In this document: positions 1 through 64,000 of the stretch, in pieces
Position numbering within the stretch: the first letter of the stretch is position 1
Layout of the letters: every line of letters begins with the position of its first letter
Assembly: GCA_022823365.1 (NCBI GenBank)
Contig: JAJDXG010000039.1
Location: 1-64,000 of the forward strand
From: Gemmatimonadota bacterium
GTDB taxonomy: Bacteria > Gemmatimonadota > Gemmatimonadetes > Longimicrobiales > Gaopeijiaceae
Length of the DNA stretch: 64,000 nucleotides
Direction: 5' to 3'
Program-made: the position numbers and the translations under genes
The notes under the pieces: generated by a model
What the model was told of the DNA's origin: nothing
The model's input: only the letters and a program-made list of their open reading frames with translations
Database searches by the model: none

Positions 1-116
1 CGCCATTCACAACCGGTTTTTCCGCTTTCGCGGTACGGTCCAGCAGGGTCCAGTACAACGGCAGAAAACGCAGATCGTGCAGCCCTGTAAGACTTTACGT
101 GATTTCCTGCCGGGAT
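1..116. other. Left-edge non-native stretch, no gene assigned
   Basis: This segment is poorer in GC than its surroundings and abuts the point where the neighbouring acyltransferase frame stops prematurely. On the minus strand an open frame without a start reads through it to the window edge (ending ...RTAKAEKPVVNG), which looks coding-like, but I cannot assign it to a family. It could be the end of an inserted element or of a second broken gene. Confidence 0.3.
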
Positions 117-758
117 TCAGACCCTTACCAATCCGCCGAGGAGGCAGGTGGCGATCGCGGGAAAGGTGGAGAGGAGGCCTTCGGGGTCCCAGCTTCCCGC
201 CCACAGCCGACCGGGCATGAGCACGCGGTCGATGTAGGCCGCGAGATTGCCGTCAGGAGAGAGGTCGCCCGCCGTGGAGCCGGGGACCGGCACAAGCATC
301 ATCACGGCCCAGTAGCCCAGCAGGAGCGCGCACGTCGCGACCATCCTCCCGCGGGCCGACGTCCACAGGTAGAGCCCCGCTGCGGCGAAGTACACCAGCC
401 CGATCCGCCGGAGCACCCCGTAGAGCCGCATCTCGCCGAAGTCGAAGTCCGGGATCGCGCGCATGGCCAGGCCGATGCCGATGAGGATCAGCGAGCGGCG
501 GACGACGTGCCGGAACAGGTCCGCGCGCGCGGCTCCCTCGTCGAGCCTGCGCCGGAACGAGAACGGCATCGCGACGCCGACGATGAACAGGAAATACGGG
601 AAGATGAGGTCGGTAGGGGTCCAGCCGTGCCACTCCGCGTGAGCAAGAGGCGCGTACACGTAGGCCCAGCTTCCCGGGTTGTTGACCAGCACCATGCCGG
701 CGATGGTCAGGCCCCGAAACGCGTCCAGGGAGAGGAGCCGGTCCGAGGTTTCGGGCAT
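117..758 (-). pseudogene. HGSNAT-like (DUF5009/acyltransferase) membrane protein, 3' truncated
   Basis: The protein begins MPETSDRLLSLDAFRGLTI, the hallmark N-terminus of the heparan-alpha-glucosaminide N-acetyltransferase-like / DUF5009 integral membrane family, and carries the family motif around PTDLIFPYFLFIVG. From 758 it encodes 213 residues; an in-frame start ten codons upstream (788) is possible. Family members usually have about 360-400 residues and around ten membrane helices. Here the frame is normal up to a segment resembling LLSTFPAIATCLLGG and then stops after four more codons, so roughly the last 40% is missing. The break coincides with the GC-poorer left edge. I infer a gene broken by insertion or deletion; a sequencing frameshift is less likely because no continuation is visible in other frames. 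Confidence 0.7.
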
Positions 759-887
759 GCTGCACACCAGGATCAGGGAACGTCTCATCCTTGCCGGGAT
801 TCTCGATTCTAACCGTTCCCGGTGGTGAACGCATTGGCGATGAGGTATCGGGGGCTCGAAGAGGATCCCGTGGTTCGATATCCCATC

Positions 888-916
888 TTGTCCTTCAGAG
901 ATATCTTATCTAGGAT
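888..916 (+). promoter_or_regulatory. Candidate sigma-70-type promoter of vapBC
   Basis: TTGTCC (888-893) and TAGGAT (911-916) are separated by 17 bases, inside the most AT-rich stretch of the first 5 kb. The palindrome AGATATCT (899-906) lies between the boxes, where a VapBC repressor complex could bind. Position and spacing fit, but the assignment rests on inspection only. Confidence 0.4.
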
Positions 917-957
917 TGTAAGTATATTATGTTTTGCTTTTTTCTGGAGGTTGTCGA

Positions 958-1167
958 TTGAAGAAGACCAGCGTCGAAGTGGACCACGGCCTCATCGAGC
1001 AAGTTCGGCTGCTGCTTGGAACAGCCTCGATCAAGGATACCATCGACACCGCGTTGCGCGAGGTGCTGCGACGCGAGGCCAGACGGCAGGAGATCGCGGC
1101 GCTCTCCAGCATGGAGGGGCTTGATCTGGCTAACGAGACCGTCATGGCCAAGGCCTGGCGTCGTTGA
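958..1167 (+). CDS. vapB: VapB-type antitoxin
   Basis: A protein of 69 residues beginning with a TTG start (KKTSVEVDHGLIEQV...), preceded by GGAGG at 946-950, which gives a better-spaced ribosome site than the upstream ATG at 934. The N-terminal strand followed by two helices (residues about 2-45) fits the ribbon-helix-helix/DUF2191 class of VapB antitoxins, and the C-terminal tail would wrap the toxin. The stop codon overlaps the TTG start of the PIN toxin gene (TTGA), the classical antitoxin-first arrangement, so translation is probably coupled. Autorepression by the toxin-antitoxin complex at the upstream promoter is expected from the family but not shown. Confidence 0.75.
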   Translation: MKKTSVEVDHGLIEQVRLLLGTASIKDTIDTALREVLRREARRQEIAALSSMEGLDLANETVMAKAWRR

Positions 1168-1592
1168 CACCGCAGGAAACGCCCGTCGTCTACCTGATCG
1201 ACAAGAGTGCTCTGGCCCGCATGGAGGATCCTCGGGTCGGGGCGCGAGTGGTGCCGATCATCGAATCAGGCCGGGCGGCGACATGCTCCGTCGTCGACCT
1301 TGAGGTCCTCTACTCCACCCGCAACCATGCCGAGCACGCGCGTGTTCGGGGTCGCCGGGCACTGGCCTATCGGCGCATCGAACTTACGGAGGCCGTTTTC
1401 CAGAGGGCGATCGCCGTTCAGGGTTTACTCGCCCGCCGGGGACAGCACCGGCTGCCCATCCAGGACCTGATCATCGCGGCCGCGGCGGAGATTGCCGGCG
1501 CCACCCTTCTTCACTACGACTCGGACTTCGATACGATCGCGCTCGCGACGGGGCAGGAGGTCGAATGGGTGGCTCCGAGAGGCTCCCTGTAA
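1164..1592 (+). CDS. vapC: VapC-type PIN-domain toxin ribonuclease
   Basis: A 142-residue PIN-domain protein. The acidic residues of the Mg-binding pocket are visible: D13 in YLIDKSAL, E47 in VVDLEVLYS, D101 in QDLIIAAAA and D119/D121 near the end (YDSDFD). VapC toxins cleave specific tRNAs or rRNA when freed from VapB. The start is TTG, sharing bases with the antitoxin stop. The gene ends 7 bases before the convergent aminotransferase. Its pairing with a VapB-like gene makes the call firm; the RNA target cannot be read from the sequence. Confidence 0.85.
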   Translation: MTPQETPVVYLIDKSALARMEDPRVGARVVPIIESGRAATCSVVDLEVLYSTRNHAEHARVRGRRALAYRRIELTEAVFQRAIAVQGLLARRGQHRLPIQDLIIAAAAEIAGATLLHYDSDFDTIALATGQEVEWVAPRGSL

Positions 1593-1599
1593 CCGCAGG

Positions 1600-2715
1600 C
1601 TACGCCACCACCTCCGCGAACGCGTCTCCCATCTTTTCCAGCGCTTCCTGCAGTTCGTGGACGGGAGGACCGAACCCCAGCCGCAGGTAGTGGTCCATGC
1701 CGAAGTGGTCGCCGGGCACCACCAGCACGGACTTCTCGGCACGCAGCTTCTCGGCGAGCACGCTCGAGTTGACGGGAGCGTCGTAGCGGACGTAGCAGAT
1801 GGCGCCCGCGTCGGGGGGATGGTAGCTGAAGAGGCCGTTGTGCGACTCCATCCACTCGGTGACCAGCGGCAGATTGTTGCGCAGGATCGAGCGCGTGCGG
1901 GCGAGGATGCGCGTGCGGGCTTCCGGCGCGAGGACCGCGGTCGCGAGGACGTCGGAAAGGGTCGCCGGGGTGATGGTGGTGAAGTCGGTCCGCGCCCAAA
2001 GGGTCTCGGTGATGTCGGCCGGGGCGACGATCCAGCCGATGCGCAGCCCCGGCGTGCCGTACGCCTTCGAGAGCGAGTTGGTCACGATGGTGCGCTCGTA
2101 CTCGCCCCACATGGAGGGCGTCGGGATGCCGGAAAGCTCCGCGCCCTGGTACACCTCGTCGCACAGGATCCAGGCGCCCGCCCGTTCGGCGGCTTCGACG
2201 ATGCCCCGGCGCGACTCGGAAGAAAGGCAGGTTCCGGTAGGGTTGTTGGGGTTGGTGATCAGGATGAAGCGCACGTCGTCGTCGAGGATGGCGCGCAATT
2301 GGTCGAGGTCGGGCTGCCAGCCCGACTCCTCGCGCAGCTCGAAGGGACGCACCATGCCGCCGAAGTTCCGCACCAGCCCGGGCACCTGCATGTAGTTCGG
2401 GACCATGACGGCGGCAGGGGTCCCGGGCTCCATGAGCTGCCAGCACGCGGCCATGTTGGCCTCGGCGCCCCCGGTTGTGACCACTACTTCGTCGGGTGTG
2501 ACGTTGTCGTAGAGGGCGGCGATGCGCTCCCGCAGCTTGTCCGATCCGTTGGACTGGCCATAGCCGAGGATCGACGCTCCCAGGTTCTCCATCCCGGTGA
2601 GTTCGAGCAGTTCATCCAGAGAGAGGGGATCGACGCCACTCTCGGAGAGGTTGTAGCGAACGCGGTGCTCGAAGACGGACTGCCAGCGCTCCATCTCGAA
2701 TCGGTCGAGTTTCAC
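1600..2715 (-). CDS. PLP-dependent class I/II aminotransferase
   Basis: A fold-type I aminotransferase of 371 residues. The Schiff-base lysine is K217 in NSLSKAYGTPGLR, with the usual upstream NPNNPTG loop and the downstream arginine of the GLRIGW motif. It starts MKLDRFEMERW and lacks a signal peptide, so it acts in the cytoplasm. The N-terminus and the Asp-rich TGGAEAN phosphate-binding stretch are like the subgroup containing MalY/capreomycidine-synthase-type enzymes, but substrate cannot be inferred. It lies 27 bases downstream of the amidohydrolase gene on the same strand and probably shares its transcript. Confidence 0.85.
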   Translation of the reverse strand: MKLDRFEMERWQSVFEHRVRYNLSESGVDPLSLDELLELTGMENLGASILGYGQSNGSDKLRERIAALYDNVTPDEVVVTTGGAEANMAACWQLMEPGTPAAVMVPNYMQVPGLVRNFGGMVRPFELREESGWQPDLDQLRAILDDDVRFILITNPNNPTGTCLSSESRRGIVEAAERAGAWILCDEVYQGAELSGIPTPSMWGEYERTIVTNSLSKAYGTPGLRIGWIVAPADITETLWARTDFTTITPATLSDVLATAVLAPEARTRILARTRSILRNNLPLVTEWMESHNGLFSYHPPDAGAICYVRYDAPVNSSVLAEKLRAEKSVLVVPGDHFGMDHYLRLGFGPPVHELQEALEKMGDAFAEVVA

Positions 2716-2742
2716 GGGCGTGCCTCCGTGGGTTCAGGTGCG

Positions 2743-4248
2743 TCAGCGGATTCCCACGAGCCCGCGCACGGATTCGATGAGCGCGTCGCTGTCCCAGCCG
2801 ATGCCGTGGCGGAAGACGATGCTCGTGCCCCGGATGTTGCCGTCCGCTTCCACGTCCCCCTCCACGACCGCGAGATCCGCGCGCTTGCCGGCCTCCACGC
2901 TGCCCACGTCGTCGAAGATGCCGAGCACGCGCGCCCCGTTGGCGCTCATGATCTCCACCACCTCGGGGGCGGTGAAGCCGGCTTCCAGCAGCAGCTCGAA
3001 GTTGCGCTGGTCGCCCAGCCCCGGAGGCGCCGCGCCGTAGCCGGTGGGGTCGACGCCCGCGGCCAGGAGCCCTCCTGCCTGCACGAAAGCGTACTCGTAG
3101 TCCATCGCAACCCGCAGCAGCTCCGGGGAGAGCCCCACGCCCGACCCCGGGTCGGCGGCGCGGATCTGGTCGAACTGCGCCCGGACGTCGGCGGCCACTT
3201 CGGGCGCCAGCACCTCCCAGACCCGGGGATCGAGGGGACCCCGGCCCGGAACGGAGATCTCGTAGACGGCGAGCGTCGAGGTCATCGATACATCGTTGTC
3301 GACCATGTCGCGGAAGGTCTGCTGCACCTCGGGCCCGTTGACGTCCAGGTCCCCATAGGTGTTGCGGAAGCCCGGCGGGCATTCGTCCGGTTGCTTGGAC
3401 GGATCGTACTCGCTGTTGGCGAACAGGCCGTGCTCCAGGTTGTCGATCCCGAGCGCCACCGCCTCCCTGTAACCCACTGAGCAAAGATGCGCAGTGACGT
3501 TTATGCCGTGGGCATGGGATTCCTCGATCGCGGCGCCCAGCTCGGCGCGGCTGATCCAGGTGTAGGCCTTGAACCAGTCCACGCCCTCCTCCGACCAGTA
3601 GCGCACCACCCGGCGCGCGGTTTCGGGGCCGTCCAGCTGCGCCATGGTGCGGCTCCCCCGCTGACCCGTGAGATAGGGCCCAGTCACGAAGATGGTCGGC
3701 CCGACGGAGAGCCCCGCCTCGATCTCCTCCTGGAGGTTGATTTCCTCGTAGGGCGCGCGGGCTCCCGTGGTGCGGATGGTCGTCAGTCCCGAGGCCAGAT
3801 AGAGGCGTGGCGAGCTGAAGGAGAGCTGGGCCGCCCGGCCCCCGGCCGCCGTGTAGAAGCTGTGGTTGTGCAGGCCGATCAATCCGGGCATCACCGTGTG
3901 CCCCGACAGGTCGAGAACCTCCGCGCCGTCGGGGACGTCGACCTCGCCGTCGTTCCCCACGGCCGCGATCCGTCCGTCAGCGATCACCACGGTCTGGCCG
4001 TCCCGCGCGGCCTCTCCGGTGCCGTCGATCAGCTTCACCCCGGTGAGTGCGACCGGGTCGGCGTCCACGGCGATCAGGTCGGCGAACTCCTGGGCCGGAT
4101 CCGCCGCCGCCGGAGCCGCGGCGGCCTCCGGCTCGGGGGCGTCCGCTTCCTGCGGTGCGGGCGCCTCGCAGGCGGCGACCCACGCCAGCATGGTGCCAAG
4201 CAGCACCGTGGTTCCGAAGGGGGCATGTCGCTCGCGATCATCTCTCAT
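2743..4248 (-). CDS. Secreted amidohydrolase-superfamily lipoprotein
   Basis: 501 residues from the ATG at 4248, which is preceded by a strong GGAGGAGG site; the frame stays open further upstream but without support. The N-terminus has a lipobox-like MLAWVAAC, so the enzyme is probably a membrane-anchored periplasmic protein, followed by a low-complexity Ala/Pro/Glu linker (about residues 25-50). The metallo-dependent amidohydrolase barrel shows the metal pair H127/H129 (GLHNHSF), TAHLC and NLEHG histidines further on, and a late Asp (GVDPTGYG region). This matches secreted imidazolonepropionase-like/prolidase-like hydrolases. The exact substrate is unknown. The downstream aminotransferase could act on an amino compound it releases (speculation). 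Confidence 0.82.
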   Translation of the reverse strand: MRDDRERHAPFGTTVLLGTMLAWVAACEAPAPQEADAPEPEAAAAPAAADPAQEFADLIAVDADPVALTGVKLIDGTGEAARDGQTVVIADGRIAAVGNDGEVDVPDGAEVLDLSGHTVMPGLIGLHNHSFYTAAGGRAAQLSFSSPRLYLASGLTTIRTTGARAPYEEINLQEEIEAGLSVGPTIFVTGPYLTGQRGSRTMAQLDGPETARRVVRYWSEEGVDWFKAYTWISRAELGAAIEESHAHGINVTAHLCSVGYREAVALGIDNLEHGLFANSEYDPSKQPDECPPGFRNTYGDLDVNGPEVQQTFRDMVDNDVSMTSTLAVYEISVPGRGPLDPRVWEVLAPEVAADVRAQFDQIRAADPGSGVGLSPELLRVAMDYEYAFVQAGGLLAAGVDPTGYGAAPPGLGDQRNFELLLEAGFTAPEVVEIMSANGARVLGIFDDVGSVEAGKRADLAVVEGDVEADGNIRGTSIVFRHGIGWDSDALIESVRGLVGIR

Positions 4249-4294
4249 GGGTCCTCCTCCCACGTGATTGTCGTTCCAGAGGATGAAAAAGGCA

Positions 4295-4338
4295 GGGCTG
4301 GCAGCCTCCGCACAATGGGCTGGCGGCTTCCGCACAAT
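4295..4338. repeat. Two tandem 22-bp repeats
   Basis: Two adjacent 22-base units (4295-4316 and 4317-4338), both starting GGGCTGGC and ending TCCGCACAAT, differ at two positions. They lie between the multicopper oxidase stop and the amidohydrolase start, both genes running on the minus strand, so they are in the leader or promoter area of the amidohydrolase. A T-run follows on the minus strand (about 4290-4286), so a role in ending the oxidase transcript is possible. Confidence 0.6.
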
Positions 4339-4405
4339 GGCAGGTGTCCGGAATGGCGTCTGGCCGGGGTCGGATCCGGCACGGACGAAGTCAGCCGCCG
4401 GCGGG

Positions 4406-6727
4406 TCACGGCTCGACCTCGAAAACGAACTTCATCCCGGCCTCCAGGTGCTCCGCGATGTGGCAGTGAACCATCCAGCGTCCGGGGTTGGAGAGCTCGA
4501 GCAGGATGTCGGTGGTGGAGCCGGTCGGCAGCAGCACGGTGTCCTTCCACACCAGGTTGTCGTTCGCGACGCCGTTCTGCGAGAGCACCAGAAAGCGCTG
4601 CCCGTGGATGTGGAGCGGATGCTGCATCGCGTGGAAGGCGTTGCGGTCGTTGTGAAGCCGGATCTTCACCACGTCCCCCAGCCGGAAGCTCCAGCGGATA
4701 TCCATGTTCTCGCGTCCGCTTCCGGGTTCGCGCAGGATCCAGCGCGCCTGACCGCCGTCGCTCGCCCAGTTCATGACCGGCATGGTGCCGCTCCACTCCA
4801 CGGGGTTGAAGTACGCCCAGTCGTAGAGCATCGACTGCTCGACGGCGCGGGGCAGGCCCTCGACCTCGAGGGTGAGGTCGAGCGAGTGGTCGACGGGGCG
4901 GTCGAAGTGCTCGCGGTAAGCGTCGATGTCGCGCGTCACGTCCACGTTCTCGCGCAGGGTCGCGAAGGCAGGTGCGTGATCGACCGCGGTGGGTGCGGGG
5001 TCGACGACGACCCGGCCCATCTCCCGCGACTCGCTGAAGAAGACGCCCTCGCGGTGGCTGATGGCCTGCACGCGGTTGGAGAGCGCGAACTCGCCGGCCT
5101 CGTCGAAGCGCACCTCCACGACGTAGCGCTCGGCCGGGGAGATGACGACGCTCTCGGCCATCACCTCCCGTTCGAACTTGCCCACGTCGGAGGCCACCAC
5201 CTTGACGGGCACTGGAGCGGGAGCGGAAGCGTCCGTGTTGGCTTTGCGTTCGCCGGTCGGGATGCCGGACGAGTCGAGCGGGGCGGAACCCTCGTCCGCG
5301 CGAGCGAACGACAGGTTGAACGTCCGCGTGTTGGAGACGTTGGTGAGGAAGAAGCGCACCACCTCTCCGCGCCTGACGCTCAGCGCGTACTCCGGCTCGC
5401 CGTTCACGAGAAGGATGTTCCCGAAGCGGCCCATGAGCGCGTAGTTGCTCGAGTCTTCCCCGAAGGGCACGATGCCGTCCTCGCCCAGCAGGAGGTCGTC
5501 CAGCATCAGCACCTGTTCCCGGTTCACCGGGCCGTAGTAGTCGGGGCGCGGCGAGTCGACCAGCAGGTTTCCGTAGAGACCCATCTCCTGCTGCACGTCC
5601 TCGCGGTGATGAGGATGGTACCAGTAGATGCCGGCGTCCGGGAAATGGATCTGGTAGCGGAAGGTCTCGCCGGGCTCGACGGGGTCCTGGGTGATGCCGG
5701 GGACGCCGTCGAAGCGGTTGTCGAGGCGGATGCCGTGCCAGTGGATGGCCGTCGGCAGCGGCGTGCGGTTGGTGAAGTTGACGAAGATGGTTGCGCGCTC
5801 GGGCACCTGGATGAGCGGGCCGGGCTGCTGCCCGTTGAAGGCCAGCATGACGACCGGGCGACCGCCAATGTCGCGGCGGACGAAGTCGGCTTCGAGGTCG
5901 AGCGTGCCGCCGTCGCCGAGCCGCACCAGTTGGCGAGGCCGGACCGGCGGGAGGTCCTCGGGCGCCGGGGCTTCGGGAAGCCAGGCGTCCACGCGCGGCC
6001 GGAGCGCCATGATGCCCGGCAGCATCGGCAGGCCGGGGTACATGGGGGGCAGGCTCCATGCGGGCCCGTCCATGGCGCCGGCGTGGTCGTGGGACATGCC
6101 CTCGGGGGCGCGAAGCGCCTCGGGGGCCTGGGCCAGCAGGTCGTGGGCTTCCATCAGGCTGCTGGGGGAGCGGCCGCGCAGCACGAGGCGCCCTTCGCGC
6201 TCGGTGGCGTCCGCCGAGGTCTCCGCGGTGACCATGATGAGGAACTTGTTGAAGGAGACTCGGCCAAGGGGATTGCGGCCGTTCCCCACCGGACCGAGGC
6301 GGATCACGGGATCCAGCGTGGCCGTGGCGGCCCAGGCCACGTAGGCCTCGAATGGACCCAGTTGGCTCGGGTCGGGAAGTCCGGTGATCCAGGCGGTCAG
6401 GTTGGACACATGGCTGCCCTCGGCGGTCACCGTCACCCCGAAGGGACCGGGCACGCGGCCCAGTTCGACCACCCCCGAGGCGTCCCGCGCGGCGGCGGTC
6501 GCGTGCAGGTCGAAGCAGAAGAGGTCCGTGGGCGTCTGCCCCACGGGAGAGGCTTCCCCGCCGGCGAGCCGGGCCCCGCGGGCCCCCGCGGAACAAAGGC
6601 TGGAGAGGTCGGACTGTTGGGGCGCGGGTGCCGCGACGCATCCCGGCAGGAAGCCGGCCAGAGCCACCACGGTCACCGCCGCCCGCATGCCGGGGGGAGT
6701 TTGTCCACGGGCTGCCAGGTCGCGCAT
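4406..6727 (-). CDS. Multicopper oxidase with N-terminal extra domain (lipoprotein)
   Basis: 773 residues from the ATG at 6727 (GGGAG just upstream). Signal peptide with lipobox (ALAGFLPGC) places it in the periplasm or outer surface. Residues about 60-190 form a domain homologous to the separate small protein encoded at 9977-10585; residues about 270-773 are a three-cupredoxin multicopper oxidase. Copper ligands are visible: H329-W-H331-G, WYHPHHRED, HPLHIHG and the C-terminal H754-C755-H756 with the type 1 copper Cys. A Met/His stretch (GMSHDHAGAMDG) precedes the oxidase part. There is an insertion of about 30 Pro/Ala/Ser-rich residues in the second cupredoxin compared with the paralogue at 10618-12282. 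Divergent from phoD. Substrate (Cu(I), Mn(II), phenol, bilirubin) is not determinable. Confidence 0.9.
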   Translation of the reverse strand: MRDLAARGQTPPGMRAAVTVVALAGFLPGCVAAPAPQQSDLSSLCSAGARGARLAGGEASPVGQTPTDLFCFDLHATAAARDASGVVELGRVPGPFGVTVTAEGSHVSNLTAWITGLPDPSQLGPFEAYVAWAATATLDPVIRLGPVGNGRNPLGRVSFNKFLIMVTAETSADATEREGRLVLRGRSPSSLMEAHDLLAQAPEALRAPEGMSHDHAGAMDGPAWSLPPMYPGLPMLPGIMALRPRVDAWLPEAPAPEDLPPVRPRQLVRLGDGGTLDLEADFVRRDIGGRPVVMLAFNGQQPGPLIQVPERATIFVNFTNRTPLPTAIHWHGIRLDNRFDGVPGITQDPVEPGETFRYQIHFPDAGIYWYHPHHREDVQQEMGLYGNLLVDSPRPDYYGPVNREQVLMLDDLLLGEDGIVPFGEDSSNYALMGRFGNILLVNGEPEYALSVRRGEVVRFFLTNVSNTRTFNLSFARADEGSAPLDSSGIPTGERKANTDASAPAPVPVKVVASDVGKFEREVMAESVVISPAERYVVEVRFDEAGEFALSNRVQAISHREGVFFSESREMGRVVVDPAPTAVDHAPAFATLRENVDVTRDIDAYREHFDRPVDHSLDLTLEVEGLPRAVEQSMLYDWAYFNPVEWSGTMPVMNWASDGGQARWILREPGSGRENMDIRWSFRLGDVVKIRLHNDRNAFHAMQHPLHIHGQRFLVLSQNGVANDNLVWKDTVLLPTGSTTDILLELSNPGRWMVHCHIAEHLEAGMKFVFEVEP

Positions 6728-6767
6728 CGTCTCCCATGCCTGCAGGGTGCAGTCTCGAAGTTCCGGT

Positions 6768-6795
6768 TTGGGTTCCCGGACGGTTGTTCCATAAT
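6768..6795 (+). promoter_or_regulatory. Candidate promoter of phoD
   Basis: TTGGGT (6768-6773), a 16-base spacer and CATAAT (6790-6795) lie in the 123-base divergent gap between the multicopper oxidase and phoD. Predicted initiation near 6802 would give a leader of about 50 bases containing the GGGAG ribosome site of phoD. Confidence 0.4.
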
Positions 6796-6850
6796 ATGGG
6801 TGCCCGTCGCGCACGCGAACGAGGATCGACCCATTCCGCGGGAGACGTCC

Positions 6851-8431
6851 GTGAAGACGAGGGAAGCGCACTGGTACGACCTGGCCGCCGCCCGCATGTC
6901 GCGGCGCGACTTCGTGAGGATCGGCCGCGATGTGGCCGGCATCGTCGCGCTCGGCTCGCTGGGCGCCTGCCGGTCCGACCGGACCGCGCAACTGGCTGTC
7001 TCGCCCTTCCCGTCGGGGGTCGCGTCCGGCGACCCCGACGCCGGGGGGATGGTGCTGTGGACGCGGCTGTCGGCGCAGGGGATGCGCGAAGCGGGTCTGG
7101 CGACGGAGCCGGTCGCGGTGCGCTGGGAGGTGGCGGCCGACGAGAGCTTCTCGCGCGTCGTTCGCCAGGGCACCCAGCTGGCCGTACCCGAACTGGGCCA
7201 CTCGGTCCACGTGGAGGTGGAAGGACTCGAGCCCGATCGGCCGTACTGGTATCGCTTCATGACGGGGGGCGACCAGAGCCCGGTCGGACGCACCCGCACC
7301 CTGCCCGCGGCCGGCACGCCCGCCGACCGGCTGCGCTTCGCCTTCGCATCCTGCCAGAACTACGAGCACGGCTACTACACCGCCTTCCGACACATGGCGG
7401 AGGAGGAACTGGACCTGGTCTTCCACCTCGGCGACTACATCTACGAGGTGGGATACGGCGACAACCTGGTGCGGGCGCACGAGGCGGGCGAAGTATTCAC
7501 CCTCGACGACTACCGCGCTCGCTATCTCCTCTACCGGTCCGACCCCGACCTGCAGGCCGCCCACGCGGCGTTCCCGTGGGTGATCACCTTCGACGACCAC
7601 GAGGTGGACAACAACTGGGCGTCCGCCGTGGCCGAAGACGACCAGTCTCCCGCGCAGCTTCTGCTCCGCCGCACCGCCGCCTTCCAGGCCTTCTACGAGT
7701 TCATGCCCGTGCGGCGCTCGTCCATGCCCAGCGGGCCCGACATCCAGGTCTACCGGCGGCTGCACTTCGGCGGCCTGGCCGACCTCCATGTGCTGGACAG
7801 CCGCCAGTACCGCTCCGACCAGGCATGCGGCGACACCAACGGGCCGCTGTGCCCGGAGGCCCTCGAGCCCGGCCGTACCATGCTTGGGGCCGAGCAGGAG
7901 GAGTGGCTGTTCGGGGGCCTGGCGGCCTCCGCGGCGCGCTGGAACGTGCTGGCGAACCAGGTCATGATCGCCCGGCTGGAGGGCTCCCGGGACGGCGAGC
8001 CCACCGTCTCGATGGACCGCTGGGACGGCTACCCGGAGGCGCAGGGCCGGCTGCTCTCCTTCCTCGACCGGGCCCGGCCGCCGAACCCGGTGGTGCTCAC
8101 CGGCGACATCCACAGCAACTGGGCGGCGGATCTGAAGGCGGATCCCCGCGACCCGTCGTCCAGCGTCGTGGGCGCCGAGCTGGTGGGCACCTCCATCAGC
8201 TCCGGCGGAGACGGGCAGGACACGCGCCCAGGTACCGCCGACTCGCTGGCCCGCAACCCGCACATCCATTTCTTCAACGCGCAGCGGGGCTACGTGCGCT
8301 GCTCGGCCACCCCCGAGCGGCTGGCCGCCGACTACCGCGTCGTGCCATACGTCACGCGCCCGGGGGCCCCGGTCGAGACGCGCGCCTCGTTCGTCGTCGA
8401 AGCGGGCCGGCCAGGACTCCTGCCCGCGTGA
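6851..8431 (+). CDS. phoD: PhoD-family alkaline phosphatase, Tat-exported
   Basis: 526 residues from the GTG at 6851 (GGGAG seven bases upstream; ATG at 6896 is an alternative). The twin-arginine motif SRRDFVRIG at residues 17-25 is followed by a hydrophobic stretch ending in GSLGAC, so it is exported folded and perhaps lipidated. The phosphodiesterase/monoesterase core has the N-terminal fibronectin-like domain (about 45-150) and the metallophosphatase motifs FHLGDYIYE, TFDDHEVDNNW, LDSRQYR and TGDIHSNW, which hold the Ca/Fe centre in this family. Expected role: release of phosphate from extracellular phosphoesters. It is the first gene of a plus-strand run leading to the LVIVD and copper oxidase genes. 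Confidence 0.92.
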   Translation: MKTREAHWYDLAAARMSRRDFVRIGRDVAGIVALGSLGACRSDRTAQLAVSPFPSGVASGDPDAGGMVLWTRLSAQGMREAGLATEPVAVRWEVAADESFSRVVRQGTQLAVPELGHSVHVEVEGLEPDRPYWYRFMTGGDQSPVGRTRTLPAAGTPADRLRFAFASCQNYEHGYYTAFRHMAEEELDLVFHLGDYIYEVGYGDNLVRAHEAGEVFTLDDYRARYLLYRSDPDLQAAHAAFPWVITFDDHEVDNNWASAVAEDDQSPAQLLLRRTAAFQAFYEFMPVRRSSMPSGPDIQVYRRLHFGGLADLHVLDSRQYRSDQACGDTNGPLCPEALEPGRTMLGAEQEEWLFGGLAASAARWNVLANQVMIARLEGSRDGEPTVSMDRWDGYPEAQGRLLSFLDRARPPNPVVLTGDIHSNWAADLKADPRDPSSSVVGAELVGTSISSGGDGQDTRPGTADSLARNPHIHFFNAQRGYVRCSATPERLAADYRVVPYVTRPGAPVETRASFVVEAGRPGLLPA

Positions 8432-8590
8432 ATGCCGTGCAAGCCCGGGTTCCCGGCCAACGCCTTCCCGCTCCGGGGGAGCCGCTTCCATCACGGCCTC
8501 GTGCGCGCGAGGTCCGAATCACGTTACTATGACCGGTCGGACCCGTGCGGGTCCGGAAAACCTGTTGCCATCTTGCCGAAGGAGTTCGCC

Positions 8591-9955
8591 ATGCGAACCA
8601 GCGTCGTCCATTCGACCATCGTGAAGACCGGCGCCGCCGTTCTGGCGCTCGCTCTGGCGGTCGCGCCCGCGGCCGGCCAGTGGACGCCGATGAAGCCGGG
8701 CAGCGACAACATGGACGTGCTCGGCCACGTCCCGCTCGGCCCGCAGCTCAGCATCGCCGACATCGAACTCGAGCAGGAAATGCACCGTCCCTACGCGTAC
8801 GTCGCGCGCATGGTGTACGGCGAGGTGGGGCCCAAGGGCACCGACATCATCAACCTCGAGGATCCCGAGAAGCCGGAGGTGATCTACCGCTGGCGCATCG
8901 AGAACCAGGACCTGCACCAGCGCACCGGCGGCATGGACGTCAAGTACTTTAAGCTCGACGGCCGCTACTACGTGGTGCAGTCGCTGCAGTTCGGCCAGGG
9001 CGGCCCCAATCCCGATCTGGGCGCGGTCATCCTGGACGTCACCGGGCTTCCCGATCCCACCACCGTGCGCGAGGTCGCGCGCATCCGCGAGCCGGAAATG
9101 CCGGGGGGCTTCCACAACATCTTCATCTACAAGCATTCCGACGGACGCGTGCTGCTGATCACCACGATCAGGGGACCCTTCGCCCACGTGTACGACATGG
9201 CCAAGGCCGTCGACGGCGATCCCTCCGACGCTCTCGCGGGGCGCATCCCGGTCCCGGAATCGCCCCTCGGGCAGGGTAGCGGGCGCGGATACCACGACTT
9301 CTACGCCGCGTATCATCCGGACACCGGGCAGGACCGCTTCTACGGGGGAGGAACCGGGGGCTACTACGTCTACAACATCAGCGACCTGGACAACCCGGAA
9401 CTGGTGGTCACCATGACCGGCATCAGCGGCGTCCGCTCGGGCCACACCTTCACGCCCAGCCCGGACGGGCGCTACGTGATCGCCGAGACCGAGTATCAGT
9501 ACGCGCCGCTGCGCATCTTCGACCTCCAGCCCGCCCTCGAGGGCACGCAGACGAACATCAACCGGCCCATCTCGGCCTGGACCGCGGACTGGCAGAACCT
9601 GGTGCACAACCACGAGGTGCGCTGGCCCTATGTGTTCGTCTCCGGGTACCTCGACGGCCTCCAGATCTTCAGCCTCATGGACCCCGCCAACCCGGTCACC
9701 GTGGGCTACTACGACACCTACAGCGGCCCTCCCAACGCTCGTGATTTCCGCAATCCGGTGTTCAACGGCGCGTTCGGCGTCGACGTGCGCAACGAGGACG
9801 GCCTCATCGTGGTGAGCGACATGACCACCGGGTTCTGGACCTTCCGCATGGAGGGATTCCAGGGCTGGAACGGAGAGGACTGGGGGATGCCCGACATCTC
9901 GAGCGTCCAGAAGTGGGACGAGACTCGCCCGCGCCCGGTGAGCCAGGAACGCTGA
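8591..9955 (+). CDS. Secreted LVIVD-repeat beta-propeller protein
   Basis: 454 residues with a clear signal peptide ending in PAAGQ, good ribosome site (GAAGGAG). The body consists of propeller blades of the LVIVD type, with repeated segments such as VILDVTGL, YVYNISDLDNPELV and LQIFSLMDPANPV. Histidines that stand out are H175 (GGFHNIF), H235 (YHDFY), H285 (GHTFTPSPDG) and H339/H341 (HNHEVRWPYV). Such spaced histidines resemble the metal-binding set of the related SBP56/methanethiol oxidase propellers, and the neighbourhood is rich in copper proteins, so a metal-binding role is plausible but inferred. No catalytic function can be stated. Confidence 0.8.
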   Translation: MRTSVVHSTIVKTGAAVLALALAVAPAAGQWTPMKPGSDNMDVLGHVPLGPQLSIADIELEQEMHRPYAYVARMVYGEVGPKGTDIINLEDPEKPEVIYRWRIENQDLHQRTGGMDVKYFKLDGRYYVVQSLQFGQGGPNPDLGAVILDVTGLPDPTTVREVARIREPEMPGGFHNIFIYKHSDGRVLLITTIRGPFAHVYDMAKAVDGDPSDALAGRIPVPESPLGQGSGRGYHDFYAAYHPDTGQDRFYGGGTGGYYVYNISDLDNPELVVTMTGISGVRSGHTFTPSPDGRYVIAETEYQYAPLRIFDLQPALEGTQTNINRPISAWTADWQNLVHNHEVRWPYVFVSGYLDGLQIFSLMDPANPVTVGYYDTYSGPPNARDFRNPVFNGAFGVDVRNEDGLIVVSDMTTGFWTFRMEGFQGWNGEDWGMPDISSVQKWDETRPRPVSQER

Positions 9956-9976
9956 CCCGATGATGGTGACCTGATC

Positions 9977-10585
9977 ATGGGCAAGATGCTGCTGGCGCTC
10001 GCGCTTTTCGCCGGGCTGGCTCCGGCAGGTGGAGATCCGGTGCCGGGGATTCCTCCGACCACGTGCTCCATCCCGGAGGGCATTGTCCCATGGGAGGCGA
10101 GTTGGGCTCCGCTGCCCGAATCCGCGGCCCCGGTCGACGCGCCGGCGTACTACGCCTTCCCGGTGGTGAGCACGCGCAGGCTCCCGGGCACAGGCCTCGC
10201 GGCGGGACTGGGCGAGGTGACCTTCCCCGACTCCCCGTTCGGGATCACCCTGGCAGACGACGGCAGCTACGTCCTCGACGTGTGGCTCTCGGTGGAGCGC
10301 CTGATGGCGCCCCGCGAAGGCGTCTATGTGGGATGGCTCACGACGCCGGACCTGGACAAGGTCGAGCGCATCGGCTCGCTGGCCGAAGGCGGTCCGCTGC
10401 GCGGCCGGGCGCAGTGGAACAAGTTCCTGCTCGTGGTCACGCTCGAGCCCGCCGACGATGCCGGGGCCGCCATGTGGACGGGCCCCGTGGTGATGCGCGG
10501 CATGTCCCGCAGCGGGCAGATGCACACCATGGCGGGGCACGGCGCCTTCGAACAGGAGAACTGCGCCGTCTACGGCTACGATTGA
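9977..10585 (+). CDS. Small secreted protein homologous to the N-terminus of the 4406-6727 oxidase
   Basis: 202 residues with a short signal sequence (LLALALFAGLAPAGG). The central part (about residues 80-180) aligns by eye with residues about 70-190 of the multicopper oxidase on the minus strand at 4406-6727: both share PFG(I/V)T, a DGS/EGS turn, YVGW/YVAW, PL-GR-x-x-NKFL and a closing RG-S motif. I do not recognise a named family for this domain. It lies 21 bases after the propeller gene and 32 bases before a multicopper oxidase that lacks the domain, which suggests that it partners that oxidase in trans. Start codon choice (ATG 9977) has only a weak ribosome site. Confidence 0.75.
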   Translation: MGKMLLALALFAGLAPAGGDPVPGIPPTTCSIPEGIVPWEASWAPLPESAAPVDAPAYYAFPVVSTRRLPGTGLAAGLGEVTFPDSPFGITLADDGSYVLDVWLSVERLMAPREGVYVGWLTTPDLDKVERIGSLAEGGPLRGRAQWNKFLLVVTLEPADDAGAAMWTGPVVMRGMSRSGQMHTMAGHGAFEQENCAVYGYD

Positions 10586-10617
10586 GGCAGCCGACGCCGG
10601 TGCGCCTCCTCCACGGA

Positions 10618-12282
10618 ATGCGAGTCCTTCTCCTGGCCGCCCTGCCGGGCGCGCTCGCGGCCCAGGAGCATCAAATGATGGGCCACGGCGAGCACGGCGA
10701 GGGCGGCGGCTGGCGCATGCCGCCGATGGACATGACCATGCCCATGGTGCCGGGCCTCGAGAACGCCCTCCCGCCCGTGCGTCCCTTCCTGATCGGCGAC
10801 GGCATGGATCCGGCGATGTTTCCAGCCGCCGAACCCAGCCGGCGGGTGGTTGTCTCGGATGGCGACACCCTCGACATGGACATCTCCGTGGTCCGGCGCA
10901 CGATCGGCGGGCGCGACTACGCCATGCTCGGATATGACGGCCAGTATCCGGGCCCCCTCATCCAGGCGGATCGGGGCTCGCGCATCATGGTGCGGGTGAC
11001 CAACCGCATTCAGCTGCCCACGACCGTCCACTGGCACGGGATACGGCTCGAGAACCGCTTCGACGGCGTCGCCGGGCTGACCCAGGACCCCATCGGCGAC
11101 GGCGAGACCTTCACCTACGAGATCGACGTGCCCGACGCCGGCATGTTCTGGTACCACCCGCACATGCGCGAGGACATCCAGCAGGACCTGGGTCTCTACG
11201 GGAACCTGTTGGTCACGCCGCCGGACCCGGACTACTACGGTCCTTCCCACCGTGAGGAACTGCTCGTGCTCGACGACATCCTCATCGACGAGCAGGGCCT
11301 CATCCCCTGGGGCGAGGAGGCGCCGACGCACGCCCTCATGGGACGCTTCGGCACGGTGATGCTGACCAACGGAGTCGACGACCACCGCATCGCGGCGCGC
11401 ACCGGCGAGGTGGTGCGCTTCTACCTGACCAACGTCGCCAACACGCGCACCTTCAACGTCCGCTTCGGCAATGCGCGCGTGAAGCTGATCGCTTCCGACA
11501 TCGGCAAGTTCGAACGCGAGACCTGGGTGGAGAGCGTGGTCATCGCGCCCGCCGAGCGCTACGTGGTGGACGTGCGCTTCCCGGAGGCCGGGCAAGTCGG
11601 CATCACCAACACGATCCAGGCCGTGAACCACTTCCGCGGCACCTTCTATCCGCACGAGGACACGCTGGCGTTGGTGAGCGTGAATGGCCCCGCCGTCGAC
11701 GATGCCGTCACGCAGGCGTTCGATGAACTGCGCGAGAACCGCGACGTGGCCGAGGACATCGAGCCCTTCCGCGGCCTGCTGGGCAAGCCGGTGGACTACG
11801 AGCTGGTGACCACGGTCCGGGTGCGCGACCTTCCCCTGCCCATCGTGGCGTCGATGGAGGCCGACACCTTCTATGTGCCGCCGGTCGAGTGGAACGACGG
11901 CATGCCGATGATGAACTGGCTCTCCACGGGCACCCAGGTGACCTGGATCCTCAAGGAGCCGGCCAGCGGGCGCGAGAACGGGGACATCCAGTGGCGCTTC
12001 CGCGTGGGCGACGTGATAAAGATCCGGGTGTTCAACGACCCCGAGTCGTTTCACCCGATGAACCATCCCATCCACATTCACGGCCAGCGCTTCCTGGTGA
12101 CCGAGCGCGACGGCATCCCCAACACCAACCTGGTGTGGAAGGACACCACCATCCTGCCGGTGGGTTCGACCATGGATCTCCTGGTGGAGATGTCGAATCC
12201 GGGGTCATGGATGGTGCATTGCCACATCGCGGAGCACCTGCACGCGGGAATGATGTTCGTCTTCGAGGTTACGGAGGAGTAG
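10618..12282 (+). CDS. Secreted multicopper oxidase
   Basis: 554 residues from ATG 10618 (in-frame GTG 10600 would add six residues); signal peptide ends at ALAAQ. A His/Met-rich stretch follows (MMGHGEHGEGG, MDMTMPM), as in copper-handling oxidases. The three cupredoxin domains hold H138-W-H140-G, WYHPHMRED, HPIHIHG and H534-C535-H536, i.e. complete T1, T2 and T3 copper ligands. It is a paralogue of the oxidase at 4406-6727 but without the N-terminal domain and without the internal insertion. The cytochrome c gene begins nine bases downstream, so electrons may pass between the two proteins (inference). Confidence 0.92.
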   Translation: MRVLLLAALPGALAAQEHQMMGHGEHGEGGGWRMPPMDMTMPMVPGLENALPPVRPFLIGDGMDPAMFPAAEPSRRVVVSDGDTLDMDISVVRRTIGGRDYAMLGYDGQYPGPLIQADRGSRIMVRVTNRIQLPTTVHWHGIRLENRFDGVAGLTQDPIGDGETFTYEIDVPDAGMFWYHPHMREDIQQDLGLYGNLLVTPPDPDYYGPSHREELLVLDDILIDEQGLIPWGEEAPTHALMGRFGTVMLTNGVDDHRIAARTGEVVRFYLTNVANTRTFNVRFGNARVKLIASDIGKFERETWVESVVIAPAERYVVDVRFPEAGQVGITNTIQAVNHFRGTFYPHEDTLALVSVNGPAVDDAVTQAFDELRENRDVAEDIEPFRGLLGKPVDYELVTTVRVRDLPLPIVASMEADTFYVPPVEWNDGMPMMNWLSTGTQVTWILKEPASGRENGDIQWRFRVGDVIKIRVFNDPESFHPMNHPIHIHGQRFLVTERDGIPNTNLVWKDTTILPVGSTMDLLVEMSNPGSWMVHCHIAEHLHAGMMFVFEVTEE

Positions 12283-12290
12283 TGCCGCCG

Positions 12291-12773
12291 ATGTCATCAC
12301 GCATGTCGTTCGTCATTCTGGTTCTGCTGATTCCGGGGTGTGCGGGATCTCCGGAGGCTCCGCCGGCGTCTCCTTCCCCCGAGTCCGCGGCTGTGGAAAC
12401 GCCGGCTCCGGACGCGGCCCCGCCCGGCCACGCATCTCCGGCTCTTGTCGCCTTCTATACGGAGGAACAGGCCCGCCGCGGGCAGCGCGCGTTTCGTCAG
12501 GTCTGTTCGGACTGCCACTACACGAGCGAGTTCAAGGGCCCGGTGTTCACGGACGTGTGGGCGCGCCGCACCGCCCGCGACCTGTACCGGGAGCTGCGCC
12601 GCACGATGCCCGACGACAACCCGGGAGGGCTGCCGCGCCAGACCTACGTGGATGTGATGGCGTACATCCTGGAGTTGAACGGCTATCCCGCCGGTTCCGA
12701 CGAACTTCCACCCGACGATCAAGTCCTGGGCAGCTTCAGGCTGACCCCCCCGGAACAGGATCCGGGGCGTTGA
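12291..12773 (+). CDS. Cytochrome c lipoprotein
   Basis: 160 residues with a lipobox (LLIPGC), an Ala/Pro/Ser-rich linker (residues about 20-55) and one haem c site CSDCH near residue 76; a downstream Met (TMPDDNPGG region) is the likely sixth ligand. The fold is that of a class I monohaem cytochrome, with the conserved [18 protein letters not shown]-terminal helix typical of cytochromes coupled to secreted dehydrogenases or oxidases. It follows the multicopper oxidase closely, with GGAGGAG at 12273-12279, and its stop overlaps a promoter-like sequence for the next gene. Confidence 0.88.
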
Positions 12774-12799
12774 CCCGCAGTCCCATGTTTCGGTACACT
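12770..12799 (+). promoter_or_regulatory. Candidate sigma-70-type promoter of the L31 gene
   Basis: TTGACC (12770-12775) and TACACT (12794-12799) are 18 bases apart and overlap the cytochrome stop codon. Start of transcription near 12806 gives a 65-base leader before the L31 ATG. Matches to consensus are five of six and four of six. Confidence 0.45.
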
Positions 12800-12870
12800 T
12801 GTCGGCTGTCGGCCCTTCGCCCGCGAATGGCGGCGGCCGCACCCGGACCAGAGTCTTCGGAGCCCAGGGA

Positions 12871-13155
12871 ATGAAAGAAGGAATTCACCCGGCGTATCAC
12901 CCGGTGGTGTTTCAGGACGCGTCCAACGGCTACGCGTTCCTGACCCGATCGACCGTCAAGAGCGACAAGACCATCAAGTGGGAAGACGGCAACGAGTATC
13001 CCCTGGTCAGCCTGGAGATCTCGAGTTCCTCGCACCCGTTCTACACGGGCACGCAGCGCATGGTGGATACCGCGGGCCGCGTCGAGCGCTTCCAGCAGCG
13101 CTATGCGCGACAGATGCGCAAGAAGTCCGACGCGGACGGGTCGGACGGGAAGTAG
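12871..13155 (+). CDS. rpmE2: 50S ribosomal protein L31 type B
   Basis: 94 residues, starting [16 protein letters not shown], typical of type B L31, with the [10 protein letters not shown] motif. There is no cysteine in the protein, so this is the zinc-independent (C-minus) form. The C-terminal extension is rich in Lys and Asp. In many bacteria this paralogue is induced under zinc limitation by Zur, but no Zur box can be asserted here; in lineages that possess only this form it is constitutive. S14 encoded 0.5 kb downstream is also the zinc-free type. Confidence 0.93.
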
Positions 13156-13166
13156 CCGGTCCGGGG

Positions 13167-13538
13167 ATGGCGGCAGACACGATCTTCTCCCGCATCGTCC
13201 GACGGGAGATCCCGGCCGACATCGTCTATCAGGACGACCTGGTGACGGCATTTCGCGACATTGAGCCGGCCGCCCCCACGCATGTGCTGGTGGTGCCCAA
13301 CCACACCATCGTAAGCGCGCGCGACGTAACGGACGACGACGAGCCGGTGCTGGGCCGCATGTTCGCGGTCGCGGCGCGGATCGCACGGGAGCAGGGCATT
13401 TCGGAAACCGGATACCGGTTGATCGTCAACTGCGGCGAGGACGGGTGCCAGGAGGTCTACCACCTCCACATGCATCTGATCGGGGGACGCCCGCTTGGAC
13501 CCATGCTCGCGGGTCCCCGGGGCTCGTCCGCCCATTAG
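13167..13538 (+). CDS. HIT-family nucleotide hydrolase (HINT/PKCI branch)
   Basis: 123 residues. The histidine triad is H99-L-H101-M-H103, preceded by the HINT-type start ([20 protein letters not shown]). Proteins of this branch hydrolyse purine nucleoside phosphoramidates and acyl-adenylates in the cytoplasm. It lies 11 bases after the L31 gene and probably shares its transcript. Confidence 0.92.
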
Positions 13539-13613
13539 CACTGGAGAACAACCCGAAGGGCGTATGGCTTTTCGACTCTCGGCCTGAGAGAGGCGACTCA
13601 AGGAAGGCGCAAG

Positions 13614-13919
13614 GTGGCAAAACGAGGAAAGATCGAACAGAACCTGAAGCGCGCGAAGCTGATCGAGCGCTATGCGGAGCGCCGTCGCGAGCTTCGGCAG
13701 ATCATCGCCGACCCCGACAGGTCCACGGAGGAGAAGCGGGAAGCCCAGTGGGCGCTGCGGAAGCTGCCGCGCGATTCCAGCGCGACGCGCTACCGGAACC
13801 GCTGCGGCACCTCGGGACGGCCGCGCGGCCACATCAAGAAGTTCGGGCTCTCCCGCATCGCATTTCGCGAGTGGTCCCTGGAGGGGAAGATCCCCGGGGT
13901 CCGCAAGTCCAGCTGGTAG
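13614..13919 (+). CDS. rpsN: 30S ribosomal protein S14 (zinc-free type)
   Basis: 101 residues from a GTG start with AGGAAGG at 13601-13607. The long form with [21 protein letters not shown] and the ending [10 protein letters not shown] are typical of the C-minus S14 class; only one cysteine is present and the CxxC zinc knuckles of the short form are absent. It is located away from the main ribosomal protein operon and close to zinc-free L31. Confidence 0.95.
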
Positions 13920-13944
13920 CGCCCGGTCCGGGCGGCCCGCGGCG

Positions 13945-14814
13945 GTGTCCGCTCCCGCCGTCATCGCCGACGAGCTCGGCGCCCACGTTTCGGTAGCGGG
14001 CGGCGTCGAGCGCGCGCCCGGCCGTGCGCGGGACATCACCGCCCTCAACCTTCAGCTCTTCACCAAGCAGCCGAACCGCTGGGCCGAGCCCACCCTCGAC
14101 GACAGGCGGGTCCGCGCCTTCAGGCAGGCCCGTGCGGCCGCCGGTATCCGGTGTGCCGTCGCACACGACTCCTACCTCATCAACCTGGCGTCCCCGGATC
14201 CGGGGCTCTGGCGCCGGTCCCTGGACAGCTTCCGGGCAGAGCTGGCGCGCGGCCGCGATCTGGGGCTGGACTTTCTCGTCACGCATCCGGGGAACGCCAC
14301 CGACGGCGACATCGCGAGCGGAATCGCCCGCAACGCGGCGGCTCTGGCGGAGGTGCTCGACGGGTGTCCGGATGGACCCCGCGTACTGCTTGAACTGACC
14401 GCGGGGGCCGGCACCACGGTCGGAGGCCGGTTCGAGCACCTGGCCGCGATCCGGGAGGGCGTGGGCGCGCCGCTGGACCAGCGCGTGGGCGTATGCTTCG
14501 ACACCTGCCACGCGTTTTCCGCCGGGTACGATCTGGTTGGTGGCTACGAGGATGTCTGGCGGGCATTCGACGGCGCGCTCGGCCCGGGCTCGCTCGAACT
14601 ATTTCATCTGAACGACTCGAAGCATCCCTTCGCTTCCCGCCGTGACCAGCACGAGATGATCGGCGAGGGTACGCTGGGCGAGGCTCCCTTTCGCCGCATC
14701 ATGCGCGACGCTCGCTTCCAGGACATTCCCAAGCTGCTGGAGACGCCCAAGGGCGACGACGTGGTGTCGAACGACCGGCGCAACCTTGCACTCCTGCGTT
14801 CCTGGCGCACGTGA
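13945..14814 (+). CDS. nfo: Deoxyribonuclease IV (AP endonuclease, Nfo family)
   Basis: 289 residues from GTG 13945. The xylose-isomerase-like barrel begins GAHVSVAGGVERA and has the zinc-ligand motifs FDTCHAFSAGYD, LNDSKHPFASRRDQHE, IGEGTLG and a final LLETPKG, diagnostic of endonuclease IV. It incises DNA 5' to abasic sites and acts in base-excision repair. The stop overlaps the GTG start of the next gene (GTGA). Confidence 0.95.
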   Translation: MSAPAVIADELGAHVSVAGGVERAPGRARDITALNLQLFTKQPNRWAEPTLDDRRVRAFRQARAAAGIRCAVAHDSYLINLASPDPGLWRRSLDSFRAELARGRDLGLDFLVTHPGNATDGDIASGIARNAAALAEVLDGCPDGPRVLLELTAGAGTTVGGRFEHLAAIREGVGAPLDQRVGVCFDTCHAFSAGYDLVGGYEDVWRAFDGALGPGSLELFHLNDSKHPFASRRDQHEMIGEGTLGEAPFRRIMRDARFQDIPKLLETPKGDDVVSNDRRNLALLRSWRT

Positions 14815-15494
14815 CCGGGGCGCCCCGGCGAGATCTGGCGGTCGTGCGAGGGCCGGCTCGCGGGCTGGTGCATGCCGGGCTTCTGCAGCTGATGCTGATG
14901 GCGCCGTCGGCGGCGGCGGCCGCAGCGCAGATGCCGCTCACGGTGGAGGTGCGCGGGGGCGGGGTGTACTCGACCCCCTTCGCCCGGGGAATTGCCGTGG
15001 TTCCGGCTGAGCTCGAGGCGGTGGCGTGCGACCTGGAGGTGGGCCCGCGGCCCGCGCCGGTCGCCGAGCTGACCCTCGGGGCCCGGCCCGGACCTGCGCT
15101 CGTGCTGGAGTTTCGTTCGGGCGTGAGCATCGCCGATGTGGCCGGAGCGGGCGGGGGCAACTCCTGGCCGGCGGGACGGATGACCGCCGTCCACATTCTG
15201 GGCGGGGTTCGGTTTCCGCTGTCGCCGCTGCCGGGGGCGGACGTGCGCGCGGGAGCGGGAAAAGTGCTGTACCTGAGCAGCGACGTGAATCTGCTGCAAG
15301 GGAGCGGACGGACCGGCGTGCTGCTGTCCGGCGGGTTCGGGTACCGCCTCCCCGGTCCCTTCGCCGCGGTCGGGGTGGCCGAGGCACAGTGGCACGAGTT
15401 CGATCCTGCCCCGCTGGACGAAGCGGGCGCGGCAGCGGGCACTGTCACTCGATTACTCGCCTACCTCGCCGTGCCGGTGTGGGGGACGCCGTGA
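14811..15494 (+). CDS. Predicted outer-membrane beta-barrel protein, family not recognised
   Basis: 227 residues. A hydrophobic N-terminal segment ending in AAAAAAQ looks like a signal peptide (perhaps from an internal Met near residue 28). The rest alternates polar and hydrophobic residues with many Gly and aromatic strand ends, as in small beta-barrels (PGPALVLEFRSGVSIAD, VLLSGGFGYRLPG). I could not place it in a named family. It is translationally coupled on both sides by GTGA overlaps with nfo and the protease gene. Confidence 0.55.
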   Translation: MTGAPRRDLAVVRGPARGLVHAGLLQLMLMAPSAAAAAAQMPLTVEVRGGGVYSTPFARGIAVVPAELEAVACDLEVGPRPAPVAELTLGARPGPALVLEFRSGVSIADVAGAGGGNSWPAGRMTAVHILGGVRFPLSPLPGADVRAGAGKVLYLSSDVNLLQGSGRTGVLLSGGFGYRLPGPFAAVGVAEAQWHEFDPAPLDEAGAAAGTVTRLLAYLAVPVWGTP

Positions 15495-16204
15495 ACTTGT
15501 GGTGGGCAACGGGATCGACGTGGCGGGCGGCCGTGTTGGGCACGGCGCTCGTCACCGCCTGCGACAGCGCGACCGTCCCGGCGCTTCCGGGCCCCTACGA
15601 CTTCCGACTGGCCGTCTACGGCACTGACGGCCGCGCGCGCCAGCGAACCTTCCACTGGGACCGGGGCGCCGTGGTGCCGGTGTTCGTGGTGGACGAGCAG
15701 CCGGGCGCTGACGACCTGCGGCGGGCTCTCGAGCAAGCGGTGCGGGCATGGCGCTCCGCCGCGGTGTTCGGGGAAGTGCGATTGCGGGAGACCACCGACC
15801 TGGGCGAGGCGCGCGCGGTGCTGCGCTGGCACGATGCGACGGGCGTTCTCTCGACACCCATGACGTGCCTGGGGCCTGTGACGGGCGCCGCCTCGACGCT
15901 GGGATGCCTTAACGACCCCCGCGATGCGCTGCGCACGTGGCCCCGCCGCGACGGCGAACCCTCGCAGGTCATCTACCGCGTGGTCATCCGCCGTACCGAC
16001 GACCGGGAACTGGTCGACCGGCTGGTCATCCACGAGATGGGACACGTTCTGGGCATCCTGAGCCATTCGCCGGACCCGTCCGACATCATGTGGGCGGGCC
16101 CGGATCTGCCGCCGGCGCCCACCGCGCGTGATCGAAGCACCCTTCGCTCCCTCTATCAGACACCCGTGGATCTTCCCGTCGAATCGGCGTCTCCCGGACA
16201 ATGA
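15491..16204 (+). CDS. Matrixin-like zinc metalloprotease lipoprotein
   Basis: 237 residues from GTG 15491. Lipobox ALVTAC at residues 19-24 implies membrane anchoring outside the cytoplasm. The metzincin site is H181-E-M-G-H185-V-L-G followed by S-H192-S, the spacing variant often seen in bacterial matrixin-like proteins, and the Met-turn is DIMW (residues about 198-201). A cysteine pair (C126, C139) may form a disulphide. No propeptide switch is evident. It is coupled to the upstream barrel protein gene, which could be a substrate or partner (speculative). Confidence 0.8.
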   Translation: MNLWWATGSTWRAAVLGTALVTACDSATVPALPGPYDFRLAVYGTDGRARQRTFHWDRGAVVPVFVVDEQPGADDLRRALEQAVRAWRSAAVFGEVRLRETTDLGEARAVLRWHDATGVLSTPMTCLGPVTGAASTLGCLNDPRDALRTWPRRDGEPSQVIYRVVIRRTDDRELVDRLVIHEMGHVLGILSHSPDPSDIMWAGPDLPPAPTARDRSTLRSLYQTPVDLPVESASPGQ

Positions 16205-16258
16205 CGGCGCGGGGTCGTCCGCGGGTTGCCCGGGCCGGCTGGTGGAACATCGCCGCCG

Positions 16259-16287
16259 TTGACTCGGCTACCGAATGCCTGTACCCT
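16259..16287 (+). promoter_or_regulatory. Candidate promoter of asd
   Basis: TTGACT (16259-16264), 17-base spacer, TACCCT (16282-16287). It lies between the protease stop and the asd GTG start and would give a leader of about 57 bases that contains AGGAG at 16336-16340. Confidence 0.4.
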
Positions 16288-16350
16288 CCGCGCAACCGAA
16301 TCCGGCTCGCTCATCCTGTCGAGCCCGTCCTCACCAGGAGATTGCCTTCG

Positions 16351-17430
16351 GTGAGCAGTCAGAGCCCGCGTTCCGGAAGCGCCCGGCATCCACGCATGCC
16401 GGTGGCCGTGCTCGGAGCCACGGGAATCGTCGGCCAACGTCTGGTGCGCATGCTCGCCGGGCACCCCTCGCTGCGGCTGGCCGAAGTCGTTGCGTCGTCA
16501 CGGAGCGCCGGCCGCCGCTATGCGGACGTGGTGCAGTGGAGCCTGACCGGGGACATCCCGGACACGGCGGCCGGCCTGCCGGTGCGTGCCGTGCGCGATC
16601 GGCTTCGCAGCCGGTTGGTGCTCTCCGCGCTTCCGCGCGCCGTCGCCACCGACCTGGAACTCGACCTCGCCCGCGCCGGCCACGTCGTCTGCAGCAACGC
16701 CTCCGCCCACCGTCAGCGGGCGGATGTGCCCCTGATCGTGCCCGATATCAACGCCGGAGATCTGGAGCGGGTCCGGTCGCAGCGCTGGTTCGCCCGGGGA
16801 GGCGCGCTGGTGACCAACCCGAACTGCGTCGTTGTCGGAGTTGCGCTGGCGCTGGCCCCGATCGAAAGGAGTTTCGGGATCGAGGAGGCCACGCTGGTAA
16901 CCTTGCAGGCGCTGTCCGGCGCCGGGCTCAACGGCACGGGCGCGGTCCGGATGGCAGGAAACGTCGTTCCCTGGATCTCCGGCGAAGAGGAAAAGATCGG
17001 CCCGGAACTCAACAAGATCCTCGGTACCCGCATTCGAGTCGCCGCCAGTACGAACCGGGTGCCCGTGCTCGACGGGCACATGGCGCATGTCTTCCTGAAG
17101 CTGCGCACGCCGGCTGAGCCGGAGGAGGTCGAGCGCTGCCTGCTCGACTATCGGCCATGCGCATCGCTGCCCGGACTGCCGACGCTCCCGGAGCGGCCCC
17201 TCGCGGTGCGCCGGGAGCCCGACCGGCCGCAGCCTCGCCTCGACATCGGCGCCTCGCGCGGCATGGCGGTCAGCGTCGGCCGCATACGCTCCGCCCCTCC
17301 ACACGATCTCGCGCTCGTCACCGTGGTGCACAACGGGGTGCGGGGCGCCGCCGGAGCGTGTTTGGCCAACGCCGAACTGTGTGTCCTGCGCGGGCTGCTC
17401 GAGAGCGGCGAATCGAGCGACGGAGGCTGA
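16351..17430 (+). CDS. asd: Aspartate-semialdehyde dehydrogenase, archaeal/fungal-type
   Basis: 359 residues from GTG 16351 (AGGAG about 10 bases upstream); an ATG at 16201 overlaps the previous stop, but the 50 residues it adds show no relation to the family. NADP-binding GATGIVGQRLVRML, catalytic cysteine in TNPNCVVVG, SGAGLNGTGAV and the VAASTNRVPVLDGH substrate loop place it in the archaeal/fungal subgroup. It makes aspartate semialdehyde for lysine/DAP, threonine and methionine. The partner aspartokinase-homoserine dehydrogenase is at 42267. Confidence 0.92.
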   Translation: MSSQSPRSGSARHPRMPVAVLGATGIVGQRLVRMLAGHPSLRLAEVVASSRSAGRRYADVVQWSLTGDIPDTAAGLPVRAVRDRLRSRLVLSALPRAVATDLELDLARAGHVVCSNASAHRQRADVPLIVPDINAGDLERVRSQRWFARGGALVTNPNCVVVGVALALAPIERSFGIEEATLVTLQALSGAGLNGTGAVRMAGNVVPWISGEEEKIGPELNKILGTRIRVAASTNRVPVLDGHMAHVFLKLRTPAEPEEVERCLLDYRPCASLPGLPTLPERPLAVRREPDRPQPRLDIGASRGMAVSVGRIRSAPPHDLALVTVVHNGVRGAAGACLANAELCVLRGLLESGESSDGG

Positions 17431-17755
17431 TCGCCGGCCGTCGAACCCGCCTGCGACTGCGGAACCGATGAGGCCATGTGCCGGCTGTTGGACAAACATG
17501 AGCGGCATCGCTACTTTTGCCCTGCATTTCGGAGGCCCATCGATAATTGAGCCAACACAATGAGGCCGGGACTGGCTCTCGCGCCGGACGCAACGCCCCG
17601 GGCAAGGGGACTGCGGAACTCGCGGGGAGGTCGCCAAGGATTCGTACCCGGGCTTCAAATATCTCCTCCGAGATGCCGGGAGGCTGGCGCCCGACGGGGT
17701 GCCGGTCTCCTGTTTTTCTGATGGTCGCAGTCGTGTCCGCAGCAGGAAGGGGGAG
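17431..17755. other. 325-base intergenic region before the pterin operon
   Basis: No convincing gene. A weak promoter-like pair, TGGACA (17489-17494) and TACTTT (17512-17517) with 17 bases between, is the only signal seen. If it is used, the leader would be more than 230 bases long. I found no recognisable riboswitch fold by eye. Confidence 0.35.
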
Positions 17756-18172
17756 ATGCCGCGGGTAAGGATCACGCGGAGAATGCACTTCTGCGCCGCC
17801 CACCGGCTGCACCGTGCCGACTGGTCCGATGAGCGCAACCACGAGGTATTCCGCAGCTGCGCCAATCCCAACTGGCACGGCCACAACTACGAGTTGGACG
17901 TGACCGTCGAGGGACCGGTCGACCCGGACACGGGTTACGTCATGGACCTGAAGCAGTTGCGTGATCTCGTGCAGGAAGGCGTGATCGACGAGGTGGACCA
18001 CGCCAACCTGAACATGGATGTCGGTTGGCTTGACGGGATCATTCCCACCACGGAGAACGTGGTGGTGGCGATTTGGCACCGGCTGCGCGAACGCATGCCT
18101 TCGGAGGTGGAACTGGTGAAGCTGGTCCTGTGGGAAACGCCGAGGAACCGGGCGGAGTACGCGGGTGAGTAG
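17756..18172 (+). CDS. 6-pyruvoyl-tetrahydropterin synthase / QueD family enzyme
   Basis: 138 residues, ATG 17756 with a purine-rich ribosome site. Zinc histidines are in HFCAAHRL and HGHNYELDV, the catalytic Cys in [11 protein letters not shown]. The segments [19 protein letters not shown] and [10 protein letters not shown] resemble animal-type PTPS at least as much as queuosine-pathway QueD. The enzyme converts dihydroneopterin triphosphate to 6-pyruvoyl-tetrahydropterin (PTPS) or 6-carboxy-tetrahydropterin (QueD). The overlap with folE, which makes the substrate, and the following SDR favour a pterin-cofactor role. Confidence 0.88.
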
Positions 18173-18821
18173 CCGCGGCCTGGGACTCCTGCGAGGGAAC
18201 GGCCCCGCCCCGGGTCGAGCGAAGGCAGCCGGTTCCCCCCCGGATTCGCTGGCCGGGGCCTCGTTCGAGGAACTCGTGACCGAGATCATCCGCCGCATCG
18301 GAGAGGATCCCGACCGGCAGGGTCTGGTGCGCACCCCGGAACGGGTGGCGCGCGCGATGGAGCTGTTCACCAGCGGGTACGCGCAGGCGCCCGAGGACGT
18401 GATGGCCGGCGCGCTCTTCCAGGAGAGCCACCAGAACATGGTGCTGGTGCGCAACATCGAGATGTATTCCCTGTGCGAGCACCACCTGTTGCCGTTCTTC
18501 GGCAAGGTCCACGTGGCGTACATCCCGAACGGGCGGATCGTCGGGCTGTCCAAGACCGCGCGCATCGTCAACGTCTTCGCGCGCCGGCTCCAGGTTCAGG
18601 AGCGGCTGACCGAGCAGATCGCCCAGGGGCTGTGGGATGTCGTGCATCCACAGGGCGTGGGCGTGATCGTGGAGGCGCACCACCTGTGCATGATGATGCG
18701 TGGCGTCGAGCAGCAGAACTCCTCGACCCTCACGTCGGCGATGCGCGGGTCGTTTCTCGAGGACTCGCGGACCCGCGAGGAATTCCTCGCGCTGGCGCTG
18801 AAGGCGGGGAACCTGGAGTAA
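18165..18821 (+). CDS. folE: GTP cyclohydrolase I
   Basis: 218 residues from GTG 18165, overlapping the PTPS-like gene by eight bases. Zinc and catalytic residues lie in [22 protein letters not shown] and in [12 protein letters not shown], and the family signature [15 protein letters not shown] is intact. It converts GTP to dihydroneopterin triphosphate, the shared first step of folate, queuosine and tetrahydrobiopterin synthesis. The first ~30 residues are a non-conserved Gly/Pro/Ala tail. Confidence 0.96.
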
Positions 18822-18825
18822 GCCC

Positions 18826-19536
18826 GTGGACGACCTTGCGGGCCGCTCCGCACTGGTGACGGGCGCGACCAGCGGGATCGGCGCAGCGTGCGCGCGAGCC
18901 CTGGCGTCCGCCGGGGCGGAAGTGTTCCTGGTGGCGCGCCGGCGCGACCTGCTCGCCCGCATCGCGGACGAGATCGGCGGGCACGACCTGCCCGCGGATC
19001 TCGCCGACGACGGCCAGGTGGAGAATCTGTCGGCGGAGGTGGCGGCGCACCTGGGCGGTACGCCCGATGTCCTCGTCCACGCGGCGGGCGTGTTCTCCCT
19101 CGCCCCCCTGCACGAGACCGGCGTGGAGGATCTGGACCGCAGCCTGACCGTCAACCTGCGGAGCGCCTTCCTGCTGGCGCGCGCCTTCCTTCCCGGCATG
19201 CTGCGCCGGAACCGCGGACACATCGTGCTGGTGGGATCGGTGGCGGGGCGCACGGCGTTTCCCGACAACGGCGCGTACTCCGCCTCCAAGTTCGGGTTGC
19301 GCGGAATGCACGAGGTGCTCCGCGAGGAAACCCGCGGGACGGGCGTGCGCACGTCGCTGGTCGAGCCGGGCGCGTGCGACACCCCGCTCTGGGATCCCAT
19401 CGACCGGGATCGACATCCCGGGCTTCCGCCCCGGGACGGCATGCTCGAGGCAGGGCAGGTCGCCGAGGCGATCCTGTTTCTGGTGACCCGCCCCGCCACC
19501 GTTCAGATCCCGCTTCTGCAGATCGAGCGCACATGA
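18826..19536 (+). CDS. Short-chain dehydrogenase/reductase, possible pterin reductase
   Basis: 236 residues from GTG 18826 with CCTGGAG upstream. Classical SDR: TGATSGIGAACARAL cofactor loop, HAAG (in place of NNAG), catalytic S144-x12-Y-S-A-S-K (YSASKFGLRG), and EPGACDTP after it. Basic residues in VARRR suggest NADP(H). It follows folE by four bases. In the animal pathway the third enzyme, sepiapterin reductase, is an SDR, so this enzyme might reduce 6-pyruvoyl-tetrahydropterin. That is an inference from context, since SDR sequences predict substrate poorly. Confidence 0.85.
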   Translation: MDDLAGRSALVTGATSGIGAACARALASAGAEVFLVARRRDLLARIADEIGGHDLPADLADDGQVENLSAEVAAHLGGTPDVLVHAAGVFSLAPLHETGVEDLDRSLTVNLRSAFLLARAFLPGMLRRNRGHIVLVGSVAGRTAFPDNGAYSASKFGLRGMHEVLREETRGTGVRTSLVEPGACDTPLWDPIDRDRHPGLPPRDGMLEAGQVAEAILFLVTRPATVQIPLLQIERT

Positions 19537-19570
19537 CGCGCGCGGTCCCGGTCGTGCGCCGTCCCCGGCC

Positions 19571-20215
19571 GTGAATCCGCAGCTCACCGAGCTCCTGATC
19601 TGCCCGCGTTGCGGTCCCGGCTTCGGCCTGGTACTGCGTGCGGACCAGGTGGAGCAGGGGAGGGTGCTCGACGGCTTCCTGGGCTGCTCCAACTGCCGCA
19701 TGCTCTACCCGGTCGTGCGCGGCGTCGCGGATCTGCGTCACCCTCCGCGCTCCCGGTCCCATCGGCGCGCGCGCGGCGCTCCTCCGCCGACCTCGCGGGA
19801 CGCCTCGGAGCCCGATTCGCTGCGGCTTGCCGCGCTGATCGGCGTGGCGCGCGGGCCCGCCCTGATTGCGGTCGCCGGCGACCTGGCGGGCTGCGCAGCC
19901 GAACTGGCGGCCTTCCTTCCCGGCGTGGAGGTGGTCGCGCTGGCCCCCCGGTTCCACTCCGGCCCTCCTCTCGGGGCGAGCCATCTCATGGCGTCCGAGC
20001 GACTGCCGCTGCGCGACGGATCGCTGGCGGGGATCGCGCTCGCCGGGTCGTGGGCCGAACATCTGCTCAAGGACGGGTTACGATGCCTCGCGCGCCCCGG
20101 CCGCATCGTCCTCATGGGTGCGTCTCCCGAGGGCGAAAAGGTGTTCCATGGCCAGGGCCTGACGGTGCTGGCGGACGAAGCGGGCGTGCTGGTTGGGCGC
20201 TTCGGCAAGGGATAG
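19571..20215 (+). CDS. Trm112-like zinc ribbon fused to a degenerate methyltransferase-like domain
   Basis: 214 residues from GTG 19571. The N-terminus (TELLICPRCG...GFLGCSNCRMLYPVVRGVADL) is a Trm112p/YbaR-like zinc ribbon with two CxxC pairs. The second half has Rossmann-like strands (GPALIAVAGDLAGCAAEL, VEVVALAP, LPLRDGSLAGIAL, LARPGRIVLMGASP) laid out like a class I methyltransferase, but the first glycine-rich motif is not a normal GxGxG. It may be an inactive or RNA/protein-binding derivative. There is no signal peptide. Confidence 0.65.
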   Translation: MNPQLTELLICPRCGPGFGLVLRADQVEQGRVLDGFLGCSNCRMLYPVVRGVADLRHPPRSRSHRRARGAPPPTSRDASEPDSLRLAALIGVARGPALIAVAGDLAGCAAELAAFLPGVEVVALAPRFHSGPPLGASHLMASERLPLRDGSLAGIALAGSWAEHLLKDGLRCLARPGRIVLMGASPEGEKVFHGQGLTVLADEAGVLVGRFGKG

Positions 20216-20308
20216 AGCGTGTTTGCTTCCCGCCCCGGCTGCGGATAGTTTTTGCAGCCATCGGCACTCTTGGTCCCTGTCCTCCTTCTCCCGTAGACAA
20301 AGTACGAC

Positions 20309-20749
20309 ATGGGTTGGTTAAAAGGTCTTTTCGGGGGCTCCGGCCCCGACAAGACAGACTACCATGAGGATGCGCGCGCCCTCGTCGAGGAGGGCAGGTT
20401 CCAGGACGCGCTGAACTCCTTCAATCTGGCCCTGAAGGAATCTCCCGGAGACCCGGTCATCCTGCAGGAAATCGCCATGGTCTACACCCGGATCGGGATG
20501 TCGGACGAAGCGGCCAAGACCTATCGCCACGTGCTGCGCAAGCACCCGGATACGGCCGGGGCGCACTACGGGCTCGGGTTTCTGCTGCGGCGGGCCGGAC
20601 AGAAGAGGGCCGCCGTCGATCACCTCAGCACGTTCCTGGCCAACCCTCCCCAGGGATCCGAGTTCGAGCAGCACATTTCGCACGCGCGCAGCACGCTCGC
20701 GACCCTGATGCGTGAACTGGAACAGGGGTCCGCCGATGGCGATGGATAG
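20309..20749 (+). CDS. Small TPR-repeat protein
   Basis: 146 residues. Residues about 20-125 form three tetratricopeptide repeats (ALVEEGRFQDALNSFNLAL, MVYTRIGMSDEAAKTYRHVL, GLGFLLRRAGQKRAAVDHL). The amphipathic start MGWLKGLFGGSG may touch the membrane. Its last 14 bases overlap the OsmC gene, so both are probably co-translated. Partner unknown. Confidence 0.8.
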   Translation: MGWLKGLFGGSGPDKTDYHEDARALVEEGRFQDALNSFNLALKESPGDPVILQEIAMVYTRIGMSDEAAKTYRHVLRKHPDTAGAHYGLGFLLRRAGQKRAAVDHLSTFLANPPQGSEFEQHISHARSTLATLMRELEQGSADGDG

Positions 20750-21179
20750 GGAAGTCCGACTCTCCTGGCTGGGCTCCGGGCGTGCCTACGCGGGCCGTTC
20801 CGGGGTGGGCGATCCCGCTGTGATCATCGACGGAAACGGCGTGCGCGGGCCTTCTCCCATGGACACGGTCCTGCTGGGTGTTGCGGCCTGCATGGGGATC
20901 GACATCGAGGAGATCCTGCGCAAGTCGCGGGTGCCGCTCGAGGAACTGGATTTCGTCGTCCGGGGCGCGCGCGCGGACGACCATCCCCGCCGTTACACGC
21001 GAATCGACTTCGACATCGTGCTCTCCGGGCCCCGACCGGGGGACGAGGCGCGCGTCGAGCGCGCGGTCGAGCTGTCGCGCGACAAGTATTGCAGCGCCCT
21101 CAATTCGCTTCGCACCGACATCCGGGTGACGACGCGCATCCGGACCCGAACGCCGGCATCGGCGCCGGGCGCGCCGTGA
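20736..21179 (+). CDS. OsmC/Ohr-family protein
   Basis: 147 residues from ATG 20736. The two redox cysteines of the family lie in GVAACMGID and DKYCSALNSL, and the GPSPMDTVLLG helix start is typical. OsmC proteins reduce organic hydroperoxides with lipoyl or thiol partners in the cytoplasm; some members (YhfA type) have unknown roles. The C-terminus overlaps the acyl-CoA ligase start (GTGA). Confidence 0.88.
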   Translation: MAMDREVRLSWLGSGRAYAGRSGVGDPAVIIDGNGVRGPSPMDTVLLGVAACMGIDIEEILRKSRVPLEELDFVVRGARADDHPRRYTRIDFDIVLSGPRPGDEARVERAVELSRDKYCSALNSLRTDIRVTTRIRTRTPASAPGAP

Positions 21180-22981
21180 CCTCCCCCACGCTCACCCGCC
21201 TGTTTCTCGAGGCCGTCGAGCGATTCGGGGACGCAACTGCGCTCAGGGCGCCGAGCGCCGACCTGACGTGGTCGCGGATCTCGTACGATGAAGTGTTCCG
21301 CACCACCAGGGCGGCGGCCAGCGGGCTGCGGGCGCTCGGGGTGGGACGCGGAGAAGCGGCGGCCATCCTGTCCGCCAACCGTCCCGAGTGGGCGTTCGCC
21401 GACTACGCCTGCCTGTGCGCGGGCGTCCGGGACGTCCCGATCTATCCCAGCCTGACCGCGCCGCAGATCGCCTACATCCTGCGGGACTCCGGTGCTCGGG
21501 CGGTCTTCGCCGAGGACGAGGAACAGCTCGCGAAGCTCATGGAGATTCGGGACCAGTGCCCCGAACTCCGTCACATCATCGTCTTCGATGCTCCGGGCGA
21601 GATTGCCGACGGTGTCCTGACATGGCGCGACTTCGTGCAGCTCGATCCCATGGGCCTGAGCGACGAGGCGTTTCGCGAGGAGGCGCTCGCCGCCCGGCCC
21701 GAGTCGGTCGCCACCATCCTCTATACCTCGGGCACGACCGGGAATCCGAAGGGCGTGTTGCTCACGCATGCCAACGTCGGGTCCAACGTGCACGTCTCCC
21801 GCACGCTGCTCGACATTTCCGACACCGACAACACGCTCAGCTTCCTGCCCCTGTCGCACGTCTTCCAGCGCATGGTGGACTACGTCTTCTTCAACGTTGG
21901 GTGCACCATTGCCTACGCGCGTGACATGACCACCGTGGCCGAGGACCTGAAGATCGTCCGGCCGACCGTGGCCGTCTCGGTTCCCCGGCTGTACGAACGG
22001 GTGTACAACGCGGTGACCGGAGCGACGGGCGTGAAGGGGCTGCTGGTGGGCTGGGCGGCATCCGTGGGCCTCGCGCACGCCGACGCGGTGCTGGAAGGCC
22101 GCGATCCGGGGTGGTGGACGCGGGCGCGCAAGTCCCTGGCCGACAAGCTGGTGTTCAGCAAGCTGCGCGCGGCCGTGGGCGGACGGCTGCGTTTCTTCGT
22201 CAGCGGCGGCGCACCGCTTTCACCCGGAATCAACAAGTTCTTCTTCGCCGCCGGGCTTCAGATCCTGGAGGGATACGGGCTGACGGAAACCAGCCCGGTC
22301 ACCAACGTCAACACCTTCGAGAACTTCCGCATCGGCACGGTGGGCAAGGCGGTTCCGGGCACGGAGATCCGCATCGCCCCCGACGGCGAGATCTGCATTC
22401 GCGGGCCTCAGGTCATGAAGGGATACTTCAACCGGCCCGAAGAGACCGCCGAAGCCATCGACGAGGAAGGGTGGTTCAAGACGGGCGACATCGGCGAGCT
22501 CGACGAGGACGGCTTCCTGCGCATCACTGACCGCAAGAAGGACATCATCGTCACCGCGGGCGGCAAGAACATCGCGCCGCAGCCGATCGAGAATGACGTC
22601 AAGCTCGATCCCTACATCGAGCAGGCGGTCATGGTGGGCGACCGGCGTCCCTTCCCGTCGCTCCTGGTGGTGCCCGACTTCGAGCAGTTGAACCAGTGGG
22701 CGGCCGCAAGCGAGATCGACGCGTCGGACCCCGGGGCACTGCTCCGCGATGCCAGGTGCCAGGAGTTTCTGGGGAGCAGGGTGAAGAAGTCGCTGGCGGG
22801 GCTGGCCCGCTTCGAAATGCCCAAGAAGACGGCTTTCCTGGCGGCGACGTTCACGATCGAGGACGGGACGCTCACCCCGACACAGAAGGTGCGGCGACGG
22901 ACCGTGGAGGAGCGTCACGGCGCGCTCATCGAGTCGCTGTACGACGAGGCGAACGTCGACCGCGACTACTTCACCGGCTGA
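21176..22981 (+). CDS. Long-chain fatty acyl-CoA ligase (AMP-forming)
   Basis: 601 residues from GTG 21176. ANL-superfamily motifs: YTSGTTGNPKGV (residue about 183 on), GYGLTETSPV and the C-terminal TGDIGELDEDGFLRITDRKKDIIV, with the usual catalytic lysine region near the end. Length and the SLSHVFQRMVDYV segment resemble FadD15-type enzymes that activate long-chain fatty acids for degradation or lipid synthesis. It is translationally coupled to the OsmC gene. Confidence 0.93.
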   Translation: MTSPTLTRLFLEAVERFGDATALRAPSADLTWSRISYDEVFRTTRAAASGLRALGVGRGEAAAILSANRPEWAFADYACLCAGVRDVPIYPSLTAPQIAYILRDSGARAVFAEDEEQLAKLMEIRDQCPELRHIIVFDAPGEIADGVLTWRDFVQLDPMGLSDEAFREEALAARPESVATILYTSGTTGNPKGVLLTHANVGSNVHVSRTLLDISDTDNTLSFLPLSHVFQRMVDYVFFNVGCTIAYARDMTTVAEDLKIVRPTVAVSVPRLYERVYNAVTGATGVKGLLVGWAASVGLAHADAVLEGRDPGWWTRARKSLADKLVFSKLRAAVGGRLRFFVSGGAPLSPGINKFFFAAGLQILEGYGLTETSPVTNVNTFENFRIGTVGKAVPGTEIRIAPDGEICIRGPQVMKGYFNRPEETAEAIDEEGWFKTGDIGELDEDGFLRITDRKKDIIVTAGGKNIAPQPIENDVKLDPYIEQAVMVGDRRPFPSLLVVPDFEQLNQWAAASEIDASDPGALLRDARCQEFLGSRVKKSLAGLARFEMPKKTAFLAATFTIEDGTLTPTQKVRRRTVEERHGALIESLYDEANVDRDYFTG

Positions 22982-23011
22982 GCGGGCCTTCCGGAACCGA
23001 GGGAGCTTCGG

Positions 23012-23365
23012 GTGTCCGACGCGCACCGGGTGGTGCTGATTTCAACGCCGGGAGCCGAAGCCGGGCGGCAACTGGCCCGCGCCCTGGTGGAGGAACGGCT
23101 GGCCGCGTGCGGGACCGTGGTGCCGGCAGTGACGTCGGTGTACCGTTGGCAGGGCGCGGTGGAGAAGGAGGAAGAGGCGCTCGTGGTCGTCAAGACGACG
23201 GCCGACCGGGTCGAAGCGCTCACGCGGCGGACGCGCGAACTTCACCCCTACGAAGTCCCCGAGATCCTCGCTCTTCCCGTTGCGGGCGGCAATCCCGGCT
23301 ACCTGGAGTGGGTTGTCGAGGAGACCCGCGCCGCGTCGTCCGGGCACGCCGACGCGCAGCCCTGA
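23012..23365 (+). CDS. cutA: CutA-family divalent-cation tolerance protein
   Basis: 117 residues from GTG 23012. Trimeric ferredoxin-like CutA1 fold: LVEERLAACG, SVYRWQGAVEKEEEALVVVKT and HPYEVPEILALPV are family signatures. Genetic links to copper tolerance exist for this family, but its molecular role is unsettled. Cytoplasmic; no signal peptide. Confidence 0.93.
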   Translation: MSDAHRVVLISTPGAEAGRQLARALVEERLAACGTVVPAVTSVYRWQGAVEKEEEALVVVKTTADRVEALTRRTRELHPYEVPEILALPVAGGNPGYLEWVVEETRAASSGHADAQP

Positions 23366-23459
23366 TGGACAGGCTTCCCCGCGGGACCCATATTGGTGCC
23401 GGCATCGGGGGATTCGCCTCCCGTCTCCACGAACACCCAACCGGTCGCGCGAGGGAAAC

Positions 23460-23606
23460 ATGAGCTGGGTGCCTGGCGGCTACATCTTCACCCACGTGGT
23501 CTTCTGGGGCGTCGTGGCGCTGGTCGCGGTGGGAACCAACGCGGTCGCGATCATGATGGTCACCGGCCTGATGCTCCTTCTGGTGCCGGAGTCGCTCAGG
23601 CGCTGA
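23460..23606 (+). CDS. Small membrane protein (48 residues)
   Basis: Starts MSWVPGGYIFTHVVFWG and is hydrophobic from residue about 8 to 42, enough for one long or two short membrane helices. GAGGG lies just upstream. I know no family for it. A second small membrane protein follows within 25 bases, which supports expression of both. Confidence 0.5.
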   Translation: MSWVPGGYIFTHVVFWGVVALVAVGTNAVAIMMVTGLMLLLVPESLRR

Positions 23607-23628
23607 GGACTCCCCGGAGGAGGGCTGA

Positions 23629-23862
23629 ATGCTGCTGAAGATACTGGGCGGCGTCCTCGCGCTTGCGCTGGGGGTCTTTCTGGGACTCTCCTTCGGCAAA
23701 GGCCCCACCGTGGAAGAGGTCGAAGAGCGAATGGGCAAGAACCTGCCCCGGGAGCGGGCCACGCGCCACTTCACCTTCCTCGGCCTGATGCAGAAGAAGC
23801 AGCAGCGGGGGTCGCACCGACGCCGTCAGAGGTCCCGCGGGCCGTTCGATCTGTCCAGGTAG
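23629..23862 (+). CDS. Small membrane-anchored protein (77 residues)
   Basis: A strong ribosome site (GGAGGAGGG) precedes the ATG. Residues 3-22 form a membrane helix (ILGGVLALALGVFLGLSFG), followed by a charged helix (EEVEERMGKNLPRE) and a basic Arg/Lys/Gln tail. The layout is a type II single-pass protein with a cytoplasmic or periplasmic basic tail; no family recognised. It ends nine bases from the convergent DUF445 gene. Confidence 0.6.
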   Translation: MLLKILGGVLALALGVFLGLSFGKGPTVEEVEERMGKNLPRERATRHFTFLGLMQKKQQRGSHRRRQRSRGPFDLSR

Positions 23863-23871
23863 GCCGGACCT

Positions 23872-25440
23872 CTATCCCACCAGCCGGGTGACGAGCACCA
23901 GCACGGTGCCGATGATGCCGCCGAGCACGTAGCCCAGGCGCACGATCAGCTTCAACTCCCGCTCCGTCACCCGCCGCACGATCTGTTCCATGCGCGCGGC
24001 GGGAAACGCCAGCACCTTCTCCTCGACGCGACGCGCCACGTCGATCTGCCGAACCACGGCGGGCACCTGGGCCTGCAGCCATTCCCAGACGGGTGCGCTC
24101 AATCCCTCCTTCAGGCGGTCGGCGGCGCCATCCGGAAGCCAGCGCGCGGGAACTCCGATGGGACGGTCGAGGACGGTGTCCACCAACTGGCGGGTGGTGC
24201 CGTCGATCAGTTGAGCGGCGGCGTCGCTGCGGGCGAGCGATACCAGCCCGCCCGCGATCGACGCGGGAGGGACGCGTTCCAGCACCTCGCCCCAGCTGCG
24301 CGCACCCGCCTCGTGGAGGGCCGCCTCGAGCTTCCCCACCAGGAAGCTGCGCGTTGCCGGATCGCGGGCCGTCGAAGCCACCCAGTTGGCCAGCGTCCGG
24401 CGCGCCGCGACCACGCTCTCGCTGTCGGCCTCGCCCAGCACCAGGTGGACGGGGCGGCGCAGGAAGTCTACGACCGCGTCGTTGATGCCGCGCGACATGG
24501 CCGCCTGCACGGCGGGATCCTTCAGCAGGTGCGCGATCTGCTCCGCGCCCTCTTCCCGGATGGTGTCCAGCACCCGGTCCACGGTGTCTTCGGTGATCAC
24601 AAGGCGCGCCACCACCCGCTGGTGGAAGCGCAGGTCGCGCAGGAATCGCTGCAACAGGTCGTGGATGCCCCGCTCGAAGCGGGCCCGCGCCCGGTCGTCC
24701 TCCAGCAGGGCGCCGAGCCGGGCGATCGCGAGCGGCAGGTAGTTGGAGAGCCCGCGCTCGAATGCCGCCACCATTCCGGGCGGAATCGTCTGCTCGAAGG
24801 TCTTCTCGGGCGAGAGCAGCGAGCGGGCAGCCGAGGACAGGTAGTCGTCCACCGCGCGGTAGAAGCCGTCGCTGCCCAGCGTGCCCTCCATCCACCCGTC
24901 GAGGGCGGAGGCCAGAGCGGCGCTGCGCGCGGGCGTGAGCGCGCCGCCGATGGGCACGTCGGAGAGTGCTTCGACCACCGACCCGGCACGGTCGGCGACC
25001 GCTCGCTCGAACTCCTCCGAGTCGAGCCAGGCCGCGATCTGCTCGCGAACCCTGTCCGCCGAGTGGTGCAGCGCCGACTCCACCTCGGGCAAGATCGACT
25101 CGGGCAGCATCTCCCGGATGGACCCGCGCTCCTCCAGGAGCAGCACGTCCACGAACTCGCCCAGGCGCCGATCGAAGGCGCGCCTGAATTCTTCGTCGGC
25201 GAAGGTCCGTTCCAGGTCGGATTCGGTGAGCAGGCGGTTCCCCACGGTGCGCCCGACGGCCGCGGCCAGGCGGGGCTGGTTCTTGGGAATCGCGCCCTGC
25301 AGAAGGCCGATCTTCCTGCCGCGCACGCGCAGCGGCTCGTACGGGTGGAAGAGCATCCAGATCGCGACCGAGTTGGTCAGCCCGCCCGCCAGCGCACCGA
25401 AGGCGATGGTGAGCAGCGGGGCGATCAGGTTCTCGAGCAA
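23872..25440 (-). CDS. DUF445-family membrane protein
   Basis: 522 residues. The N-terminal membrane segment contains the family signature FGALAGGLTNSVAIWMLFHP, followed by KIGLLQGAIPKNQPRLA. A long middle region (about 60-480) is predominantly helical and amphipathic, and a C-terminal membrane helix (LGYVLGGIIGTVLVLV) closes the protein. DUF445 (YheB/YjiN-like) proteins are widespread and uncharacterised in mechanism. The start at 25440 sits 13 bases from the end of the upstream lipoprotein gene on the same strand, so the two may form an operon. Confidence 0.88.
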   Translation of the reverse strand: MLENLIAPLLTIAFGALAGGLTNSVAIWMLFHPYEPLRVRGRKIGLLQGAIPKNQPRLAAAVGRTVGNRLLTESDLERTFADEEFRRAFDRRLGEFVDVLLLEERGSIREMLPESILPEVESALHHSADRVREQIAAWLDSEEFERAVADRAGSVVEALSDVPIGGALTPARSAALASALDGWMEGTLGSDGFYRAVDDYLSSAARSLLSPEKTFEQTIPPGMVAAFERGLSNYLPLAIARLGALLEDDRARARFERGIHDLLQRFLRDLRFHQRVVARLVITEDTVDRVLDTIREEGAEQIAHLLKDPAVQAAMSRGINDAVVDFLRRPVHLVLGEADSESVVAARRTLANWVASTARDPATRSFLVGKLEAALHEAGARSWGEVLERVPPASIAGGLVSLARSDAAAQLIDGTTRQLVDTVLDRPIGVPARWLPDGAADRLKEGLSAPVWEWLQAQVPAVVRQIDVARRVEEKVLAFPAARMEQIVRRVTERELKLIVRLGYVLGGIIGTVLVLVTRLVG

Positions 25441-25453
25441 GGGGCGATGTGGC

Positions 25454-26389
25454 TCAGGGTGCCCGATGGTAGAGGATGCCGCGCACGGGATAGGCGACGG
25501 TCTCGATCGTGATCGAGCCCTCCACTTCGGAGATGGCGATCAGGGGCAGTTGAGGACCAGGCCCCTCCCCGGCCTCCATGTGCGTGCTCATGGCCTCGAT
25601 TCTACCGGTCAGGTCGGCGTCGGGCGACTGGAAGCGCCACGCAACCGGAACGTCCCGCCGGGCCGGCTCGAACGCCCGCGAGCGGGTCCCCGTCACCGTC
25701 ACGCCCGGCCAGTCGAAATTGCGCGCGCGCAGCATACCCCATCCCTGGAACGTGGAGTCGGCGGCCGCATCGAAGGGTCCGCGCAGAAACACGTGGATGT
25801 CGTCGGAGACGAGAAGCGCCCAGCTTTCGGGCATCGCGTCCGAGGCCTGACGCGCGAAGGAAATGTCGACCAGCGTCCCCGCCAGGGCGTTCTCGGACAG
25901 AATGGTCGAGGCCTCTCTCACCTGGACCAGTTCTCCCGGACGACTGCTCCATCCCGCCACCGCCTCGCCGAGCCACATCTCCAGTTCCCGGCCCGCGCTG
26001 CGATACAGGAGGGCCGTCAGCGCATCCCGTTCGGCAACGACGATGCGGATGCCCTCGTGGGGGATGATGCGCCATGGCGCCCGGACCGGGGGAGTCTCCC
26101 ACGAGGACTGGAAGAAGGCGTCCCACACGCCTCCGCGCGCCAGCCAGATGCGGGCGTCCCGGTCGACGGCCTCCTCACGGGTGCTCGCCGAGAACGACCA
26201 GGCAACCACCAGCGGGCTCTCATCCTCTAACGCAAAAAAGGCGAGATGACGCTCGTACCGACTGCCCGCAAACGAATCCAGCGGCGCAAGGGCCGGGTCC
26301 TCGACGCGCGCGCTGTCGGGGTTCCCGGGCTCGGCGGTGCATGCGACGGTCACCAGGAGCGCCGCGGAGAGCGTGCGGAGCGCGCTCAT
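25454..26389 (-). CDS. Lipoprotein of unknown function
   Basis: 311 residues from ATG 26389. Signal peptide and lipobox (LLVTVAC) are clear. The remainder is mixed alpha/beta with no recognised motif; segments include YERHLAFFALEDESPLVVAWSF and a late DADLTGRIEAMSTHMEAG. It is divergent from the dicarboxylate symporter (114 bases apart) and probably cotranscribed with DUF445. Confidence 0.7.
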   Translation of the reverse strand: MSALRTLSAALLVTVACTAEPGNPDSARVEDPALAPLDSFAGSRYERHLAFFALEDESPLVVAWSFSASTREEAVDRDARIWLARGGVWDAFFQSSWETPPVRAPWRIIPHEGIRIVVAERDALTALLYRSAGRELEMWLGEAVAGWSSRPGELVQVREASTILSENALAGTLVDISFARQASDAMPESWALLVSDDIHVFLRGPFDAAADSTFQGWGMLRARNFDWPGVTVTGTRSRAFEPARRDVPVAWRFQSPDADLTGRIEAMSTHMEAGEGPGPQLPLIAISEVEGSITIETVAYPVRGILYHRAP

Positions 26390-26503
26390 CGGGCCGGACC
26401 CAGAGCTTGACGAAACCCCGTCCCGCTCACCACGTTGCTGCCCTTGACCCAGCCCCAACCTCGCTCGGGACGCCCATCCATCCCCTCCTCAGAGCAGATA
26501 CCC

Positions 26504-27784
26504 ATGGAATACAATCCGGACCTTCCCTTCTACCGGCGGCTGCACTGGCAAGTTCTTGCCGCGATGATCCTGGGTTCGCTCGCCGGGGTCACCTTCGGCG
26601 AAGCCGGGGCCGAGGCGATCGGCTGGATCGGCGAACTGTTCATGCGCCTGCTGAGGATGATCATCGTGCCGCTGGTGCTCACCTCGATCGTGTCCGGAGT
26701 GGCGTCGGTGGGCGGAGGCCGCGCCGTGGGCCGCCTGTTCGGCAAGACGCTGGGATACTACGTCGTGTCGAGCTTCCTCGCCGCTTCCGTGGGGCTCCTG
26801 ATGGTCAACCTCATCCGGCCGGGTGTGGATTCCAATATCGTCGAAGCCTCCACCGATCCGATGCTGGTCGACACGCCGGACTCGTTCATCCAGCTGATCC
26901 TCGACATCGTGCCGATCAACTTCGTCGGCGCGGCCGGCACCGGGGACATGCTGGCGATCATCTTCTTCTGCATCGTCTTCGGCGCAGCCATCACGACCCT
27001 GCCGGAACGCCCCCGCGTCATCATCACCGACATCTTCGACGCCTTCTTCAAGGCGATGATGGCCCTCACGTCCGGCATCATCAAGCTGCTGCCGATCGGC
27101 GTCCTGGCCCTCATCACGAGGATGGTGGGCACGACCGGATTCGACGCGTTCGGAACCCTGGCCAAGTACATCGCGACGCTGGCGTCGGGGTTGACGATTC
27201 ACCTCTTCATCACGCTGCCGCTCCTGCTGTACTTCGGAGGACGTCTGGCGTCCGGGCGCCCCATATCGCCGATCATCCACTTCCGCAACATGCTCGAGCC
27301 GCTCCTGGTCGCCTTCTCGACCAGCTCGTCCGGCGCGACGCTTCCGGTGACGATCAAGACCGTGCGCGAGAAGGTGGGCGTCTCCAACAAGGTGTCGTCC
27401 TTCGTGCTGCCCATGGGCGCCACGGTGAACATGGACGGAACGGCGGTCTTCGAATGCGTCGGGGCGCTCTTCATCGCTCAGGCTCTGGGCGCCGATCTCA
27501 GCTTCATGACGCAGGCCACGGTCGTAATGACTGCGCTGCTCGCTTCGATCGGAGCGGCTGCGGTGCCCTCGGCCGGCCTCGTCGTCATCTTCATCGTGCT
27601 GGAGGCCATCGGGCTTGGAGGCAACGCCAACGCCGCCCTGATCGTCGGGGCGATGCTCGCGATCGACCGCCCGCTGGACATGGCGCGGACGGCGGTCAAC
27701 GTCTACAGCGATTCGTGCGGCGCCGCCATCATCGCGCGTTCGGAGGGCGAAGACCACGTGGATGCGCAGGTCGCCGTCGGATGA
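26504..27784 (+). CDS. Dicarboxylate/amino acid:cation symporter (DAACS family)
   Basis: 426 residues with eight predicted membrane helices and two re-entrant loops. The serine-rich loop AFSTSSSGATLPVT and the NMDGTAVFE motif hold the substrate and sodium sites in GltPh/GltP/DctA relatives; a conserved Asp/Asn pair is in ALIVGAMLAIDRPLDMARTAVNVYSD. It imports glutamate, aspartate or C4-dicarboxylates with Na+ or H+. Specificity is not resolved by sight. Confidence 0.93.
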   Translation: MEYNPDLPFYRRLHWQVLAAMILGSLAGVTFGEAGAEAIGWIGELFMRLLRMIIVPLVLTSIVSGVASVGGGRAVGRLFGKTLGYYVVSSFLAASVGLLMVNLIRPGVDSNIVEASTDPMLVDTPDSFIQLILDIVPINFVGAAGTGDMLAIIFFCIVFGAAITTLPERPRVIITDIFDAFFKAMMALTSGIIKLLPIGVLALITRMVGTTGFDAFGTLAKYIATLASGLTIHLFITLPLLLYFGGRLASGRPISPIIHFRNMLEPLLVAFSTSSSGATLPVTIKTVREKVGVSNKVSSFVLPMGATVNMDGTAVFECVGALFIAQALGADLSFMTQATVVMTALLASIGAAAVPSAGLVVIFIVLEAIGLGGNANAALIVGAMLAIDRPLDMARTAVNVYSDSCGAAIIARSEGEDHVDAQVAVG

Positions 27785-27821
27785 AGCCACAGGCCGCCGG
27801 GGCCGGCCCGCGCCGACTCCG

Positions 27822-28646
27822 CTAGCGCCGCTGCCCTCGTCTTCCGCTGCGGGGGCTTCGGGAGCGGGATGGCGGCCGGCAACCGATGCGACGGCGGGCT
27901 GCCCGGTTCCCGTCGGCAGTTCGAGGGTCCGGGTCGAGAGCGGTGCCTCCGACTGCGGGCACCTCGGGACGCGAGCGGTCCTTTCGCCAGTTGCCGGACC
28001 GGCGGCTCTGGCCGCGGACTCCCCGGCGGGCCCGGGCGAGGCGCGAACGGGGTCCCCGCCGGCTGACGCGTCGCCTCGGCGGGCGCGTCCGGCGTCGGTG
28101 GATGGCGGGCTGTTCGCCGTCCCCTGCCGGAGGCTCGTTGTCCCCGCCAACGTTCGCGGGCACGACTTCCTTGCCGACCGGAGCCGGCGCCGCCTGGGGC
28201 CGGGTGAGCTTCCGGTCCAGTGCGCCGATGAAGGTGCCGATCAGCCTCGTGTTGCTGCCGAAGTCCCCCAGCCCCTTCGAGCGCGTAGTCGAGCGGACAT
28301 CCACCCGCGTCTGCGCCTGTACGTCGAGTCCGATGCGGATCACCACGTCGCTCGCGCGGCGGGAAAGGCGCCCCCGCGTCAGGGCGTGGATGACGCCTTC
28401 CTCCTCGTCCCACCAGCGGGCATGCCAGCGCGGCAGTTCACCGCGAACGAGGTCGAGCACGGCTTCCCATACCTGAGCGAAGGGAATGGCATAGGTCCGG
28501 CCCACGAGACGCGGATCGGTGGCGTCGGCCGACGTTCGGGAAGTCGTCGCCACAAGCGCGCGCTTGAGACGACCGGTAAAAGAGAGTTCCTGGCTCAGCC
28601 TGTCCCCCCTTGGAGGCCCGGTTGGCGAAACAGAGGCAACTCGCAA
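27822..28646 (-). CDS. DUF1499-like protein with low-complexity tail
   Basis: 274 residues from a TTG start. Residues about 35-150 look like the DUF1499 fold: a stretch around VWEAVLDLVRGELPRWH, a middle strand pair and DVRSTTRSKGLGDFGSNTRLIGTFIGAL. The remaining 120 residues are almost pure Arg/Pro/Ser/Gly. In the -1/+1 frames the same DNA encodes Ala/Pro/Thr/Glu-rich linker-like sequence, so either a real frameshift or a sequencing error near 28200 cannot be excluded. Convergent with the symporter gene. Confidence 0.6.
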   Translation of the reverse strand: MRVASVSPTGPPRGDRLSQELSFTGRLKRALVATTSRTSADATDPRLVGRTYAIPFAQVWEAVLDLVRGELPRWHARWWDEEEGVIHALTRGRLSRRASDVVIRIGLDVQAQTRVDVRSTTRSKGLGDFGSNTRLIGTFIGALDRKLTRPQAAPAPVGKEVVPANVGGDNEPPAGDGEQPAIHRRRTRPPRRRVSRRGPRSRLARARRGVRGQSRRSGNWRKDRSRPEVPAVGGTALDPDPRTADGNRAARRRIGCRPPSRSRSPRSGRRGQRR

Positions 28647-28733
28647 CGCCTTATCTTACGCTGGAACGCGTCCGAATTCCATTCTGCCGGCTAATATCCA
28701 CAAAATGCCGCAAACTTCACACTGCGCCACTGC

Positions 28734-29750
28734 ATGAAAGCCGTCATTCCGCTTGCGGGCAAGGGCACGAGGTTGCGCCCCCACACCCATCACCTGCCCA
28801 AGCCGCTGGTGCGCGTGGCCGGGAGACCGGTGCTCGCCCACCTGCTCGACGAACTGTTGGGCTTCGGGGTCACGGAGATGGTGTTCATCGTCGGCCATCT
28901 CGACGAAGTCATCCGGCGCTACATGGCGGAGGCGTATCCGGACCTGCCGGTCCACTACGTCGTCCAGGCTGTTCAGGACGGGACCGCGGGGGCGGTCAAG
29001 CTGGCGGAGCCGTTTGCGGACGGCGAGCTGCTGATCCTGTTCGCGGATACCCTGTTCGAGGCCGACCTGTCGCCGGCGCGAGCGCTTTCTCCGGAATGGA
29101 GCGCGGTCATTTGGACGAAGGAAGTCGAAGACTACTGGAAGTACGGCGTCATCGTGACCGGCCCGGACGGAGCCATGACGCGCATCGTGGAGAAGCCGGA
29201 GCAACCCGTCTCCCGTCTCGCCAACATCGGCCTCTACTACATCCGCGACTCCGCCCTGCTCTTCGAGGGCATCGACCACGTGCTGGCTTCACCCACGGGC
29301 GCGTCGGGGGAGTACTACCTGACGGACGCCTTCCAGTACATGGTTGACCGCGGCGCGCGCATCCGTACGGCCCCTGTGGACTCCTGGCACGACTGCGGCA
29401 GTCCCGAGGGCTTGCTGGGCACCAACCGCCATCTGCTGGAGGGCGGGGCGGCGTCGGTGTCGCCCAGCGCGCGGCTGAGCGAGTGCTCGCTCAGCGAGCC
29501 GGTGCTGGTGGGTGAGGATGTGGTCGCCGAGGGGAGCATTCTCGGTCCCAACGTCACGCTGGAGCGGGGGGCGCGAGTGGTCGACAGCCGACTGGCGGAC
29601 ACCATCGTGGGCGCGGGGGCGCGCGTGGGGGGAGCGCGCCTGGACGGGTCGCTGGTCGGCGCTGGAGCGGTCGTGCGGGGTGTGGAGGGAAGGGTCAACG
29701 TCTCGGACCACTCCGTGGTCGAGGCGACGGGGGCGGACGAAGGTCGCTGA
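28734..29750 (+). CDS. Sugar-1-phosphate nucleotidyltransferase
   Basis: 338 residues. N-terminal nucleotidyltransferase domain with the signature KAVIPLAGKGTRLRPHTHHLPKPL (positions 2-25), FADTLFEADL and IVEKPEQPVS; C-terminal repeats from residue about 245 form a left-handed beta-helix (SEPVLVGEDVVAEGSILGPN). Closest in style to long glucose-1-phosphate thymidylyltransferases or related enzymes that activate sugars for cell-surface glycans. The specific nucleotide and sugar cannot be read. Confidence 0.9.
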   Translation: MKAVIPLAGKGTRLRPHTHHLPKPLVRVAGRPVLAHLLDELLGFGVTEMVFIVGHLDEVIRRYMAEAYPDLPVHYVVQAVQDGTAGAVKLAEPFADGELLILFADTLFEADLSPARALSPEWSAVIWTKEVEDYWKYGVIVTGPDGAMTRIVEKPEQPVSRLANIGLYYIRDSALLFEGIDHVLASPTGASGEYYLTDAFQYMVDRGARIRTAPVDSWHDCGSPEGLLGTNRHLLEGGAASVSPSARLSECSLSEPVLVGEDVVAEGSILGPNVTLERGARVVDSRLADTIVGAGARVGGARLDGSLVGAGAVVRGVEGRVNVSDHSVVEATGADEGR

Positions 29751-29820
29751 CTTCGCGGCCAGCCGACAGTGGGCAGGAGCGCGGGGGCTCGTCATCGCAG
29801 CTTAGACCCCTCTGCACGGT

Positions 29821-29903
29821 GTTGCATTTTCGGGTTCGCAACGGCTTGTTGCAAAACAGGGTTGGCAACAGGGTGTTGCATCTGAGCGGATGCAACACCC
29901 TGT
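29821..29903. repeat. Cluster of TTGCA/TGCAA elements with a 15-bp perfect hairpin
   Basis: The hairpin has arms ACAGGGTGTTGCATC (29868-29882) and its exact complement (29889-29903) around the loop TGAGCG. Upstream lie further GTTGC/GCAAC and ACAGGG copies (29821-29867), partly in inverted order. The element lies between two convergent genes, where a bidirectional terminator is expected, but no T-tract follows the stem on either strand. It may be a dispersed intergenic repeat. Confidence 0.7.
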
Positions 29904-29926
29904 AGAGTGCGCCGTCGACGATAACG

Positions 29927-31135
29927 CTACCGGTCCGGGCCGATCCTCCTCACCGCCACCTCTCCGGCGGGATCCCGGGCCACCACGAGATCGGCGGGTA
30001 CGCCCGGCCCGATCCGCGCGCTCCCGTCCGGGGCGCGATGCCCCTCGCCGGCCACCACGAAGAGTCCGTTGGCCGCGACGGTCTCATGGGCTTCCTGGTC
30101 GCCCAGGTCGCCCACCTCCACGATGGTCGGGCCCGAGGGCGTCAGGGGGTCGTCGTACTCGATGAGCACGTCGGCCACCATCGGCGGAAGGCCCGGCGCG
30201 ATGAGCGTCCCCCCGGCGAGCAGGAGGTCGCTCACCATGCGCCCGTTGGGAGGCAGGCCGCCGTAGAGGGCGAGGTCGGCCTCCAAATAGCTGCCGTCGG
30301 CGATCGCGGCGAGCGCCGAAAGGATGCCGACGAAGTTCACCATGCGAAGATGTTGCTTCTGCGGATCGCCCGGCCATCCCCCGGACTCGATGAGGATCGT
30401 GCTCGCGCCCCAGGCTCCCATGAGGTCGCCGAAGGCGCGCCGGTTGAAGGCGTCGTCGTAGCGGGTGACGTGGCCGCCTACCAGCGGCTCGATCGCCCTG
30501 CGCACCACCGCGCACACGCGCATCGCCGCGCGCCGCCGCTCGCTGACCTCGCCTTCGTCACTGTGGGCCGGCGCCAGGAGCGCGAAGGCCGCCATGCGGT
30601 CGGAGTCCCCGACGCGAAAACGCGGGCTCTGGTCGTGCAGGTTGAAGCCGAAATCAGGCCGTATCCGGTCGTGCACCGACTTGAGCGCGCGTCCTTCGGG
30701 GGTGGCGAGGCGTCGGGCATCCCGGTTCACGTCGATCCCGGCCGCGTTGTGGCGCTGAAAGCGGGCCGCGCCGTCGGGGTTGAGCATGGGAAGGAAATGG
30801 AGGCGCAGGCGGCGGGACAGCGTCCGAACCAGAGCGTTTTCCGGGTGCCCGGCGATGAGCGAGAAGATGTCCGCCAGCGCCATGGTCGCGGTGCTCTCGT
30901 CCCCGTGCATCTGGGACCAGGCGAGCACCCCCACCTCACCCTCACCGAACGACACCATGCGGAGCGGTCGTCCCTGGGCGCTCTCGCCCACTGTCTCGCA
31001 CGCCAGCGCCGCACTGCCGTTCAGGATGGGGTCGAGGATGGTCCAGTAGGCGTCTGGACCGAAGCGTCGCTGATCGAGCCCGCTCACGCGCGCGGTGTCA
31101 TGGAGTGCGCACAGCTCCGTGGTGAGTTTCGGCAC
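29927..31135 (-). CDS. M14-family zinc carboxypeptidase-like protein
   Basis: 402 residues, no evident signal peptide. Metal and catalytic motifs: QMHGDESTATMAL (HxxE), LNPDG, the NVNRDAR-type IDVNRDA arginine, FNLHDQ histidine and the catalytic Glu in ILIESGGW. This is the arrangement of the M14 carboxypeptidase and succinylglutamate-desuccinylase-like group. A C-terminal domain of ~110 residues (from about 290) with a LIAPGLPP...DVLIEYDDPL segment resembles an amidohydrolase-like beta sandwich. Substrate unknown. Confidence 0.85.
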   Translation of the reverse strand: MPKLTTELCALHDTARVSGLDQRRFGPDAYWTILDPILNGSAALACETVGESAQGRPLRMVSFGEGEVGVLAWSQMHGDESTATMALADIFSLIAGHPENALVRTLSRRLRLHFLPMLNPDGAARFQRHNAAGIDVNRDARRLATPEGRALKSVHDRIRPDFGFNLHDQSPRFRVGDSDRMAAFALLAPAHSDEGEVSERRRAAMRVCAVVRRAIEPLVGGHVTRYDDAFNRRAFGDLMGAWGASTILIESGGWPGDPQKQHLRMVNFVGILSALAAIADGSYLEADLALYGGLPPNGRMVSDLLLAGGTLIAPGLPPMVADVLIEYDDPLTPSGPTIVEVGDLGDQEAHETVAANGLFVVAGEGHRAPDGSARIGPGVPADLVVARDPAGEVAVRRIGPDR

Positions 31136-31600
31136 CGGCTCGGCTCTTCGAAATCGGTTCTCGATAGGGGGTTGCCGGGGCTGACCCGTAGGTCGTCGAA
31201 CGGCAGGCGCTGAATAATGGCGGCATCTTTGCTGTGCTGTCCAGGCGCCGGTCGCGGTGCGCGCGTCTGCGAGCGAGTGAGCGGATATACCGGCGGCTGC
31301 CGGTGACCGCCGGTGTATACTGGCGCGGGATCAGGACGAGCTCTTGCGGCTAGCCGGTGGCGCCGACGCAGTCGTACTCGAAGCCGAGGAGCTGTTGCCT
31401 GTTCTTCCCGTCGTCACCCTCCCATAGGCCCGCCGTGAAGCAACGCGCCTTGGCGCGACCGCGCAGCGCGCTTGGGTCGGATGGGGCCGGGGCCGTACCC
31501 GATCCACCCTGAGCCAGAAAGGCGGTGAAGAGCGCACGTAGACCTTGATCTCGGCAAGGCCGCGTATATCAGGTGAGGACTGACTTGTACAGACTATACC
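31136..31600. other. 465-base gap: startless reading frame and a hairpin
   Basis: On the minus strand an open frame from 31568 to a TAG at 31350 encodes 72 residues with protein-like composition (ALFTAFLAQGG..., GLWEGDDGKNRQQLL, GFEYDCVGATG at the end), but it has no ATG, GTG or TTG, so I treat it as a gene remnant. Beyond its stop, 31289-31314 forms a hairpin with 8-bp arms ACCGGCGG/CCGCCGGT. Nothing else is recognisable. Confidence 0.4.
31350..31568 (-). pseudogene. Possible gene remnant without start codon
   Basis: See the surrounding gap. The frame is bounded by a TGA at 31569-31571 and ends with TAG. It lacks any usual start codon, and I cannot match it to a family. The ending GFEYDCVGATG suggests a genuine former C-terminus. 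Confidence 0.3.
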
Positions 31601-32686
31601 CTACCGCGTACCAAAGACGCGCACCTGAGGGAACGGTTCTTCGCCATAAGTGAAAATGAGCCCATCTCTCACGGAGCCGACCACTCCAACTGTGGGGTGC
31701 CTATCAATCACTCGCCCCGATGATACATCCAGGACGATGAGTTCGTGACGCCGGTTCTCCGCAGAGCGGGGGCCTTCGATTTGAAGCCCAAGCACCACGT
31801 TACCGCCACGATCCACAACGACCGACTTGCCTGAGTGCGAGAAGCCCTCTTCCGGGTCCGGACGATACCGGCAGCACACGCCGGGTCTGCTTGCCGTGAG
31901 CTGCCAGGGAACGTAGCCTTCGAGCGTCGTTTCCCAGAGTATCTCTCCCTCGGGGTCGAAGGCTCGAACCACCGGTACCATCCAATTGAACTTCACGATC
32001 GTTCGAGTAGCTTCATCGCACGCGAGGTAACCGTAGTTGAGCATATGCGGTGTCTGCCCCAGCTCACGACGTTGGGCAGCCTCTCGCGGCTCCTCGGGGC
32101 TCGCAAAGCCCCGAATCACCTGGCCGTCACTGTCGATCTCGCTGATCGTGGGATCAGTTGTCCCTCCGGGCTGGCGCAGAACGTACCGTCGTCCTCCGAG
32201 TACACAAACGTCCGTTGGAGGGAACCTCAAAGTTGTCACCGTCCTGAAGGCAAGAGTGTCACCATCGAGTTCGAAGGTGCTGATCCGCCCGTTGGCGACA
32301 TCCGCGACGTGAAGAACCCCTTCCGAATCGAGATCAGAGCCACGAATGCCCAGGAGCTCTCGAGGGCCCTGCCCTCGCCGCCGGTATGAAGTGATGTGAC
32401 CGCCGTCTCGATCGAATACGTGAATATCGGAGGTCTGCTCCCCCAGAACGTAGACGTTGCCGGCGGCGTCTACCTCGATCGTGCGGAGAAGACCGAACAC
32501 CTCGGCGTCGTTGCCGTCCAACCGTCCGATCGTCATCTGCAGATCCGCCGGCTCCCACAGCTGAGCCGTCACGGGTTCGACCAGCGGGGTGGACGCAATG
32601 GACGCGACGACGCCAAGCAGCGTTAGGGCATGACGCTCCAAGCGGAACAGATGGGTACTACGCATGCCACGCAATTGAGAACTCAT
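31601..32686 (-). CDS. Secreted 6-bladed beta-propeller protein
   Basis: 361 residues (ATG 32686; a Met at residue 8 is an alternative). Signal peptide with cleavage after VTAQ. The body has NHL-like blades: IEVDAAGNVYVLGEQTSDIHVFD, DLDSEGVLHVADVANGRISTF, VVDRGGNVVLG. Such propellers (6-bladed beta-propeller family) are common secreted proteins of unknown ligand in Gemmatimonadota and Bacteroidota. Its ATG overlaps the stop (ATGA) of the broken DsbA-like frame, so both were probably one operon with an export or redox role. Confidence 0.78.
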   Translation of the reverse strand: MSSQLRGMRSTHLFRLERHALTLLGVVASIASTPLVEPVTAQLWEPADLQMTIGRLDGNDAEVFGLLRTIEVDAAGNVYVLGEQTSDIHVFDRDGGHITSYRRRGQGPRELLGIRGSDLDSEGVLHVADVANGRISTFELDGDTLAFRTVTTLRFPPTDVCVLGGRRYVLRQPGGTTDPTISEIDSDGQVIRGFASPEEPREAAQRRELGQTPHMLNYGYLACDEATRTIVKFNWMVPVVRAFDPEGEILWETTLEGYVPWQLTASRPGVCCRYRPDPEEGFSHSGKSVVVDRGGNVVLGLQIEGPRSAENRRHELIVLDVSSGRVIDRHPTVGVVGSVRDGLIFTYGEEPFPQVRVFGTR

Positions 32687-33033
32687 GGGGCTACCCTCCG
32701 GATCGCGGTCTCGAGTTCCAGCGAGTCCACGACGCCATAAGCCATTACGCCGTTTACCAGAATCGTCGGTGTTCCCTGTGCACCGAGTCCCATGGCAGCA
32801 GCAAAGTCATTTTCGATGGAGGGTACCGGTGACTCATCCGCCAGGCAAGCATCGAAGGCGGCCATGTCCTGAATCCCGGCCGTGACGGCGAACCACTCGA
32901 TGGCGAACCAATTCGTATCGGCGAGCAATGCGCGGTGGAACGGCCAGAAACGACCCTGGTCTCCTGGACACTGAGCGGCGCGGGCAGCGGCGTACGAGAA
33001 GTCGTTAAGCGGAGAATGGCGAGATGCCAGCCG
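32683..33033 (-). pseudogene. 5'-truncated DsbA-like thioredoxin-fold protein
   Basis: The remaining ~115 residues correspond to the helical insert and C-terminal half of a DsbA-type thioredoxin protein: HSPLNDFSYAAARAAQC...GRFWPFHRALLAD, then the cis-proline strand GTPTILVNGVMAYG. The N-terminal strand and the CxxC active site are absent; their place is taken by the end of the NamZ-type gene (33035), whose own C-terminus is normal. No start codon precedes the conserved part in this frame. I conclude that a deletion joined the two genes and left a dead fragment. Confidence 0.65.
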
Positions 33034-33034
33034 G

Positions 33035-34357
33035 TCAGTACAGCAGATACCCTTCTCGAACCTGCAGGAACTCGTCCAGGTCCGGCTGCCACGGGGCGCG
33101 CACCTCCTGCAGGGAGGCGCCCGCCTCAACCGCCAGCCGCAGGCGGTCGGTGCCCGCGAGCCGGTCGAAGGCAGCTTCGCGCCATTCCCACCGATCGCCG
33201 GAGAGCGCCGCAGCTTCGATGAGTGCAGCCACGGCAGCCTCGGTGGGGTCGTAGCCCGGATCGGTGGCGACCAGCCGGACGCCTCCCACCTCCACTCCGC
33301 CGTGCTTGCCGTCGCCGGGGTTTTCCGGCACGAAGCGAGCCGCCTCGAAGCGCACCCCGGCGATGCCGTAGCCGTTCAGGCTCGCGGCCAGCGCCTCCCC
33401 GTCCAGCCACGGCGCTCCGATCTGCTGAAAGGCGATGGGCGTGCCCCGGCCCACGGACAGGTTGGTCCCTTCAAACAGGCAGGTGCCCGGATAGTGGCGG
33501 GCGCTCTCCACCGACGGCATGTTCGGCGAGGGCGCCACCCACGGCAGCCCGGTGTCGCCGAACCCGTCGCTCCGGCTCCATCCCGAGAGCGGAGCCACGC
33601 CCAGCTCCACGCTCACCCCGAACTCGCCCTGGAAGAGCCGCGCCAGCTCCCCGGGGGTCATCCCGTGCCGCATGGGGATCGGGTACATCCCCACGAAGGA
33701 GGCGAACGCGGGATCGAGCACGTTCCCCTGAACTTCGACCCCCCCGATCGGGTTGGGCCGGTCCAGCACCACGAAGGGGATCCCGGCCTCTCCGGCCGCC
33801 TCCATCGCCAGCGCCATGGTGTAGACGTAAGTGTAGTAGCGTGCGCCGATATCCTGGATGTCGAAGAGGAGCACCTCGACCCCGTCCAGCATCTCCGGGG
33901 TCGGCTTGCGGGTCGCTCCGTAGAGCGAGTGGATCGGCAGCCCCGTGCTCGGGTCCATTCCGCTGTCGACCAGTTCCCCGGCTTCGGCCTGGCCCCGGAT
34001 GCCGTGCTCCGGAGAATAGAGCGCGACCAGCTCCAGGCGCGCGTCCCCGTGCAGGAGGTCGATGGTCGAGACGCCCTGGCGGTCGATGCCCGTGTGGTTG
34101 GTGACGAGCCCGGCGCGGAGACCCTCCACCAGGTGGATCGAGTCCGCGAGCAGGACTTCGATGCCGGGGCGGGTTTCACCGGCCACCTGCTCGGCGACGC
34201 CGGGACCGGGTTCACCGGCTGCCTGCGCGGCAAGGCCGGGAGCGTCCGCGCCCGGCTCGCGCCCGCCCCGCACGATCAGATTGGCGCCGAGGAGCACCGC
34301 GCCCGCGACGACCAGGCCGGCACCGACCCGCGATTGTCGCATCCTTGCGGAAACCAT
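33035..34357 (-). CDS. namZ: NamZ-type exo-beta-N-acetylmuramidase (DUF1343)
   Basis: 440 residues from ATG 34357 (ATG 34342 also possible). An N-terminal membrane segment (VGAGLVVAGAVLLGANLIV) and a Gly/Glu/Ala linker precede the DUF1343 domain. Landmarks of the NamZ/YbbC family: AGLVTNHTGIDRQG, YSPEHGIRGQAEAGE, SLYGATRKPTPEML, DIQDIGARYYTYV, and the closing FLQVREGYLLY. The enzyme removes non-reducing terminal MurNAc from peptidoglycan fragments outside the cytoplasm. It is divergent from the NagZ operon with 86 bases between, the likely shared control region. Confidence 0.92.
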   Translation of the reverse strand: MVSARMRQSRVGAGLVVAGAVLLGANLIVRGGREPGADAPGLAAQAAGEPGPGVAEQVAGETRPGIEVLLADSIHLVEGLRAGLVTNHTGIDRQGVSTIDLLHGDARLELVALYSPEHGIRGQAEAGELVDSGMDPSTGLPIHSLYGATRKPTPEMLDGVEVLLFDIQDIGARYYTYVYTMALAMEAAGEAGIPFVVLDRPNPIGGVEVQGNVLDPAFASFVGMYPIPMRHGMTPGELARLFQGEFGVSVELGVAPLSGWSRSDGFGDTGLPWVAPSPNMPSVESARHYPGTCLFEGTNLSVGRGTPIAFQQIGAPWLDGEALAASLNGYGIAGVRFEAARFVPENPGDGKHGGVEVGGVRLVATDPGYDPTEAAVAALIEAAALSGDRWEWREAAFDRLAGTDRLRLAVEAGASLQEVRAPWQPDLDEFLQVREGYLLY

Positions 34358-34443
34358 TACCTTGCGCCAGTCCTCGATTCCAGCAGTCCCATGGGTGGTC
34401 GGCGGGCTGTCAACTTCGTCCGGGGGGAAGAAGTCGTCAACCG

Positions 34444-36465
34444 GTGCTTGCGCTGAATAGTCGGGCGACGTCCGGTTCGCGCCGCGCGCCGCCTCTTCGC
34501 ACGGCGGGTCTCGCCTCCCTCCTGGCGCTCGTTCCGATCGTTGTCTCCTGCAGCACCCCGCCGTCGGGCCGCGGCTTGCCCGAGGCATCCGCGCCGACGG
34601 AGGCCGCGGGACCGGAAGCAACCCCTGCGGCTGGCAACACGGCACCTCCTTCGGCCGGCCGACCGGCTCCCCCTTCCGCGGGTTCTGCCGCCCCCACCGT
34701 GGTTGCAACGCCTGCCGGGCCGGCCCGAGTCGTCAGCGAAACATCGACCCCCGGTTCTCCGGTCTCCCCAGAAGCACTCGGCGCCTGGGCATCCCCCGTA
34801 TTGGAGTCGATGACCCTCGAGGAGAAGGCGGGCCAGTTGCTGATGCCCTGGATGCTCGGCGACTTCGCGCCCGCGGGCTCCGAGGACTTCGAGCGCATGG
34901 CCGAGGCGGTGCGCGATGACGGGGTCGGGGGGGTGATCGTGTCGGTGGGCTCTCCCTCGGAGGTGGCCGCCAAGATCAACAACCTGCAGTCGCTGGCGAA
35001 GTACCCGCTGCTGGTTGGGGCGGATCTGGAGAGCGGGGCCGGATACCGCATGCGCGGGGCGGTCTACCTGCCCAACAACATCGAACTGGGCGGCGCCACC
35101 CTGTTCCCGTCGCTCATGGCGGTGGGCGCCACGGGCGACGACAGCCTGGCCTGGGAGATGGGCCGCGTCACCGCCGTCGAAGCGCGCGCCGTGGGCGTCC
35201 ACCTCCCCTTCGCGCCGGTGCTGGACGTCAACAACAATCCGGACAACCCGGTCATCGCGACCCGCTCCTTCGGCGAGGACCCCGCGGAAGTGGCCCGGCT
35301 CGGTTCCGCGTTCGTGCGCGGGCTTCAGGAGCACGGCGCGATCGCGACCGGCAAGCACTTCCCGGGCCACGGCGACACCGGAGTGGACTCCCACGTGGAT
35401 CTGCCGGTGATCCGCGTGGACCGGGAACGTCTGGACCGCGTCGAGCTGCGTCCCTTCCGCGCGGCGGTCGATGCCGGCATGGGCGCCGTCATGAGCGCGC
35501 ACGTCTCCATCCCCTCCGTCACCGGCTCCGTCTCGATGCCCAGCACCCTGTCACCCGCAGTCCTCTCCGACCTGCTCCGCGGGGAGATGGGATTCGAGGG
35601 CCTGATCGTGACCGACGCCATGAACATGGCCGCGATCACGCGCCGATTCGGGGCCCGCGACGCGGTCGTGCGCGCGCTCGAGGCCGGCGCCGACATCATC
35701 CTCATGCCCGAAGACCCCCGCGAGGCGCGAGAGAGCCTGGTCGCCGCGGTCCGCTCCGGCCGCGTCAGCGAAGCGCGCCTGGACCGCTCGGTGGGCCGCA
35801 TCCTCGAGCTGAAGGAGCGCATGGGGCTCGATCGCGAGCGCTACACGGACATCTTCGGGATCCACCGCAAAGTCGGGATCCCGGAGCATGTGGAGAGGGC
35901 GACGGAGATCGCCGAGGCATCCATTACCCTCCTGCGCAACAGCCGCAACCTGCTCTCGCTGCGCGGAACCCGCACCGCGAACGTCCTTTCCGTCACCTAC
36001 CGCGCTCGCAACAACCTGCTCGCCGGACGCTACTTTAACGATCGCGTGCGCGAGACCTACCGGCGGCTGCGCACGGCGTACCTGGACTCGGGCGTCGCCG
36101 ACAGCGAGTACACGCGCCTGCTCGCGCGCGCCTCCCGCTCCGACCTGGTCATCGTGTCCGCGTACGTAGCCGCGGCCCGCACCGACGGCAGACCGAACCT
36201 GCCCGAGGCCCTGTCCGACTTCGTCGAGACCCTGGCGGAGCGGCGCGTGCCGCACATCGTCATCTCCTTCGGCAACCCCTACCTGCTCTCCGATGTCCCC
36301 GAAGCCCAGGCCTACATGCTGGCCTGGAGCGCATCGGAGGTGAGCCAGATCGCCGCCGCCCGGGCACTCTTCGGGGAGATCCCCATCCGCGGGCGCACGC
36401 CCACCGGTCTCCCGTCCCTCTTCGATATCGGAGACGGGATCCAGTTGCCTGTCAGGGGGAGGTGA
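34444..36465 (+). CDS. nagZ: NagZ-like GH3 beta-N-acetylhexosaminidase, lipoprotein
   Basis: 673 residues from GTG 34444. Lipobox PIVVSC, then a Pro/Ala/Ser-rich linker of about 90 residues. GH3 barrel with the NagZ signature KHFPGHGDTGVDSHVDLPV (His/Asp pair acting as acid/base) and the nucleophile Asp in LIVTDAMNMAAI. A C-terminal GH3 domain (about 500-673) makes it resemble the long secreted NagZ of Bacillus rather than the short cytoplasmic enzyme of enterobacteria. Expected role: cleaving GlcNAc from GlcNAc-MurNAc-peptide fragments. It overlaps the next gene by GTGA. Confidence 0.93.
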   Translation: MLALNSRATSGSRRAPPLRTAGLASLLALVPIVVSCSTPPSGRGLPEASAPTEAAGPEATPAAGNTAPPSAGRPAPPSAGSAAPTVVATPAGPARVVSETSTPGSPVSPEALGAWASPVLESMTLEEKAGQLLMPWMLGDFAPAGSEDFERMAEAVRDDGVGGVIVSVGSPSEVAAKINNLQSLAKYPLLVGADLESGAGYRMRGAVYLPNNIELGGATLFPSLMAVGATGDDSLAWEMGRVTAVEARAVGVHLPFAPVLDVNNNPDNPVIATRSFGEDPAEVARLGSAFVRGLQEHGAIATGKHFPGHGDTGVDSHVDLPVIRVDRERLDRVELRPFRAAVDAGMGAVMSAHVSIPSVTGSVSMPSTLSPAVLSDLLRGEMGFEGLIVTDAMNMAAITRRFGARDAVVRALEAGADIILMPEDPREARESLVAAVRSGRVSEARLDRSVGRILELKERMGLDRERYTDIFGIHRKVGIPEHVERATEIAEASITLLRNSRNLLSLRGTRTANVLSVTYRARNNLLAGRYFNDRVRETYRRLRTAYLDSGVADSEYTRLLARASRSDLVIVSAYVAAARTDGRPNLPEALSDFVETLAERRVPHIVISFGNPYLLSDVPEAQAYMLAWSASEVSQIAAARALFGEIPIRGRTPTGLPSLFDIGDGIQLPVRGR

Positions 36466-36470
36466 GGGGC

Positions 36471-39400
36471 GTGAAGAACGCAAGGCGGGTGCAGCCGGCA
36501 GGGCCACCTCCAGGGCGGGTTCATCCCGCAGGGCCGGCTCCAGGACGGGTCGAGATTGCCGTCCGATGGCCGCGGCCCGTCGCGTTGCTCCTCCTGCTCG
36601 CTGTCACGGCAGCCTGCCAGGGCCCGCCTCAGGACTCCGGCGGAGCGGAGGGATCGCCTGCGGCCCTCTACTACGATGAACTCGACGGCCGGGCGAGTAC
36701 ATGGGTGGATGAGACGCTCGCCTCGCTCTCCCTCCGCGAGCGCATTGCGCAGCTCGTGGTTCCCTGGATCCCCGGCGGGTACGCCTCGTCGAGCGACGCA
36801 AGCTTCCGCACGCTGGAGCGATGGGTGACGGAGGACGGGATCGGAGGGGTCGTCATCTCGATCGGCTTGCCCCACTCCTACGCCTCGCTCCTTAACCGGC
36901 TCCAGAATGCCGCCCGCGTTCCGCTGCTGGTCACCGCGGACTTCGAGAACGGCGGCCCGGGGATGCGCGTCAACCACTCCTACGCGCTTCCCACCCTGCT
37001 CCCTCAGGGCGGTGGCGCCAGCTTCCCGCCCACGATGGCCTTCGGGGCCATCGGCGATCCGGCCTTCGCCCACGAATACGGGCGCATCACGGCGGTGGAG
37101 GCGCGCGCTCTCGGCGTGCACCTGAACTTCGCCCCGGTTCTCGACGTCAACTCGAATCCCGAGAACCCCATCATCAACACCCGTGCCTTCGGCGAGGACC
37201 CGGAGGCGGTGGCGCGGCTGGGGACGGCGTACATCGAGGGCGCGCGAGAGGGCGGCGTGCTCACCACGGCGAAGCACTTTCCGGGTCACGGCGACACCCG
37301 CACCGACTCGCACATCGAGCTCCCGATCGTGACCGCGGACAGGGAGCGCCTGGAGGCGATGGAGCTGGTGCCCTTCCGGCGGGCCGTGTCGGCCGGCGTG
37401 GACGCAGTGATGACGGCCCACGTCGCGGTGCCCGCCATCCTGGGCAGCGACGTGCCGGCGACGCTGTCGCCCTACTTCCTCACCGACCTCCTCCGCGAGG
37501 ACATGGAGTTCGATGGCCTGATCTTCACGGATGCACTGAGGATGGGCGCGATCTCGCGCGGATACGGAGCGGGAGAGGCGGCGGTGCTGGCCCTTGAAGC
37601 CGGCTCGGACGTGCTCCTTGTGCCGGAGGATGTGGGCGAGGCCATCGACGCGGTGGAGGTCGCGGTGCGCACGGGCCGGGTGGCCCGCGAACGCATCGAC
37701 CGGTCGGTGCGGCTGCTGCTGGCCGCCAAGGCGCGGGTGGGACTCCACGAGCGCCGAACCGTCGACCTGGCGGCCGTGCCCGAGGTGGCGGGTTCGGCCC
37801 GCCATCTCACCTTCGCCGACCTGGCCGCCGAGCGCTCCGTCACCCTGGTGCGCGACCGCGGCGGCCTGGTGCCGCTCCCCCCCGAAGCCCGCGGCCGGGT
37901 GGTGAGCGTCACCTACGCCCGCAACCAGGACCTCATCGCCGGGCGCGAGTTCGACCGGGTGGCGGCGCGCTTCGTGGACGGCTTCCGGAGCCTGCGCCTC
38001 GACGAGGGATCGGATGCGGCGGCGTACCAGGCGGTTCAGGCGGCGGCGCGCGATGCGGACGTGGTGCTCCTGAACGTGTACGTGCCTCCCTTTGCGGGAG
38101 CGGGCTCGGTGGCGGTTCCGGATGCGCTGCGCGAGATGGTGCGCGAGCTGTCCGCGCGCGGCGCGGTGGTGGTCTCCTCCTTCGGCAATCCCTACTCGCT
38201 GAGCGCTTTCGAAGACCTGGGCAGCTACCTCATCGCCTGGGGCAGCCACGAGGTCTCCCAGCGCGCCGGGGCCTTCGCGCTCATGGGGGCCGCGGACATC
38301 TCCGGCACGCTCCCCATCAGCATTCCGCCCGACCACCCGGCGGGGGACGGGCTCCGCAGGGACGCGCTCCCGGAACAGGCGGCGATCCGGGACGCCGTGA
38401 TGGCCGTGCCGTCGTGGGTCGTGCAACCGCTGGAATTCGTGACGGCCGCGGGCGCCGGCGATCAGGCACAGGAGGCACAGGGACAGATCTCCCCGCTCGA
38501 GGGCGACCCCGCGGCCGCGGGGATGTCGGCGGCCGTGCTGGAGGCGCTCGACCGCCGTATCCTCGCCGCCATCGCCGACTCGGCCAGCCCGGGTGCCGCA
38601 CTTGCCGTCGTGCGCCACGGCCAGTTGGTGCGCCTGCGCGGCTACGGCCGCCTGGACTGGGATCCCGCGTCCGCTCCCGCCACCCCCTCCTCCATCTACG
38701 ACATGGCTTCGGTCACCAAGGTGATGGGCACCACCACGGCCGCCATGATCCTGGTGGACGAGGGCCGCCTCGATCTGGACGCCCCCGTGGTGCGCTACCT
38801 CCCGTGGTGGTCGGCGGGCGACCCGCGCAAGGAGGCGGTCACCGTGCGCCAGTTGCTGCTCCACCGGGGCGGGCTGCCTCCATTCCGCCGCTTCTTCCTG
38901 GAGATGGAGGGCGTGGAGGCCTACCAGCAGGCCATCGCCGAGCTGCCCCTCGACTACGCGCCAGGCGACAGCACTGTGTATTCGGACATCGGCATGATGA
39001 CGGTGGCGTGGGCGATCGAGGAGATCACGGGCCAGCCGCTGGACGGCTTCCTGAGCGAGCGCGTGTGGGGACCGCTCGGCATGCAGGACACCGGCTTCAG
39101 CCCCGACTCGGCGCTGCACGGGCGCGTGGCCCCCACCGAGATCGACGCCGACTACCGGGGCGTCCATGTGCGCGGGGTGGTCCATGACGAGAACGCATTC
39201 GCGGTGGGGGGCGTGGCCGGCCACGCCGGCCTCTTCTCCTCCGCGCGCGACATCGCGGTCTACGCGGCCATGATGCTCGACGGAGGCCGCGCCGGCCCCT
39301 GCGACGGAACGCCGGCCACACCCTGCAGCGCCCCTCGCCCCGGGACGGTGCGCGTCGTCGAGCCTGCCACGGTGGACGACTTCACCCGCCGCCACGACGC

Positions 39401-39668
39401 CGGCGCGAGTCGGGCCACCGGCTGGGACACCCCCTCCGGCAACTCCTCGGCAGGACGGTTCTTCACCGGGCGCGCCTTCGGCCACACCGGCTTCACCGGC
39501 CCCTCCGTGTGGATCGACCCCGAGCTGGACCTGGCCGTGGTGCTGCTCCTGAACCGGGTCAACCCCACGCGCGAGAACAGCCGGCACGTCCCGCTGCGCC
39601 GCGAGATCCACGACCTCGCCGCCCAGGCCGTCATAGACCTCGACATCGAGCCACGGCCTCCTTCGTGA
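36471..39668 (+). CDS. NagZ-like GH3 hexosaminidase fused to AmiE/class C beta-lactamase-fold hydrolase
   Basis: About 1065 residues (GTG 36471, GGGGGAGG nine bases upstream; GTG 36462 overlaps the previous stop). Signal/lipobox LLLLLAVTAAC. Residues about 60-640: GH3 with KHFPGHGDTRTDSH (K268 on) and nucleophile region LIFTDALRMGAI plus a C-terminal GH3 domain. Residues about 680-1060: serine beta-lactamase/DD-peptidase fold with S747-V-T-K750, Y-S-D in the second motif and GHTGFTG as KTG-like third motif. In Bacillus, separate adjacent genes encode NagZ and AmiE, a MurNAc-L-alanine amidase of this very fold. The fusion would remove GlcNAc and then the peptide from a muropeptide. Confidence 0.92.
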   Translation: MKNARRVQPAGPPPGRVHPAGPAPGRVEIAVRWPRPVALLLLLAVTAACQGPPQDSGGAEGSPAALYYDELDGRASTWVDETLASLSLRERIAQLVVPWIPGGYASSSDASFRTLERWVTEDGIGGVVISIGLPHSYASLLNRLQNAARVPLLVTADFENGGPGMRVNHSYALPTLLPQGGGASFPPTMAFGAIGDPAFAHEYGRITAVEARALGVHLNFAPVLDVNSNPENPIINTRAFGEDPEAVARLGTAYIEGAREGGVLTTAKHFPGHGDTRTDSHIELPIVTADRERLEAMELVPFRRAVSAGVDAVMTAHVAVPAILGSDVPATLSPYFLTDLLREDMEFDGLIFTDALRMGAISRGYGAGEAAVLALEAGSDVLLVPEDVGEAIDAVEVAVRTGRVARERIDRSVRLLLAAKARVGLHERRTVDLAAVPEVAGSARHLTFADLAAERSVTLVRDRGGLVPLPPEARGRVVSVTYARNQDLIAGREFDRVAARFVDGFRSLRLDEGSDAAAYQAVQAAARDADVVLLNVYVPPFAGAGSVAVPDALREMVRELSARGAVVVSSFGNPYSLSAFEDLGSYLIAWGSHEVSQRAGAFALMGAADISGTLPISIPPDHPAGDGLRRDALPEQAAIRDAVMAVPSWVVQPLEFVTAAGAGDQAQEAQGQISPLEGDPAAAGMSAAVLEALDRRILAAIADSASPGAALAVVRHGQLVRLRGYGRLDWDPASAPATPSSIYDMASVTKVMGTTTAAMILVDEGRLDLDAPVVRYLPWWSAGDPRKEAVTVRQLLLHRGGLPPFRRFFLEMEGVEAYQQAIAELPLDYAPGDSTVYSDIGMMTVAWAIEEITGQPLDGFLSERVWGPLGMQDTGFSPDSALHGRVAPTEIDADYRGVHVRGVVHDENAFAVGGVAGHAGLFSSARDIAVYAAMMLDGGRAGPCDGTPATPCSAPRPGTVRVVEPATVDDFTRRHDAGASRATGWDTPSGNSSAGRFFTGRAFGHTGFTGPSVWIDPELDLAVVLLLNRVNPTRENSRHVPLRREIHDLAAQAVIDLDIEPRPPS

Positions 39669-39774
39669 TCCTCCGCGACCGGCTCCTCGTCGGCCCCAGC
39701 ACTGTCCACGTCGCGGCTTGGCCATCCCGGACCGAGCACCCGCGCGTGGACGGCACCCGGTCAACAGCCCTCCC

Positions 39775-41232
39775 GTGAGCGGCTTCGGGGGCGTCGACCT
39801 GGCGGTACTGGTGGCCTATCTGGCCGCCACCACCGCCTGGGGCGCCTGGCTGGGCCGCCGCCAGCGGGGCGGGGCGGACTACTTCCTGGGGAACCGCAGG
39901 CTGCCCTGGGGGGCGGTGCTGCTGTCGGTGGTGGCCACCGAGACCAGCACGCTGACGTTTCTCTCCATCCCCGGGGTGGCGTACCTGGGCACCCTGGGCT
40001 TCCTGCAACTGACCTTCGGATACCTGGCCGGCCGGCTGGTGGTCGCGTCCCTCTTGCTGCCCGCCTACTACCGCGGCGAGCTCAAAACCGCCTACGCGCT
40101 CCTGGGCGCCCGCTTCGGCAGCGGGGTGAGGCGCCTCACCTCGGCGATCTTCATGGTGACCCGGCTCCTCGCCGATTCCGTGCGCCTCTTCGCCACCGCC
40201 ATCCCGCTCGCGCTGGTCACCGGCTGGCCCTACCCGCTCTCCATCCTGGTGATCGGGGCGCTCACGGTGGTCTACACCTACTTCGGCGGCATCAAGGCGG
40301 TGGTCTGGGTGGATGCCGTGCAGATGGCGCTCTACCTGTTGGGCGCGGCCATCGCCGTCGTCGTGCTGCAGGGGCTGGTGGATGGGGGATGGGGGGCGAT
40401 CCTCTCGCAAGCGGGAGCGGCAGGCAAGCTCCGCATCCTGGACCTGTCCCTCGACTTCTCGGTGCCCTACACGCTGTGGGCGGGGCTGCTGGGCGGCGGC
40501 TTCCTGGCGATGGCCTCCCACGGCACGGATCAGCTCATCGTGCAGCGACTGCTCACCTGCAAGGACTTGGCGGCCAGCCGCAGGGCCCTCATCGGCAGCG
40601 GCGTCGCGGTGGTGGGCCAGTTCGCCGTCTTCCTGCTGGTGGGGCTCGGCCTGTGGGCCTTCTACGAGAACCGCGCCTTCGCTGCCTCGGACGAGATCTT
40701 CGCCCGCTTCATCGTCGAGGAGCTTCCCCCCGGGGTCACCGGGTTGCTGATTGCGGGCGTGTTCGCGGCGGCGATGTCGTCGCTCTCCTCCTCCATCAAC
40801 TCGCTGGCGTCTTCCTCCGCCTACGACTTCTGGGCCCCGGCCCGTGGCATCGACGACGACGCGCGCATTCTGCGGGCCGGCAAGCTCTTCACCCTGATCT
40901 GGGCCGGGCTGCTGGTCGGAGGCGCGATCCTGTTCATCCCGCTGAGCACCGGCACAAGCGCGGTGGAGGTCGCCCTCGCCGTCGCCTCGCTGGTGTACGG
41001 CGGGCTGCTGGGTGCGTTCGCGCTGGGGGTGTTGTCCCGCCGCGCCACTGCGGGGGGAACGGCAGCCGGTATGGTGGCCGGGATCGGCACGGTGACGGCC
41101 ATCTGGATCCTCGCGCCCGACCGCGTGGCGTGGCCCTGGTTCGTGCTCATCGGGACGGCGATCACGGTGGTGGTGGGGATGGCAGTGGGTGGGTCACGGT
41201 CGCGGTCGCCCGCAGAAGCCCCCCGCCCGTGA
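39775..41232 (+). CDS. Sodium:solute symporter (SSS family), candidate amino-sugar importer
   Basis: 485 residues from GTG 39775. Thirteen or so membrane helices starting LAVLVAYLAATTAWGAWLG; SSS landmarks include RRQRGGADYFLGNR, ETSTLTFLSIPG (Na-site Ser/Thr), and AAMSSLSSSINSLASS. It sits between the hexosaminidases and the sugar kinase and overlaps the kinase by GTGA. In Tannerella the MurNAc importer MurT next to kinase MurK is of this transporter type, so MurNAc or GlcNAc is the likely substrate (inference from context). Confidence 0.88.
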   Translation: MSGFGGVDLAVLVAYLAATTAWGAWLGRRQRGGADYFLGNRRLPWGAVLLSVVATETSTLTFLSIPGVAYLGTLGFLQLTFGYLAGRLVVASLLLPAYYRGELKTAYALLGARFGSGVRRLTSAIFMVTRLLADSVRLFATAIPLALVTGWPYPLSILVIGALTVVYTYFGGIKAVVWVDAVQMALYLLGAAIAVVVLQGLVDGGWGAILSQAGAAGKLRILDLSLDFSVPYTLWAGLLGGGFLAMASHGTDQLIVQRLLTCKDLAASRRALIGSGVAVVGQFAVFLLVGLGLWAFYENRAFAASDEIFARFIVEELPPGVTGLLIAGVFAAAMSSLSSSINSLASSSAYDFWAPARGIDDDARILRAGKLFTLIWAGLLVGGAILFIPLSTGTSAVEVALAVASLVYGGLLGAFALGVLSRRATAGGTAAGMVAGIGTVTAIWILAPDRVAWPWFVLIGTAITVVVGMAVGGSRSRSPAEAPRP

Positions 41233-42146
41233 CCGGACCGTACGTCGCGGGCGTCGACGGGGGCGGCACCCGCACCCGCGTCCTGCTGCTCGCCCGCAAC
41301 GGCGCGACCGCCGGCCGTGCCGAAGGCCCCGCCGCCCTGGTGCGTCCCGACCGCCCCGGCGCCGCGGCCCGGGTGGTCGCCGACACGGTACGCCGCGCCG
41401 CCGAGGCGGCCGGGGCGGCCCTGCCGCTCCCGGCGGTCTGGGCAGGACTGGCAGGTGCCGGCCGGGCGAGCGTGCGCCGCGCCCTGGAGGCGGGCCTGCG
41501 CGACGAGCACATCGCCCGCACTGTACGGGTCGGCACCGACGTGCAGGCGGCCTTCCACGACGCCTTCGGGGCCGGTGCGGGCATCGTGGTGGTGGCCGGC
41601 ACCGGCTCGGTGGTGCTGGGTGCGGGCGAAGACGGCCGCCGCCTGCAGGTGGGCGGATGGGGCGCGGTGATGGGCGACGAAGGGAGTGGCTACCACATCG
41701 GCGTGTCGGCCCTGCGGGCCATCGCGACCGCCACCGACCGACGCGCCCCCCCGACCGCCCTCACCGCCGCCGTGCTGGGATCCCTCGACCTCGACCGGCC
41801 GCGCCAACTTTCCGCCTGGGCCGAGTCCGCCACCAAGGCCGACATCGCCGCCCTCGCGCCCCTCGCGATCCGCACCTCCCGTTCCGGCGACGCCCCCGCC
41901 ACCGCCGTGGTCCGGCGCGCGTTGGGCGCGCTCGGAGACCAGCTCACCGCCGCCATCCGCGAGCTCTTTCCCCCCGCATCCGGCGTCAGGCCCACGGTCG
42001 CGCTGGCCGGCGGCCTCGTCTCGCCGCATGGTCCCCTCCGCGCCGATGCGGAGCAACTCGTCGCCTCCGCCGGCGGCCACCTGCTCTCGGGCGCCGTCAC
42101 CCCCGAACGCGGCGCCGCGCGCCTGGCTCTCGCCCTCCCGGACTGA
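41229..42146 (+). CDS. BadF/BadG/BcrA/BcrD-family sugar kinase (MurK/GlcNAc kinase-like)
   Basis: 305 residues from GTG 41229. ASKHA fold: phosphate-1 GVDGGGTRTRVLLL, phosphate-2 VVAGTGSVVLG and GDEGSGYHIGVSAL, adenosine motif ALAGGLVSPHG. The family includes N-acetylglucosamine kinase and the MurNAc kinase MurK of clostridia and Tannerella. It phosphorylates the sugar after import. No sugar-phosphate etherase (MurQ) or deacetylase (NagA) follows in the window. Confidence 0.9.
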   Translation: MTGPYVAGVDGGGTRTRVLLLARNGATAGRAEGPAALVRPDRPGAAARVVADTVRRAAEAAGAALPLPAVWAGLAGAGRASVRRALEAGLRDEHIARTVRVGTDVQAAFHDAFGAGAGIVVVAGTGSVVLGAGEDGRRLQVGGWGAVMGDEGSGYHIGVSALRAIATATDRRAPPTALTAAVLGSLDLDRPRQLSAWAESATKADIAALAPLAIRTSRSGDAPATAVVRRALGALGDQLTAAIRELFPPASGVRPTVALAGGLVSPHGPLRADAEQLVASAGGHLLSGAVTPERGAARLALALPD

Positions 42147-42231
42147 CCTTGCGCCCGTCACCCGTCCGCTCCCTCGGGCCTCGAACCCGGATCGCTCCGC
42201 GCAGTCCCCCGTCCGGCACCGCGCCGGAGGC

Positions 42232-42261
42232 TTGACCATGTCCCCGGGCAGCGGTTTATTC
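42232..42261 (+). promoter_or_regulatory. Candidate promoter directly before thrA
   Basis: TTGACC (42232-42237) and TTATTC (42256-42261) are 18 bases apart. The expected initiation point, six to seven bases further, is the thrA ATG at 42267, so the message could be leaderless. No ribosome site precedes that ATG. Confidence 0.4.
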
Positions 42262-42266
42262 CCGCC

Positions 42267-44798
42267 ATGATCAAGCCGAACCACCCGTATCCGATTCGTG
42301 TGATGAAGTTCGGGGGGACCTCGGTCGGAAGCGCCGCGCGCATCCGGCGCGTCGTCGGTCTTGTCGTCGATGCCCGGGCCAGCTCCACGCCTGTCGTGGT
42401 CGTTTCCGCGGTGAACGGAACGACGGACCGGTTGGTCGAGGTCGCCGAGCTCGCGGGGCGGGGGGACGCCGGACACGAGGCGGTGACGCAGGAGATCTCG
42501 GCGATGCACCGGGAGCTTCTCCACGCCCTCGCTCCGACCGACGAAGCGCCGGGCCTCGCGCTGCGCCTCGATGCAGCGATGGACGACCTCCGGCGTCTGG
42601 CGAGGGGGGTCCAGCTTCTCGGCGAGTGCACCCTCAGGACGCGCGACTGGATGCTCTCCTTCGGGGAACTGCTCTCCTCGATGCTCGTCGCCGCCTGCAT
42701 GCGCTCCCACGGCATCGCCGCCGTGGACGTGGACGCGAGGGAGCTTCTCCGCACCGACACCCGCTTCGGCGCGGCGCGGGTGGACCGGCAGAGGTCGCGG
42801 AGGCTGGTGCGCGCGCGGCTTCCCGGAGACGCCGGAGTCCCGGTCGTTACCGGGTTCATCGCCTCGACGGCGAAGGGGGAGACGACCACGCTGGGCCGGG
42901 GCGCGTCCGACTATACGGCCACCCTTCTCGGCTCGATGCTGGGCGCGGCGGAGGTCGAGATCTGGACGGACGTGGACGGGGTTCTCACCGCGGATCCCGA
43001 GGCCGTGCCCGAGGCCGCCCCGGTGCGCGAGATCACCTACGCGGAGCTCCTGGAACTCGCCCACTTCGGCGCGCAGGTGATCTGTCCCCCGGCGGTGGAG
43101 CCGGCCCGGAGCGCCGGGATCCGGCTGAGGATCCGCAGCACGCTCGATCCGGCCCTCCCGGGGACGCTGGTTGTGACCTCGGTTCAGCGGGACCCTCTTC
43201 GGCCGGTGCGCGGGATTTCCGCGACCAGGGACGTGGCGTTGATCCGGCTCGCCGGCGTCGAAACGGTCGGCGCTACGGAGGCCTCGCAACGAATCTTCCG
43301 TGCGCTCCGTGTCGCCGACGTGGACTCGCTTCTCTTCACGCAGGACACGGGCGCGCATGCCTTGTCCCTCGCGGTCAGAGGCGCCGACGCGGAGCGGGCG
43401 CGGGCCGCTCTGGCGACCGAGTTCCGGAGGGAGCGGGAGTCGCGGCTCGTGCGCGACCCGACCGTCGAACAGGGGTTTTCGATCCTCGCGGTCGTGGGAG
43501 AGGGGATGCGGTACACGCCCGGCGTCTCCGGGAAACTCTTTTCGGCTCTGGGAGCTGCGAGGGTCAACGTGCACGCGATCGCCCAGGGATCCTCCGAGCG
43601 CAACATCTCATGGGTCGTGAACGCAGGGCAGGAGGGCGTCGCGCTCCGCACCGTCCACCGCGCCTTCTTCAGCCCGCCGGACGAACTCGAGCCGGTCCGC
43701 ATCCTCGTGCTCGGGGCGGGCGGGGTCGGCGGAGCCTTCCTCGACCAGTTCGCCGCCAGCGGGGACGACGCGATGCGTCCGCACGGGGTCCAGCCCGTCC
43801 TGGTGGGGATCTCGAACAGCCGGAAGGCCGCAACCGACCTCGAGGGCCTGGTGGCAGGCCCGTGGAGGTCGCACGTCGAGAAGGGCCGCGGCGATCCCGA
43901 CCGGGCCTTCGAGGCCGTCTGGACGGGCGACCCGCTCGTCGTCGTCGACTGCACCGCGAGCGCCACCGTCGCGGCGTGCTACGCGGACTATCTCCGGGCC
44001 GGGGCCGCCGTGGTCACGGCGAACAAGCTTCCCCTTTCCGGGCCGTTCGAGGAGTACGCGACCCTCATGAGCCTTGCCGGGCGCGGGGGCGGCCTCCACC
44101 ACGGGACCACCGTGGGGGCCGGCCTCCCGATGGTGCGCATGATCGCCGACCTTCGGCGCAGCGGCGACACCGTCATCTCCCTCGAGGGGACGCTGTCGGG
44201 CACGCTCACCTTCCTGATGGACCAGTTGAGCCGCGGGCGGCGGTTCAGTTCGGCGGTCGAGGAAGCCCGGCGGAGAGGGATCTCAGAGCCGGATCCGAGG
44301 GAGGATCTGGGGCTTCGCGACGTGGTCCGAAAGCTCGTCATCCTCGCACGGACGGCGGGGATCCCCATGGAACCCTCCGATGTCGACGTCGAACCGATCC
44401 TCCCGGAACGCCTCCTCCAACCCGGACCGGTCGGGGAGTTCATCGAGCGGCTCTCCGGGCTCGACGCCGAGATGGCCGAGCGGACCCGGGCGGCGGCGGC
44501 GCAAGGGGGGCGGCTCGTCTGCCTGGCACGGGTGGCGCAGGGCGCGGCGTCCGTCCGCCTCGAGGTGGTGCCCGCGGAGCAACCCGCCGCCCGAACCCGC
44601 GGAACCGAAAACCTGCTCGTCATCCGCTCCCGATGGTACGCCGATCATCCCATGGTGATTCAGGGCCCCGGAGCGGGGCCCGAGGTCACCGCAGCCGGGC
44701 TCATGACCGACCTGGTGGCGGCCGCCGGGCGGGTTGCCGGCCGAGCCGGACAGGGTCGACGGCGAACCACCTCGCTCCGGTCAGGTATTTCGACGTAG
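42267..44798 (+). CDS. thrA: Bifunctional aspartate kinase / homoserine dehydrogenase I
   Basis: 843 residues, near the usual length. Aspartokinase part starts MKFGGTSVGS at residue 13; ACT regulatory segments lie around residues 320-460 (AVVGEGMRYTPGVSGKLFSAL); homoserine dehydrogenase begins near residue 479 (ILVLGAGGVGGAFLDQF) with TANKLPLSG, HHGTTVGAGLPM and the EPDPREDL catalytic stretch. It catalyses the first and third steps from aspartate to threonine/methionine, with feedback by threonine typical of this fusion type. The closing ~30 residues are basic and non-conserved. Probably monocistronic. Confidence 0.95.
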   Translation: MIKPNHPYPIRVMKFGGTSVGSAARIRRVVGLVVDARASSTPVVVVSAVNGTTDRLVEVAELAGRGDAGHEAVTQEISAMHRELLHALAPTDEAPGLALRLDAAMDDLRRLARGVQLLGECTLRTRDWMLSFGELLSSMLVAACMRSHGIAAVDVDARELLRTDTRFGAARVDRQRSRRLVRARLPGDAGVPVVTGFIASTAKGETTTLGRGASDYTATLLGSMLGAAEVEIWTDVDGVLTADPEAVPEAAPVREITYAELLELAHFGAQVICPPAVEPARSAGIRLRIRSTLDPALPGTLVVTSVQRDPLRPVRGISATRDVALIRLAGVETVGATEASQRIFRALRVADVDSLLFTQDTGAHALSLAVRGADAERARAALATEFRRERESRLVRDPTVEQGFSILAVVGEGMRYTPGVSGKLFSALGAARVNVHAIAQGSSERNISWVVNAGQEGVALRTVHRAFFSPPDELEPVRILVLGAGGVGGAFLDQFAASGDDAMRPHGVQPVLVGISNSRKAATDLEGLVAGPWRSHVEKGRGDPDRAFEAVWTGDPLVVVDCTASATVAACYADYLRAGAAVVTANKLPLSGPFEEYATLMSLAGRGGGLHHGTTVGAGLPMVRMIADLRRSGDTVISLEGTLSGTLTFLMDQLSRGRRFSSAVEEARRRGISEPDPREDLGLRDVVRKLVILARTAGIPMEPSDVDVEPILPERLLQPGPVGEFIERLSGLDAEMAERTRAAAAQGGRLVCLARVAQGAASVRLEVVPAEQPAARTRGTENLLVIRSRWYADHPMVIQGPGAGPEVTAAGLMTDLVAAAGRVAGRAGQGRRRTTSLRSGIST

Positions 44799-44801
44799 GC
44801 C

Positions 44802-44976
44802 GTCTGCCATTTTGGCAGACTCCCCCCATCGTTCCGCCGGGACGGCAACGCCGCCCCACCCCGCGTTTCCGCCACCTGACAAAATGGCAGACTCGTCTGC
44901 CTGCTCCGTCCCGCCGGACTGACATTCTGTCATGTCCATCTGCCGCAACTCGTTGTCGTCAGACATTTTGGCAGAC
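44802..44976 (+). promoter_or_regulatory. Four inverted-repeat sites upstream of hsp20 (enhancer-type activator sites)
   Basis: Four related elements of consensus CTGnCATTTTGKCAG are present: 44804-44818 (its full palindrome GTCTGCCATTTTGGCAGAC spans 44802-44820), 44876-44890 (reverse orientation, CTGACAAAATGGCAG), 44919-44933 (CTGACATTCTGTCAT) and 44960-44974 (CAGACATTTTGGCAG). They end about 10-180 bases upstream of a sigma-54 box, which is the layout of binding sites for a bacterial enhancer-binding protein. A second palindrome, GGCAGACTCGTCTGCC, overlaps site two (44886-44901). Confidence 0.7.
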
Positions 44977-44983
44977 TCGGGGC

Positions 44984-44998
44984 TGGCACGCTCCCTGC
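44984..44998 (+). promoter_or_regulatory. Sigma-54-type -24/-12 promoter of hsp20
   Basis: TGGCACGCTCCCTGC matches the sigma-54 consensus TGGCACG-N4-TTGC in all but one base, with the invariant GG (44985-44986) and GC (44997-44998) correctly spaced. Initiation is expected near 45010, 80 bases before the hsp20 ATG. Confidence 0.7.
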
Positions 44999-45088
44999 CC
45001 CTGCCGAGGCCGAACCCGCACACCAGGTTCAGGCATCAGGAAGCCTGACGACGCGGACTTCAGTCACAAATACCCATGGAGGACACAC

Positions 45089-45538
45089 ATGACGACCATC
45101 GCCAAGTATCGTTCGCTCTCGCCCTCGCAGGTGCTGCGGGCCTTCAACGCCGCCCTTCCGAGCGGCCCCGCGTTTCCCTTCGGGGCCTTCATCAACACGG
45201 ACTGGGTTCCCCCGGTCAACGTCGCCGAGACGGCGGACTCGATCCTCGTGACCGCGGAGCTTCCGGGCGTGTCGCCCGAGGACGTCGAAATCCAGGTCGA
45301 GGAGAACGTGCTCACCATCCGCGGCGAGAAGCATGAGGAGCGCGAGGGGAAGGACGCCGAGCGCCACGTGCACATCTCCGAGCGGATCATGGGAAGCTTC
45401 AACCGCTCATTCACCCTGCCGCGCAAGGTGGACATCGAGGGCATCGACGCCGACTTCGGCGCGGGGGTGCTCAAGGTCAGCGTCCCCAAGGCGCCGGAGA
45501 CGCGCGCCCGCAGGATCGAGGTGAAGGTGCGCGCGTAG
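45089..45538 (+). CDS. Hsp20-family small heat-shock protein
   Basis: 149 residues from ATG 45089 (GGAGG at 45078-45082). The alpha-crystallin domain (about residues 45-140) includes AELPGVSPEDVEIQVEENVL, the IRGEKHEE loop and GVLKVSVPK; the C-terminal I-x-V-type motif (RIEVKVRA) is present. It forms oligomers that hold unfolded proteins. The upstream region with a sigma-54 box and repeated activator sites indicates stress-inducible, activator-dependent transcription. Confidence 0.95.
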   Translation: MTTIAKYRSLSPSQVLRAFNAALPSGPAFPFGAFINTDWVPPVNVAETADSILVTAELPGVSPEDVEIQVEENVLTIRGEKHEEREGKDAERHVHISERIMGSFNRSFTLPRKVDIEGIDADFGAGVLKVSVPKAPETRARRIEVKVRA

Positions 45539-45604
45539 CCGCCCATCCCCTGATCCCCAGGTGAGAGCCGCGCGGCGTTGCGGCGGCTCATGCCGCTGGA
45601 CCCC

Positions 45605-45632
45605 ATCGGACCCGGTTCGCGCCGGGTCCGAT
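45605..45632. terminator. Hairpin between hsp20 and trpS
   Basis: Perfect 11-bp arms ATCGGACCCGG/CCGGGTCCGAT around TTCGCG, 66 bases after the hsp20 stop, followed by TCTCAT rather than a full T-tract. A second short palindrome GCATCCCGGGGGATGC (45657-45672) lies between two copies of GTTTGATGGC (45650-45659, 45676-45685). Likely terminator or attenuating structure before trpS. Confidence 0.5.
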
Positions 45633-45767
45633 TCTCATGTCGGACCCAGGTTTGATGGCATCCCGGGGGATGCTAGTTTGATGGCGACGTTTCTCCGTTC
45701 CCGGCGGGCATGAGCCCGTCCTCCGTTCCGGTCCCGCCGGCACCCATCCTCGCAGACGAACTCGCGC

Positions 45768-46805
45768 ATGACCCACGCCAGCACCCGGCCCCCGCCGGGA
45801 TCGCGCGTCTTCAGCGGCATGCAGCCCAGCGGCGAAGCCCACCTCGGCAACTACCTGGGTGCGCTGCGCCAGTGGGCCGCCATGCAGGACGACTACGACT
45901 GCATCTACTGCATCGTGGACCAGCATGCCATCACGGGGCGCTACGATGCCGCAGCGCTTCCCGGGGCGGTCTTCGATCTCGCGATCAGCTTTCTGGCTTC
46001 GGGGCTCGATCCCGAGCGCTCCATCATCTTCGTGCAGTCCGACGTCCCCGAGCACACCGAGCTGAGCTGGCTCTTCAACTCGGTGGCGCCCATCGGCGAC
46101 CTGGAGCGCATGATCCAGTTCAAGGAGAAATCCGAGCGCATGGAGTCTGTGCCGGTCGGCCTCCTCAACTACCCCGTGCTGCAGGCGGCGGACATCCTCA
46201 TCTACCGCGCCGACGTAGTGCCCGTGGGGGAGGACCAGCGCCAGCACCTCGAGCTGACCCGGGACATCGCGCGCAAGTGGAACGCCCGCTTCGGCAAGTA
46301 CCTGCCGGAGCCGCAGCCCTACATTCCACGAGCGGGCCGCATCGTGGGGCTGGACGGCCGGTCCAAGATGAGCAAGTCGCTCGGCAATACCGTGGGCATT
46401 CTCGACGAACCCGACGAGATCCGCAGGCGCGTGCGCACGGCGGTGACCGATCCGGCGCGCATCCGCAAGACCGACCCGGGACGTCCCGAGGTCTGCAACG
46501 TCTATTCCCTGCACGAACATTTCGCGGACGACGAGCGGCTCGACGACATCGCCCTCCAGTGCCGCACCGCGCAGCGCGGGTGCGTGCAGTGCAAGGCCAT
46601 GCTGGCCGACGAGATCGACGAGGCCTTCGCCCCCATGCGGGAAGTCGCCGCGCACTATCGCGCGCACCCGGATGAGGTGCTGCAAATTCTCGACGACGGA
46701 GCGCGGAGGGCCGGAGCCATCGCGCGGGAAACCATGGCGGAGGTCCGGTCGCGCATGGGGCTCGACTGGAAGCGCAGCGCCCGAGCATTGAAAGGAGGAA
46801 ACTGA
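45768..46805 (+). CDS. trpS: Tryptophan-tRNA ligase
   Basis: 345 residues. Class Ic synthetase: the HIGH-equivalent is in GMQPSGEAHLGNYLGAL and the KMSKS loop is SKMSKSLGN; GEDQRQHLELTRDIA is the Trp-binding/anticodon-side segment typical of TrpRS. It charges tRNA-Trp. ATG 45768 overlaps no other gene. Its stop is four bases from the next start; the operon continues into the aldolase gene. Confidence 0.96.
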   Translation: MTHASTRPPPGSRVFSGMQPSGEAHLGNYLGALRQWAAMQDDYDCIYCIVDQHAITGRYDAAALPGAVFDLAISFLASGLDPERSIIFVQSDVPEHTELSWLFNSVAPIGDLERMIQFKEKSERMESVPVGLLNYPVLQAADILIYRADVVPVGEDQRQHLELTRDIARKWNARFGKYLPEPQPYIPRAGRIVGLDGRSKMSKSLGNTVGILDEPDEIRRRVRTAVTDPARIRKTDPGRPEVCNVYSLHEHFADDERLDDIALQCRTAQRGCVQCKAMLADEIDEAFAPMREVAAHYRAHPDEVLQILDDGARRAGAIARETMAEVRSRMGLDWKRSARALKGGN

Positions 46806-46808
46806 GTC

Positions 46809-47735
46809 ATGAACCTGGCCGGAGTCTTCATCCCCGCGGTTACGCCCTTCGATCCCGTGACCGGAGACGTGGACATCGTCGCGATGCGCGCCAACCTGAG
46901 GAGCTGGCTGGCGCATCCCGTGCACGGCATCGTCATCGCCGGATCCACCGGAGAGGCGGTGCTGCTCAGCCGTGGGGAGCGCAGGCGCCTCATCGAGGCG
47001 ACCGCCGGCGTCATGACCGACGACCGCCTGCTGATCGCCGGCACCGGGGTGGAGTCCACGCGCGGCACCATCCGCCTCGGCCGGGAAGCCGCCGACGCCG
47101 GTGCCGACGCCGTGCTGGTACAGCCGCCCGCGTATTACCTTGGCGCGATGACCCCCGAAGCGGTGCGCGACCACTACACCGCCGTGGCCGACGCCTCCCC
47201 GGTGCCGGTCCTCATCTACCAGGCGCCTCTGCGCTTCAGCACCCTCGACTTCCCCTCCGGGCTGGTGGCCGAACTTTCCCGGCATCCCAACATCGTCGGG
47301 ATCAAGGATTCACGGGGAAGCCTGGAGAAGGTTGCCGAGCTGCTGGACTGCACCGGGAGCGACTTCGCGGTGATCGTCGGGAACGGCGCCGGGCTGTATG
47401 CCGCCCTGGAGCTGGGCGCCGCGGGCGGGATTCTGGGAGTCGCCAACCTGGCCCCCGCCGAGAGCGCCGGCATCTTCCGGCGCTTCGCGGAAGGGCGCAC
47501 CAGTGAGGCGGGCCGTCTCCAGGAGCGGGTCGCGCCGGTCCACAAGAAGCTGGTGGCGGGATTCGGGGTGCCGGGGGTGAAGGCCGGGCTGGATCTGCTG
47601 GGCGGGCACGGCGGAACGCCCCGCCCGCCGCTCAGACCGCTCCCGGGCGGCAAGGTCGGCGAGGCGGAGGCCGTTCTGCGCCGGGCCGGGCTGCTCCGGC
47701 CGGAGCGCGCGCTTTCCGGTTCCGCCTCCGCATGA
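46809..47735 (+). CDS. Dihydrodipicolinate synthase family aldolase
   Basis: 308 residues, (beta/alpha)8 barrel with GSTGEAVLLSRGER near the start, tyrosine in VLIYQAPLRF, and the Schiff-base lysine in VGIKDSRGS. Class I pyruvate-type aldolase of the DapA/NanA/HOGA family. The motif YQAPLRF differs from YNVPSRT of true DapA, so 4-hydroxy-2-oxoglutarate aldolase or another keto-acid lyase is possible. A ribosome site AGGAGG precedes the ATG. Confidence 0.85.
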   Translation: MNLAGVFIPAVTPFDPVTGDVDIVAMRANLRSWLAHPVHGIVIAGSTGEAVLLSRGERRRLIEATAGVMTDDRLLIAGTGVESTRGTIRLGREAADAGADAVLVQPPAYYLGAMTPEAVRDHYTAVADASPVPVLIYQAPLRFSTLDFPSGLVAELSRHPNIVGIKDSRGSLEKVAELLDCTGSDFAVIVGNGAGLYAALELGAAGGILGVANLAPAESAGIFRRFAEGRTSEAGRLQERVAPVHKKLVAGFGVPGVKAGLDLLGGHGGTPRPPLRPLPGGKVGEAEAVLRRAGLLRPERALSGSASA

Positions 47736-47781
47736 GGACGGGCTCAAGCCGCCTCATACCGCACCCACCCGGAGCCTGATC

Positions 47782-49071
47782 TTGTCGACGAACGCCGGCG
47801 GAGGCCGCTGCACGGTCGTGGTGGGCTGTCAATGGGGCGACGAGGGCAAGGGCAAGATCGTCGACGTGCTGGCGGAGGCTGCGGACATCGTCGCCCGCTA
47901 TCAGGGCGGCGCGAACGCCGGTCACACCGTCCATGTGCACGGCGACGAATTCATCCTGCACCAGATTCCCTCCGGTATCCTCCACCCCGGCAAGCGTTGT
48001 CTGCTGGGCAACGGCGTGGTCCTCGACCTGCCGAAGTTCTTCGCCGAATACGATGCCCTGGTGGAGCGCGGCATCGAGCTGGAGGGCCGGATCGGGATCA
48101 GCCAGCGCGCCCACCTGCTGCTGCCCTACCACCGCGCGCTGGACCATGCCGCGGAAGTGCGCGCCCGGGAGAAGATCGGCACTACCGGACAGGGCATCGG
48201 GCCGGCATACGTGTCCAAGTCCGGGCGGCGCGGGGTCCGCGTCACCGACCTGGGCAATGCCTCCCGCCTGGAGCGCCTGGTGGGACGGGCCATGGGGGAT
48301 GCCGTGGAGGAGCTGGAGGTCGGGGAATTCGCGGCCACGGAGCTCGAGGCCAGGGTTTGGGCGGCGCTCGCACTGGCGGGCCGCACCCTGCCGCTGGCCA
48401 CCGACACCGGCCGCGAGATCGTGGAGGCACTCGGTGCCGGGCGCTCGGTCCTGATGGAGGGCGCCCAGGGAACGGCGCTCGACCTCGACCACGGCACCTA
48501 TCCCTTCGTGACCTCCTCCAATACCACGGCAGCCGCGGCCGCCACCGGGCTGGGGATAGGCCCGACCGCCATCAGCGCGGTGCTCGGCGTGGTCAAGGCG
48601 TACACGACGCGTGTGGGCAACGGCCCCCTGCCGACCGAATTCGACGAAGAGATGGGCGAGCGCGTGCGCGAGCTGGGCGGGGAGTTCGGCGCGACCACTG
48701 GCCGGCCCCGCCGCTGCGGCTGGTTCGACGCGGTCCAGGCGCGCTACGCGGCCCGGGTGAACGGGCTCACCGGCCTGGCGGTGACCAAGCTGGACGTACT
48801 CGACTCACTCGACGAAATCGGGATCGCGACCGCCTACCGCGTCGACGGGGACCTCACCACCGAGTTCCCCGCCGACACGTGGTCGCTGTCCCGGGTGGAG
48901 CCCGTGCTGGAGCGGCACCCGGGGTGGCGCACGGCGACCACGGAGGCCCGCCACATCGCCGACCTCCCGGCCGAAGCGCGCAGCTACCTCGACCGCCTGC
49001 AGGAGCTGACCGGAGTTCCCATCGAGATCGTCTCGGTCGGATCCCGGCGCGAGCAGATCATTCACATCTGA
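47782..49071 (+). CDS. purA: Adenylosuccinate synthetase
   Basis: 429 residues from TTG 47782. Motifs: [56 protein letters not shown] and the [10 protein letters not shown] signature. It joins IMP and aspartate with GTP on the way to AMP. The start codon is unusual, but no better start is present before the conserved glycine loop. Ends four bases before ffh. Confidence 0.97.
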
Positions 49072-49074
49072 TCG

Positions 49075-50391
49075 ATGTTCGACCGCCTGGGCAGGAGGCT
49101 CGACAGGGCCCTGGGGCGCTTTCGCCAGCGGGGCATCCTCACCGAGCCCATGATCCGCAAGGGGCTGCGCGAGGTGCGGCGCGCCCTGCTCGAGGCGGAC
49201 GTCAACTTCAAGGTCACCCGGGACTTCCTGAAGCAGGTGGAGAAGCGGGCGGTGGGCGAGGGGGTCATCCGCTCGATCTCGCCGGGACAGCAGGTCGTCA
49301 AGATCGTGCACGACGAGCTGGCGGGGCTGCTGGGCGAGGAGGTGGCCGGCCTGACCTGGGCGCGAAAGCCGCCCACGGTGATCCTCATGGCCGGCCTGCA
49401 GGGCTCCGGAAAGACCACCACGGCCGTGAAGCTGGCGCATCTGATCGCGCGCGAGGGGCGCCGTCCGCTGCTCGCCGGGTGCGACGTGTATCGCCCGGCG
49501 GCGGGGGAGCAGTTGCGCACCCTGTGCGAGCGCGCGGACCTGCCGGTGCTGGCGGGCGCGCGCGGCGACGACCCCGTGGAGGTGGCGCGGGCAGCGCTGG
49601 ACGACGCCCTTGCGCGCGGGCGCGACGTGTTAATAGTCGACACGGCGGGCCGCCTGCAGATCGACGAGCCCATGATGGCCGAGCTGGGGCGCCTGCGGAC
49701 GGAGCTGGCGGCGACCGAGGTGCTGCTGGTGGCCGACGCGATGACCGGGCAGGAGGCGGTGAACATCGCCCGGGGGTTCGACCGCGCGCTGGGCCTCACC
49801 GGTGTGGTGCTCACCAAGCTCGACGGCGACGCGCGCGGAGGGGCGGCGCTCTCGATCCGCGGAGTCACGGGCAGGCCCATCAAGTTCGTGGGCGTGGGCG
49901 AGGGACTGGACGACCTGGAGCGGGTCGATCCCCGCCGGCTGGCGGGGCGCATCCTGCAGATGGGCGACGTGGTGGGGCTGGTGGAGCGGGCCCAGCGCTC
50001 CATCGACGCCGAGGCCCAGGCGCAGATCGAGGAGAACGTGCTGCGCAAGGGACGCTTCACTCTCGAGGACTTCCTGGTGGCGCTTCGCCAGGTGCAGGCC
50101 ATGGGCCCGTTGGAGCAGGTCATGAAGATGATCCCCGGGATGAGGCGCAAGCTGCCGGTGGGCAACGTCGACCCGAAGAAGATCAGGCATGTGGAGGCCA
50201 TCATCCTCTCGATGACGCCCGCGGAGCGGAGCGAACCGCGCCTCCTCGACCGTTCCCGCCGCATCCGCATCGCCCGGGGGAGCGGCCGGCCGGTGTCGGA
50301 AGTCAACCGCCTGTTGAAGCAGTTCAGGGAAATGCAGAAGTTGATGAAGCAGATGCGGGGGATGGCGCCCCCGCTGAACCAGATGCGCTGA
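49075..50391 (+). CDS. ffh: Signal recognition particle GTPase Ffh
   Basis: 438 residues. N domain, then GTPase with [42 protein letters not shown] and a methionine-rich M domain at the end ([19 protein letters not shown]). It binds 4.5S RNA and signal sequences and targets proteins to the Sec translocon. First gene of a run with rpsP-rimM-trmD, the conserved gene order in many bacteria. Confidence 0.97.
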
Positions 50392-50432
50392 CCCCCCCGG
50401 AGAGGCGGGAAGGCACGAACCCGAGGAGACAC

Positions 50433-50879
50433 ATGTCGGTACGAATTCGACTTCGCAGAATGGGCCGGAAGAAGGCGCCCCACTACCGCGTGGTGGTGGC
50501 GGACGGCGACTCGCCGCGCGACGGGCGCTTCGTCGAGACCATCGGCTACTACAAGCCACTTTCCACGCCTGCCCGCGTGGTCGTAGACCTGGAGCGCGCC
50601 GACTACTGGCTGGGCCGCGGGGCGCAGCCGTCGGGCACGGTGAGGTCGCTGCTGAACAAGGCGCGCAAGGGCGGGGACGCCAGCGTGGCCGTGGGCGAGG
50701 CGGATACGGCCGCCGAGAAGGCCCGGCGCTCGGAGCTGCTGGCCGCGCGGCGCCAGGCGGAAGCGGACGCCCAGGCGAAGCTGGAGGCGGAGGCGAGAGC
50801 CGAGGCGGCTGCCCGGGCCGCGGCTCGAGCGGAAGCCCAGGCCGCGGCCGCGGCTGGCGAAAGCGGCGAATCCGGGTAG
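50433..50879 (+). CDS. rpsP: 30S ribosomal protein S16 with Ala/Glu-rich extension
   Basis: 148 residues, whereas ordinary S16 has 80-90. Residues 1-85 are S16 ([32 protein letters not shown]). The remaining ~60 residues are a charged Ala/Arg/Glu helix. Ribosome site GAGGAG before ATG 50433. Binds 16S rRNA early in 30S assembly. Confidence 0.95.
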
Positions 50880-50893
50880 TACCGGGGTCCCGA

Positions 50894-51436
50894 ATGGACT
50901 CCGCCCATCCTTCGCACCTCGTCGTCGGGCACCTCAACAAGGCGCACGGCACCAAGGGCGAACTCTTTCTCTGGCCGCTGACGGCCGATCCGGGCGAGGC
51001 GTTCGCCGCCGGAGCGGGGTTGCATCTGGCGGATGAAGGCGGGGAGAAGCCGGATCCCGCGTTCGCCGAGGTGCGCGTGCGGGGGGTCCGCCCATTCAAG
51101 CGAGGCTTCCTGATCCGGCTGGAAGGCATCGATTCCCGCGACCAGGCCGAGTGGCTCGCGGGCCGCTACGTGCTCCGGCCGCTTGCCGACGTGCCCCCGC
51201 TCGAGGATGGGGAGGTCTTCTACCACGACCTGCTGGGCATGCGCGTGGAATCCGGGGACGGGGAGGCGGTCGGAGAGGTCGTCGAGGTCTACGAGCTCAG
51301 CCCGATGCATCTGCTCCAGGTGGCGCGCGAGTCCGGCACCGCGCTGATCCCCTTCGCGCGCGACATGGTGCGCCGGCTGGACCGCGAGGGGAAGCGGCTG
51401 GTCATGGATCTGCCGGACGGCTTGCTGGACCTCTGA
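50894..51436 (+). CDS. rimM: Ribosome maturation factor RimM
   Basis: 180 residues. The N-terminal domain begins VVGHLNKAHGTKGELFLWPL and the PRC-barrel C-terminal part contains YHDLLGMRVESGDG and LIPFARDMVRRLD. It assists 30S head assembly with S19. Located 14 bases after rpsP, before trmD, as usual. Confidence 0.95.
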   Translation: MDSAHPSHLVVGHLNKAHGTKGELFLWPLTADPGEAFAAGAGLHLADEGGEKPDPAFAEVRVRGVRPFKRGFLIRLEGIDSRDQAEWLAGRYVLRPLADVPPLEDGEVFYHDLLGMRVESGDGEAVGEVVEVYELSPMHLLQVARESGTALIPFARDMVRRLDREGKRLVMDLPDGLLDL

Positions 51437-51452
51437 GGAGGTGCGGGCGGTG

Positions 51453-52169
51453 ATGTCGGATGCCGGTTCGGGCGCGCAGCCCGACACGCCCATGCGGCTG
51501 GCCTTCGTGACCATCTTCCCGGAGTTCTTCGAGGTTCCGCTGGCCACCAGCATCCCCGGGCGAGCCGCCCTTGCGGGGGCGGTGGAGTACCACGTCGCCG
51601 ATCTGCGCGACTTCACCCGCGACCGCCATCGCACCGTGGACGACGCGCCCTACGGGGGCGGCGGCGGAATGGTGATGAAGCCGGAGCCGTTCTTCGAGGC
51701 GGTGGAATCTCTCGACCGGGCCGGCCGGGTGATCCTGCTTTCCCCCCGCGGCCGGCTCTTCACCCACCGCGACGCCGTGCGGCTCTCCCTGGAGCCGTCC
51801 CTGACCCTGCTCTGCGGCCACTACAAGGATGTCGACCAGCGCGTCGCCGACCACCTCGCCCACGAGGAGATCTCCATCGGCGACTTCGTGCTGTCGGGGG
51901 GCGAGGCCGCAGCGCTGGTGGTCGCGGACGCCATCGTTCGGCTGCTGCCGGGGGTGCTTGGGGACCACGACTCGGCGGCTTCGGACTCGTTCTACGACGG
52001 CCGCCGGTTGAGCGCGCCTTCCTATACCCGGCCGGCGGTGTACCGCGGACACGAGGTGCCCGAGGTGCTGCGCAGCGGCGACCACGCGCGCGTCGAGGCC
52101 TGGCGCCAAGCGGAAGCCGAACGCATCAGCGCCGCGCGCGCGAAGGGCGGCGAGGCGCCGGACTGGTAA
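51453..52169 (+). CDS. trmD: tRNA (guanine-N1)-methyltransferase TrmD
   Basis: 238 residues from ATG 51453 (GTG 51441 also in frame). SPOUT knot: LLSPRGRLF, LLCGHYKDVDQRV and SIGDFVLSGGEAAALV, all invariant in TrmD. It methylates G37 of tRNAs. In most bacteria rplS follows; here a SusC/SusD block intervenes and rplS is at 58109. Confidence 0.96.
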   Translation: MSDAGSGAQPDTPMRLAFVTIFPEFFEVPLATSIPGRAALAGAVEYHVADLRDFTRDRHRTVDDAPYGGGGGMVMKPEPFFEAVESLDRAGRVILLSPRGRLFTHRDAVRLSLEPSLTLLCGHYKDVDQRVADHLAHEEISIGDFVLSGGEAAALVVADAIVRLLPGVLGDHDSAASDSFYDGRRLSAPSYTRPAVYRGHEVPEVLRSGDHARVEAWRQAEAERISAARAKGGEAPDW

Positions 52170-52198
52170 TTCGGATCGAGTTCTTACAAAATTATTAT
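52170..52198 (+). promoter_or_regulatory. Candidate promoter of the SusC gene
   Basis: TTCGGA (52170-52175) and TATTAT (52193-52198) with a 17-base spacer. The stretch from 52180 to 52198 is far richer in AT than its surroundings, which fits a promoter that serves the inserted block independently of the trmD operon. Confidence 0.4.
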
Positions 52199-52274
52199 CC
52201 GCGCATTCTGCGCGCGCGGACGGGGTGGATGTGGGGTGGCGGGGAAACGTTACCCTTCGCAAGAGGAGCAGCGC

Positions 52275-55200
52275 ATGAAACACAACCAATGTCCAACACG
52301 TAGGGTGTGGGGCGCCTTTGCGCTCTCCCTGCTGGCCGCCAGCCTGGCCTTCGCGCCCGGCCTGAGCGCCCAGCAGGGTGGAGTCATCACGGGCCGCGTC
52401 ACGGAGGAAGGCTCCGGTCGCGCCCTTGCCTCCGCCCAGGTGTACGTCGAGGGGGCCGGCATCGGGACCCTCACCAACTCCAACGGGCAGTTCCTGCTGC
52501 TCAACGCCCCGGTCGGCGAGCACACGGTCACCGTCGAGCTGGTCGGCTACCGCTCCGCCTCGCAGACGGTGACGGTGGCGGCGGGCGAGACGTCGAACGC
52601 GGACTTCGCCATCGCAGTGACCGCGCTGGCCCTCGACGAGATCGTGGTGACCGGGACCGGCGTGGCCACCGAGAAGCGCAAGCTCGGCCACACCATCGCG
52701 ACGCTCGATGCCGCCGAACTCGAGAACGCGCCCATCGCCGACTTCAGCCAGCTCATCGCCGGCCGCGAGCCCGGCGTGGTGGCGCTTCCTTCCTCGGGCT
52801 ACACGGGCGAGGGCGCCCGCATCCGCATCCGCGGGTCGGCGTCGCTCTCGCAGCTCAACGAGCCCATCGTCTACGTCGACGGGATCCGCGTGGACCGCTC
52901 CGCCGTGCAGAACTTCAACGGCCAGGGCAACCCTTCGCGCCTGGACGACATTCCTCCCGAGTCCATTGAGCGGGTCGAGATTCTGAAGGGCGCCGCGGCG
53001 GCGACTCTCTACGGAACCGAGGCCTCCAACGGCGTGATTCAGATCTTCACCAAGCGCGGCAACGTCGGCGCGCCTCGCTTCACCTTCCAGTCGGACCTGA
53101 CCGGGATCTCGGTGCCCACCAACCGCATCCTGCCGGTCGCGGACTTCGCCGGGCGGGTATGCGCCAGCCCCGGATGCACCGGAGACGGTGACGACCAGCG
53201 CCTGCGTGATGCAGTAAACCGGATGTCGACGCGCTGGGGACAGTCGGTCTCCCCCTGGGAGCCGGTCGAGCGCGACCTCATCCCCGAGCTCCTCACCACC
53301 GGTTTCGGCCAGACCTACTCCGGGTCGGTTCAGGGCGGTTCCAGCGTGTTCCAGTACTTCGCCTCGGCGCGCCTCGCCAGGGAGGACGGTCCCTACGACG
53401 CGGGGCGGAACTTCGACCCGGTGGAGGGAGTCGAACCCGAGAACGACACCAACCGGCGGGCTTCGATCCATTCGAACTTCACCGTGGTGCCGAACGACAA
53501 TCTCCGCATTGGCGTGACCACGCTCTATTCGGACATGGAGCACCACACGCCCGACAACTCCAACAACATCTACGGGGTGTTCTCGTCCGCGCTCATGTCA
53601 CAGCCGCGGCTCGCCAACGCGGACCCGAACCACGGGCAGATCAACTACTACGGTCAGCCGGCGTTCGCCACGCTGCGCGAAAACGCGTACCAGCTGAACT
53701 TCGTGAACTCGCAGCACTTCGCGGGCGCCACCAACATCAACTTCACGCCGACCGAGAACTTCCGCCTCGACGGAACCTTCGGCATCGACTTCACCTCCGA
53801 CGACGCGGTCTCCTTCCGGCCCTACCGCTGGAACGTGGACGGCTTCTCGGGCTCCACGCCAGACGGCAGCAGGAACGTCAACGAGGACCGCAGCCGCGAG
53901 ATCACGGCGGACGTCAAGGGATCCTACATCTTCAACACCGACCGGATCGAGAACACGTTCCTCTTCGGTGGCCAGGGCTTCCTCCGGCAGCGTCAGTCGG
54001 CGGGCGGCAGCGGACGCGATTTCCCGGGTCCGGGTCTGGAGACGCTGTCGGCGCTCGGTTCCGAGTCTTCCTACGAGAACTGGCTCAGGGTCACGCAGAT
54101 CGGCGGATACCTGCAGGACCAGGTCGGGTGGGACAACTGGCTCTTCCTGACCGTCGGCGCGCGCTGGGACGCGAACTCGGCATTCGGTGAGGCGTTCAAC
54201 TACGCCTTCTATCCGAAGGCCAACTTCGCGGTCGTCCCGAGCGAAATGTGGGAAAGCGAGACCTTCTCCTCGCTGCGCGTCAAGGGCGCGTACGGCACCT
54301 CCGGGTTGCAGCCGGGCGCCTTCGACAAGTTCACGACCTTCTCGTCGCTGGGCACCGAGGTGGGTCCGGGCGTCCAGCCCTCCAACCTGGGCAACGACCA
54401 GTTGAAGCCCGAAGTGTCGACCGAGTGGGAGTTCGGCGCCGATCTGGGGCTCTTCAACGACCTGTGGTCGGTGGAAGCGACGTATTGGGACCGGACCGTC
54501 ACCGACGCCATGGTGGCGCGCCAGTTCCCGGTGACGGGCGGGTTCACGCAGACCCAGCTCGACAACATCGGCCAGGTGAAGGCGTCCGGGTTCGAGGTCG
54601 GCGTTCGCGGGGCGCTGGTCCAGCGGCCGGGTCTCTCGCTGAACGTCTTCGCCAACACCGCCTACCTCAAGGAAGAGATCACCGACATGGGCGGTGCTCC
54701 TCCCCTCAAGACCGGCGGCAGCTACCCGCGCTACCGCAACTTCCTGACCGAGGGCTACACGCCCGGGGCCTTCTTCGGGGCCAGGGTCGCCGACCTGGAA
54801 ATCCCGTTGAACATCCTCTCGCCGGTCAACGGCGAGTGCGTGGCGCCCACGCGCCAGCAGGCCCTCGATTACTTCAGTCAGCCCCGCAATCCGAACAGCT
54901 TCAAGCCGCTCGCGATCGGCAACGAGACGTTCGGTACGCCGAACGGCGGTCTGGCGTCGCACAACTGCGGCACAGGCCTGCTCGACACCTATCTCGGCAA
55001 GCCCACCCCGGACTTCGCCGGTTCCTTCGGGTTCAACCTGGCGTTCCTGGGCAATTTCGAACTCAGCTCGCTGCTCGAGTACAAGATCGGTCACCAGGTG
55101 CAGGATCTCTCGGGGATGTTCCGCCGCGCCAACAACTTCATCGGCCGCAACACGCCGCGCTCCGCAGAGCTCTACGCGGCCATGCTGAACCCGGGCTCCT

Positions 55201-55559
55201 CCCCCGAACAGCGGCTCGAGGCCGCGATCGCCTGGGCCCACGAAGTGGAAGGCCTCTCCCCGATGAGCGGGATGAACGGGGTCTACGACGCCGACTGGAT
55301 CCAGTGGCGCGAGCTGTCGCTCACCTACAGGGTGCCGGCGTCGATCGTAGAGGGCTGGGGCCTCTCCACCGCCACGGTGAACCTGGGTGTGCGCAACATG
55401 AGGCTCTTCATGCTGGGCGATTATCCGGGCATGGACCCCGAGGGCAACGTGCTCGGGCGCTGCAACTCGGGCCTCAGCTGCAACTTCCTGGACTCGACGG
55501 AAGGCTGGGGCATTCCGGTGCCGCGGCGCTTCACGCTGTCCACGCGCTTCACGTTCTGA
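52275..55559 (+). CDS. SusC/RagA-family TonB-dependent outer-membrane receptor
   Basis: 1094 residues from ATG 52275 (GAGGAG upstream). Signal peptide to about residue 33 (LSAQQGG); a carboxypeptidase-regulatory-like beta sandwich (residues about 37-115, GVITGRVTEEGSG...); plug domain (about 125-240) with RIRGSASLSQLNEPIVYVDGI; then the 22-strand barrel to the terminal FTLSTRFTF. The TonB-box region is between the first two domains (EIVVTGTG). It pairs with the SusD-like lipoprotein directly downstream to import a bulky ligand, glycan or peptide in known cases. No glycoside hydrolase accompanies it, so the ligand is open. Confidence 0.95.
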   Translation: MKHNQCPTRRVWGAFALSLLAASLAFAPGLSAQQGGVITGRVTEEGSGRALASAQVYVEGAGIGTLTNSNGQFLLLNAPVGEHTVTVELVGYRSASQTVTVAAGETSNADFAIAVTALALDEIVVTGTGVATEKRKLGHTIATLDAAELENAPIADFSQLIAGREPGVVALPSSGYTGEGARIRIRGSASLSQLNEPIVYVDGIRVDRSAVQNFNGQGNPSRLDDIPPESIERVEILKGAAAATLYGTEASNGVIQIFTKRGNVGAPRFTFQSDLTGISVPTNRILPVADFAGRVCASPGCTGDGDDQRLRDAVNRMSTRWGQSVSPWEPVERDLIPELLTTGFGQTYSGSVQGGSSVFQYFASARLAREDGPYDAGRNFDPVEGVEPENDTNRRASIHSNFTVVPNDNLRIGVTTLYSDMEHHTPDNSNNIYGVFSSALMSQPRLANADPNHGQINYYGQPAFATLRENAYQLNFVNSQHFAGATNINFTPTENFRLDGTFGIDFTSDDAVSFRPYRWNVDGFSGSTPDGSRNVNEDRSREITADVKGSYIFNTDRIENTFLFGGQGFLRQRQSAGGSGRDFPGPGLETLSALGSESSYENWLRVTQIGGYLQDQVGWDNWLFLTVGARWDANSAFGEAFNYAFYPKANFAVVPSEMWESETFSSLRVKGAYGTSGLQPGAFDKFTTFSSLGTEVGPGVQPSNLGNDQLKPEVSTEWEFGADLGLFNDLWSVEATYWDRTVTDAMVARQFPVTGGFTQTQLDNIGQVKASGFEVGVRGALVQRPGLSLNVFANTAYLKEEITDMGGAPPLKTGGSYPRYRNFLTEGYTPGAFFGARVADLEIPLNILSPVNGECVAPTRQQALDYFSQPRNPNSFKPLAIGNETFGTPNGGLASHNCGTGLLDTYLGKPTPDFAGSFGFNLAFLGNFELSSLLEYKIGHQVQDLSGMFRRANNFIGRNTPRSAELYAAMLNPGSSPEQRLEAAIAWAHEVEGLSPMSGMNGVYDADWIQWRELSLTYRVPASIVEGWGLSTATVNLGVRNMRLFMLGDYPGMDPEGNVLGRCNSGLSCNFLDSTEGWGIPVPRRFTLSTRFTF

Positions 55560-55575
55560 TCCAGGAGAGAGACTC

Positions 55576-56904
55576 ATGAAGAACCGAAACATCAAGGCTT
55601 GGGTCGCACCCCTTCTGGTCGCGTTCGCGCTCGGAGGTTGCGACATCCTGGACGTCAACAACCCCAACAGCCTCGTTGAGGAGGACATCCGTTCGGAAGC
55701 CGCCGCCTCCGCGGTGGTCAACGGGTCGCTCACCCTCGTTTCGTCGTCTGTTTCCCAGTCCTGGCAGCCGTACCTGGTCGCTTCGGACGAGATGCGCTGG
55801 ATCGGGTCCAGGGACGCCTGGCTCTCGCTCGATCTGGGCTTCGTGGACGACCCGCTGAACGAGTTCATCGACGGCCCGTTCCCCGCCATGGGACAGGGAC
55901 GGTGGATGAGCGACGAAGCGATCGAAATCCTCACCGAACACCATGGCAGCAACCCCTCCACCGGGATCAAGACCGATCTGGCCCGCGCGTACCTCTACTC
56001 GGGCATCATGTACATGGTGATCGGCGAGATCCAGGAGGACTTCGCGTTCTCGGACAAGACGGAGAGCGGCGCCCCCATCGGGCCCGACAACATGTATCAG
56101 GTCCTGGACGGTGCGATCGAGAGGTTTTCGACCGCCATCTCCGGCTTCAACGAGGTCGGGGCCACCGACATGGCGCTCCAGGCCAAGGCCCTGCGGGCGC
56201 GCGCCCGTCAGTCCCGGGCGATCTGGGACGTAATCAACCCGTCGCCCTCCGGGGACGGGCTGGTGTCGTCCGCCGAGGCCGGCGCGGACGCCGCGGACGT
56301 GCTTGCCAACGTCGCCGCGGACTGGACCTACAACCTGACGTTCTCGAGCGCCAGCCGGTCCAACTCCATGGCCTCCTGGGTCAACGACCGCAAGGAGAAC
56401 CAGATCGACCTGTCGATCGCGACCGTGGACGACCAGAACGACATCAACGGCATCGCGCTGCAGGATCCCATCGACGGCGTCGACGATCCGGCGGTCATCA
56501 AGTGGCTGAACCAGTGGAAGGGCGGGAGCTACCTGGACAAGGGCGGCATCTATCCGCCATTGACGCTGGCCTCGGCCCGGATGATGCATCTGATTCTGGC
56601 CGAGAACGCGCTCAAGAGCATGGATTCGAGCGCGTTTGCGACGCACATCAACCACATCCGCGCGCTTGACGGCCTGACCCCGTACGACGGTCAGATCTCC
56701 GAAATGGAGATGCTCCAGCACACGCGCCGTGTGAACGTGATGCTGCAAGGCTTGCGGCTGGCGGACATGTACCGCTGGGGGATCAAGGATCCGAAGTGGC
56801 AGGGTGCCTCCGCCGCCTCGGGGAGCCCCGGTACCATGCTCCCGATCTCGATCATCGAGATCAGGGCCAACTGCCACCTGAACGGGCTGGGTTGCGGCGG
56901 TTGA
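55576..56904 (+). CDS. SusD/RagB-family nutrient-binding lipoprotein
   Basis: 442 residues. Lipobox ALGGC at residues 18-22, followed by the DILDVNNPNSLVEEDI start and the TPR-like helices; C-terminal LQGLRLADMYRWGI and the ISIIEIRANC end are typical. It forms the lid on the SusC-like barrel outside the outer membrane. Ribosome site GGAGAGAG at about 55563. A hairpin follows the stop. Confidence 0.93.
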   Translation: MKNRNIKAWVAPLLVAFALGGCDILDVNNPNSLVEEDIRSEAAASAVVNGSLTLVSSSVSQSWQPYLVASDEMRWIGSRDAWLSLDLGFVDDPLNEFIDGPFPAMGQGRWMSDEAIEILTEHHGSNPSTGIKTDLARAYLYSGIMYMVIGEIQEDFAFSDKTESGAPIGPDNMYQVLDGAIERFSTAISGFNEVGATDMALQAKALRARARQSRAIWDVINPSPSGDGLVSSAEAGADAADVLANVAADWTYNLTFSSASRSNSMASWVNDRKENQIDLSIATVDDQNDINGIALQDPIDGVDDPAVIKWLNQWKGGSYLDKGGIYPPLTLASARMMHLILAENALKSMDSSAFATHINHIRALDGLTPYDGQISEMEMLQHTRRVNVMLQGLRLADMYRWGIKDPKWQGASAASGSPGTMLPISIIEIRANCHLNGLGCGG

Positions 56905-56909
56905 GACAA

Positions 56910-56945
56910 GGTGGGGCACCCCGTCTCGCGCGGGGTGCCCCCACC
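56910..56945 (+). terminator. Strong GC hairpin after susD
   Basis: Arms GGTGGGGCACCCCG and CGGGGTGCCCCCACC (one bulged C) around TCTCG, six bases after the SusD stop. The following GCTTCCGTTCTTCG is pyrimidine-rich but not a clean T-run. It probably limits read-through into the two lipoprotein genes. Confidence 0.6.
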
Positions 56946-56980
56946 GCTTCCGTTCTTCGCCGGTGTCACACAGGTCTGCC

Positions 56981-57424
56981 GTGAGTCGCGCATCCACAGT
57001 GAAGAAGCTGCTCGTCGCCGTTGCGCTGGTCGCAGTCTCGGGTTGCGACATCTTCGACGATCCGACGCCTCGCAACATCTTCTTCGAGATGAACGGCGAG
57101 GCCGGCCAGCAGTTGCGGGTCATCTACTCGACGCAGTTCGTGGCCGGTGTGAACGACATCGGAATTACGAGGGTGCAGGTAGTCAGGTCCGACACGATCC
57201 TTCACGAGATCCCGTTCGACAGGGTGATCGATATTTCGATCGATCGTCGCTGGTTCGTGCAGGCGGAGTCGCTGGGCTCCGAGCCGATCGATGTCCACGT
57301 GATCGTGGACGTGGACGACCGCAACCTCCTGAACGAATCCGGTGGCATATACCCCGGTGATCCCTGGCACTTCGTGTACGCCTTCAACCAGTTGCTTACG
57401 CGTGATATCGATGTGGCGTTCTGA
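56981..57424 (+). CDS. Lipoprotein of unknown function
   Basis: 147 residues from GTG 56981 (GTG 56963 or 56999 also possible). Lipobox VAVSGC, then DIFDDPTPRNIFFEMNG and a beta-rich remainder (IDISIDRRWFVQAE, VIVDVDDRNLLNE). No family recognised. It follows the SusC/SusD pair and overlaps the next lipoprotein gene by 14 bases; both may belong to the same uptake block. Confidence 0.65.
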   Translation: MSRASTVKKLLVAVALVAVSGCDIFDDPTPRNIFFEMNGEAGQQLRVIYSTQFVAGVNDIGITRVQVVRSDTILHEIPFDRVIDISIDRRWFVQAESLGSEPIDVHVIVDVDDRNLLNESGGIYPGDPWHFVYAFNQLLTRDIDVAF

Positions 57425-57932
57425 CCCGTTCGGCGCGTTGCGCCGTATGCTCTTGGCGGCGCTGCTTTGCGTCCTGCCGCTTGTGTCCGGCTGCTACACC
57501 TACCGCCTGGTGGAGGAAGCGCCGGTAGGTTCGGTGGCCAGACTGCGCGTACCGATCCAGTCGGCGATTGTCGATCCCAACTCGCCGCCGGAGACGGTGG
57601 CCATCGAAGGGCTGATCATCAGCTTCGGGGATACCATCTCGTTCGAAGCCAGCAATCGGCAGGTCATCGGCGCGTTCCGCGAAGTCGTGCAGTACGACAC
57701 TCTGCAGGTGGCCCGGGACGGGCTCGCGAGCATCGAGGTGCGCGAGTTCTCGAGGACGCGGAGCGTTGTCCTCGGCGTCGCCGTGGCTGCGGGAACCGCC
57801 GGCCTGGCCCTTGCCGCGCTCGGCGTCGAGGGCGGGGAGGCCGGTGAACGGCCCGGCGAGGGAGGCACGCAGAGCTTTACCGCAGGCCTCGCCGTCGGCG
57901 TGGGGGCGCTCGGAAGATTGTTCGGGCGGTAG
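57411..57932 (+). CDS. Lipoprotein of unknown function
   Basis: 173 residues from ATG 57411. Lipobox PLVSGC near residue 28, a middle beta-rich region (VAIEGLIISFGDTISFEA) and a C-terminal Ala/Gly-rich hydrophobic stretch (VVLGVAVAAGTAGLALAAL). Family not recognised. Overlaps the preceding lipoprotein and precedes rplS by 176 bases. Confidence 0.65.
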   Translation: MWRSDPFGALRRMLLAALLCVLPLVSGCYTYRLVEEAPVGSVARLRVPIQSAIVDPNSPPETVAIEGLIISFGDTISFEASNRQVIGAFREVVQYDTLQVARDGLASIEVREFSRTRSVVLGVAVAAGTAGLALAALGVEGGEAGERPGEGGTQSFTAGLAVGVGALGRLFGR

Positions 57933-58108
57933 CGCGAAACATCCATCTCGCGCCGGGGCGTTCGGGACCTGGCGTCCAGACCCCGGCCTTCACTGATGAA
58001 TCGGGTCGCGTTAGCTTTTAATGCTGCACGGGAGATGCCTCCCCTGTGACGCAACCGCTACACAATCGATAACGCTTCTCGGCCGAACGGCGCCTGAGGG
58101 GGTGGACC

Positions 58109-58459
58109 ATGGGCGATCTGCTGCAGGAACTCGACAGGGAGCATGTGCGCACCGATCTGCCGGACTTCGCCGCGGGCGACACGGTGCGGGTCCGCTACCG
58201 GGTTCGCGAGGGCCGCAAGGAACGAATCCAGGTCTTCGAGGGCGTATGCATCGCCCGGCGCGGCGGGGGCATGGGCGAGACCTTCACCGTGCGCAAGATC
58301 TCGGGTGGGATCGGGGTGGAGCGCATCTTCCCCTATCTGTCGCCCTGGATCGAGGGCGTCGACGTGGTGCGGCGGGGGCGCGTGAGGCGGGCGAAGCTCT
58401 ACTACCTGCGCGGCTTGCGCGGGAAAGCGGCGCGCATCCCGGAGAAGCGCACCCGCTGA
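58109..58459 (+). CDS. rplS: 50S ribosomal protein L19
   Basis: 116 residues. L19 signatures: [59 protein letters not shown] and [16 protein letters not shown]. It sits at the 30S-50S interface. In the usual order it follows trmD directly; here it is 5.9 kb away, with its own 176-base upstream region. Confidence 0.96.
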
Positions 58460-58472
58460 CAACGTACCGGCG

Positions 58473-59147
58473 ATGACGCCGGGACCAGGCGTTGATTCGG
58501 GGCTCCGGATCCCGCTCGACTACGAGCGCGGGTTCTGGGGCCGCGCTCTTTCCTGGGTCGCGGGCGTGGACGAAGCGGGCCGGGGGCCGCTGGCGGGTCC
58601 GGTGGTGGCCGCGGCCGTGGTTCTGCGGGAAGGAGTCGGCGTGGAGGGGGCGGACGACTCCAAGCGGGTGTCGCGCGAGGAGCGGGAAGAAGTGGCGCGG
58701 CGCATCCGGGAGCAGGCCGCCGCCGTCGCCGTGGGGGCCGCATCGGCGCGCGAGATCGACGAGGTCAATATCCTGCGGGCAACGGCGCGCGCCATGGAGC
58801 GGGCGATTCGCCGCCTGCCCCGACACCCCGACCACGTCGTGGTGGACGGTCTGCCCATGCGCGACCTTGCCTGGGAGCACGAGGCGGTGGTTGGCGGCGA
58901 CGCCCTGGTGCACTCGGTGGCCTGCGCCTCCATCGTGGCCAAGGTGTGCCGGGACCGGCTCATGACCCGCCTCGCTCTCCGCTATCCGGAGTACGGCTGG
59001 GAGCGGAACATGGGCTACGGCACGGAGGAGCACCGCGCCGCCATCCGGCGCGTCGGCCCCACGCCCCATCACCGGCTGACGTTCGGGCTGGAGCAACTGG
59101 AACTCCGGATGACTGAAGAGGAGGCGGGGCCGGGCCCCTCGGTGTAG
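58473..59147 (+). CDS. rnhB: Ribonuclease HII
   Basis: 224 residues. Catalytic acidic residues lie in [22 protein letters not shown], and [20 protein letters not shown]; the HRLTFG-type end is present. It removes ribonucleotides and RNA primers from DNA. Follows rplS by 13 bases, the normal pairing. Confidence 0.96.
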
Positions 59148-59172
59148 ATGGCTCGGAGGGCGGGCTGCCATG

Positions 59173-59178
59173 TATTAT
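59173..59178 (+). promoter_or_regulatory. TATTAT box before tRNA-Lys
   Basis: The only AT-rich hexamer in the 38 bases between rnhB and the tRNA gene. A weak TGGCTC lies 17 bases further upstream. Initiation from it would start at or near the first tRNA base (59185). Confidence 0.3.
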
Positions 59179-59184
59179 TGCGTC

Positions 59185-59257
<73 letters not shown>

Positions 59258-59350
59258 TGAGAGGAGACGCCGCGCGAAGGCCGGCTGCGGCCGAGGGGAC
59301 AGGGAAGCGGACGGGGCGGGCTGAACAGAGGCGGAGCAAGGGGACAGGCG

Positions 59351-60346
59351 ATGACGATGGCCGCATCCAGTCGGAACACGAGGCGGCACCGCGGCGTGTG
59401 GGTCGGGCTCGCGGGCCTGCTCCTGACCATGGTGCTGGGGTTGGCGTTTCTCGTTCTTCGGGAGCCCCCGCTGCCGGAGCTTGCGCCGGTCGAGGTGGGT
59501 TGGGAGCCCGCCCTGCCCGTTCAGGGACATCTCTTCCTCATCCACATGGCGGCGCCGGAGGTGGACGGCATGGTATCGGCCGCGGGAGAGGCCGGAGGGG
59601 AGGAGCTGCACTTCCAGCCGAGCGCGACCGTGTCGGCAACCTCCGGGTCGGCCACGGCCGGAGGCGAAGAGGGACCCGCCAACACCCTGCTGGTGAGCCT
59701 GGCGCCGGTTCCCATCGGAGCCACGGACTCGATCGACGCCTGGGTCACGGCGAGCTACGCCGACGGCCGCACCCAGACCGACTCGCTCCGCATCGCGATC
59801 GTGGAGGGCGAGTACGAGCACGAGCGCCTGACGGTGGCGCCGCGCTTCGGGTCGCCGCTGGGCGAGGAGGACCAGGCGCGGCTGCGGAGCGACCAGGCGA
59901 AGGCCAACCAGGTGGCGCGCGAGGCACACGCGACCCCGCGGCTGTGGAGTCCGCAGGTGGTGCTCCCGCGCGACTCCCGCGTGACCAGCGGCTTCGGCAC
60001 CGGCCGCGTGTTCAACGGACAGGTTTCCAGCCGCCACATGGGCCTCGACCTGGCGGGGTTCGCCGGCGACACGGTGCGCGCGGCCGCCGACGGAGTGGTC
60101 GCGCTGGTGGACGGCTTCCTGCTGGCGGGCGACATCGTCTACCTGAACCACGGCGCCGGGCTGCTGACCGGCTACTTCCACCTGAGCGGACAACTGGTGG
60201 AGGCGGGCGACACGGTCACCGCCGGGACCCCCATCGGGCTGGTCGGCGCCACCGGCCGCGTCACCGGCCCGCACCTGCACTGGGTGGTGCGCTACGGCAC
60301 CACCACCGTCGATCCCCTCAGCCTGCTGGCGCTGTCCGGGATTTGA
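59351..60346 (+). CDS. Membrane-anchored M23-family (LytM-like) peptidase
   Basis: 331 residues. N-terminal membrane helix (residues about 15-37), a beta-rich region (about 45-200) and an M23 domain (about 205-328) with the zinc motifs RHMGLDLAG and GPHLHWVVRYG intact. Active LytM enzymes cut peptidoglycan cross-bridges. The stop overlaps the TTG start of the oxidoreductase gene (TTGA). Confidence 0.9.
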   Translation: MTMAASSRNTRRHRGVWVGLAGLLLTMVLGLAFLVLREPPLPELAPVEVGWEPALPVQGHLFLIHMAAPEVDGMVSAAGEAGGEELHFQPSATVSATSGSATAGGEEGPANTLLVSLAPVPIGATDSIDAWVTASYADGRTQTDSLRIAIVEGEYEHERLTVAPRFGSPLGEEDQARLRSDQAKANQVAREAHATPRLWSPQVVLPRDSRVTSGFGTGRVFNGQVSSRHMGLDLAGFAGDTVRAAADGVVALVDGFLLAGDIVYLNHGAGLLTGYFHLSGQLVEAGDTVTAGTPIGLVGATGRVTGPHLHWVVRYGTTTVDPLSLLALSGI

Positions 60347-61479
60347 AGAACCCCGACGTCGTTATCGCCGGCGCCGGCATCATGGGCGCCTCGTGCGCCT
60401 GGCACCTGGCCCGCCGCGGGCTGCGCGTGCTGGTGGCCGAGATGGACGTGGCGCCCGCCATGGGCTCGACCGGCAGGAGCGCCGCCGGCGTGCGCGTCCA
60501 GTTCACCACCGCCGCGAACATCGGCCTCTCGATGTATTCCCTGCCCGTGTACCGGGAATTCCCGGAGCGCCACGGCCACGAGGTCGGCTACCGGGACATC
60601 GGCTACCTGCTGCTGGTCCCGCACGACAAGTGGGAGCGGCACCTGGAGTCGGTTGCGCTGCAGAAGAGCCTGGGAGCGCCTGTCGAGGTGGTCGACCCGG
60701 CGGAGGCGCAACGCTACGTCGACTTCGAGACGGAGGGGCTGGCGGGCACCACCTATGGGCCGTGGGACGGGGTGATCGACCCCCACATGGCCACCCACGC
60801 CTGGGTGGCGATGGGCCGGGAGCTGGGGGTGCGCTACCGGTTCTCCTCCCCCGTGACCGGGGTGAGGGCGGAAGGAAAGGGGTGGCGGGTCGAGTGCGGC
60901 GGCGAAGTCTTCTCGTGCGCGCACTTCGTGAACGCCGGGGGTGCATGGTCGGGAACGGTCGCGGAGCTGGCCGGGCTGCATCTCCCCGTGGGGCCGAAGC
61001 GCATCAACATTTTTCTCAGCGCGCCCGTGCGCGACACGCGCACCTATCCCCTCACCATCGACCTCGCCACCGGCGTGTACCTGCGCAGCGAAGGCGACCG
61101 CGTCCTCTTCGGACTCGACGACCTCACCCAGGCGTACGGCTTCACCGAGGGAGTGAACTGGGACTGGCTCGAGCACGTCTTTCTCACCGGCGTCGAGCGC
61201 TTCCCCTGGTGGGAGGACCTCGGGGTCGACCGCCGGGGGAGCTGGTGGGGGTACTACGGCGTCACCCCGGACAACAGCCCGATCATCGGCTTCAACCCGG
61301 GCGCCCGTGGATGGATCGACGCGTGCGGCTTCTCCGGGCACGGGATCATGCACGCCCCCGCCACCGGGCGCGCGGTGTCGGAGCTGATCGCGGACGGCGA
61401 GGCGCACACCGTCGACGTGACCGCCTTCCGCCACGGTCGCTTCGGGGAGGACGTCCCCGTCGAGGCAAACATCTTTTGA
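60343..61479 (+). CDS. FAD-dependent oxidoreductase (DAO family, sarcosine-oxidase-like)
   Basis: 378 residues from TTG 60343. FAD-binding VVIAGAGIMGASCAWHLARRG near the N-terminus, GSTGRSAAGVRVQF and the C-terminal GFSGHGIMHAPATGRAVSELI are hallmarks of D-amino-acid/sarcosine oxidases and dehydrogenases. The absence of a covalent-flavin Cys motif cannot be judged by eye. Substrate unknown. Translationally coupled to the M23 gene. Confidence 0.9.
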   Translation: MKNPDVVIAGAGIMGASCAWHLARRGLRVLVAEMDVAPAMGSTGRSAAGVRVQFTTAANIGLSMYSLPVYREFPERHGHEVGYRDIGYLLLVPHDKWERHLESVALQKSLGAPVEVVDPAEAQRYVDFETEGLAGTTYGPWDGVIDPHMATHAWVAMGRELGVRYRFSSPVTGVRAEGKGWRVECGGEVFSCAHFVNAGGAWSGTVAELAGLHLPVGPKRINIFLSAPVRDTRTYPLTIDLATGVYLRSEGDRVLFGLDDLTQAYGFTEGVNWDWLEHVFLTGVERFPWWEDLGVDRRGSWWGYYGVTPDNSPIIGFNPGARGWIDACGFSGHGIMHAPATGRAVSELIADGEAHTVDVTAFRHGRFGEDVPVEANIF

Positions 61480-61543
61480 GCGCAGGGCCGCGGGCGTACA
61501 TTGCCGGGCGGCGGTTCCGCCGCAACGGTCCAGGGGAGGGGCA

Positions 61544-62797
61544 GTGAATCCAGTGAGATGGCTCGGCAGCGCGCTCGTGCTTCTCCCGGTGCTGCTGCCG
61601 GCGATGGCCGACGCCCAGGATGCCGAAGCGGCGCAGCGCACGGGCAGCGTTTTCGGTCGCATCGTCGACCAGGACACCTTCCAGCCGGTCGCGGGAGTGA
61701 TGGTCCGCATCTCGGTGCCGGACGGAGTGCTGCAGGAGATCTCCGGGGCGAACGGGACCTTTCTCATCGACGATGTCCCCGTGGGCGAGCGCGTGGTGGT
61801 CATGGAGCACATCGCCTACGGCGAATACGCGCAGCATGTGGGTGTCGAGGCGGGAAGGGACCTGAGGATCGAGGCGTTCATGTCGCCGCGCGCCATCCAG
61901 TTCCAGCCCCTCGTGGTCGAAGCGCTCAGCGAGGTCGAGCGCCGCCGCATCACCTCCGGGTTCAGCGTCAACGAGATCCCGGTGGAGGAAATCGAGGAGG
62001 CGGCCCGCACCGGCCAGCACCTGGGGGATCTGCTGCGCGGCGGCATGTCCGGCATACGCGTGCGCGGCGGCTCAAGGGGCGGTGGCCGGCTGTGCGTGGA
62101 GTATCGAGGCAGCGGAGCCGGCGAGTGCGACGAGATCGCCGTGTACCTGGACGGGGTGGCGGTGGCCGATCCCGGGCAGATCTACTCGAGTCTCTCTCTG
62201 GACGATATTGAGCGTGTCGAGGTCCTTTCTCCCCTGGAGGCGGTGATCCGTTACGGCGACCGCGGCGCGCGCGGGGCCCTCCTGGTCGAGTCGCGGCTTC
62301 CGAGCCTCCCGGAGCGGCAGAACCCGTTTCGTACATCTTCCAGGCGAGGCTGGGACTGGTCGCTGGAGGAGGAGTCGCACCCGTCGGCGAAGGTCTTCGG
62401 GAGCACGATTCTGGCCAACGCGCTGGGCGTGGGGCTCGGGTACCTGACCCTGAAGCAGTGCGTGGGGATCGTATCCACCGACCATGGCACGCAGTTCGAC
62501 ACCCAGTGCGGAGCTCTGACCACGATGGCGACCGGCGTGTTCGCGCTGAGCCTGCCCGGTGCCGCAGGGAGCCTCGCGGCAACGCGCTCCGGGAGCACGA
62601 GGCGATCTCGTGGGCGCTTCTTTCACATCGCGATGGCCGGACTGATCTCGACCACCGCGGGATACGTGATGCTGATGCACGGGGAGGATCCGGAGTATGA
62701 CAGCAAAGGCCTCCGCATCGGCGGCATCCTCACGATGACCGTGGGCACGCCGTTGCTGCTGACCATTTCCGATCGCTTCTTCCGACACGGCCGCTGA
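61544..62797 (+). CDS. TonB-plug protein without beta-barrel, C-terminal hydrophobic segments
   Basis: 417 residues from GTG 61544. Signal peptide (ending MADAQD); CarboxypepD-reg-like sandwich (about 33-115; GSVFGRIVDQDTFQPVAGVMVRI); a plug-like domain (about 135-245; DEIAVYLDGVAVADPGQIYSSLS, IERVEVLSPLEAVIRYGDRG). Instead of a beta-barrel the last 150 residues hold four hydrophobic segments (about 290-312, 325-345, 360-380, 390-410). The plug contains two cysteines (C183, C194 region). Architecture not recognised as a named family. Confidence 0.7.
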   Translation: MNPVRWLGSALVLLPVLLPAMADAQDAEAAQRTGSVFGRIVDQDTFQPVAGVMVRISVPDGVLQEISGANGTFLIDDVPVGERVVVMEHIAYGEYAQHVGVEAGRDLRIEAFMSPRAIQFQPLVVEALSEVERRRITSGFSVNEIPVEEIEEAARTGQHLGDLLRGGMSGIRVRGGSRGGGRLCVEYRGSGAGECDEIAVYLDGVAVADPGQIYSSLSLDDIERVEVLSPLEAVIRYGDRGARGALLVESRLPSLPERQNPFRTSSRRGWDWSLEEESHPSAKVFGSTILANALGVGLGYLTLKQCVGIVSTDHGTQFDTQCGALTTMATGVFALSLPGAAGSLAATRSGSTRRSRGRFFHIAMAGLISTTAGYVMLMHGEDPEYDSKGLRIGGILTMTVGTPLLLTISDRFFRHGR

Positions 62798-62802
62798 AGC
62801 CC

Positions 62803-64000
62803 ATGAATCGCATCTCGATCCGTCGCGCGCTCGTCGTCTGGCTGGCCTCCACCGTTCTGCCCACCGCGGCGGGAGCCCAGTCCCTTTCCCTCTCCGAAGC
62901 CACCATCGCCGACATCAACGCGGCCTTCGACGCGGGCTCGCTCACTGCGGAGCGGCTGGTTGAACTCTACCTGGCGCGCATCGAGGCCTACGACGACCAG
63001 GGGCCGGAGCTCAACGCCGTCCTGACGCTCAACCCGCAGGCGCTTGAGAGGGCACGGGCCCTGGACGAGGAGCGGCGCACCCGGGGCGCCCGCTCGCTGC
63101 TGCACGGCATCCCGGTGCTGCTCAAGGACAACGTCGATACCGGCGACATGCCCACCACCGCGGGGTCGCTCCTGCTGAAGGGTTCGGTTCCGCCCGACGA
63201 CGCCTTCATCGTGCGCAAGCTCCGGGAGGCGGGAGCCATCATCCTGGCCAAGCTCAACATGAGCGAGTTCGCGTCGGGCGTGCAGCTCAGTTCGATCGAC
63301 GGGCCCATGAGGAACCCGCACGACCTGACCCGCAATCCGTCCGGTTCCTCCGGCGGGACCGGCGTGGCCATCGCCGCCTCCTACGGCCAGCTCGGGATCG
63401 GCACCGACACCGGAGGCTCCGTGCGCGGCCCTTCCACCGCCAACGGCATCGCCGGGCTCAAGCCCACGCACGGGCTGCTCAGCCGGGACGGTATCGTGCC
63501 GCTCGCGCTCTCCTTCGACACGGCCGGCCCGATGGCCCGCCACGTCTACGACGTCGCGGCGATGATGAACGTGATGGTGGGCGTGGACCCCGCCGACGAG
63601 GCGACGCTGGCCAGCGAGGGGCGCTACGAGACCGACTACACCGCGTTCCTGGACGCGGACGCGCTGGATGGTGCCCGCATCGGCGTCGCGCGCGACTTTC
63701 TGGGCTACGACGACGAGGTCGACTGGATCATCGAGGCGGGGCTGGACGCCATGCGCGCCGCCGGGGCCACGGTGGTGGACGTGCGCTACCCGCCGTGGCT
63801 GCTCGAGGCCAAGGCCCAGTACTACCAGACCATCCGCTGGCGCGAGTTCAAGCCGCAGATCGAGGCGTACCTCGCGGACCTGGCGCCCGGGTATCCGCGC
63901 ACGCTCGAGGAGATGATCGAGCGTGCCACGAAGATCCTCGCGGCTCCCCCGGAAGGCGGCGTCCCCAACCCCACGCGCTGGACCCTCTTCGAGCAGGAGC
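62803..64000 (+). CDS. Secreted amidase-signature hydrolase (partial, runs off window)
   Basis: At least 399 residues; the 3' end is beyond the window. A signal peptide (TAAGAQS) precedes the amidase domain. Ser-cisSer-Lys triad: lysine in LLKDNVDTGD, cis-Ser region NPSGSSGGTG, nucleophile region GTDTGGSVRGPS. Amidases of this family hydrolyse amides; exported forms are seen in soil and aquatic bacteria. Substrate unknown. Follows the plug protein by five bases. Confidence 0.92.
   Translation, partial: MNRISIRRALVVWLASTVLPTAAGAQSLSLSEATIADINAAFDAGSLTAERLVELYLARIEAYDDQGPELNAVLTLNPQALERARALDEERRTRGARSLLHGIPVLLKDNVDTGDMPTTAGSLLLKGSVPPDDAFIVRKLREAGAIILAKLNMSEFASGVQLSSIDGPMRNPHDLTRNPSGSSGGTGVAIAASYGQLGIGTDTGGSVRGPSTANGIAGLKPTHGLLSRDGIVPLALSFDTAGPMARHVYDVAAMMNVMVGVDPADEATLASEGRYETDYTAFLDADALDGARIGVARDFLGYDDEVDWIIEAGLDAMRAAGATVVDVRYPPWLLEAKAQYYQTIRWREFKPQIEAYLADLAPGYPRTLEEMIERATKILAAPPEGGVPNPTRWTLFEQE

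Follow-up and report, generated by a model that had tools for sequence, protein, structure and literature searches.

The five genes at positions 33035-42146 of the window, the 64,000-nucleotide stretch of Gemmatimonadota DNA analysed here, are best read as one half of a murein amino-sugar pathway, the half that works in the envelope and in import, a reading that has, judging from the predicted proteins, a probability of roughly three in four. In the proposed pathway, going by what is known of each family, NamZ would remove terminal MurNAc together with its peptide, NagZ would remove GlcNAc, and AmiE would cleave off the stem peptide; these three steps would take place outside the inner membrane. 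A sodium:solute symporter (SSS) in the inner membrane would then import free MurNAc and GlcNAc with sodium, and a cytoplasmic kinase would convert them to MurNAc-6P and GlcNAc-6P. MurNAc-6P would next become GlcNAc-6P through MurQ, whose gene adjoins that of AnmK at another place in the genome. In this genome and many relatives, deacetylation would fall to the PIG-L half of a NagB-PIG-L fusion, after which GlcN-6P would be deaminated to fructose-6P. In this lineage, SSS uptake of single sugars would replace AmpG uptake of anhydro-disaccharides. Such a cluster may serve either to recycle the cell's own wall or to scavenge foreign walls.

Profile searches recovered all five genes where the first-pass annotation had named them, each with domain matches, with NamZ on the minus strand and divergent from NagZ, the NagZ-AmiE fusion, the SSS symporter and the BadF-type kinase on the plus strand. 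The broader view taken there, of a GC-rich diderm equipped to degrade muropeptides and to import and phosphorylate their sugars, is likewise supported by the predicted domain content. The tight overlaps that had been ascribed to the whole cluster are found at only two junctions, each of 4 bases: NagZ/fusion at 36462-36465 and SSS/kinase at 41229-41232, the latter a GTGA overlap with the SSS stop. The fusion and SSS genes are 49 or 106 bases apart, depending on whether SSS starts at 39718 (TTG) or 39775 (GTG), and 86 bases separate the chosen starts of NamZ and NagZ. This divergent intergenic region (34358-34443) probably holds the promoters of both genes, and no match to the sigma-70 consensus was found in 33000-42500, which is a weak test at this GC content.

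The order NamZ, NagZ, NagZ-AmiE, SSS and kinase, with NamZ divergent, is also seen in other genera of Gemmatimonadota, whose proteins are about 38-75% identical, and this preserved order shows that the co-occurrence of the cluster genes exceeds chance. Among 20 regions from other genera, 10 have all domains in the same order, 19 have SSS adjoining the kinase, and one (G051) has the kinase alone. Of the 79 genomes whose sequence extends far enough to judge, 57 have SSS adjoining the kinase; of the 58 with more than 6.5 kb of upstream sequence, 50 have an AmiE-type domain within 9 kb.

The predicted hydrolases are consistent with action outside the inner membrane. The NamZ-type exo-beta-N-acetylmuramidase (33035-34357, minus strand, start ATG at 34357) has PF07075 (283.6 bits, E 9e-85, cut-off 26.9) and PF20732 (148.2 bits, E 4e-43, cut-off 25), is related to PDB entries 4k05 (E 2e-86) and 4jja (E 1.5e-56), and has a hydrophobic export segment at its N-terminus. 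The NagZ-type GH3 beta-N-acetylglucosaminidase (34444-36465, plus strand) has two GH3 domains, PF00933 (302.2 bits, E 6e-90) and PF01915 (38.5 bits); its start is uncertain, and its translation contains the motif KHFPGHGDTGVDSH and the lipobox ...VPIVVSC. In the fusion (36462-39668, plus strand), GH3 domains (PF00933, 276 bits, E 6e-82; PF01915, 35.3 bits) are followed by a class-C beta-lactamase/PBP4B-like domain (PF00144, 212.7 bits, E 1e-62), which is predicted to be an AmiE-type amidase. Its translation contains KHFPGHGDTRTDSH, the sequence SVTK as the SxxK nucleophile of the beta-lactamase fold, and the lipobox ...AVTAAC, and its PDB relatives are GH3 N-acetylglucosaminidases. Both GH3 genes carry KH(F)PGHGDT..DSH, the Asp-His motif of NagZ. 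Since NagZ (178.9 bits) and the fusion (174.1 bits) both score under the cut-off of 207 of the NCBIfam PRK05337 NagZ equivalog, they are described here as NagZ-type rather than as members of that equivalog. Both would be lipid-anchored, and NamZ would be exported.

The downstream steps lie outside the cluster. The genome has murQ adjoining anmK at L016:8533-10651 (minus strand), with MurQ scoring 347.6 to 348.2 bits (cut-off 302) and AnmK 419.6 bits, and a missing etherase is thereby ruled out. The etherase had been correctly placed outside the locus; contrary to the earlier claim, the system is not self-contained. A whole-genome search for murQ, nagA and nagB, proposed at the outset, yielded the first, did not find the second, and found the third over its cut-off only as the NagB-PIG-L fusion, together with one weaker NagB-like gene. 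For nagA, the best of the 66 candidates scored (of 66) reached 29 bits against a cut-off of 225.65, a search with a Gemmatimonadota NagA gave no match among the 19 of 55 candidates scored, and the best partial NagA match among the genome's amidohydrolases was 47.8 bits (30 of 50 matches compared). Among the Gemmatimonadota searched, nagA is over the cut-off in one of 98 genomes (at most 17 candidates scored per genome), and that genome lacks the NagB-PIG-L fusion. When the NagA protein of G051 served as query, with up to 19 candidates scored in each of the 98 genomes, two genomes matched, G051 itself and G054. The tblastn query behind the amidohydrolase comparison does pick up NagA-like genes at six loci of Bacillota, with 33-41% identity. 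Bacillus subtilis has NagA, and as the control search in this species gave no match at 1e-20, the control is weak and the absence of nagA from the relatives could be overstated.

The NagB-PIG-L protein of this genome belongs by score to NCBIfam NF002557 / PRK02122 (863.7 bits, cut-off 384), a family named "glucosamine-6-phosphate deaminase-like protein", and has PF01182 and PF02585. We infer that GlcNAc-6P is deacetylated by the PIG-L half of this protein, which would stand in for NagA. More broadly, the account modestly favoured is that NagA is almost absent from the Gemmatimonadota searched and that the kinase-tied NagB-PIG-L would perform both GlcNAc-6P deacetylation and GlcN-6P deamination, making it a non-orthologous replacement of NagA in a periplasmic, AmpG-free muropeptide pathway. 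Under this account, the large set of genomes that have MurQ and lack both enzymes would hint at a fate of GlcNAc-6P not yet described. An alternative possibility, clearly less probable though deserving of weight, is that NagB-PIG-L is no GlcNAc-6P deacetylase, that its PIG-L half has a different amino sugar as substrate, and that GlcNAc-6P passes directly to UDP-GlcNAc or to an unrelated deacetylase. Such an alternative must contend with the tight linkage of NagB-PIG-L to the kinase, at most 1.8 kb away and on the same strand in 29 of the 51 genomes that contain the two genes (a remnant adds one more case), with the fusion of PIG-L to a GlcN-6P deaminase domain, and with the lack of the fusion in the sole genome with NagA over the cut-off. 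Also against it, HPDD and PHGTH, the zinc-site motifs of PIG-L, are invariant in 30 NagB-PIG-L rows (27 distinct loci after duplicate removal), and the few solved PIG-L relatives matched include diacetylchitobiose deacetylases, a weak match over about 50 residues. It is favoured by the absence of linkage to the kinase in the organism's own genus (0 of 10) and by the weak matches of the PIG-L half to BshB1 (30.3 bits) and BshB2 (27 bits), models of bacillithiol-pathway deacetylases, both far under the cut-off. It also draws on the 38 of 98 genomes in which MurQ occurs without NagA and without the fusion, so that another solution must operate there, and on a mycobacterial route that the available portion of one report proposes with GlcNAc and without glucosamine intermediates (PMC13041923). 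The idea that G078 keeps a stand-alone PIG-L gene was rejected: judged by eye, the piece is what remains of such a gene, runs into the beginning of a symporter-like frame and has lost the zinc motif, and the remnant in G022 is shorter still.

The symporter (39718-41232, plus strand) matches PF00474 (107.8 bits, E 8e-31) and TIGR00813 (206 bits, cut-off 184), and its best PDB match is 5nv9, a "putative sodium:solute symporter" (E 1e-44). We infer that it imports MurNAc and GlcNAc. No AmpG match was found in the organism's own genome (G000) at E 1e-10, with one candidate scored. AmpG is over the cut-off in 17 of 98 genomes, and in none of 79 does it occur together with a kinase-adjacent SSS, although 16 of the 17 AmpG genomes belong to one family, so that the 79 are not independent for this exclusion. 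One genome with a kinase-adjacent SSS (G073) has an AmpG-like match under the cut-off (122.8 of 350 bits), and seven of the 79 have neither AmpG over the cut-off nor a kinase-adjacent SSS. Lipoboxes were also present on all three NagZ-type proteins checked from AmpG-bearing genomes of the AmpG family, and thus export alone does not force SSS uptake. Taken together, these distributions suggest that, within one phylum, single-sugar import by SSS and import by AmpG are alternatives.

The kinase (41229-42146, plus strand) is a BadF/BcrAD-type murein amino-sugar kinase that matches PF01869 (98.1 bits, cut-off 31.5); at E 0.001 the genome gave no second match to this family. In sequence and predicted fold it resembles the MurNAc/GlcNAc kinase of Clostridium acetobutylicum, and not Tannerella MurK, which had been cited earlier as a model for the route. 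The closest solved relative is PDB 8zo3 (phmmer E 2e-25), described by its depositors as this MurNAc/GlcNAc kinase, to which it is 24-26% identical. A model of the kinase (pLDDT 94.3) aligns with 8zo3 in VIA, which covers listed families only, at Z 34.5 (rmsd 2.2, 298 aligned), as opposed to Z 22-24 with the Tannerella kinases. Its substrates are probably MurNAc and GlcNAc. In a sequence alignment, T103-D104 and GGWG...GDEGS match human NAGK, and the consulted part of PMC10465942 describes human NAGK residues as compatible with MurNAc and names positions at which a bulky residue excludes it. It is improbable, but conceivable, that importer and kinase handle GlcNAc only, with MurNAc leaving with the peptide or entering solely as anhMurNAc for AnmK. 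The structures that VIA places closest to the kinase include human NAGK and Chromobacterium NagK, its only NCBIfam match is the GlcNAc kinase model NagK_SO3507 (85.7 bits, far under the cut-off of 370), and AnmK beside MurQ could supply the substrate of MurQ without a MurNAc kinase. Opposed to these points are the dual specificity of the best kinase match, the failure to find an AmpG that could import anhydro-disaccharides, the presence of NamZ, of a MurNAc-releasing muramidase family, beside the operon in 28 of the 58 genomes with more than 6.5 kb upstream, and MurQ at 36 of the 67 loci that encode related kinases outside the phylum. A kinase phylogeny tied firmly to unrelated sugars, named in the first-pass annotation as a counter-indication, is not what a partial analysis gave: the tree places the phylum among these outside loci, 48 of the 67 carry at least one of MurQ, AnmK, NamZ, NagZ and AmiE within the sequence retrieved, and support is weak for the outside rows nearest to the phylum. 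A locus for chitin or another GlcNAc polymer, in which the GH3 enzymes would be generic and the beta-lactamase-fold protein a promiscuous esterase, is very unlikely: GH3 and PF00144 are broad families and the characterised fusion RmNag3 acts on acetyl-chito-oligosaccharides (PMC6987092, available text), but NamZ has both diagnostic domains, the NagZ histidine motif is in both GH3 genes, no chitinase was found among the cluster proteins scanned with Pfam, and the kinase relatives are linked to MurQ and AnmK.

Each component of the murein amino-sugar cluster has a precedent: B. subtilis NamZ/NagZ/AmiE, Tannerella murTKQ and Rhodothermus RmNag3. In B. subtilis, NamZ, NagZ and AmiE rescue muropeptides outside the cytoplasmic membrane, with no AmpG known. 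The same three activities are predicted here in the same location, also with no AmpG found, but in a diderm, with NagZ doubled and one copy fused to AmiE, and with SSS and a separate kinase rather than PTS transporters. The NagZ/AmiE part of the B. subtilis route is stated in the available text of PMC6987092. Use of an SSS instead of a PTS had been noted correctly but is not new, since Tannerella MurT is an SSS-type MurNAc importer, which together with MurK enabled an E. coli murP mutant to grow on MurNAc again (PMC5790795, in part). Like Tannerella forsythia murTKQ, the system here would combine an SSS importer, a murein sugar kinase and MurQ, clustered with wall-recycling genes (PMC5790795, PMC10465942 and PMC7670621, as far as the consulted sections go); unlike Tannerella, murQ lies elsewhere beside anmK, and AmpG, present in Tannerella, was not found in this genome. 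The NagZ-AmiE-like fusion is likewise real but has a forerunner in Rhodothermus marinus RmNag3, whose type it fits (GH3 N, GH3 C, C-terminal beta-lactamase domain, predicted export by lipobox). The available portion of PMC6987092 describes RmNag3 as an exported NagZ with a C-terminal beta-lactamase domain, from a genome reported without AmpG, and without adjacent glycoside hydrolase genes, its predicted transcript including a "putative ATPase"; in the cluster analysed here, NagZ, SSS and kinase are neighbours of the fusion. Compared with E. coli-type recycling, MurQ and AnmK are present and AmpG and NagA were not found.

The less expected part is NagB-PIG-L, which lies outside 33035-42146: a two-domain enzyme, found in the clusters of many relatives, that may stand in place of the missing NagA. 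In the literature searched, no paper was found that names PRK02122 or pairs PIG-L with glucosamine-6-phosphate deaminase, and peptidoglycan recycling is barely mentioned for Gemmatimonadota. With the pathway proposed here, the phylum would gain a nearly complete, testable route from wall fragments to central metabolism, and NagB-PIG-L, a widespread and apparently unstudied family, would gain a precise and cheaply testable candidate function.

The five genes that the first-pass annotation had assigned to the cluster at 33035-42146 were all found by profile matches, at the place given, with namZ on the minus strand and nagZ, the nagZ-amiE fusion, the SSS symporter and the BadF-type kinase (41229-42146) on the plus strand. 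The tight overlaps described throughout are present at NagZ/fusion and SSS/kinase (4 bases each) and absent from the remaining junctions. In translation, the NagZ motif is retained by both GH3 proteins, and an SxxK motif by the amidase domain of the fusion. NamZ features a hydrophobic N-terminal segment, whereas NagZ and the fusion carry N-terminal lipobox signals and should therefore be lipoproteins located outside the inner membrane. The strict NCBIfam equivalog cut-offs were missed by NagZ, the fusion and the kinase alike, and a promoter scan of the cluster gave no match. Downstream of namZ, the minus strand at 29930-33126 encodes a thioredoxin-like protein, a six-bladed propeller protein and an M14 carboxypeptidase with a weak MpaA match, which could possibly process stem peptides. 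The 40-44 kb part of the window has a GC content of 0.729 and an AT skew of -0.158, and the kinase gene is a weak spot of assembly: among four relatives (G002, G003, G008, G010), the contigs of three stop inside it and the fourth carries Ns there.

The source genome (3.82 Mb, 63 contigs, 98% complete) has Gemmatimonadota as its nearest named contigs. The closest record (JAPPHB010000003.1, locus L056) holds the cluster at 86-96% identity and is labelled Gammaproteobacteria, probably wrongly, as a mislabelled metagenome bin. Among 20 regions from other genera, some of which end at contig ends, the window's order of all domains (NamZ, NagZ, fusion NagZ, AmiE, SSS, kinase) is kept in 10, and SSS adjoins the kinase in 19, genome G051 having the kinase alone. 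Protein identity to the window is about 38-75%, lowest for the kinase. An aspartokinase-homoserine dehydrogenase lies directly downstream of the kinase in the window's own genus, and not in the other genera examined. Across the phylum, the kinase was found in 86 of 98 genomes, its own included (E 0.001). Its surroundings were viewed in these 86; G017, G047 and G058, where a cut kinase fragment was not re-found, and four further genomes with fewer than 700 bases upstream were left out. In 57 of the 79 that remain, SSS adjoins the kinase on the same strand. Where more than 6.5 kb lies upstream (58 genomes), an AmiE-type domain is found within 9 kb of the kinase in 50 and NamZ in 28.

By sequence, the best solved relative of the kinase is 8zo3, named an N-acetylmuramic acid/N-acetylglucosamine kinase. 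The structure predicted from 20 sequences (mean pLDDT 94.3) also has 8zo3 as its closest match (Z 34.5, rmsd 2.2 over 298), ahead of the S. tokodaii hexokinase (30.9), human NAGK (30.7) and the Tannerella MurNAc kinases (22-24), although a match of predicted folds does not prove substrate. One report names residues that exclude MurNAc and considers human NAGK MurNAc-compatible (PMC10465942); in a comparison by sequence alone, the window kinase resembles human NAGK. The best 80 of at least 580 relatives comprised 13 from Gemmatimonadota, including the mislabelled record, and 67 others. At these 67 outside loci, the fetched stretches hold MurQ in 36, AnmK in 15 and NamZ in 13; at least one of MurQ, AnmK, NamZ, NagZ and AmiE is present at 48 and none at 19. 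By our own estimate, chance alone would place murQ, or any other single-copy gene, less than 10 kb from a random gene in about 0.5% of 4-Mb genomes. One of the objections named beforehand, a firm grouping with unrelated sugars, was checked for the kinase and not borne out: 48 outside loci have peptidoglycan-sugar genes, and the kinase tree sets the phylum among them, if with weakly supported nearest neighbours. This tree covers the window and 79 of the 80 loci, the last being too short to include, and unites the Gemmatimonadota kinases in one clade (99/92). The next branches are weakly supported: first a lone Pseudonocardia row on a long branch, which has no such genes nearby (90/77), then Planctomycetes kinases with linkage to MurQ (85/69).

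The etherase, the one step that the first-pass annotation did not place in the locus, is encoded elsewhere in the genome: murQ lies beside anmK on another contig, and MurQ is over cut-off in 90/98 genomes. NagA is the usual GlcNAc-6P deacetylase. A search for nagA, proposed as a check, found none in the window's genome by profile (top score 29 bits, cut-off 225.65, 66/66 candidates scored), by query with a Gemmatimonadota NagA (19 of 55 candidates scored), or by comparing its amidohydrolases with NagA (short partial matches only, among 30 of 50 matches compared). Across the phylum, NagA is over cut-off in one of 98 genomes (G051), a lower bound since few candidates were scored per genome and the profile search missed B. 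subtilis among the controls; a second search with a Gemmatimonadota query found it in 2/98, agreeing with near-absence.

The window's genome instead encodes a NagB-PIG-L fusion (PRK02122; 863.7 bits to NF002557) on the minus strand of contig C28 (L166:459-2594), adjoining tRNA-His and tRNA-Arg genes. The fusion is over cut-off in 54/98 genomes, G051 not among them. Of the 51 genomes holding both genes, 29 have it on the kinase's strand and no more than 1.8 kb away. This is probably an undercount, because contig ends interrupt the cluster of G041 and G070, where parts of the fusion are found next to SSS; G078 adds a remnant near the kinase. In family f3 the fusion directly adjoins the kinase in 19 of 20 genomes, and elsewhere there is room for SSS between them. 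The whole set (NamZ, NagZ, NagZ-AmiE, NagB-PIG-L, SSS, kinase) occupies one locus in G015, with NamZ divergent, and in G018, with NamZ on the same strand; G028 lacks only NamZ, at the point where its contig stops. Within the window's genus, the fusion is on another contig and linked to the kinase in 0/10. In genus g13, decayed remnants lie between AmiE and SSS (L152:11914-12756; L146:11635-11994, minus strand) and, read by eye, run into a symporter-like start, an arrangement suggestive of loss through deletion.

The metal motifs of the PIG-L half do not vary across 30 rows, or 27 once duplicates are removed. The few solved proteins matching this half include diacetylchitobiose deacetylases, a weak match (E about 9e-4, some 50 residues). 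No paper joining PIG-L with glucosamine-6-phosphate deaminase, or naming PRK02122, was found in the one open-access library searched. Its linkage, the chemistry of its domains and the near-absence of NagA lead us to propose that the fusion may take the place of NagA for GlcNAc-6P. It is not the sole exit, since 38/98 genomes have MurQ over cut-off and neither NagA nor the fusion at that level.

AmpG offers another uptake route. None was found in the window's genome or its genus (0/11; E 1e-10), and it is over cut-off in 17/98 genomes, 16 of them in f3, with weaker matches in G049 and G073; MurQ is no more than about 5.5 kb away from it in 9 of the 17. Among the 79 genomes, 57 have only SSS beside the kinase, 15 only AmpG over cut-off, 7 neither and none both. 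The f3 kinase mostly adjoins NagB-PIG-L directly, without SSS (e.g., L220, L223-L226), and the lone f3 genome with kinase-adjacent SSS (G089) is without AmpG. This pattern is suggestive, not proof, of mutually exclusive, alternative routes, given that nearly all AmpG genomes belong to one family and that G073 combines kinase-adjacent SSS with a below-cut-off AmpG-like gene. Exported NagZ and AmpG can coexist, since lipoboxes are also present in 3/3 NagZ-type proteins checked from AmpG-bearing f3 genomes.

The hydrolases of the cluster have counterparts in NamZ, NagZ and AmiE of B. subtilis. Tannerella murTKQ includes an SSS-type MurT (PMC5790795, PMC7670621), and the RmNag3 fusion sits in a genome reported to be without AmpG (PMC6987092). 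Taken together, these three systems supply counterparts of all five genes, which the Gemmatimonadota cluster combines in a new way.

Follow-up and report, generated by a model that had tools for sequence, protein, structure and literature searches.

The gene hsp20 (positions 45089–45538, plus strand), encoding a small heat-shock protein of 149 amino acids (PF00011, E 3e-24), raises the question of which sigma factor and which regulator control it in the Gemmatimonadota genome carrying the window, the stretch of 64,000 nucleotides analyzed here. The usual explanations for heat-shock control are sigma-32 and the repressors HrcA, HspR, and CtsR. A sequence-only reading of the window instead proposed a promoter dependent on an enhancer-binding protein (EBP), with a TGGCACG-N4-CTGC box before hsp20 and four inverted repeats farther upstream. 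Transcription with sigma-54 requires ATP as well as an activator, in whose absence it is silent. The evidence below makes it likely that hsp20 is under the control of sigma-54 with phased EBP sites, most likely those of a protein that we refer to as EBP-A, and that dnaK is controlled likewise across much of the phylum.

The box is indeed present as a -24/-12 element (TGGCACGCTCCCTGC; 44984–44998, plus strand) upstream of a likely ribosome-binding site (GGAGG; 45078–45082, plus strand) and the ATG at 45089, and it is identical in the relatives of the same genus. The element has the GG and GC dinucleotides with their fixed 10-bp spacing, and deviates by a single base from the usual consensus, with CTGC in place of TTGC. 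From its position, transcription would start at approximately 45010. The four inverted repeats, beginning at 44804, 44876, 44919, and 44960, are putative activator sites. Palindrome 1 (CTGCCATTTTGGCAG; 44804–44818, plus strand) is perfect, with its core 178 bp (16.95 turns) from the box, and the identical 15-mer occurs upstream of dnaK or clpB in four genera. Palindrome 2 (CTGCCATTTTGTCAG as read on the minus strand; 44876–44890) is perfect and inverted, at a core-to-box distance of 106 bp (10.1 turns). Palindrome 3 (44919–44933, plus strand) is a degenerate copy with two mismatches (CTGACATTCTGTCAT), located 63 bp (6.0 turns) from the box, a distance unchanged in genomes G161 and G086. Palindrome 4 (CAGACATTTTGGCAG, one mismatch; 44960–44974, plus strand) is located 22 bp (2.1 turns) from the box and has a counterpart in genus g2, where hsp20 also has a site 21–22 bp from its box. 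A second hsp20, 83% identical to the first and preceded by a weaker box (AGGCACGCTCCCTGC), was found in one genus relative (G161:C28:1034-1477; L218).

The dyads upstream of hsp20 are far beyond chance, as the region 44799–45088 contains four sites with at most one mismatch to CTGNCANNNTGNCAG while none of 5,000 dinucleotide shuffles contained more than one. The hsp20 box on its own is weak evidence: a box of equal quality occurred in approximately 3% of shuffles of the same region, and loose box matches across the whole window showed no excess over chance. What makes the box convincing is not the single match but its conservation and the helical phasing. All four dyads are in helical phase with the box, near multiples of 10.5 bp, and sets of four random distances matched this coherence in 1.6% of trials. 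At dnaK, the dyad-to-box distances cluster at approximately 20, 31, 42, 52, 62, 73, 84, 94, 105, and 115 bp, giving R = 0.74 for a period of 10.5 bp (Rayleigh p ~8e-6, counting distinct distances only), and the distances at hsp20 share the phase of dnaK (R = 0.65). This coupling of phase is a firmer link between dyads and box than either element provides by itself. Enhancer-type activation usually works via DNA looping, for which such strict promoter-proximal phasing is unusual, and some of the palindromes are unusually close to the promoter, with site centers near -42.

The gene for sigma-54 itself, rpoN, whose absence would count against this reading, is present in the window's own genome (G000, a 3.8-Mb assembly that is 98% complete; PF04552 at C11:11681, E 2.8e-60) and was found in 291 of 298 genomes of the phylum. 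Counting as a box any sequence that agrees with TGGCAC-N5-TTGCA at 9 or more of the 11 positions, with GG and GC obligatory, 38 of 47 dnaK loci have one upstream, compared with rates of 1.8% in shuffles and 4.7% in 278 control ORFs, and a box of the same class precedes hsp20 at 21 of 27 loci in the phylum; close relatives are among the loci of both sets, so the counts are not independent. The hsp20 box of the most distant family sampled is TGGCACGCGGGTTGCA. Near other chaperone genes, sigma-54 boxes were found at dnaK but not at clpB, which has palindromes only, while at lon a box was seen in G064 and none of comparable quality in G000. Taken together, the phased dyads, the conserved box, and rpoN support the layout of an EBP-dependent promoter.

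The palindrome is not randomly distributed in the genome. In G000, the A/T-centered form CTGNCAWWWTGNCAG occurs at 17 sites compared to none for the reversed control, and the enrichment is restricted to this form, as a loose palindrome allowing one mismatch was not enriched (66 sites vs. 93 for its reversed control). The sites are mostly paired, at spacings of 24, 31, 42, or 52 bp, and precede hsp20, dnaK, clpB, and lon as well as several genus-specific genes; their clustering at chaperone and protease genes has a cluster-level binomial p of ~5e-12 in G000 and ~4e-10 in G070. An origin as dispersed repeats was rejected because paired sites are separated by unconserved sequence, at spacings that follow helical steps. 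Among the 298 genomes of the phylum, the strict palindrome is frequent only in the window's genus (13–23 per genome) and three other genera of the family, and when the genomes of the GTDB collection were scanned for tandem pairs, most of the records returned were named Gemmatimonadetes/Gemmatimonadota, Longimicrobiales, or BD2-11 clade, the last being another name for the phylum. The tandem motif was also present in metagenome-assembled genomes deposited as Gammaproteobacteria (VYDD01, JAPPHB01, JAPPJO01, and VXNP01; loci L224, L227, L228, L235, L238, L259, L271, L287, L289, and L292), which are probably mislabelled, as their clpB and dnaK loci are near-identical to those of the window's genus. 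In another genome (G151; L137:2824-3050), seven palindromes lie in a row, 21–43 bp apart, directly upstream of a large membrane permease-like gene.

The palindromes are not exclusively sigma-54 activator sites. This role is supported at hsp20 and dnaK, but clpB and several genus-specific targets are boxless: clpB has palindromes in four genera, yet no genome showed a convincing -24/-12 box there even when the matching was relaxed, and no box was found at the palindromes of metabolic genes in the window's genus (argF, hut, and the argR region). At clpB, the distance from palindrome to ATG is often only about 35 bp, and the sites located 35–180 bp before the gene include G000:C4:40761-40799 and those at loci L127, L132, L142, and L145. 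The extra palindromes of G000 (C8:33144, C8:357950, C38:38972, C2:4407, C52:43513, and C62:131521) are near argF, hutI and a divergent hut-like neighbor, an argR-like gene, and secreted or transport genes. These boxless extra sites in the window's genus are a genus-specific expansion. Either the regulator also acts without sigma-54 at boxless sites, or such sites act otherwise. One possible extension, which we hold with some doubt, is a regulator with two modes: at hsp20, dnaK, and lon it would serve as a sigma-54 activator, and at clpB and the genus-specific metabolic genes it would repress or activate independently of sigma-54; identical palindromes with and without boxes within the same genomes point in this direction, although the second mode is read from the position of the clpB site alone, with no clpB promoter identified.

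The search for the cognate AAA+ activator yielded a candidate, EBP-A, an AAA+/Fis-HTH protein encoded at G000:C8:35838-37610. Its AAA+ domain matches PF00158 (Sigma54_activat; E 1e-68) and contains the GAFTGA loop, and its C-terminal Fis-type HTH (PF02954, E 1e-13) has a recognition helix that is conserved across genera. A central AWWWT with CC/GG flanks is the dyad expected for a Fis-type HTH dimer, as at NtrC and Fis sites. The NtrC-type enhancer site (GCACC-AWWWT-GGTGC) and the palindrome described here are both 15-bp dyads with this center and these flanks, although their outer half-sites differ (here CTG...CAG). Gene names read from translations place EBP-A in the neighborhood xerC-hslV-hslU-argF-gcvT-EBP-A-yihA-clpX-clpP-tig-degP-dnaK, and in most of 20 regions examined no more than about 15 kb separates dnaK from EBP-A. 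The EBP-A gene is present in 273 of the 298 genomes, once in most, and three more genomes with the motif have fragments of it at contig edges. The apparent absence of EBP-A from the motif bearers G086, G279, and G239 results from contig breakage, and G197 and G096 lack the dnaK gene too, so none of these genomes counts as a natural knock-out. As EBP-A is found throughout the phylum, its co-occurrence with the motif does not discriminate.

The activator could instead be another EBP, such as the response regulators on C24 or C30 or the NtrX-like protein at C8:298469, with the sigma-54 reading itself correct. Six true EBPs are encoded in G000, no fewer than four of which carry a Fis-type HTH, and the phylum-wide presence of EBP-A does not track the strict palindrome, which is confined to a few genera, so that relaxed sites would be required elsewhere. 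We nevertheless regard another EBP as improbable, since EBP-A shares synteny with dnaK-clpX and has a conserved recognition helix, and since the genomes that have EBP-A only keep a dnaK box with an in-phase palindrome. In these two genomes (G034 and G089), which also have rpoN, EBP-A is the only PF00158 protein and hence the only candidate, because sigma-54 needs an EBP, although the assemblies are 93–95% complete and a second EBP could be missing from them. G000 also encodes a 272-amino-acid sigma-54 activator AAA+ protein, seemingly without an HTH domain (G000:C59:80732; L037:4463-5281).

Sigma-54 appears to control only a part of the heat-shock genes. Support for sigma-54 control extends from hsp20 to dnaK but not to groESL, which has CIRCE, the operator of HrcA: among 14 relatives, the regions upstream of groES have CIRCE with 0–2 mismatches in 13 cases, no dyads in any, and no -24/-12 box except in G183. 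Conversely, CIRCE (TTAGCACTC-N9-GAGTGCTAA) is absent before hsp20, where the best match has 8 mismatches, and from all 47 regions upstream of dnaK, where the best matches have 7–10. Control therefore appears to be split on sequence evidence, with groESL under HrcA/CIRCE and dnaK and hsp20 under sigma-54. The groES of G183 (L334) is the sole one without CIRCE and has a -24/-12-like box (TGGCACACTTTCTGCC), and it is possible that groESL has switched to sigma-54 in this one lineage. That the palindromes are repressor operators or sigma-70 activator sites, with incidental -24/-12 matches, might be suggested by the boxless sites near the start codons of clpB, argF, and hut and by the 3–5% of sequences with an equally good box by chance, but this is very unlikely given the phylum-wide conservation of the box at dnaK and hsp20, the 10.5-bp phase of the palindromes, and the groES upstream regions, which have no palindromes and, bar one, no box.

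The N-terminal domain of EBP-A offers a hint of how the candidate activator may be switched. Residues 1–119 have no match to a Pfam family, yet AlphaFold predicts a confident receiver-like fold (mean pLDDT 92), and the nearest structures to the model are receivers of response regulators, NtrC1 among them (TM up to 0.80). In the profile alignment, however, a nearly invariant Thr occupies the position of the phosphorylated Asp, and an invariant Thr-His occupies that of the acidic pair. EBP-A thus lacks the phosphorylatable Asp and acidic pocket of a two-component response-regulator EBP of the HsfA or NtrC type, and its signal is probably not phosphorylation. The FrzS protein of Myxococcus xanthus likewise combines a receiver fold with the loss of the usual site of phosphorylation, and its receiver (PDB 2gkg and 2nt3) is the best profile match to the EBP-A N-terminus, although the match is weak (E 0.02) and FrzS is a motility protein rather than an AAA+ activator. 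Because Thr replaces the phosphorylated Asp, EBP-A may be switched by a partner protein or a ligand and not by a histidine kinase. Titration of a chaperone by unfolded proteins would be an attractive, hypothetical signal in view of the gene neighborhood of EBP-A.

In the proposed mechanism, sigma-54 RNA polymerase would transcribe hsp20 from the -24/-12 element at 44984–44998, and the four phased palindromes are the predicted sites of an EBP with a Fis-type HTH, for which EBP-A is the likeliest candidate. When bound to these sites in register with the helix, EBP-A would open the sigma-54 closed complex via its GAFTGA AAA+ motor; both its binding to the palindromes and the activation are inferred. 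The trigger may be protein-folding stress, relayed by a partner protein (e.g., a chaperone titrated by unfolded proteins) or by a ligand. Much of the phylum would use the same control for dnaK, and lon would probably come under it as well, while groESL would stay with HrcA/CIRCE.

Several elements of this scheme have counterparts elsewhere. In Escherichia coli, ibpB has been reported to have a sigma-54 promoter. In Planctomycetota and Bacteroidota, GroEL, IbpA/Hsp20, DnaK, GrpE, and proteases are predicted to be under sigma-54 (PMC12316311), whereas in the present case groESL has CIRCE, and we propose an activator together with its sites; no mention of Gemmatimonadota was found in the main text of that study. 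According to PMC8762339 (citing Soules 2020), the hrcA-grpE-dnaK operon of Chlamydia trachomatis has tandem sigma-66 and sigma-54 promoters with AtoC as activator, so that, as here, a sigma-54 promoter on the dnaK operon is found alongside the use of HrcA/CIRCE. AtoC is one half of the two-component system AtoS-AtoC in that account, whereas the candidate here is a pseudo-receiver EBP, and the Gemmatimonadota system differs from what is described there in its phased palindrome arrays and in the inclusion of hsp20 and lon. In Myxococcus xanthus, HsfA and HsfB control lonD, as outlined in PMC9109919 (citing Ueki and Inouye 2002). HsfA is described there as an NtrC-like activator with a heat-shock protease gene as its target, similar to the EBP-A candidate, but it is phosphorylated by the hybrid kinase HsfB while EBP-A has no phosphorylation site. 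Thus sigma-54 heat-shock promoters and an NtrC-like heat-shock activator are already known or predicted elsewhere, while the phylum-scale version described here, which offers a candidate activator and a site that can be tested, is new; our literature search found no paper on heat-shock control in Gemmatimonadota.

In the Gemmatimonadota, control of dnaK and hsp20 seems to have passed to sigma-54, with groESL remaining under HrcA/CIRCE. A broader reading, plausible but tentative, is that the DnaK/Hsp20 arm forms a dedicated sigma-54 regulon in which one conserved, orphan pseudo-receiver activator, encoded in the dnaK-clpX cluster, would sense folding stress directly or via a chaperone and act from promoter-close sites in strict register. 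If EBP-A is the activator, it would represent another kind of heat-stress sensor, and this reading, if true, offers a concrete gene, binding site, and promoter for tests in cultured Gemmatimonadota.
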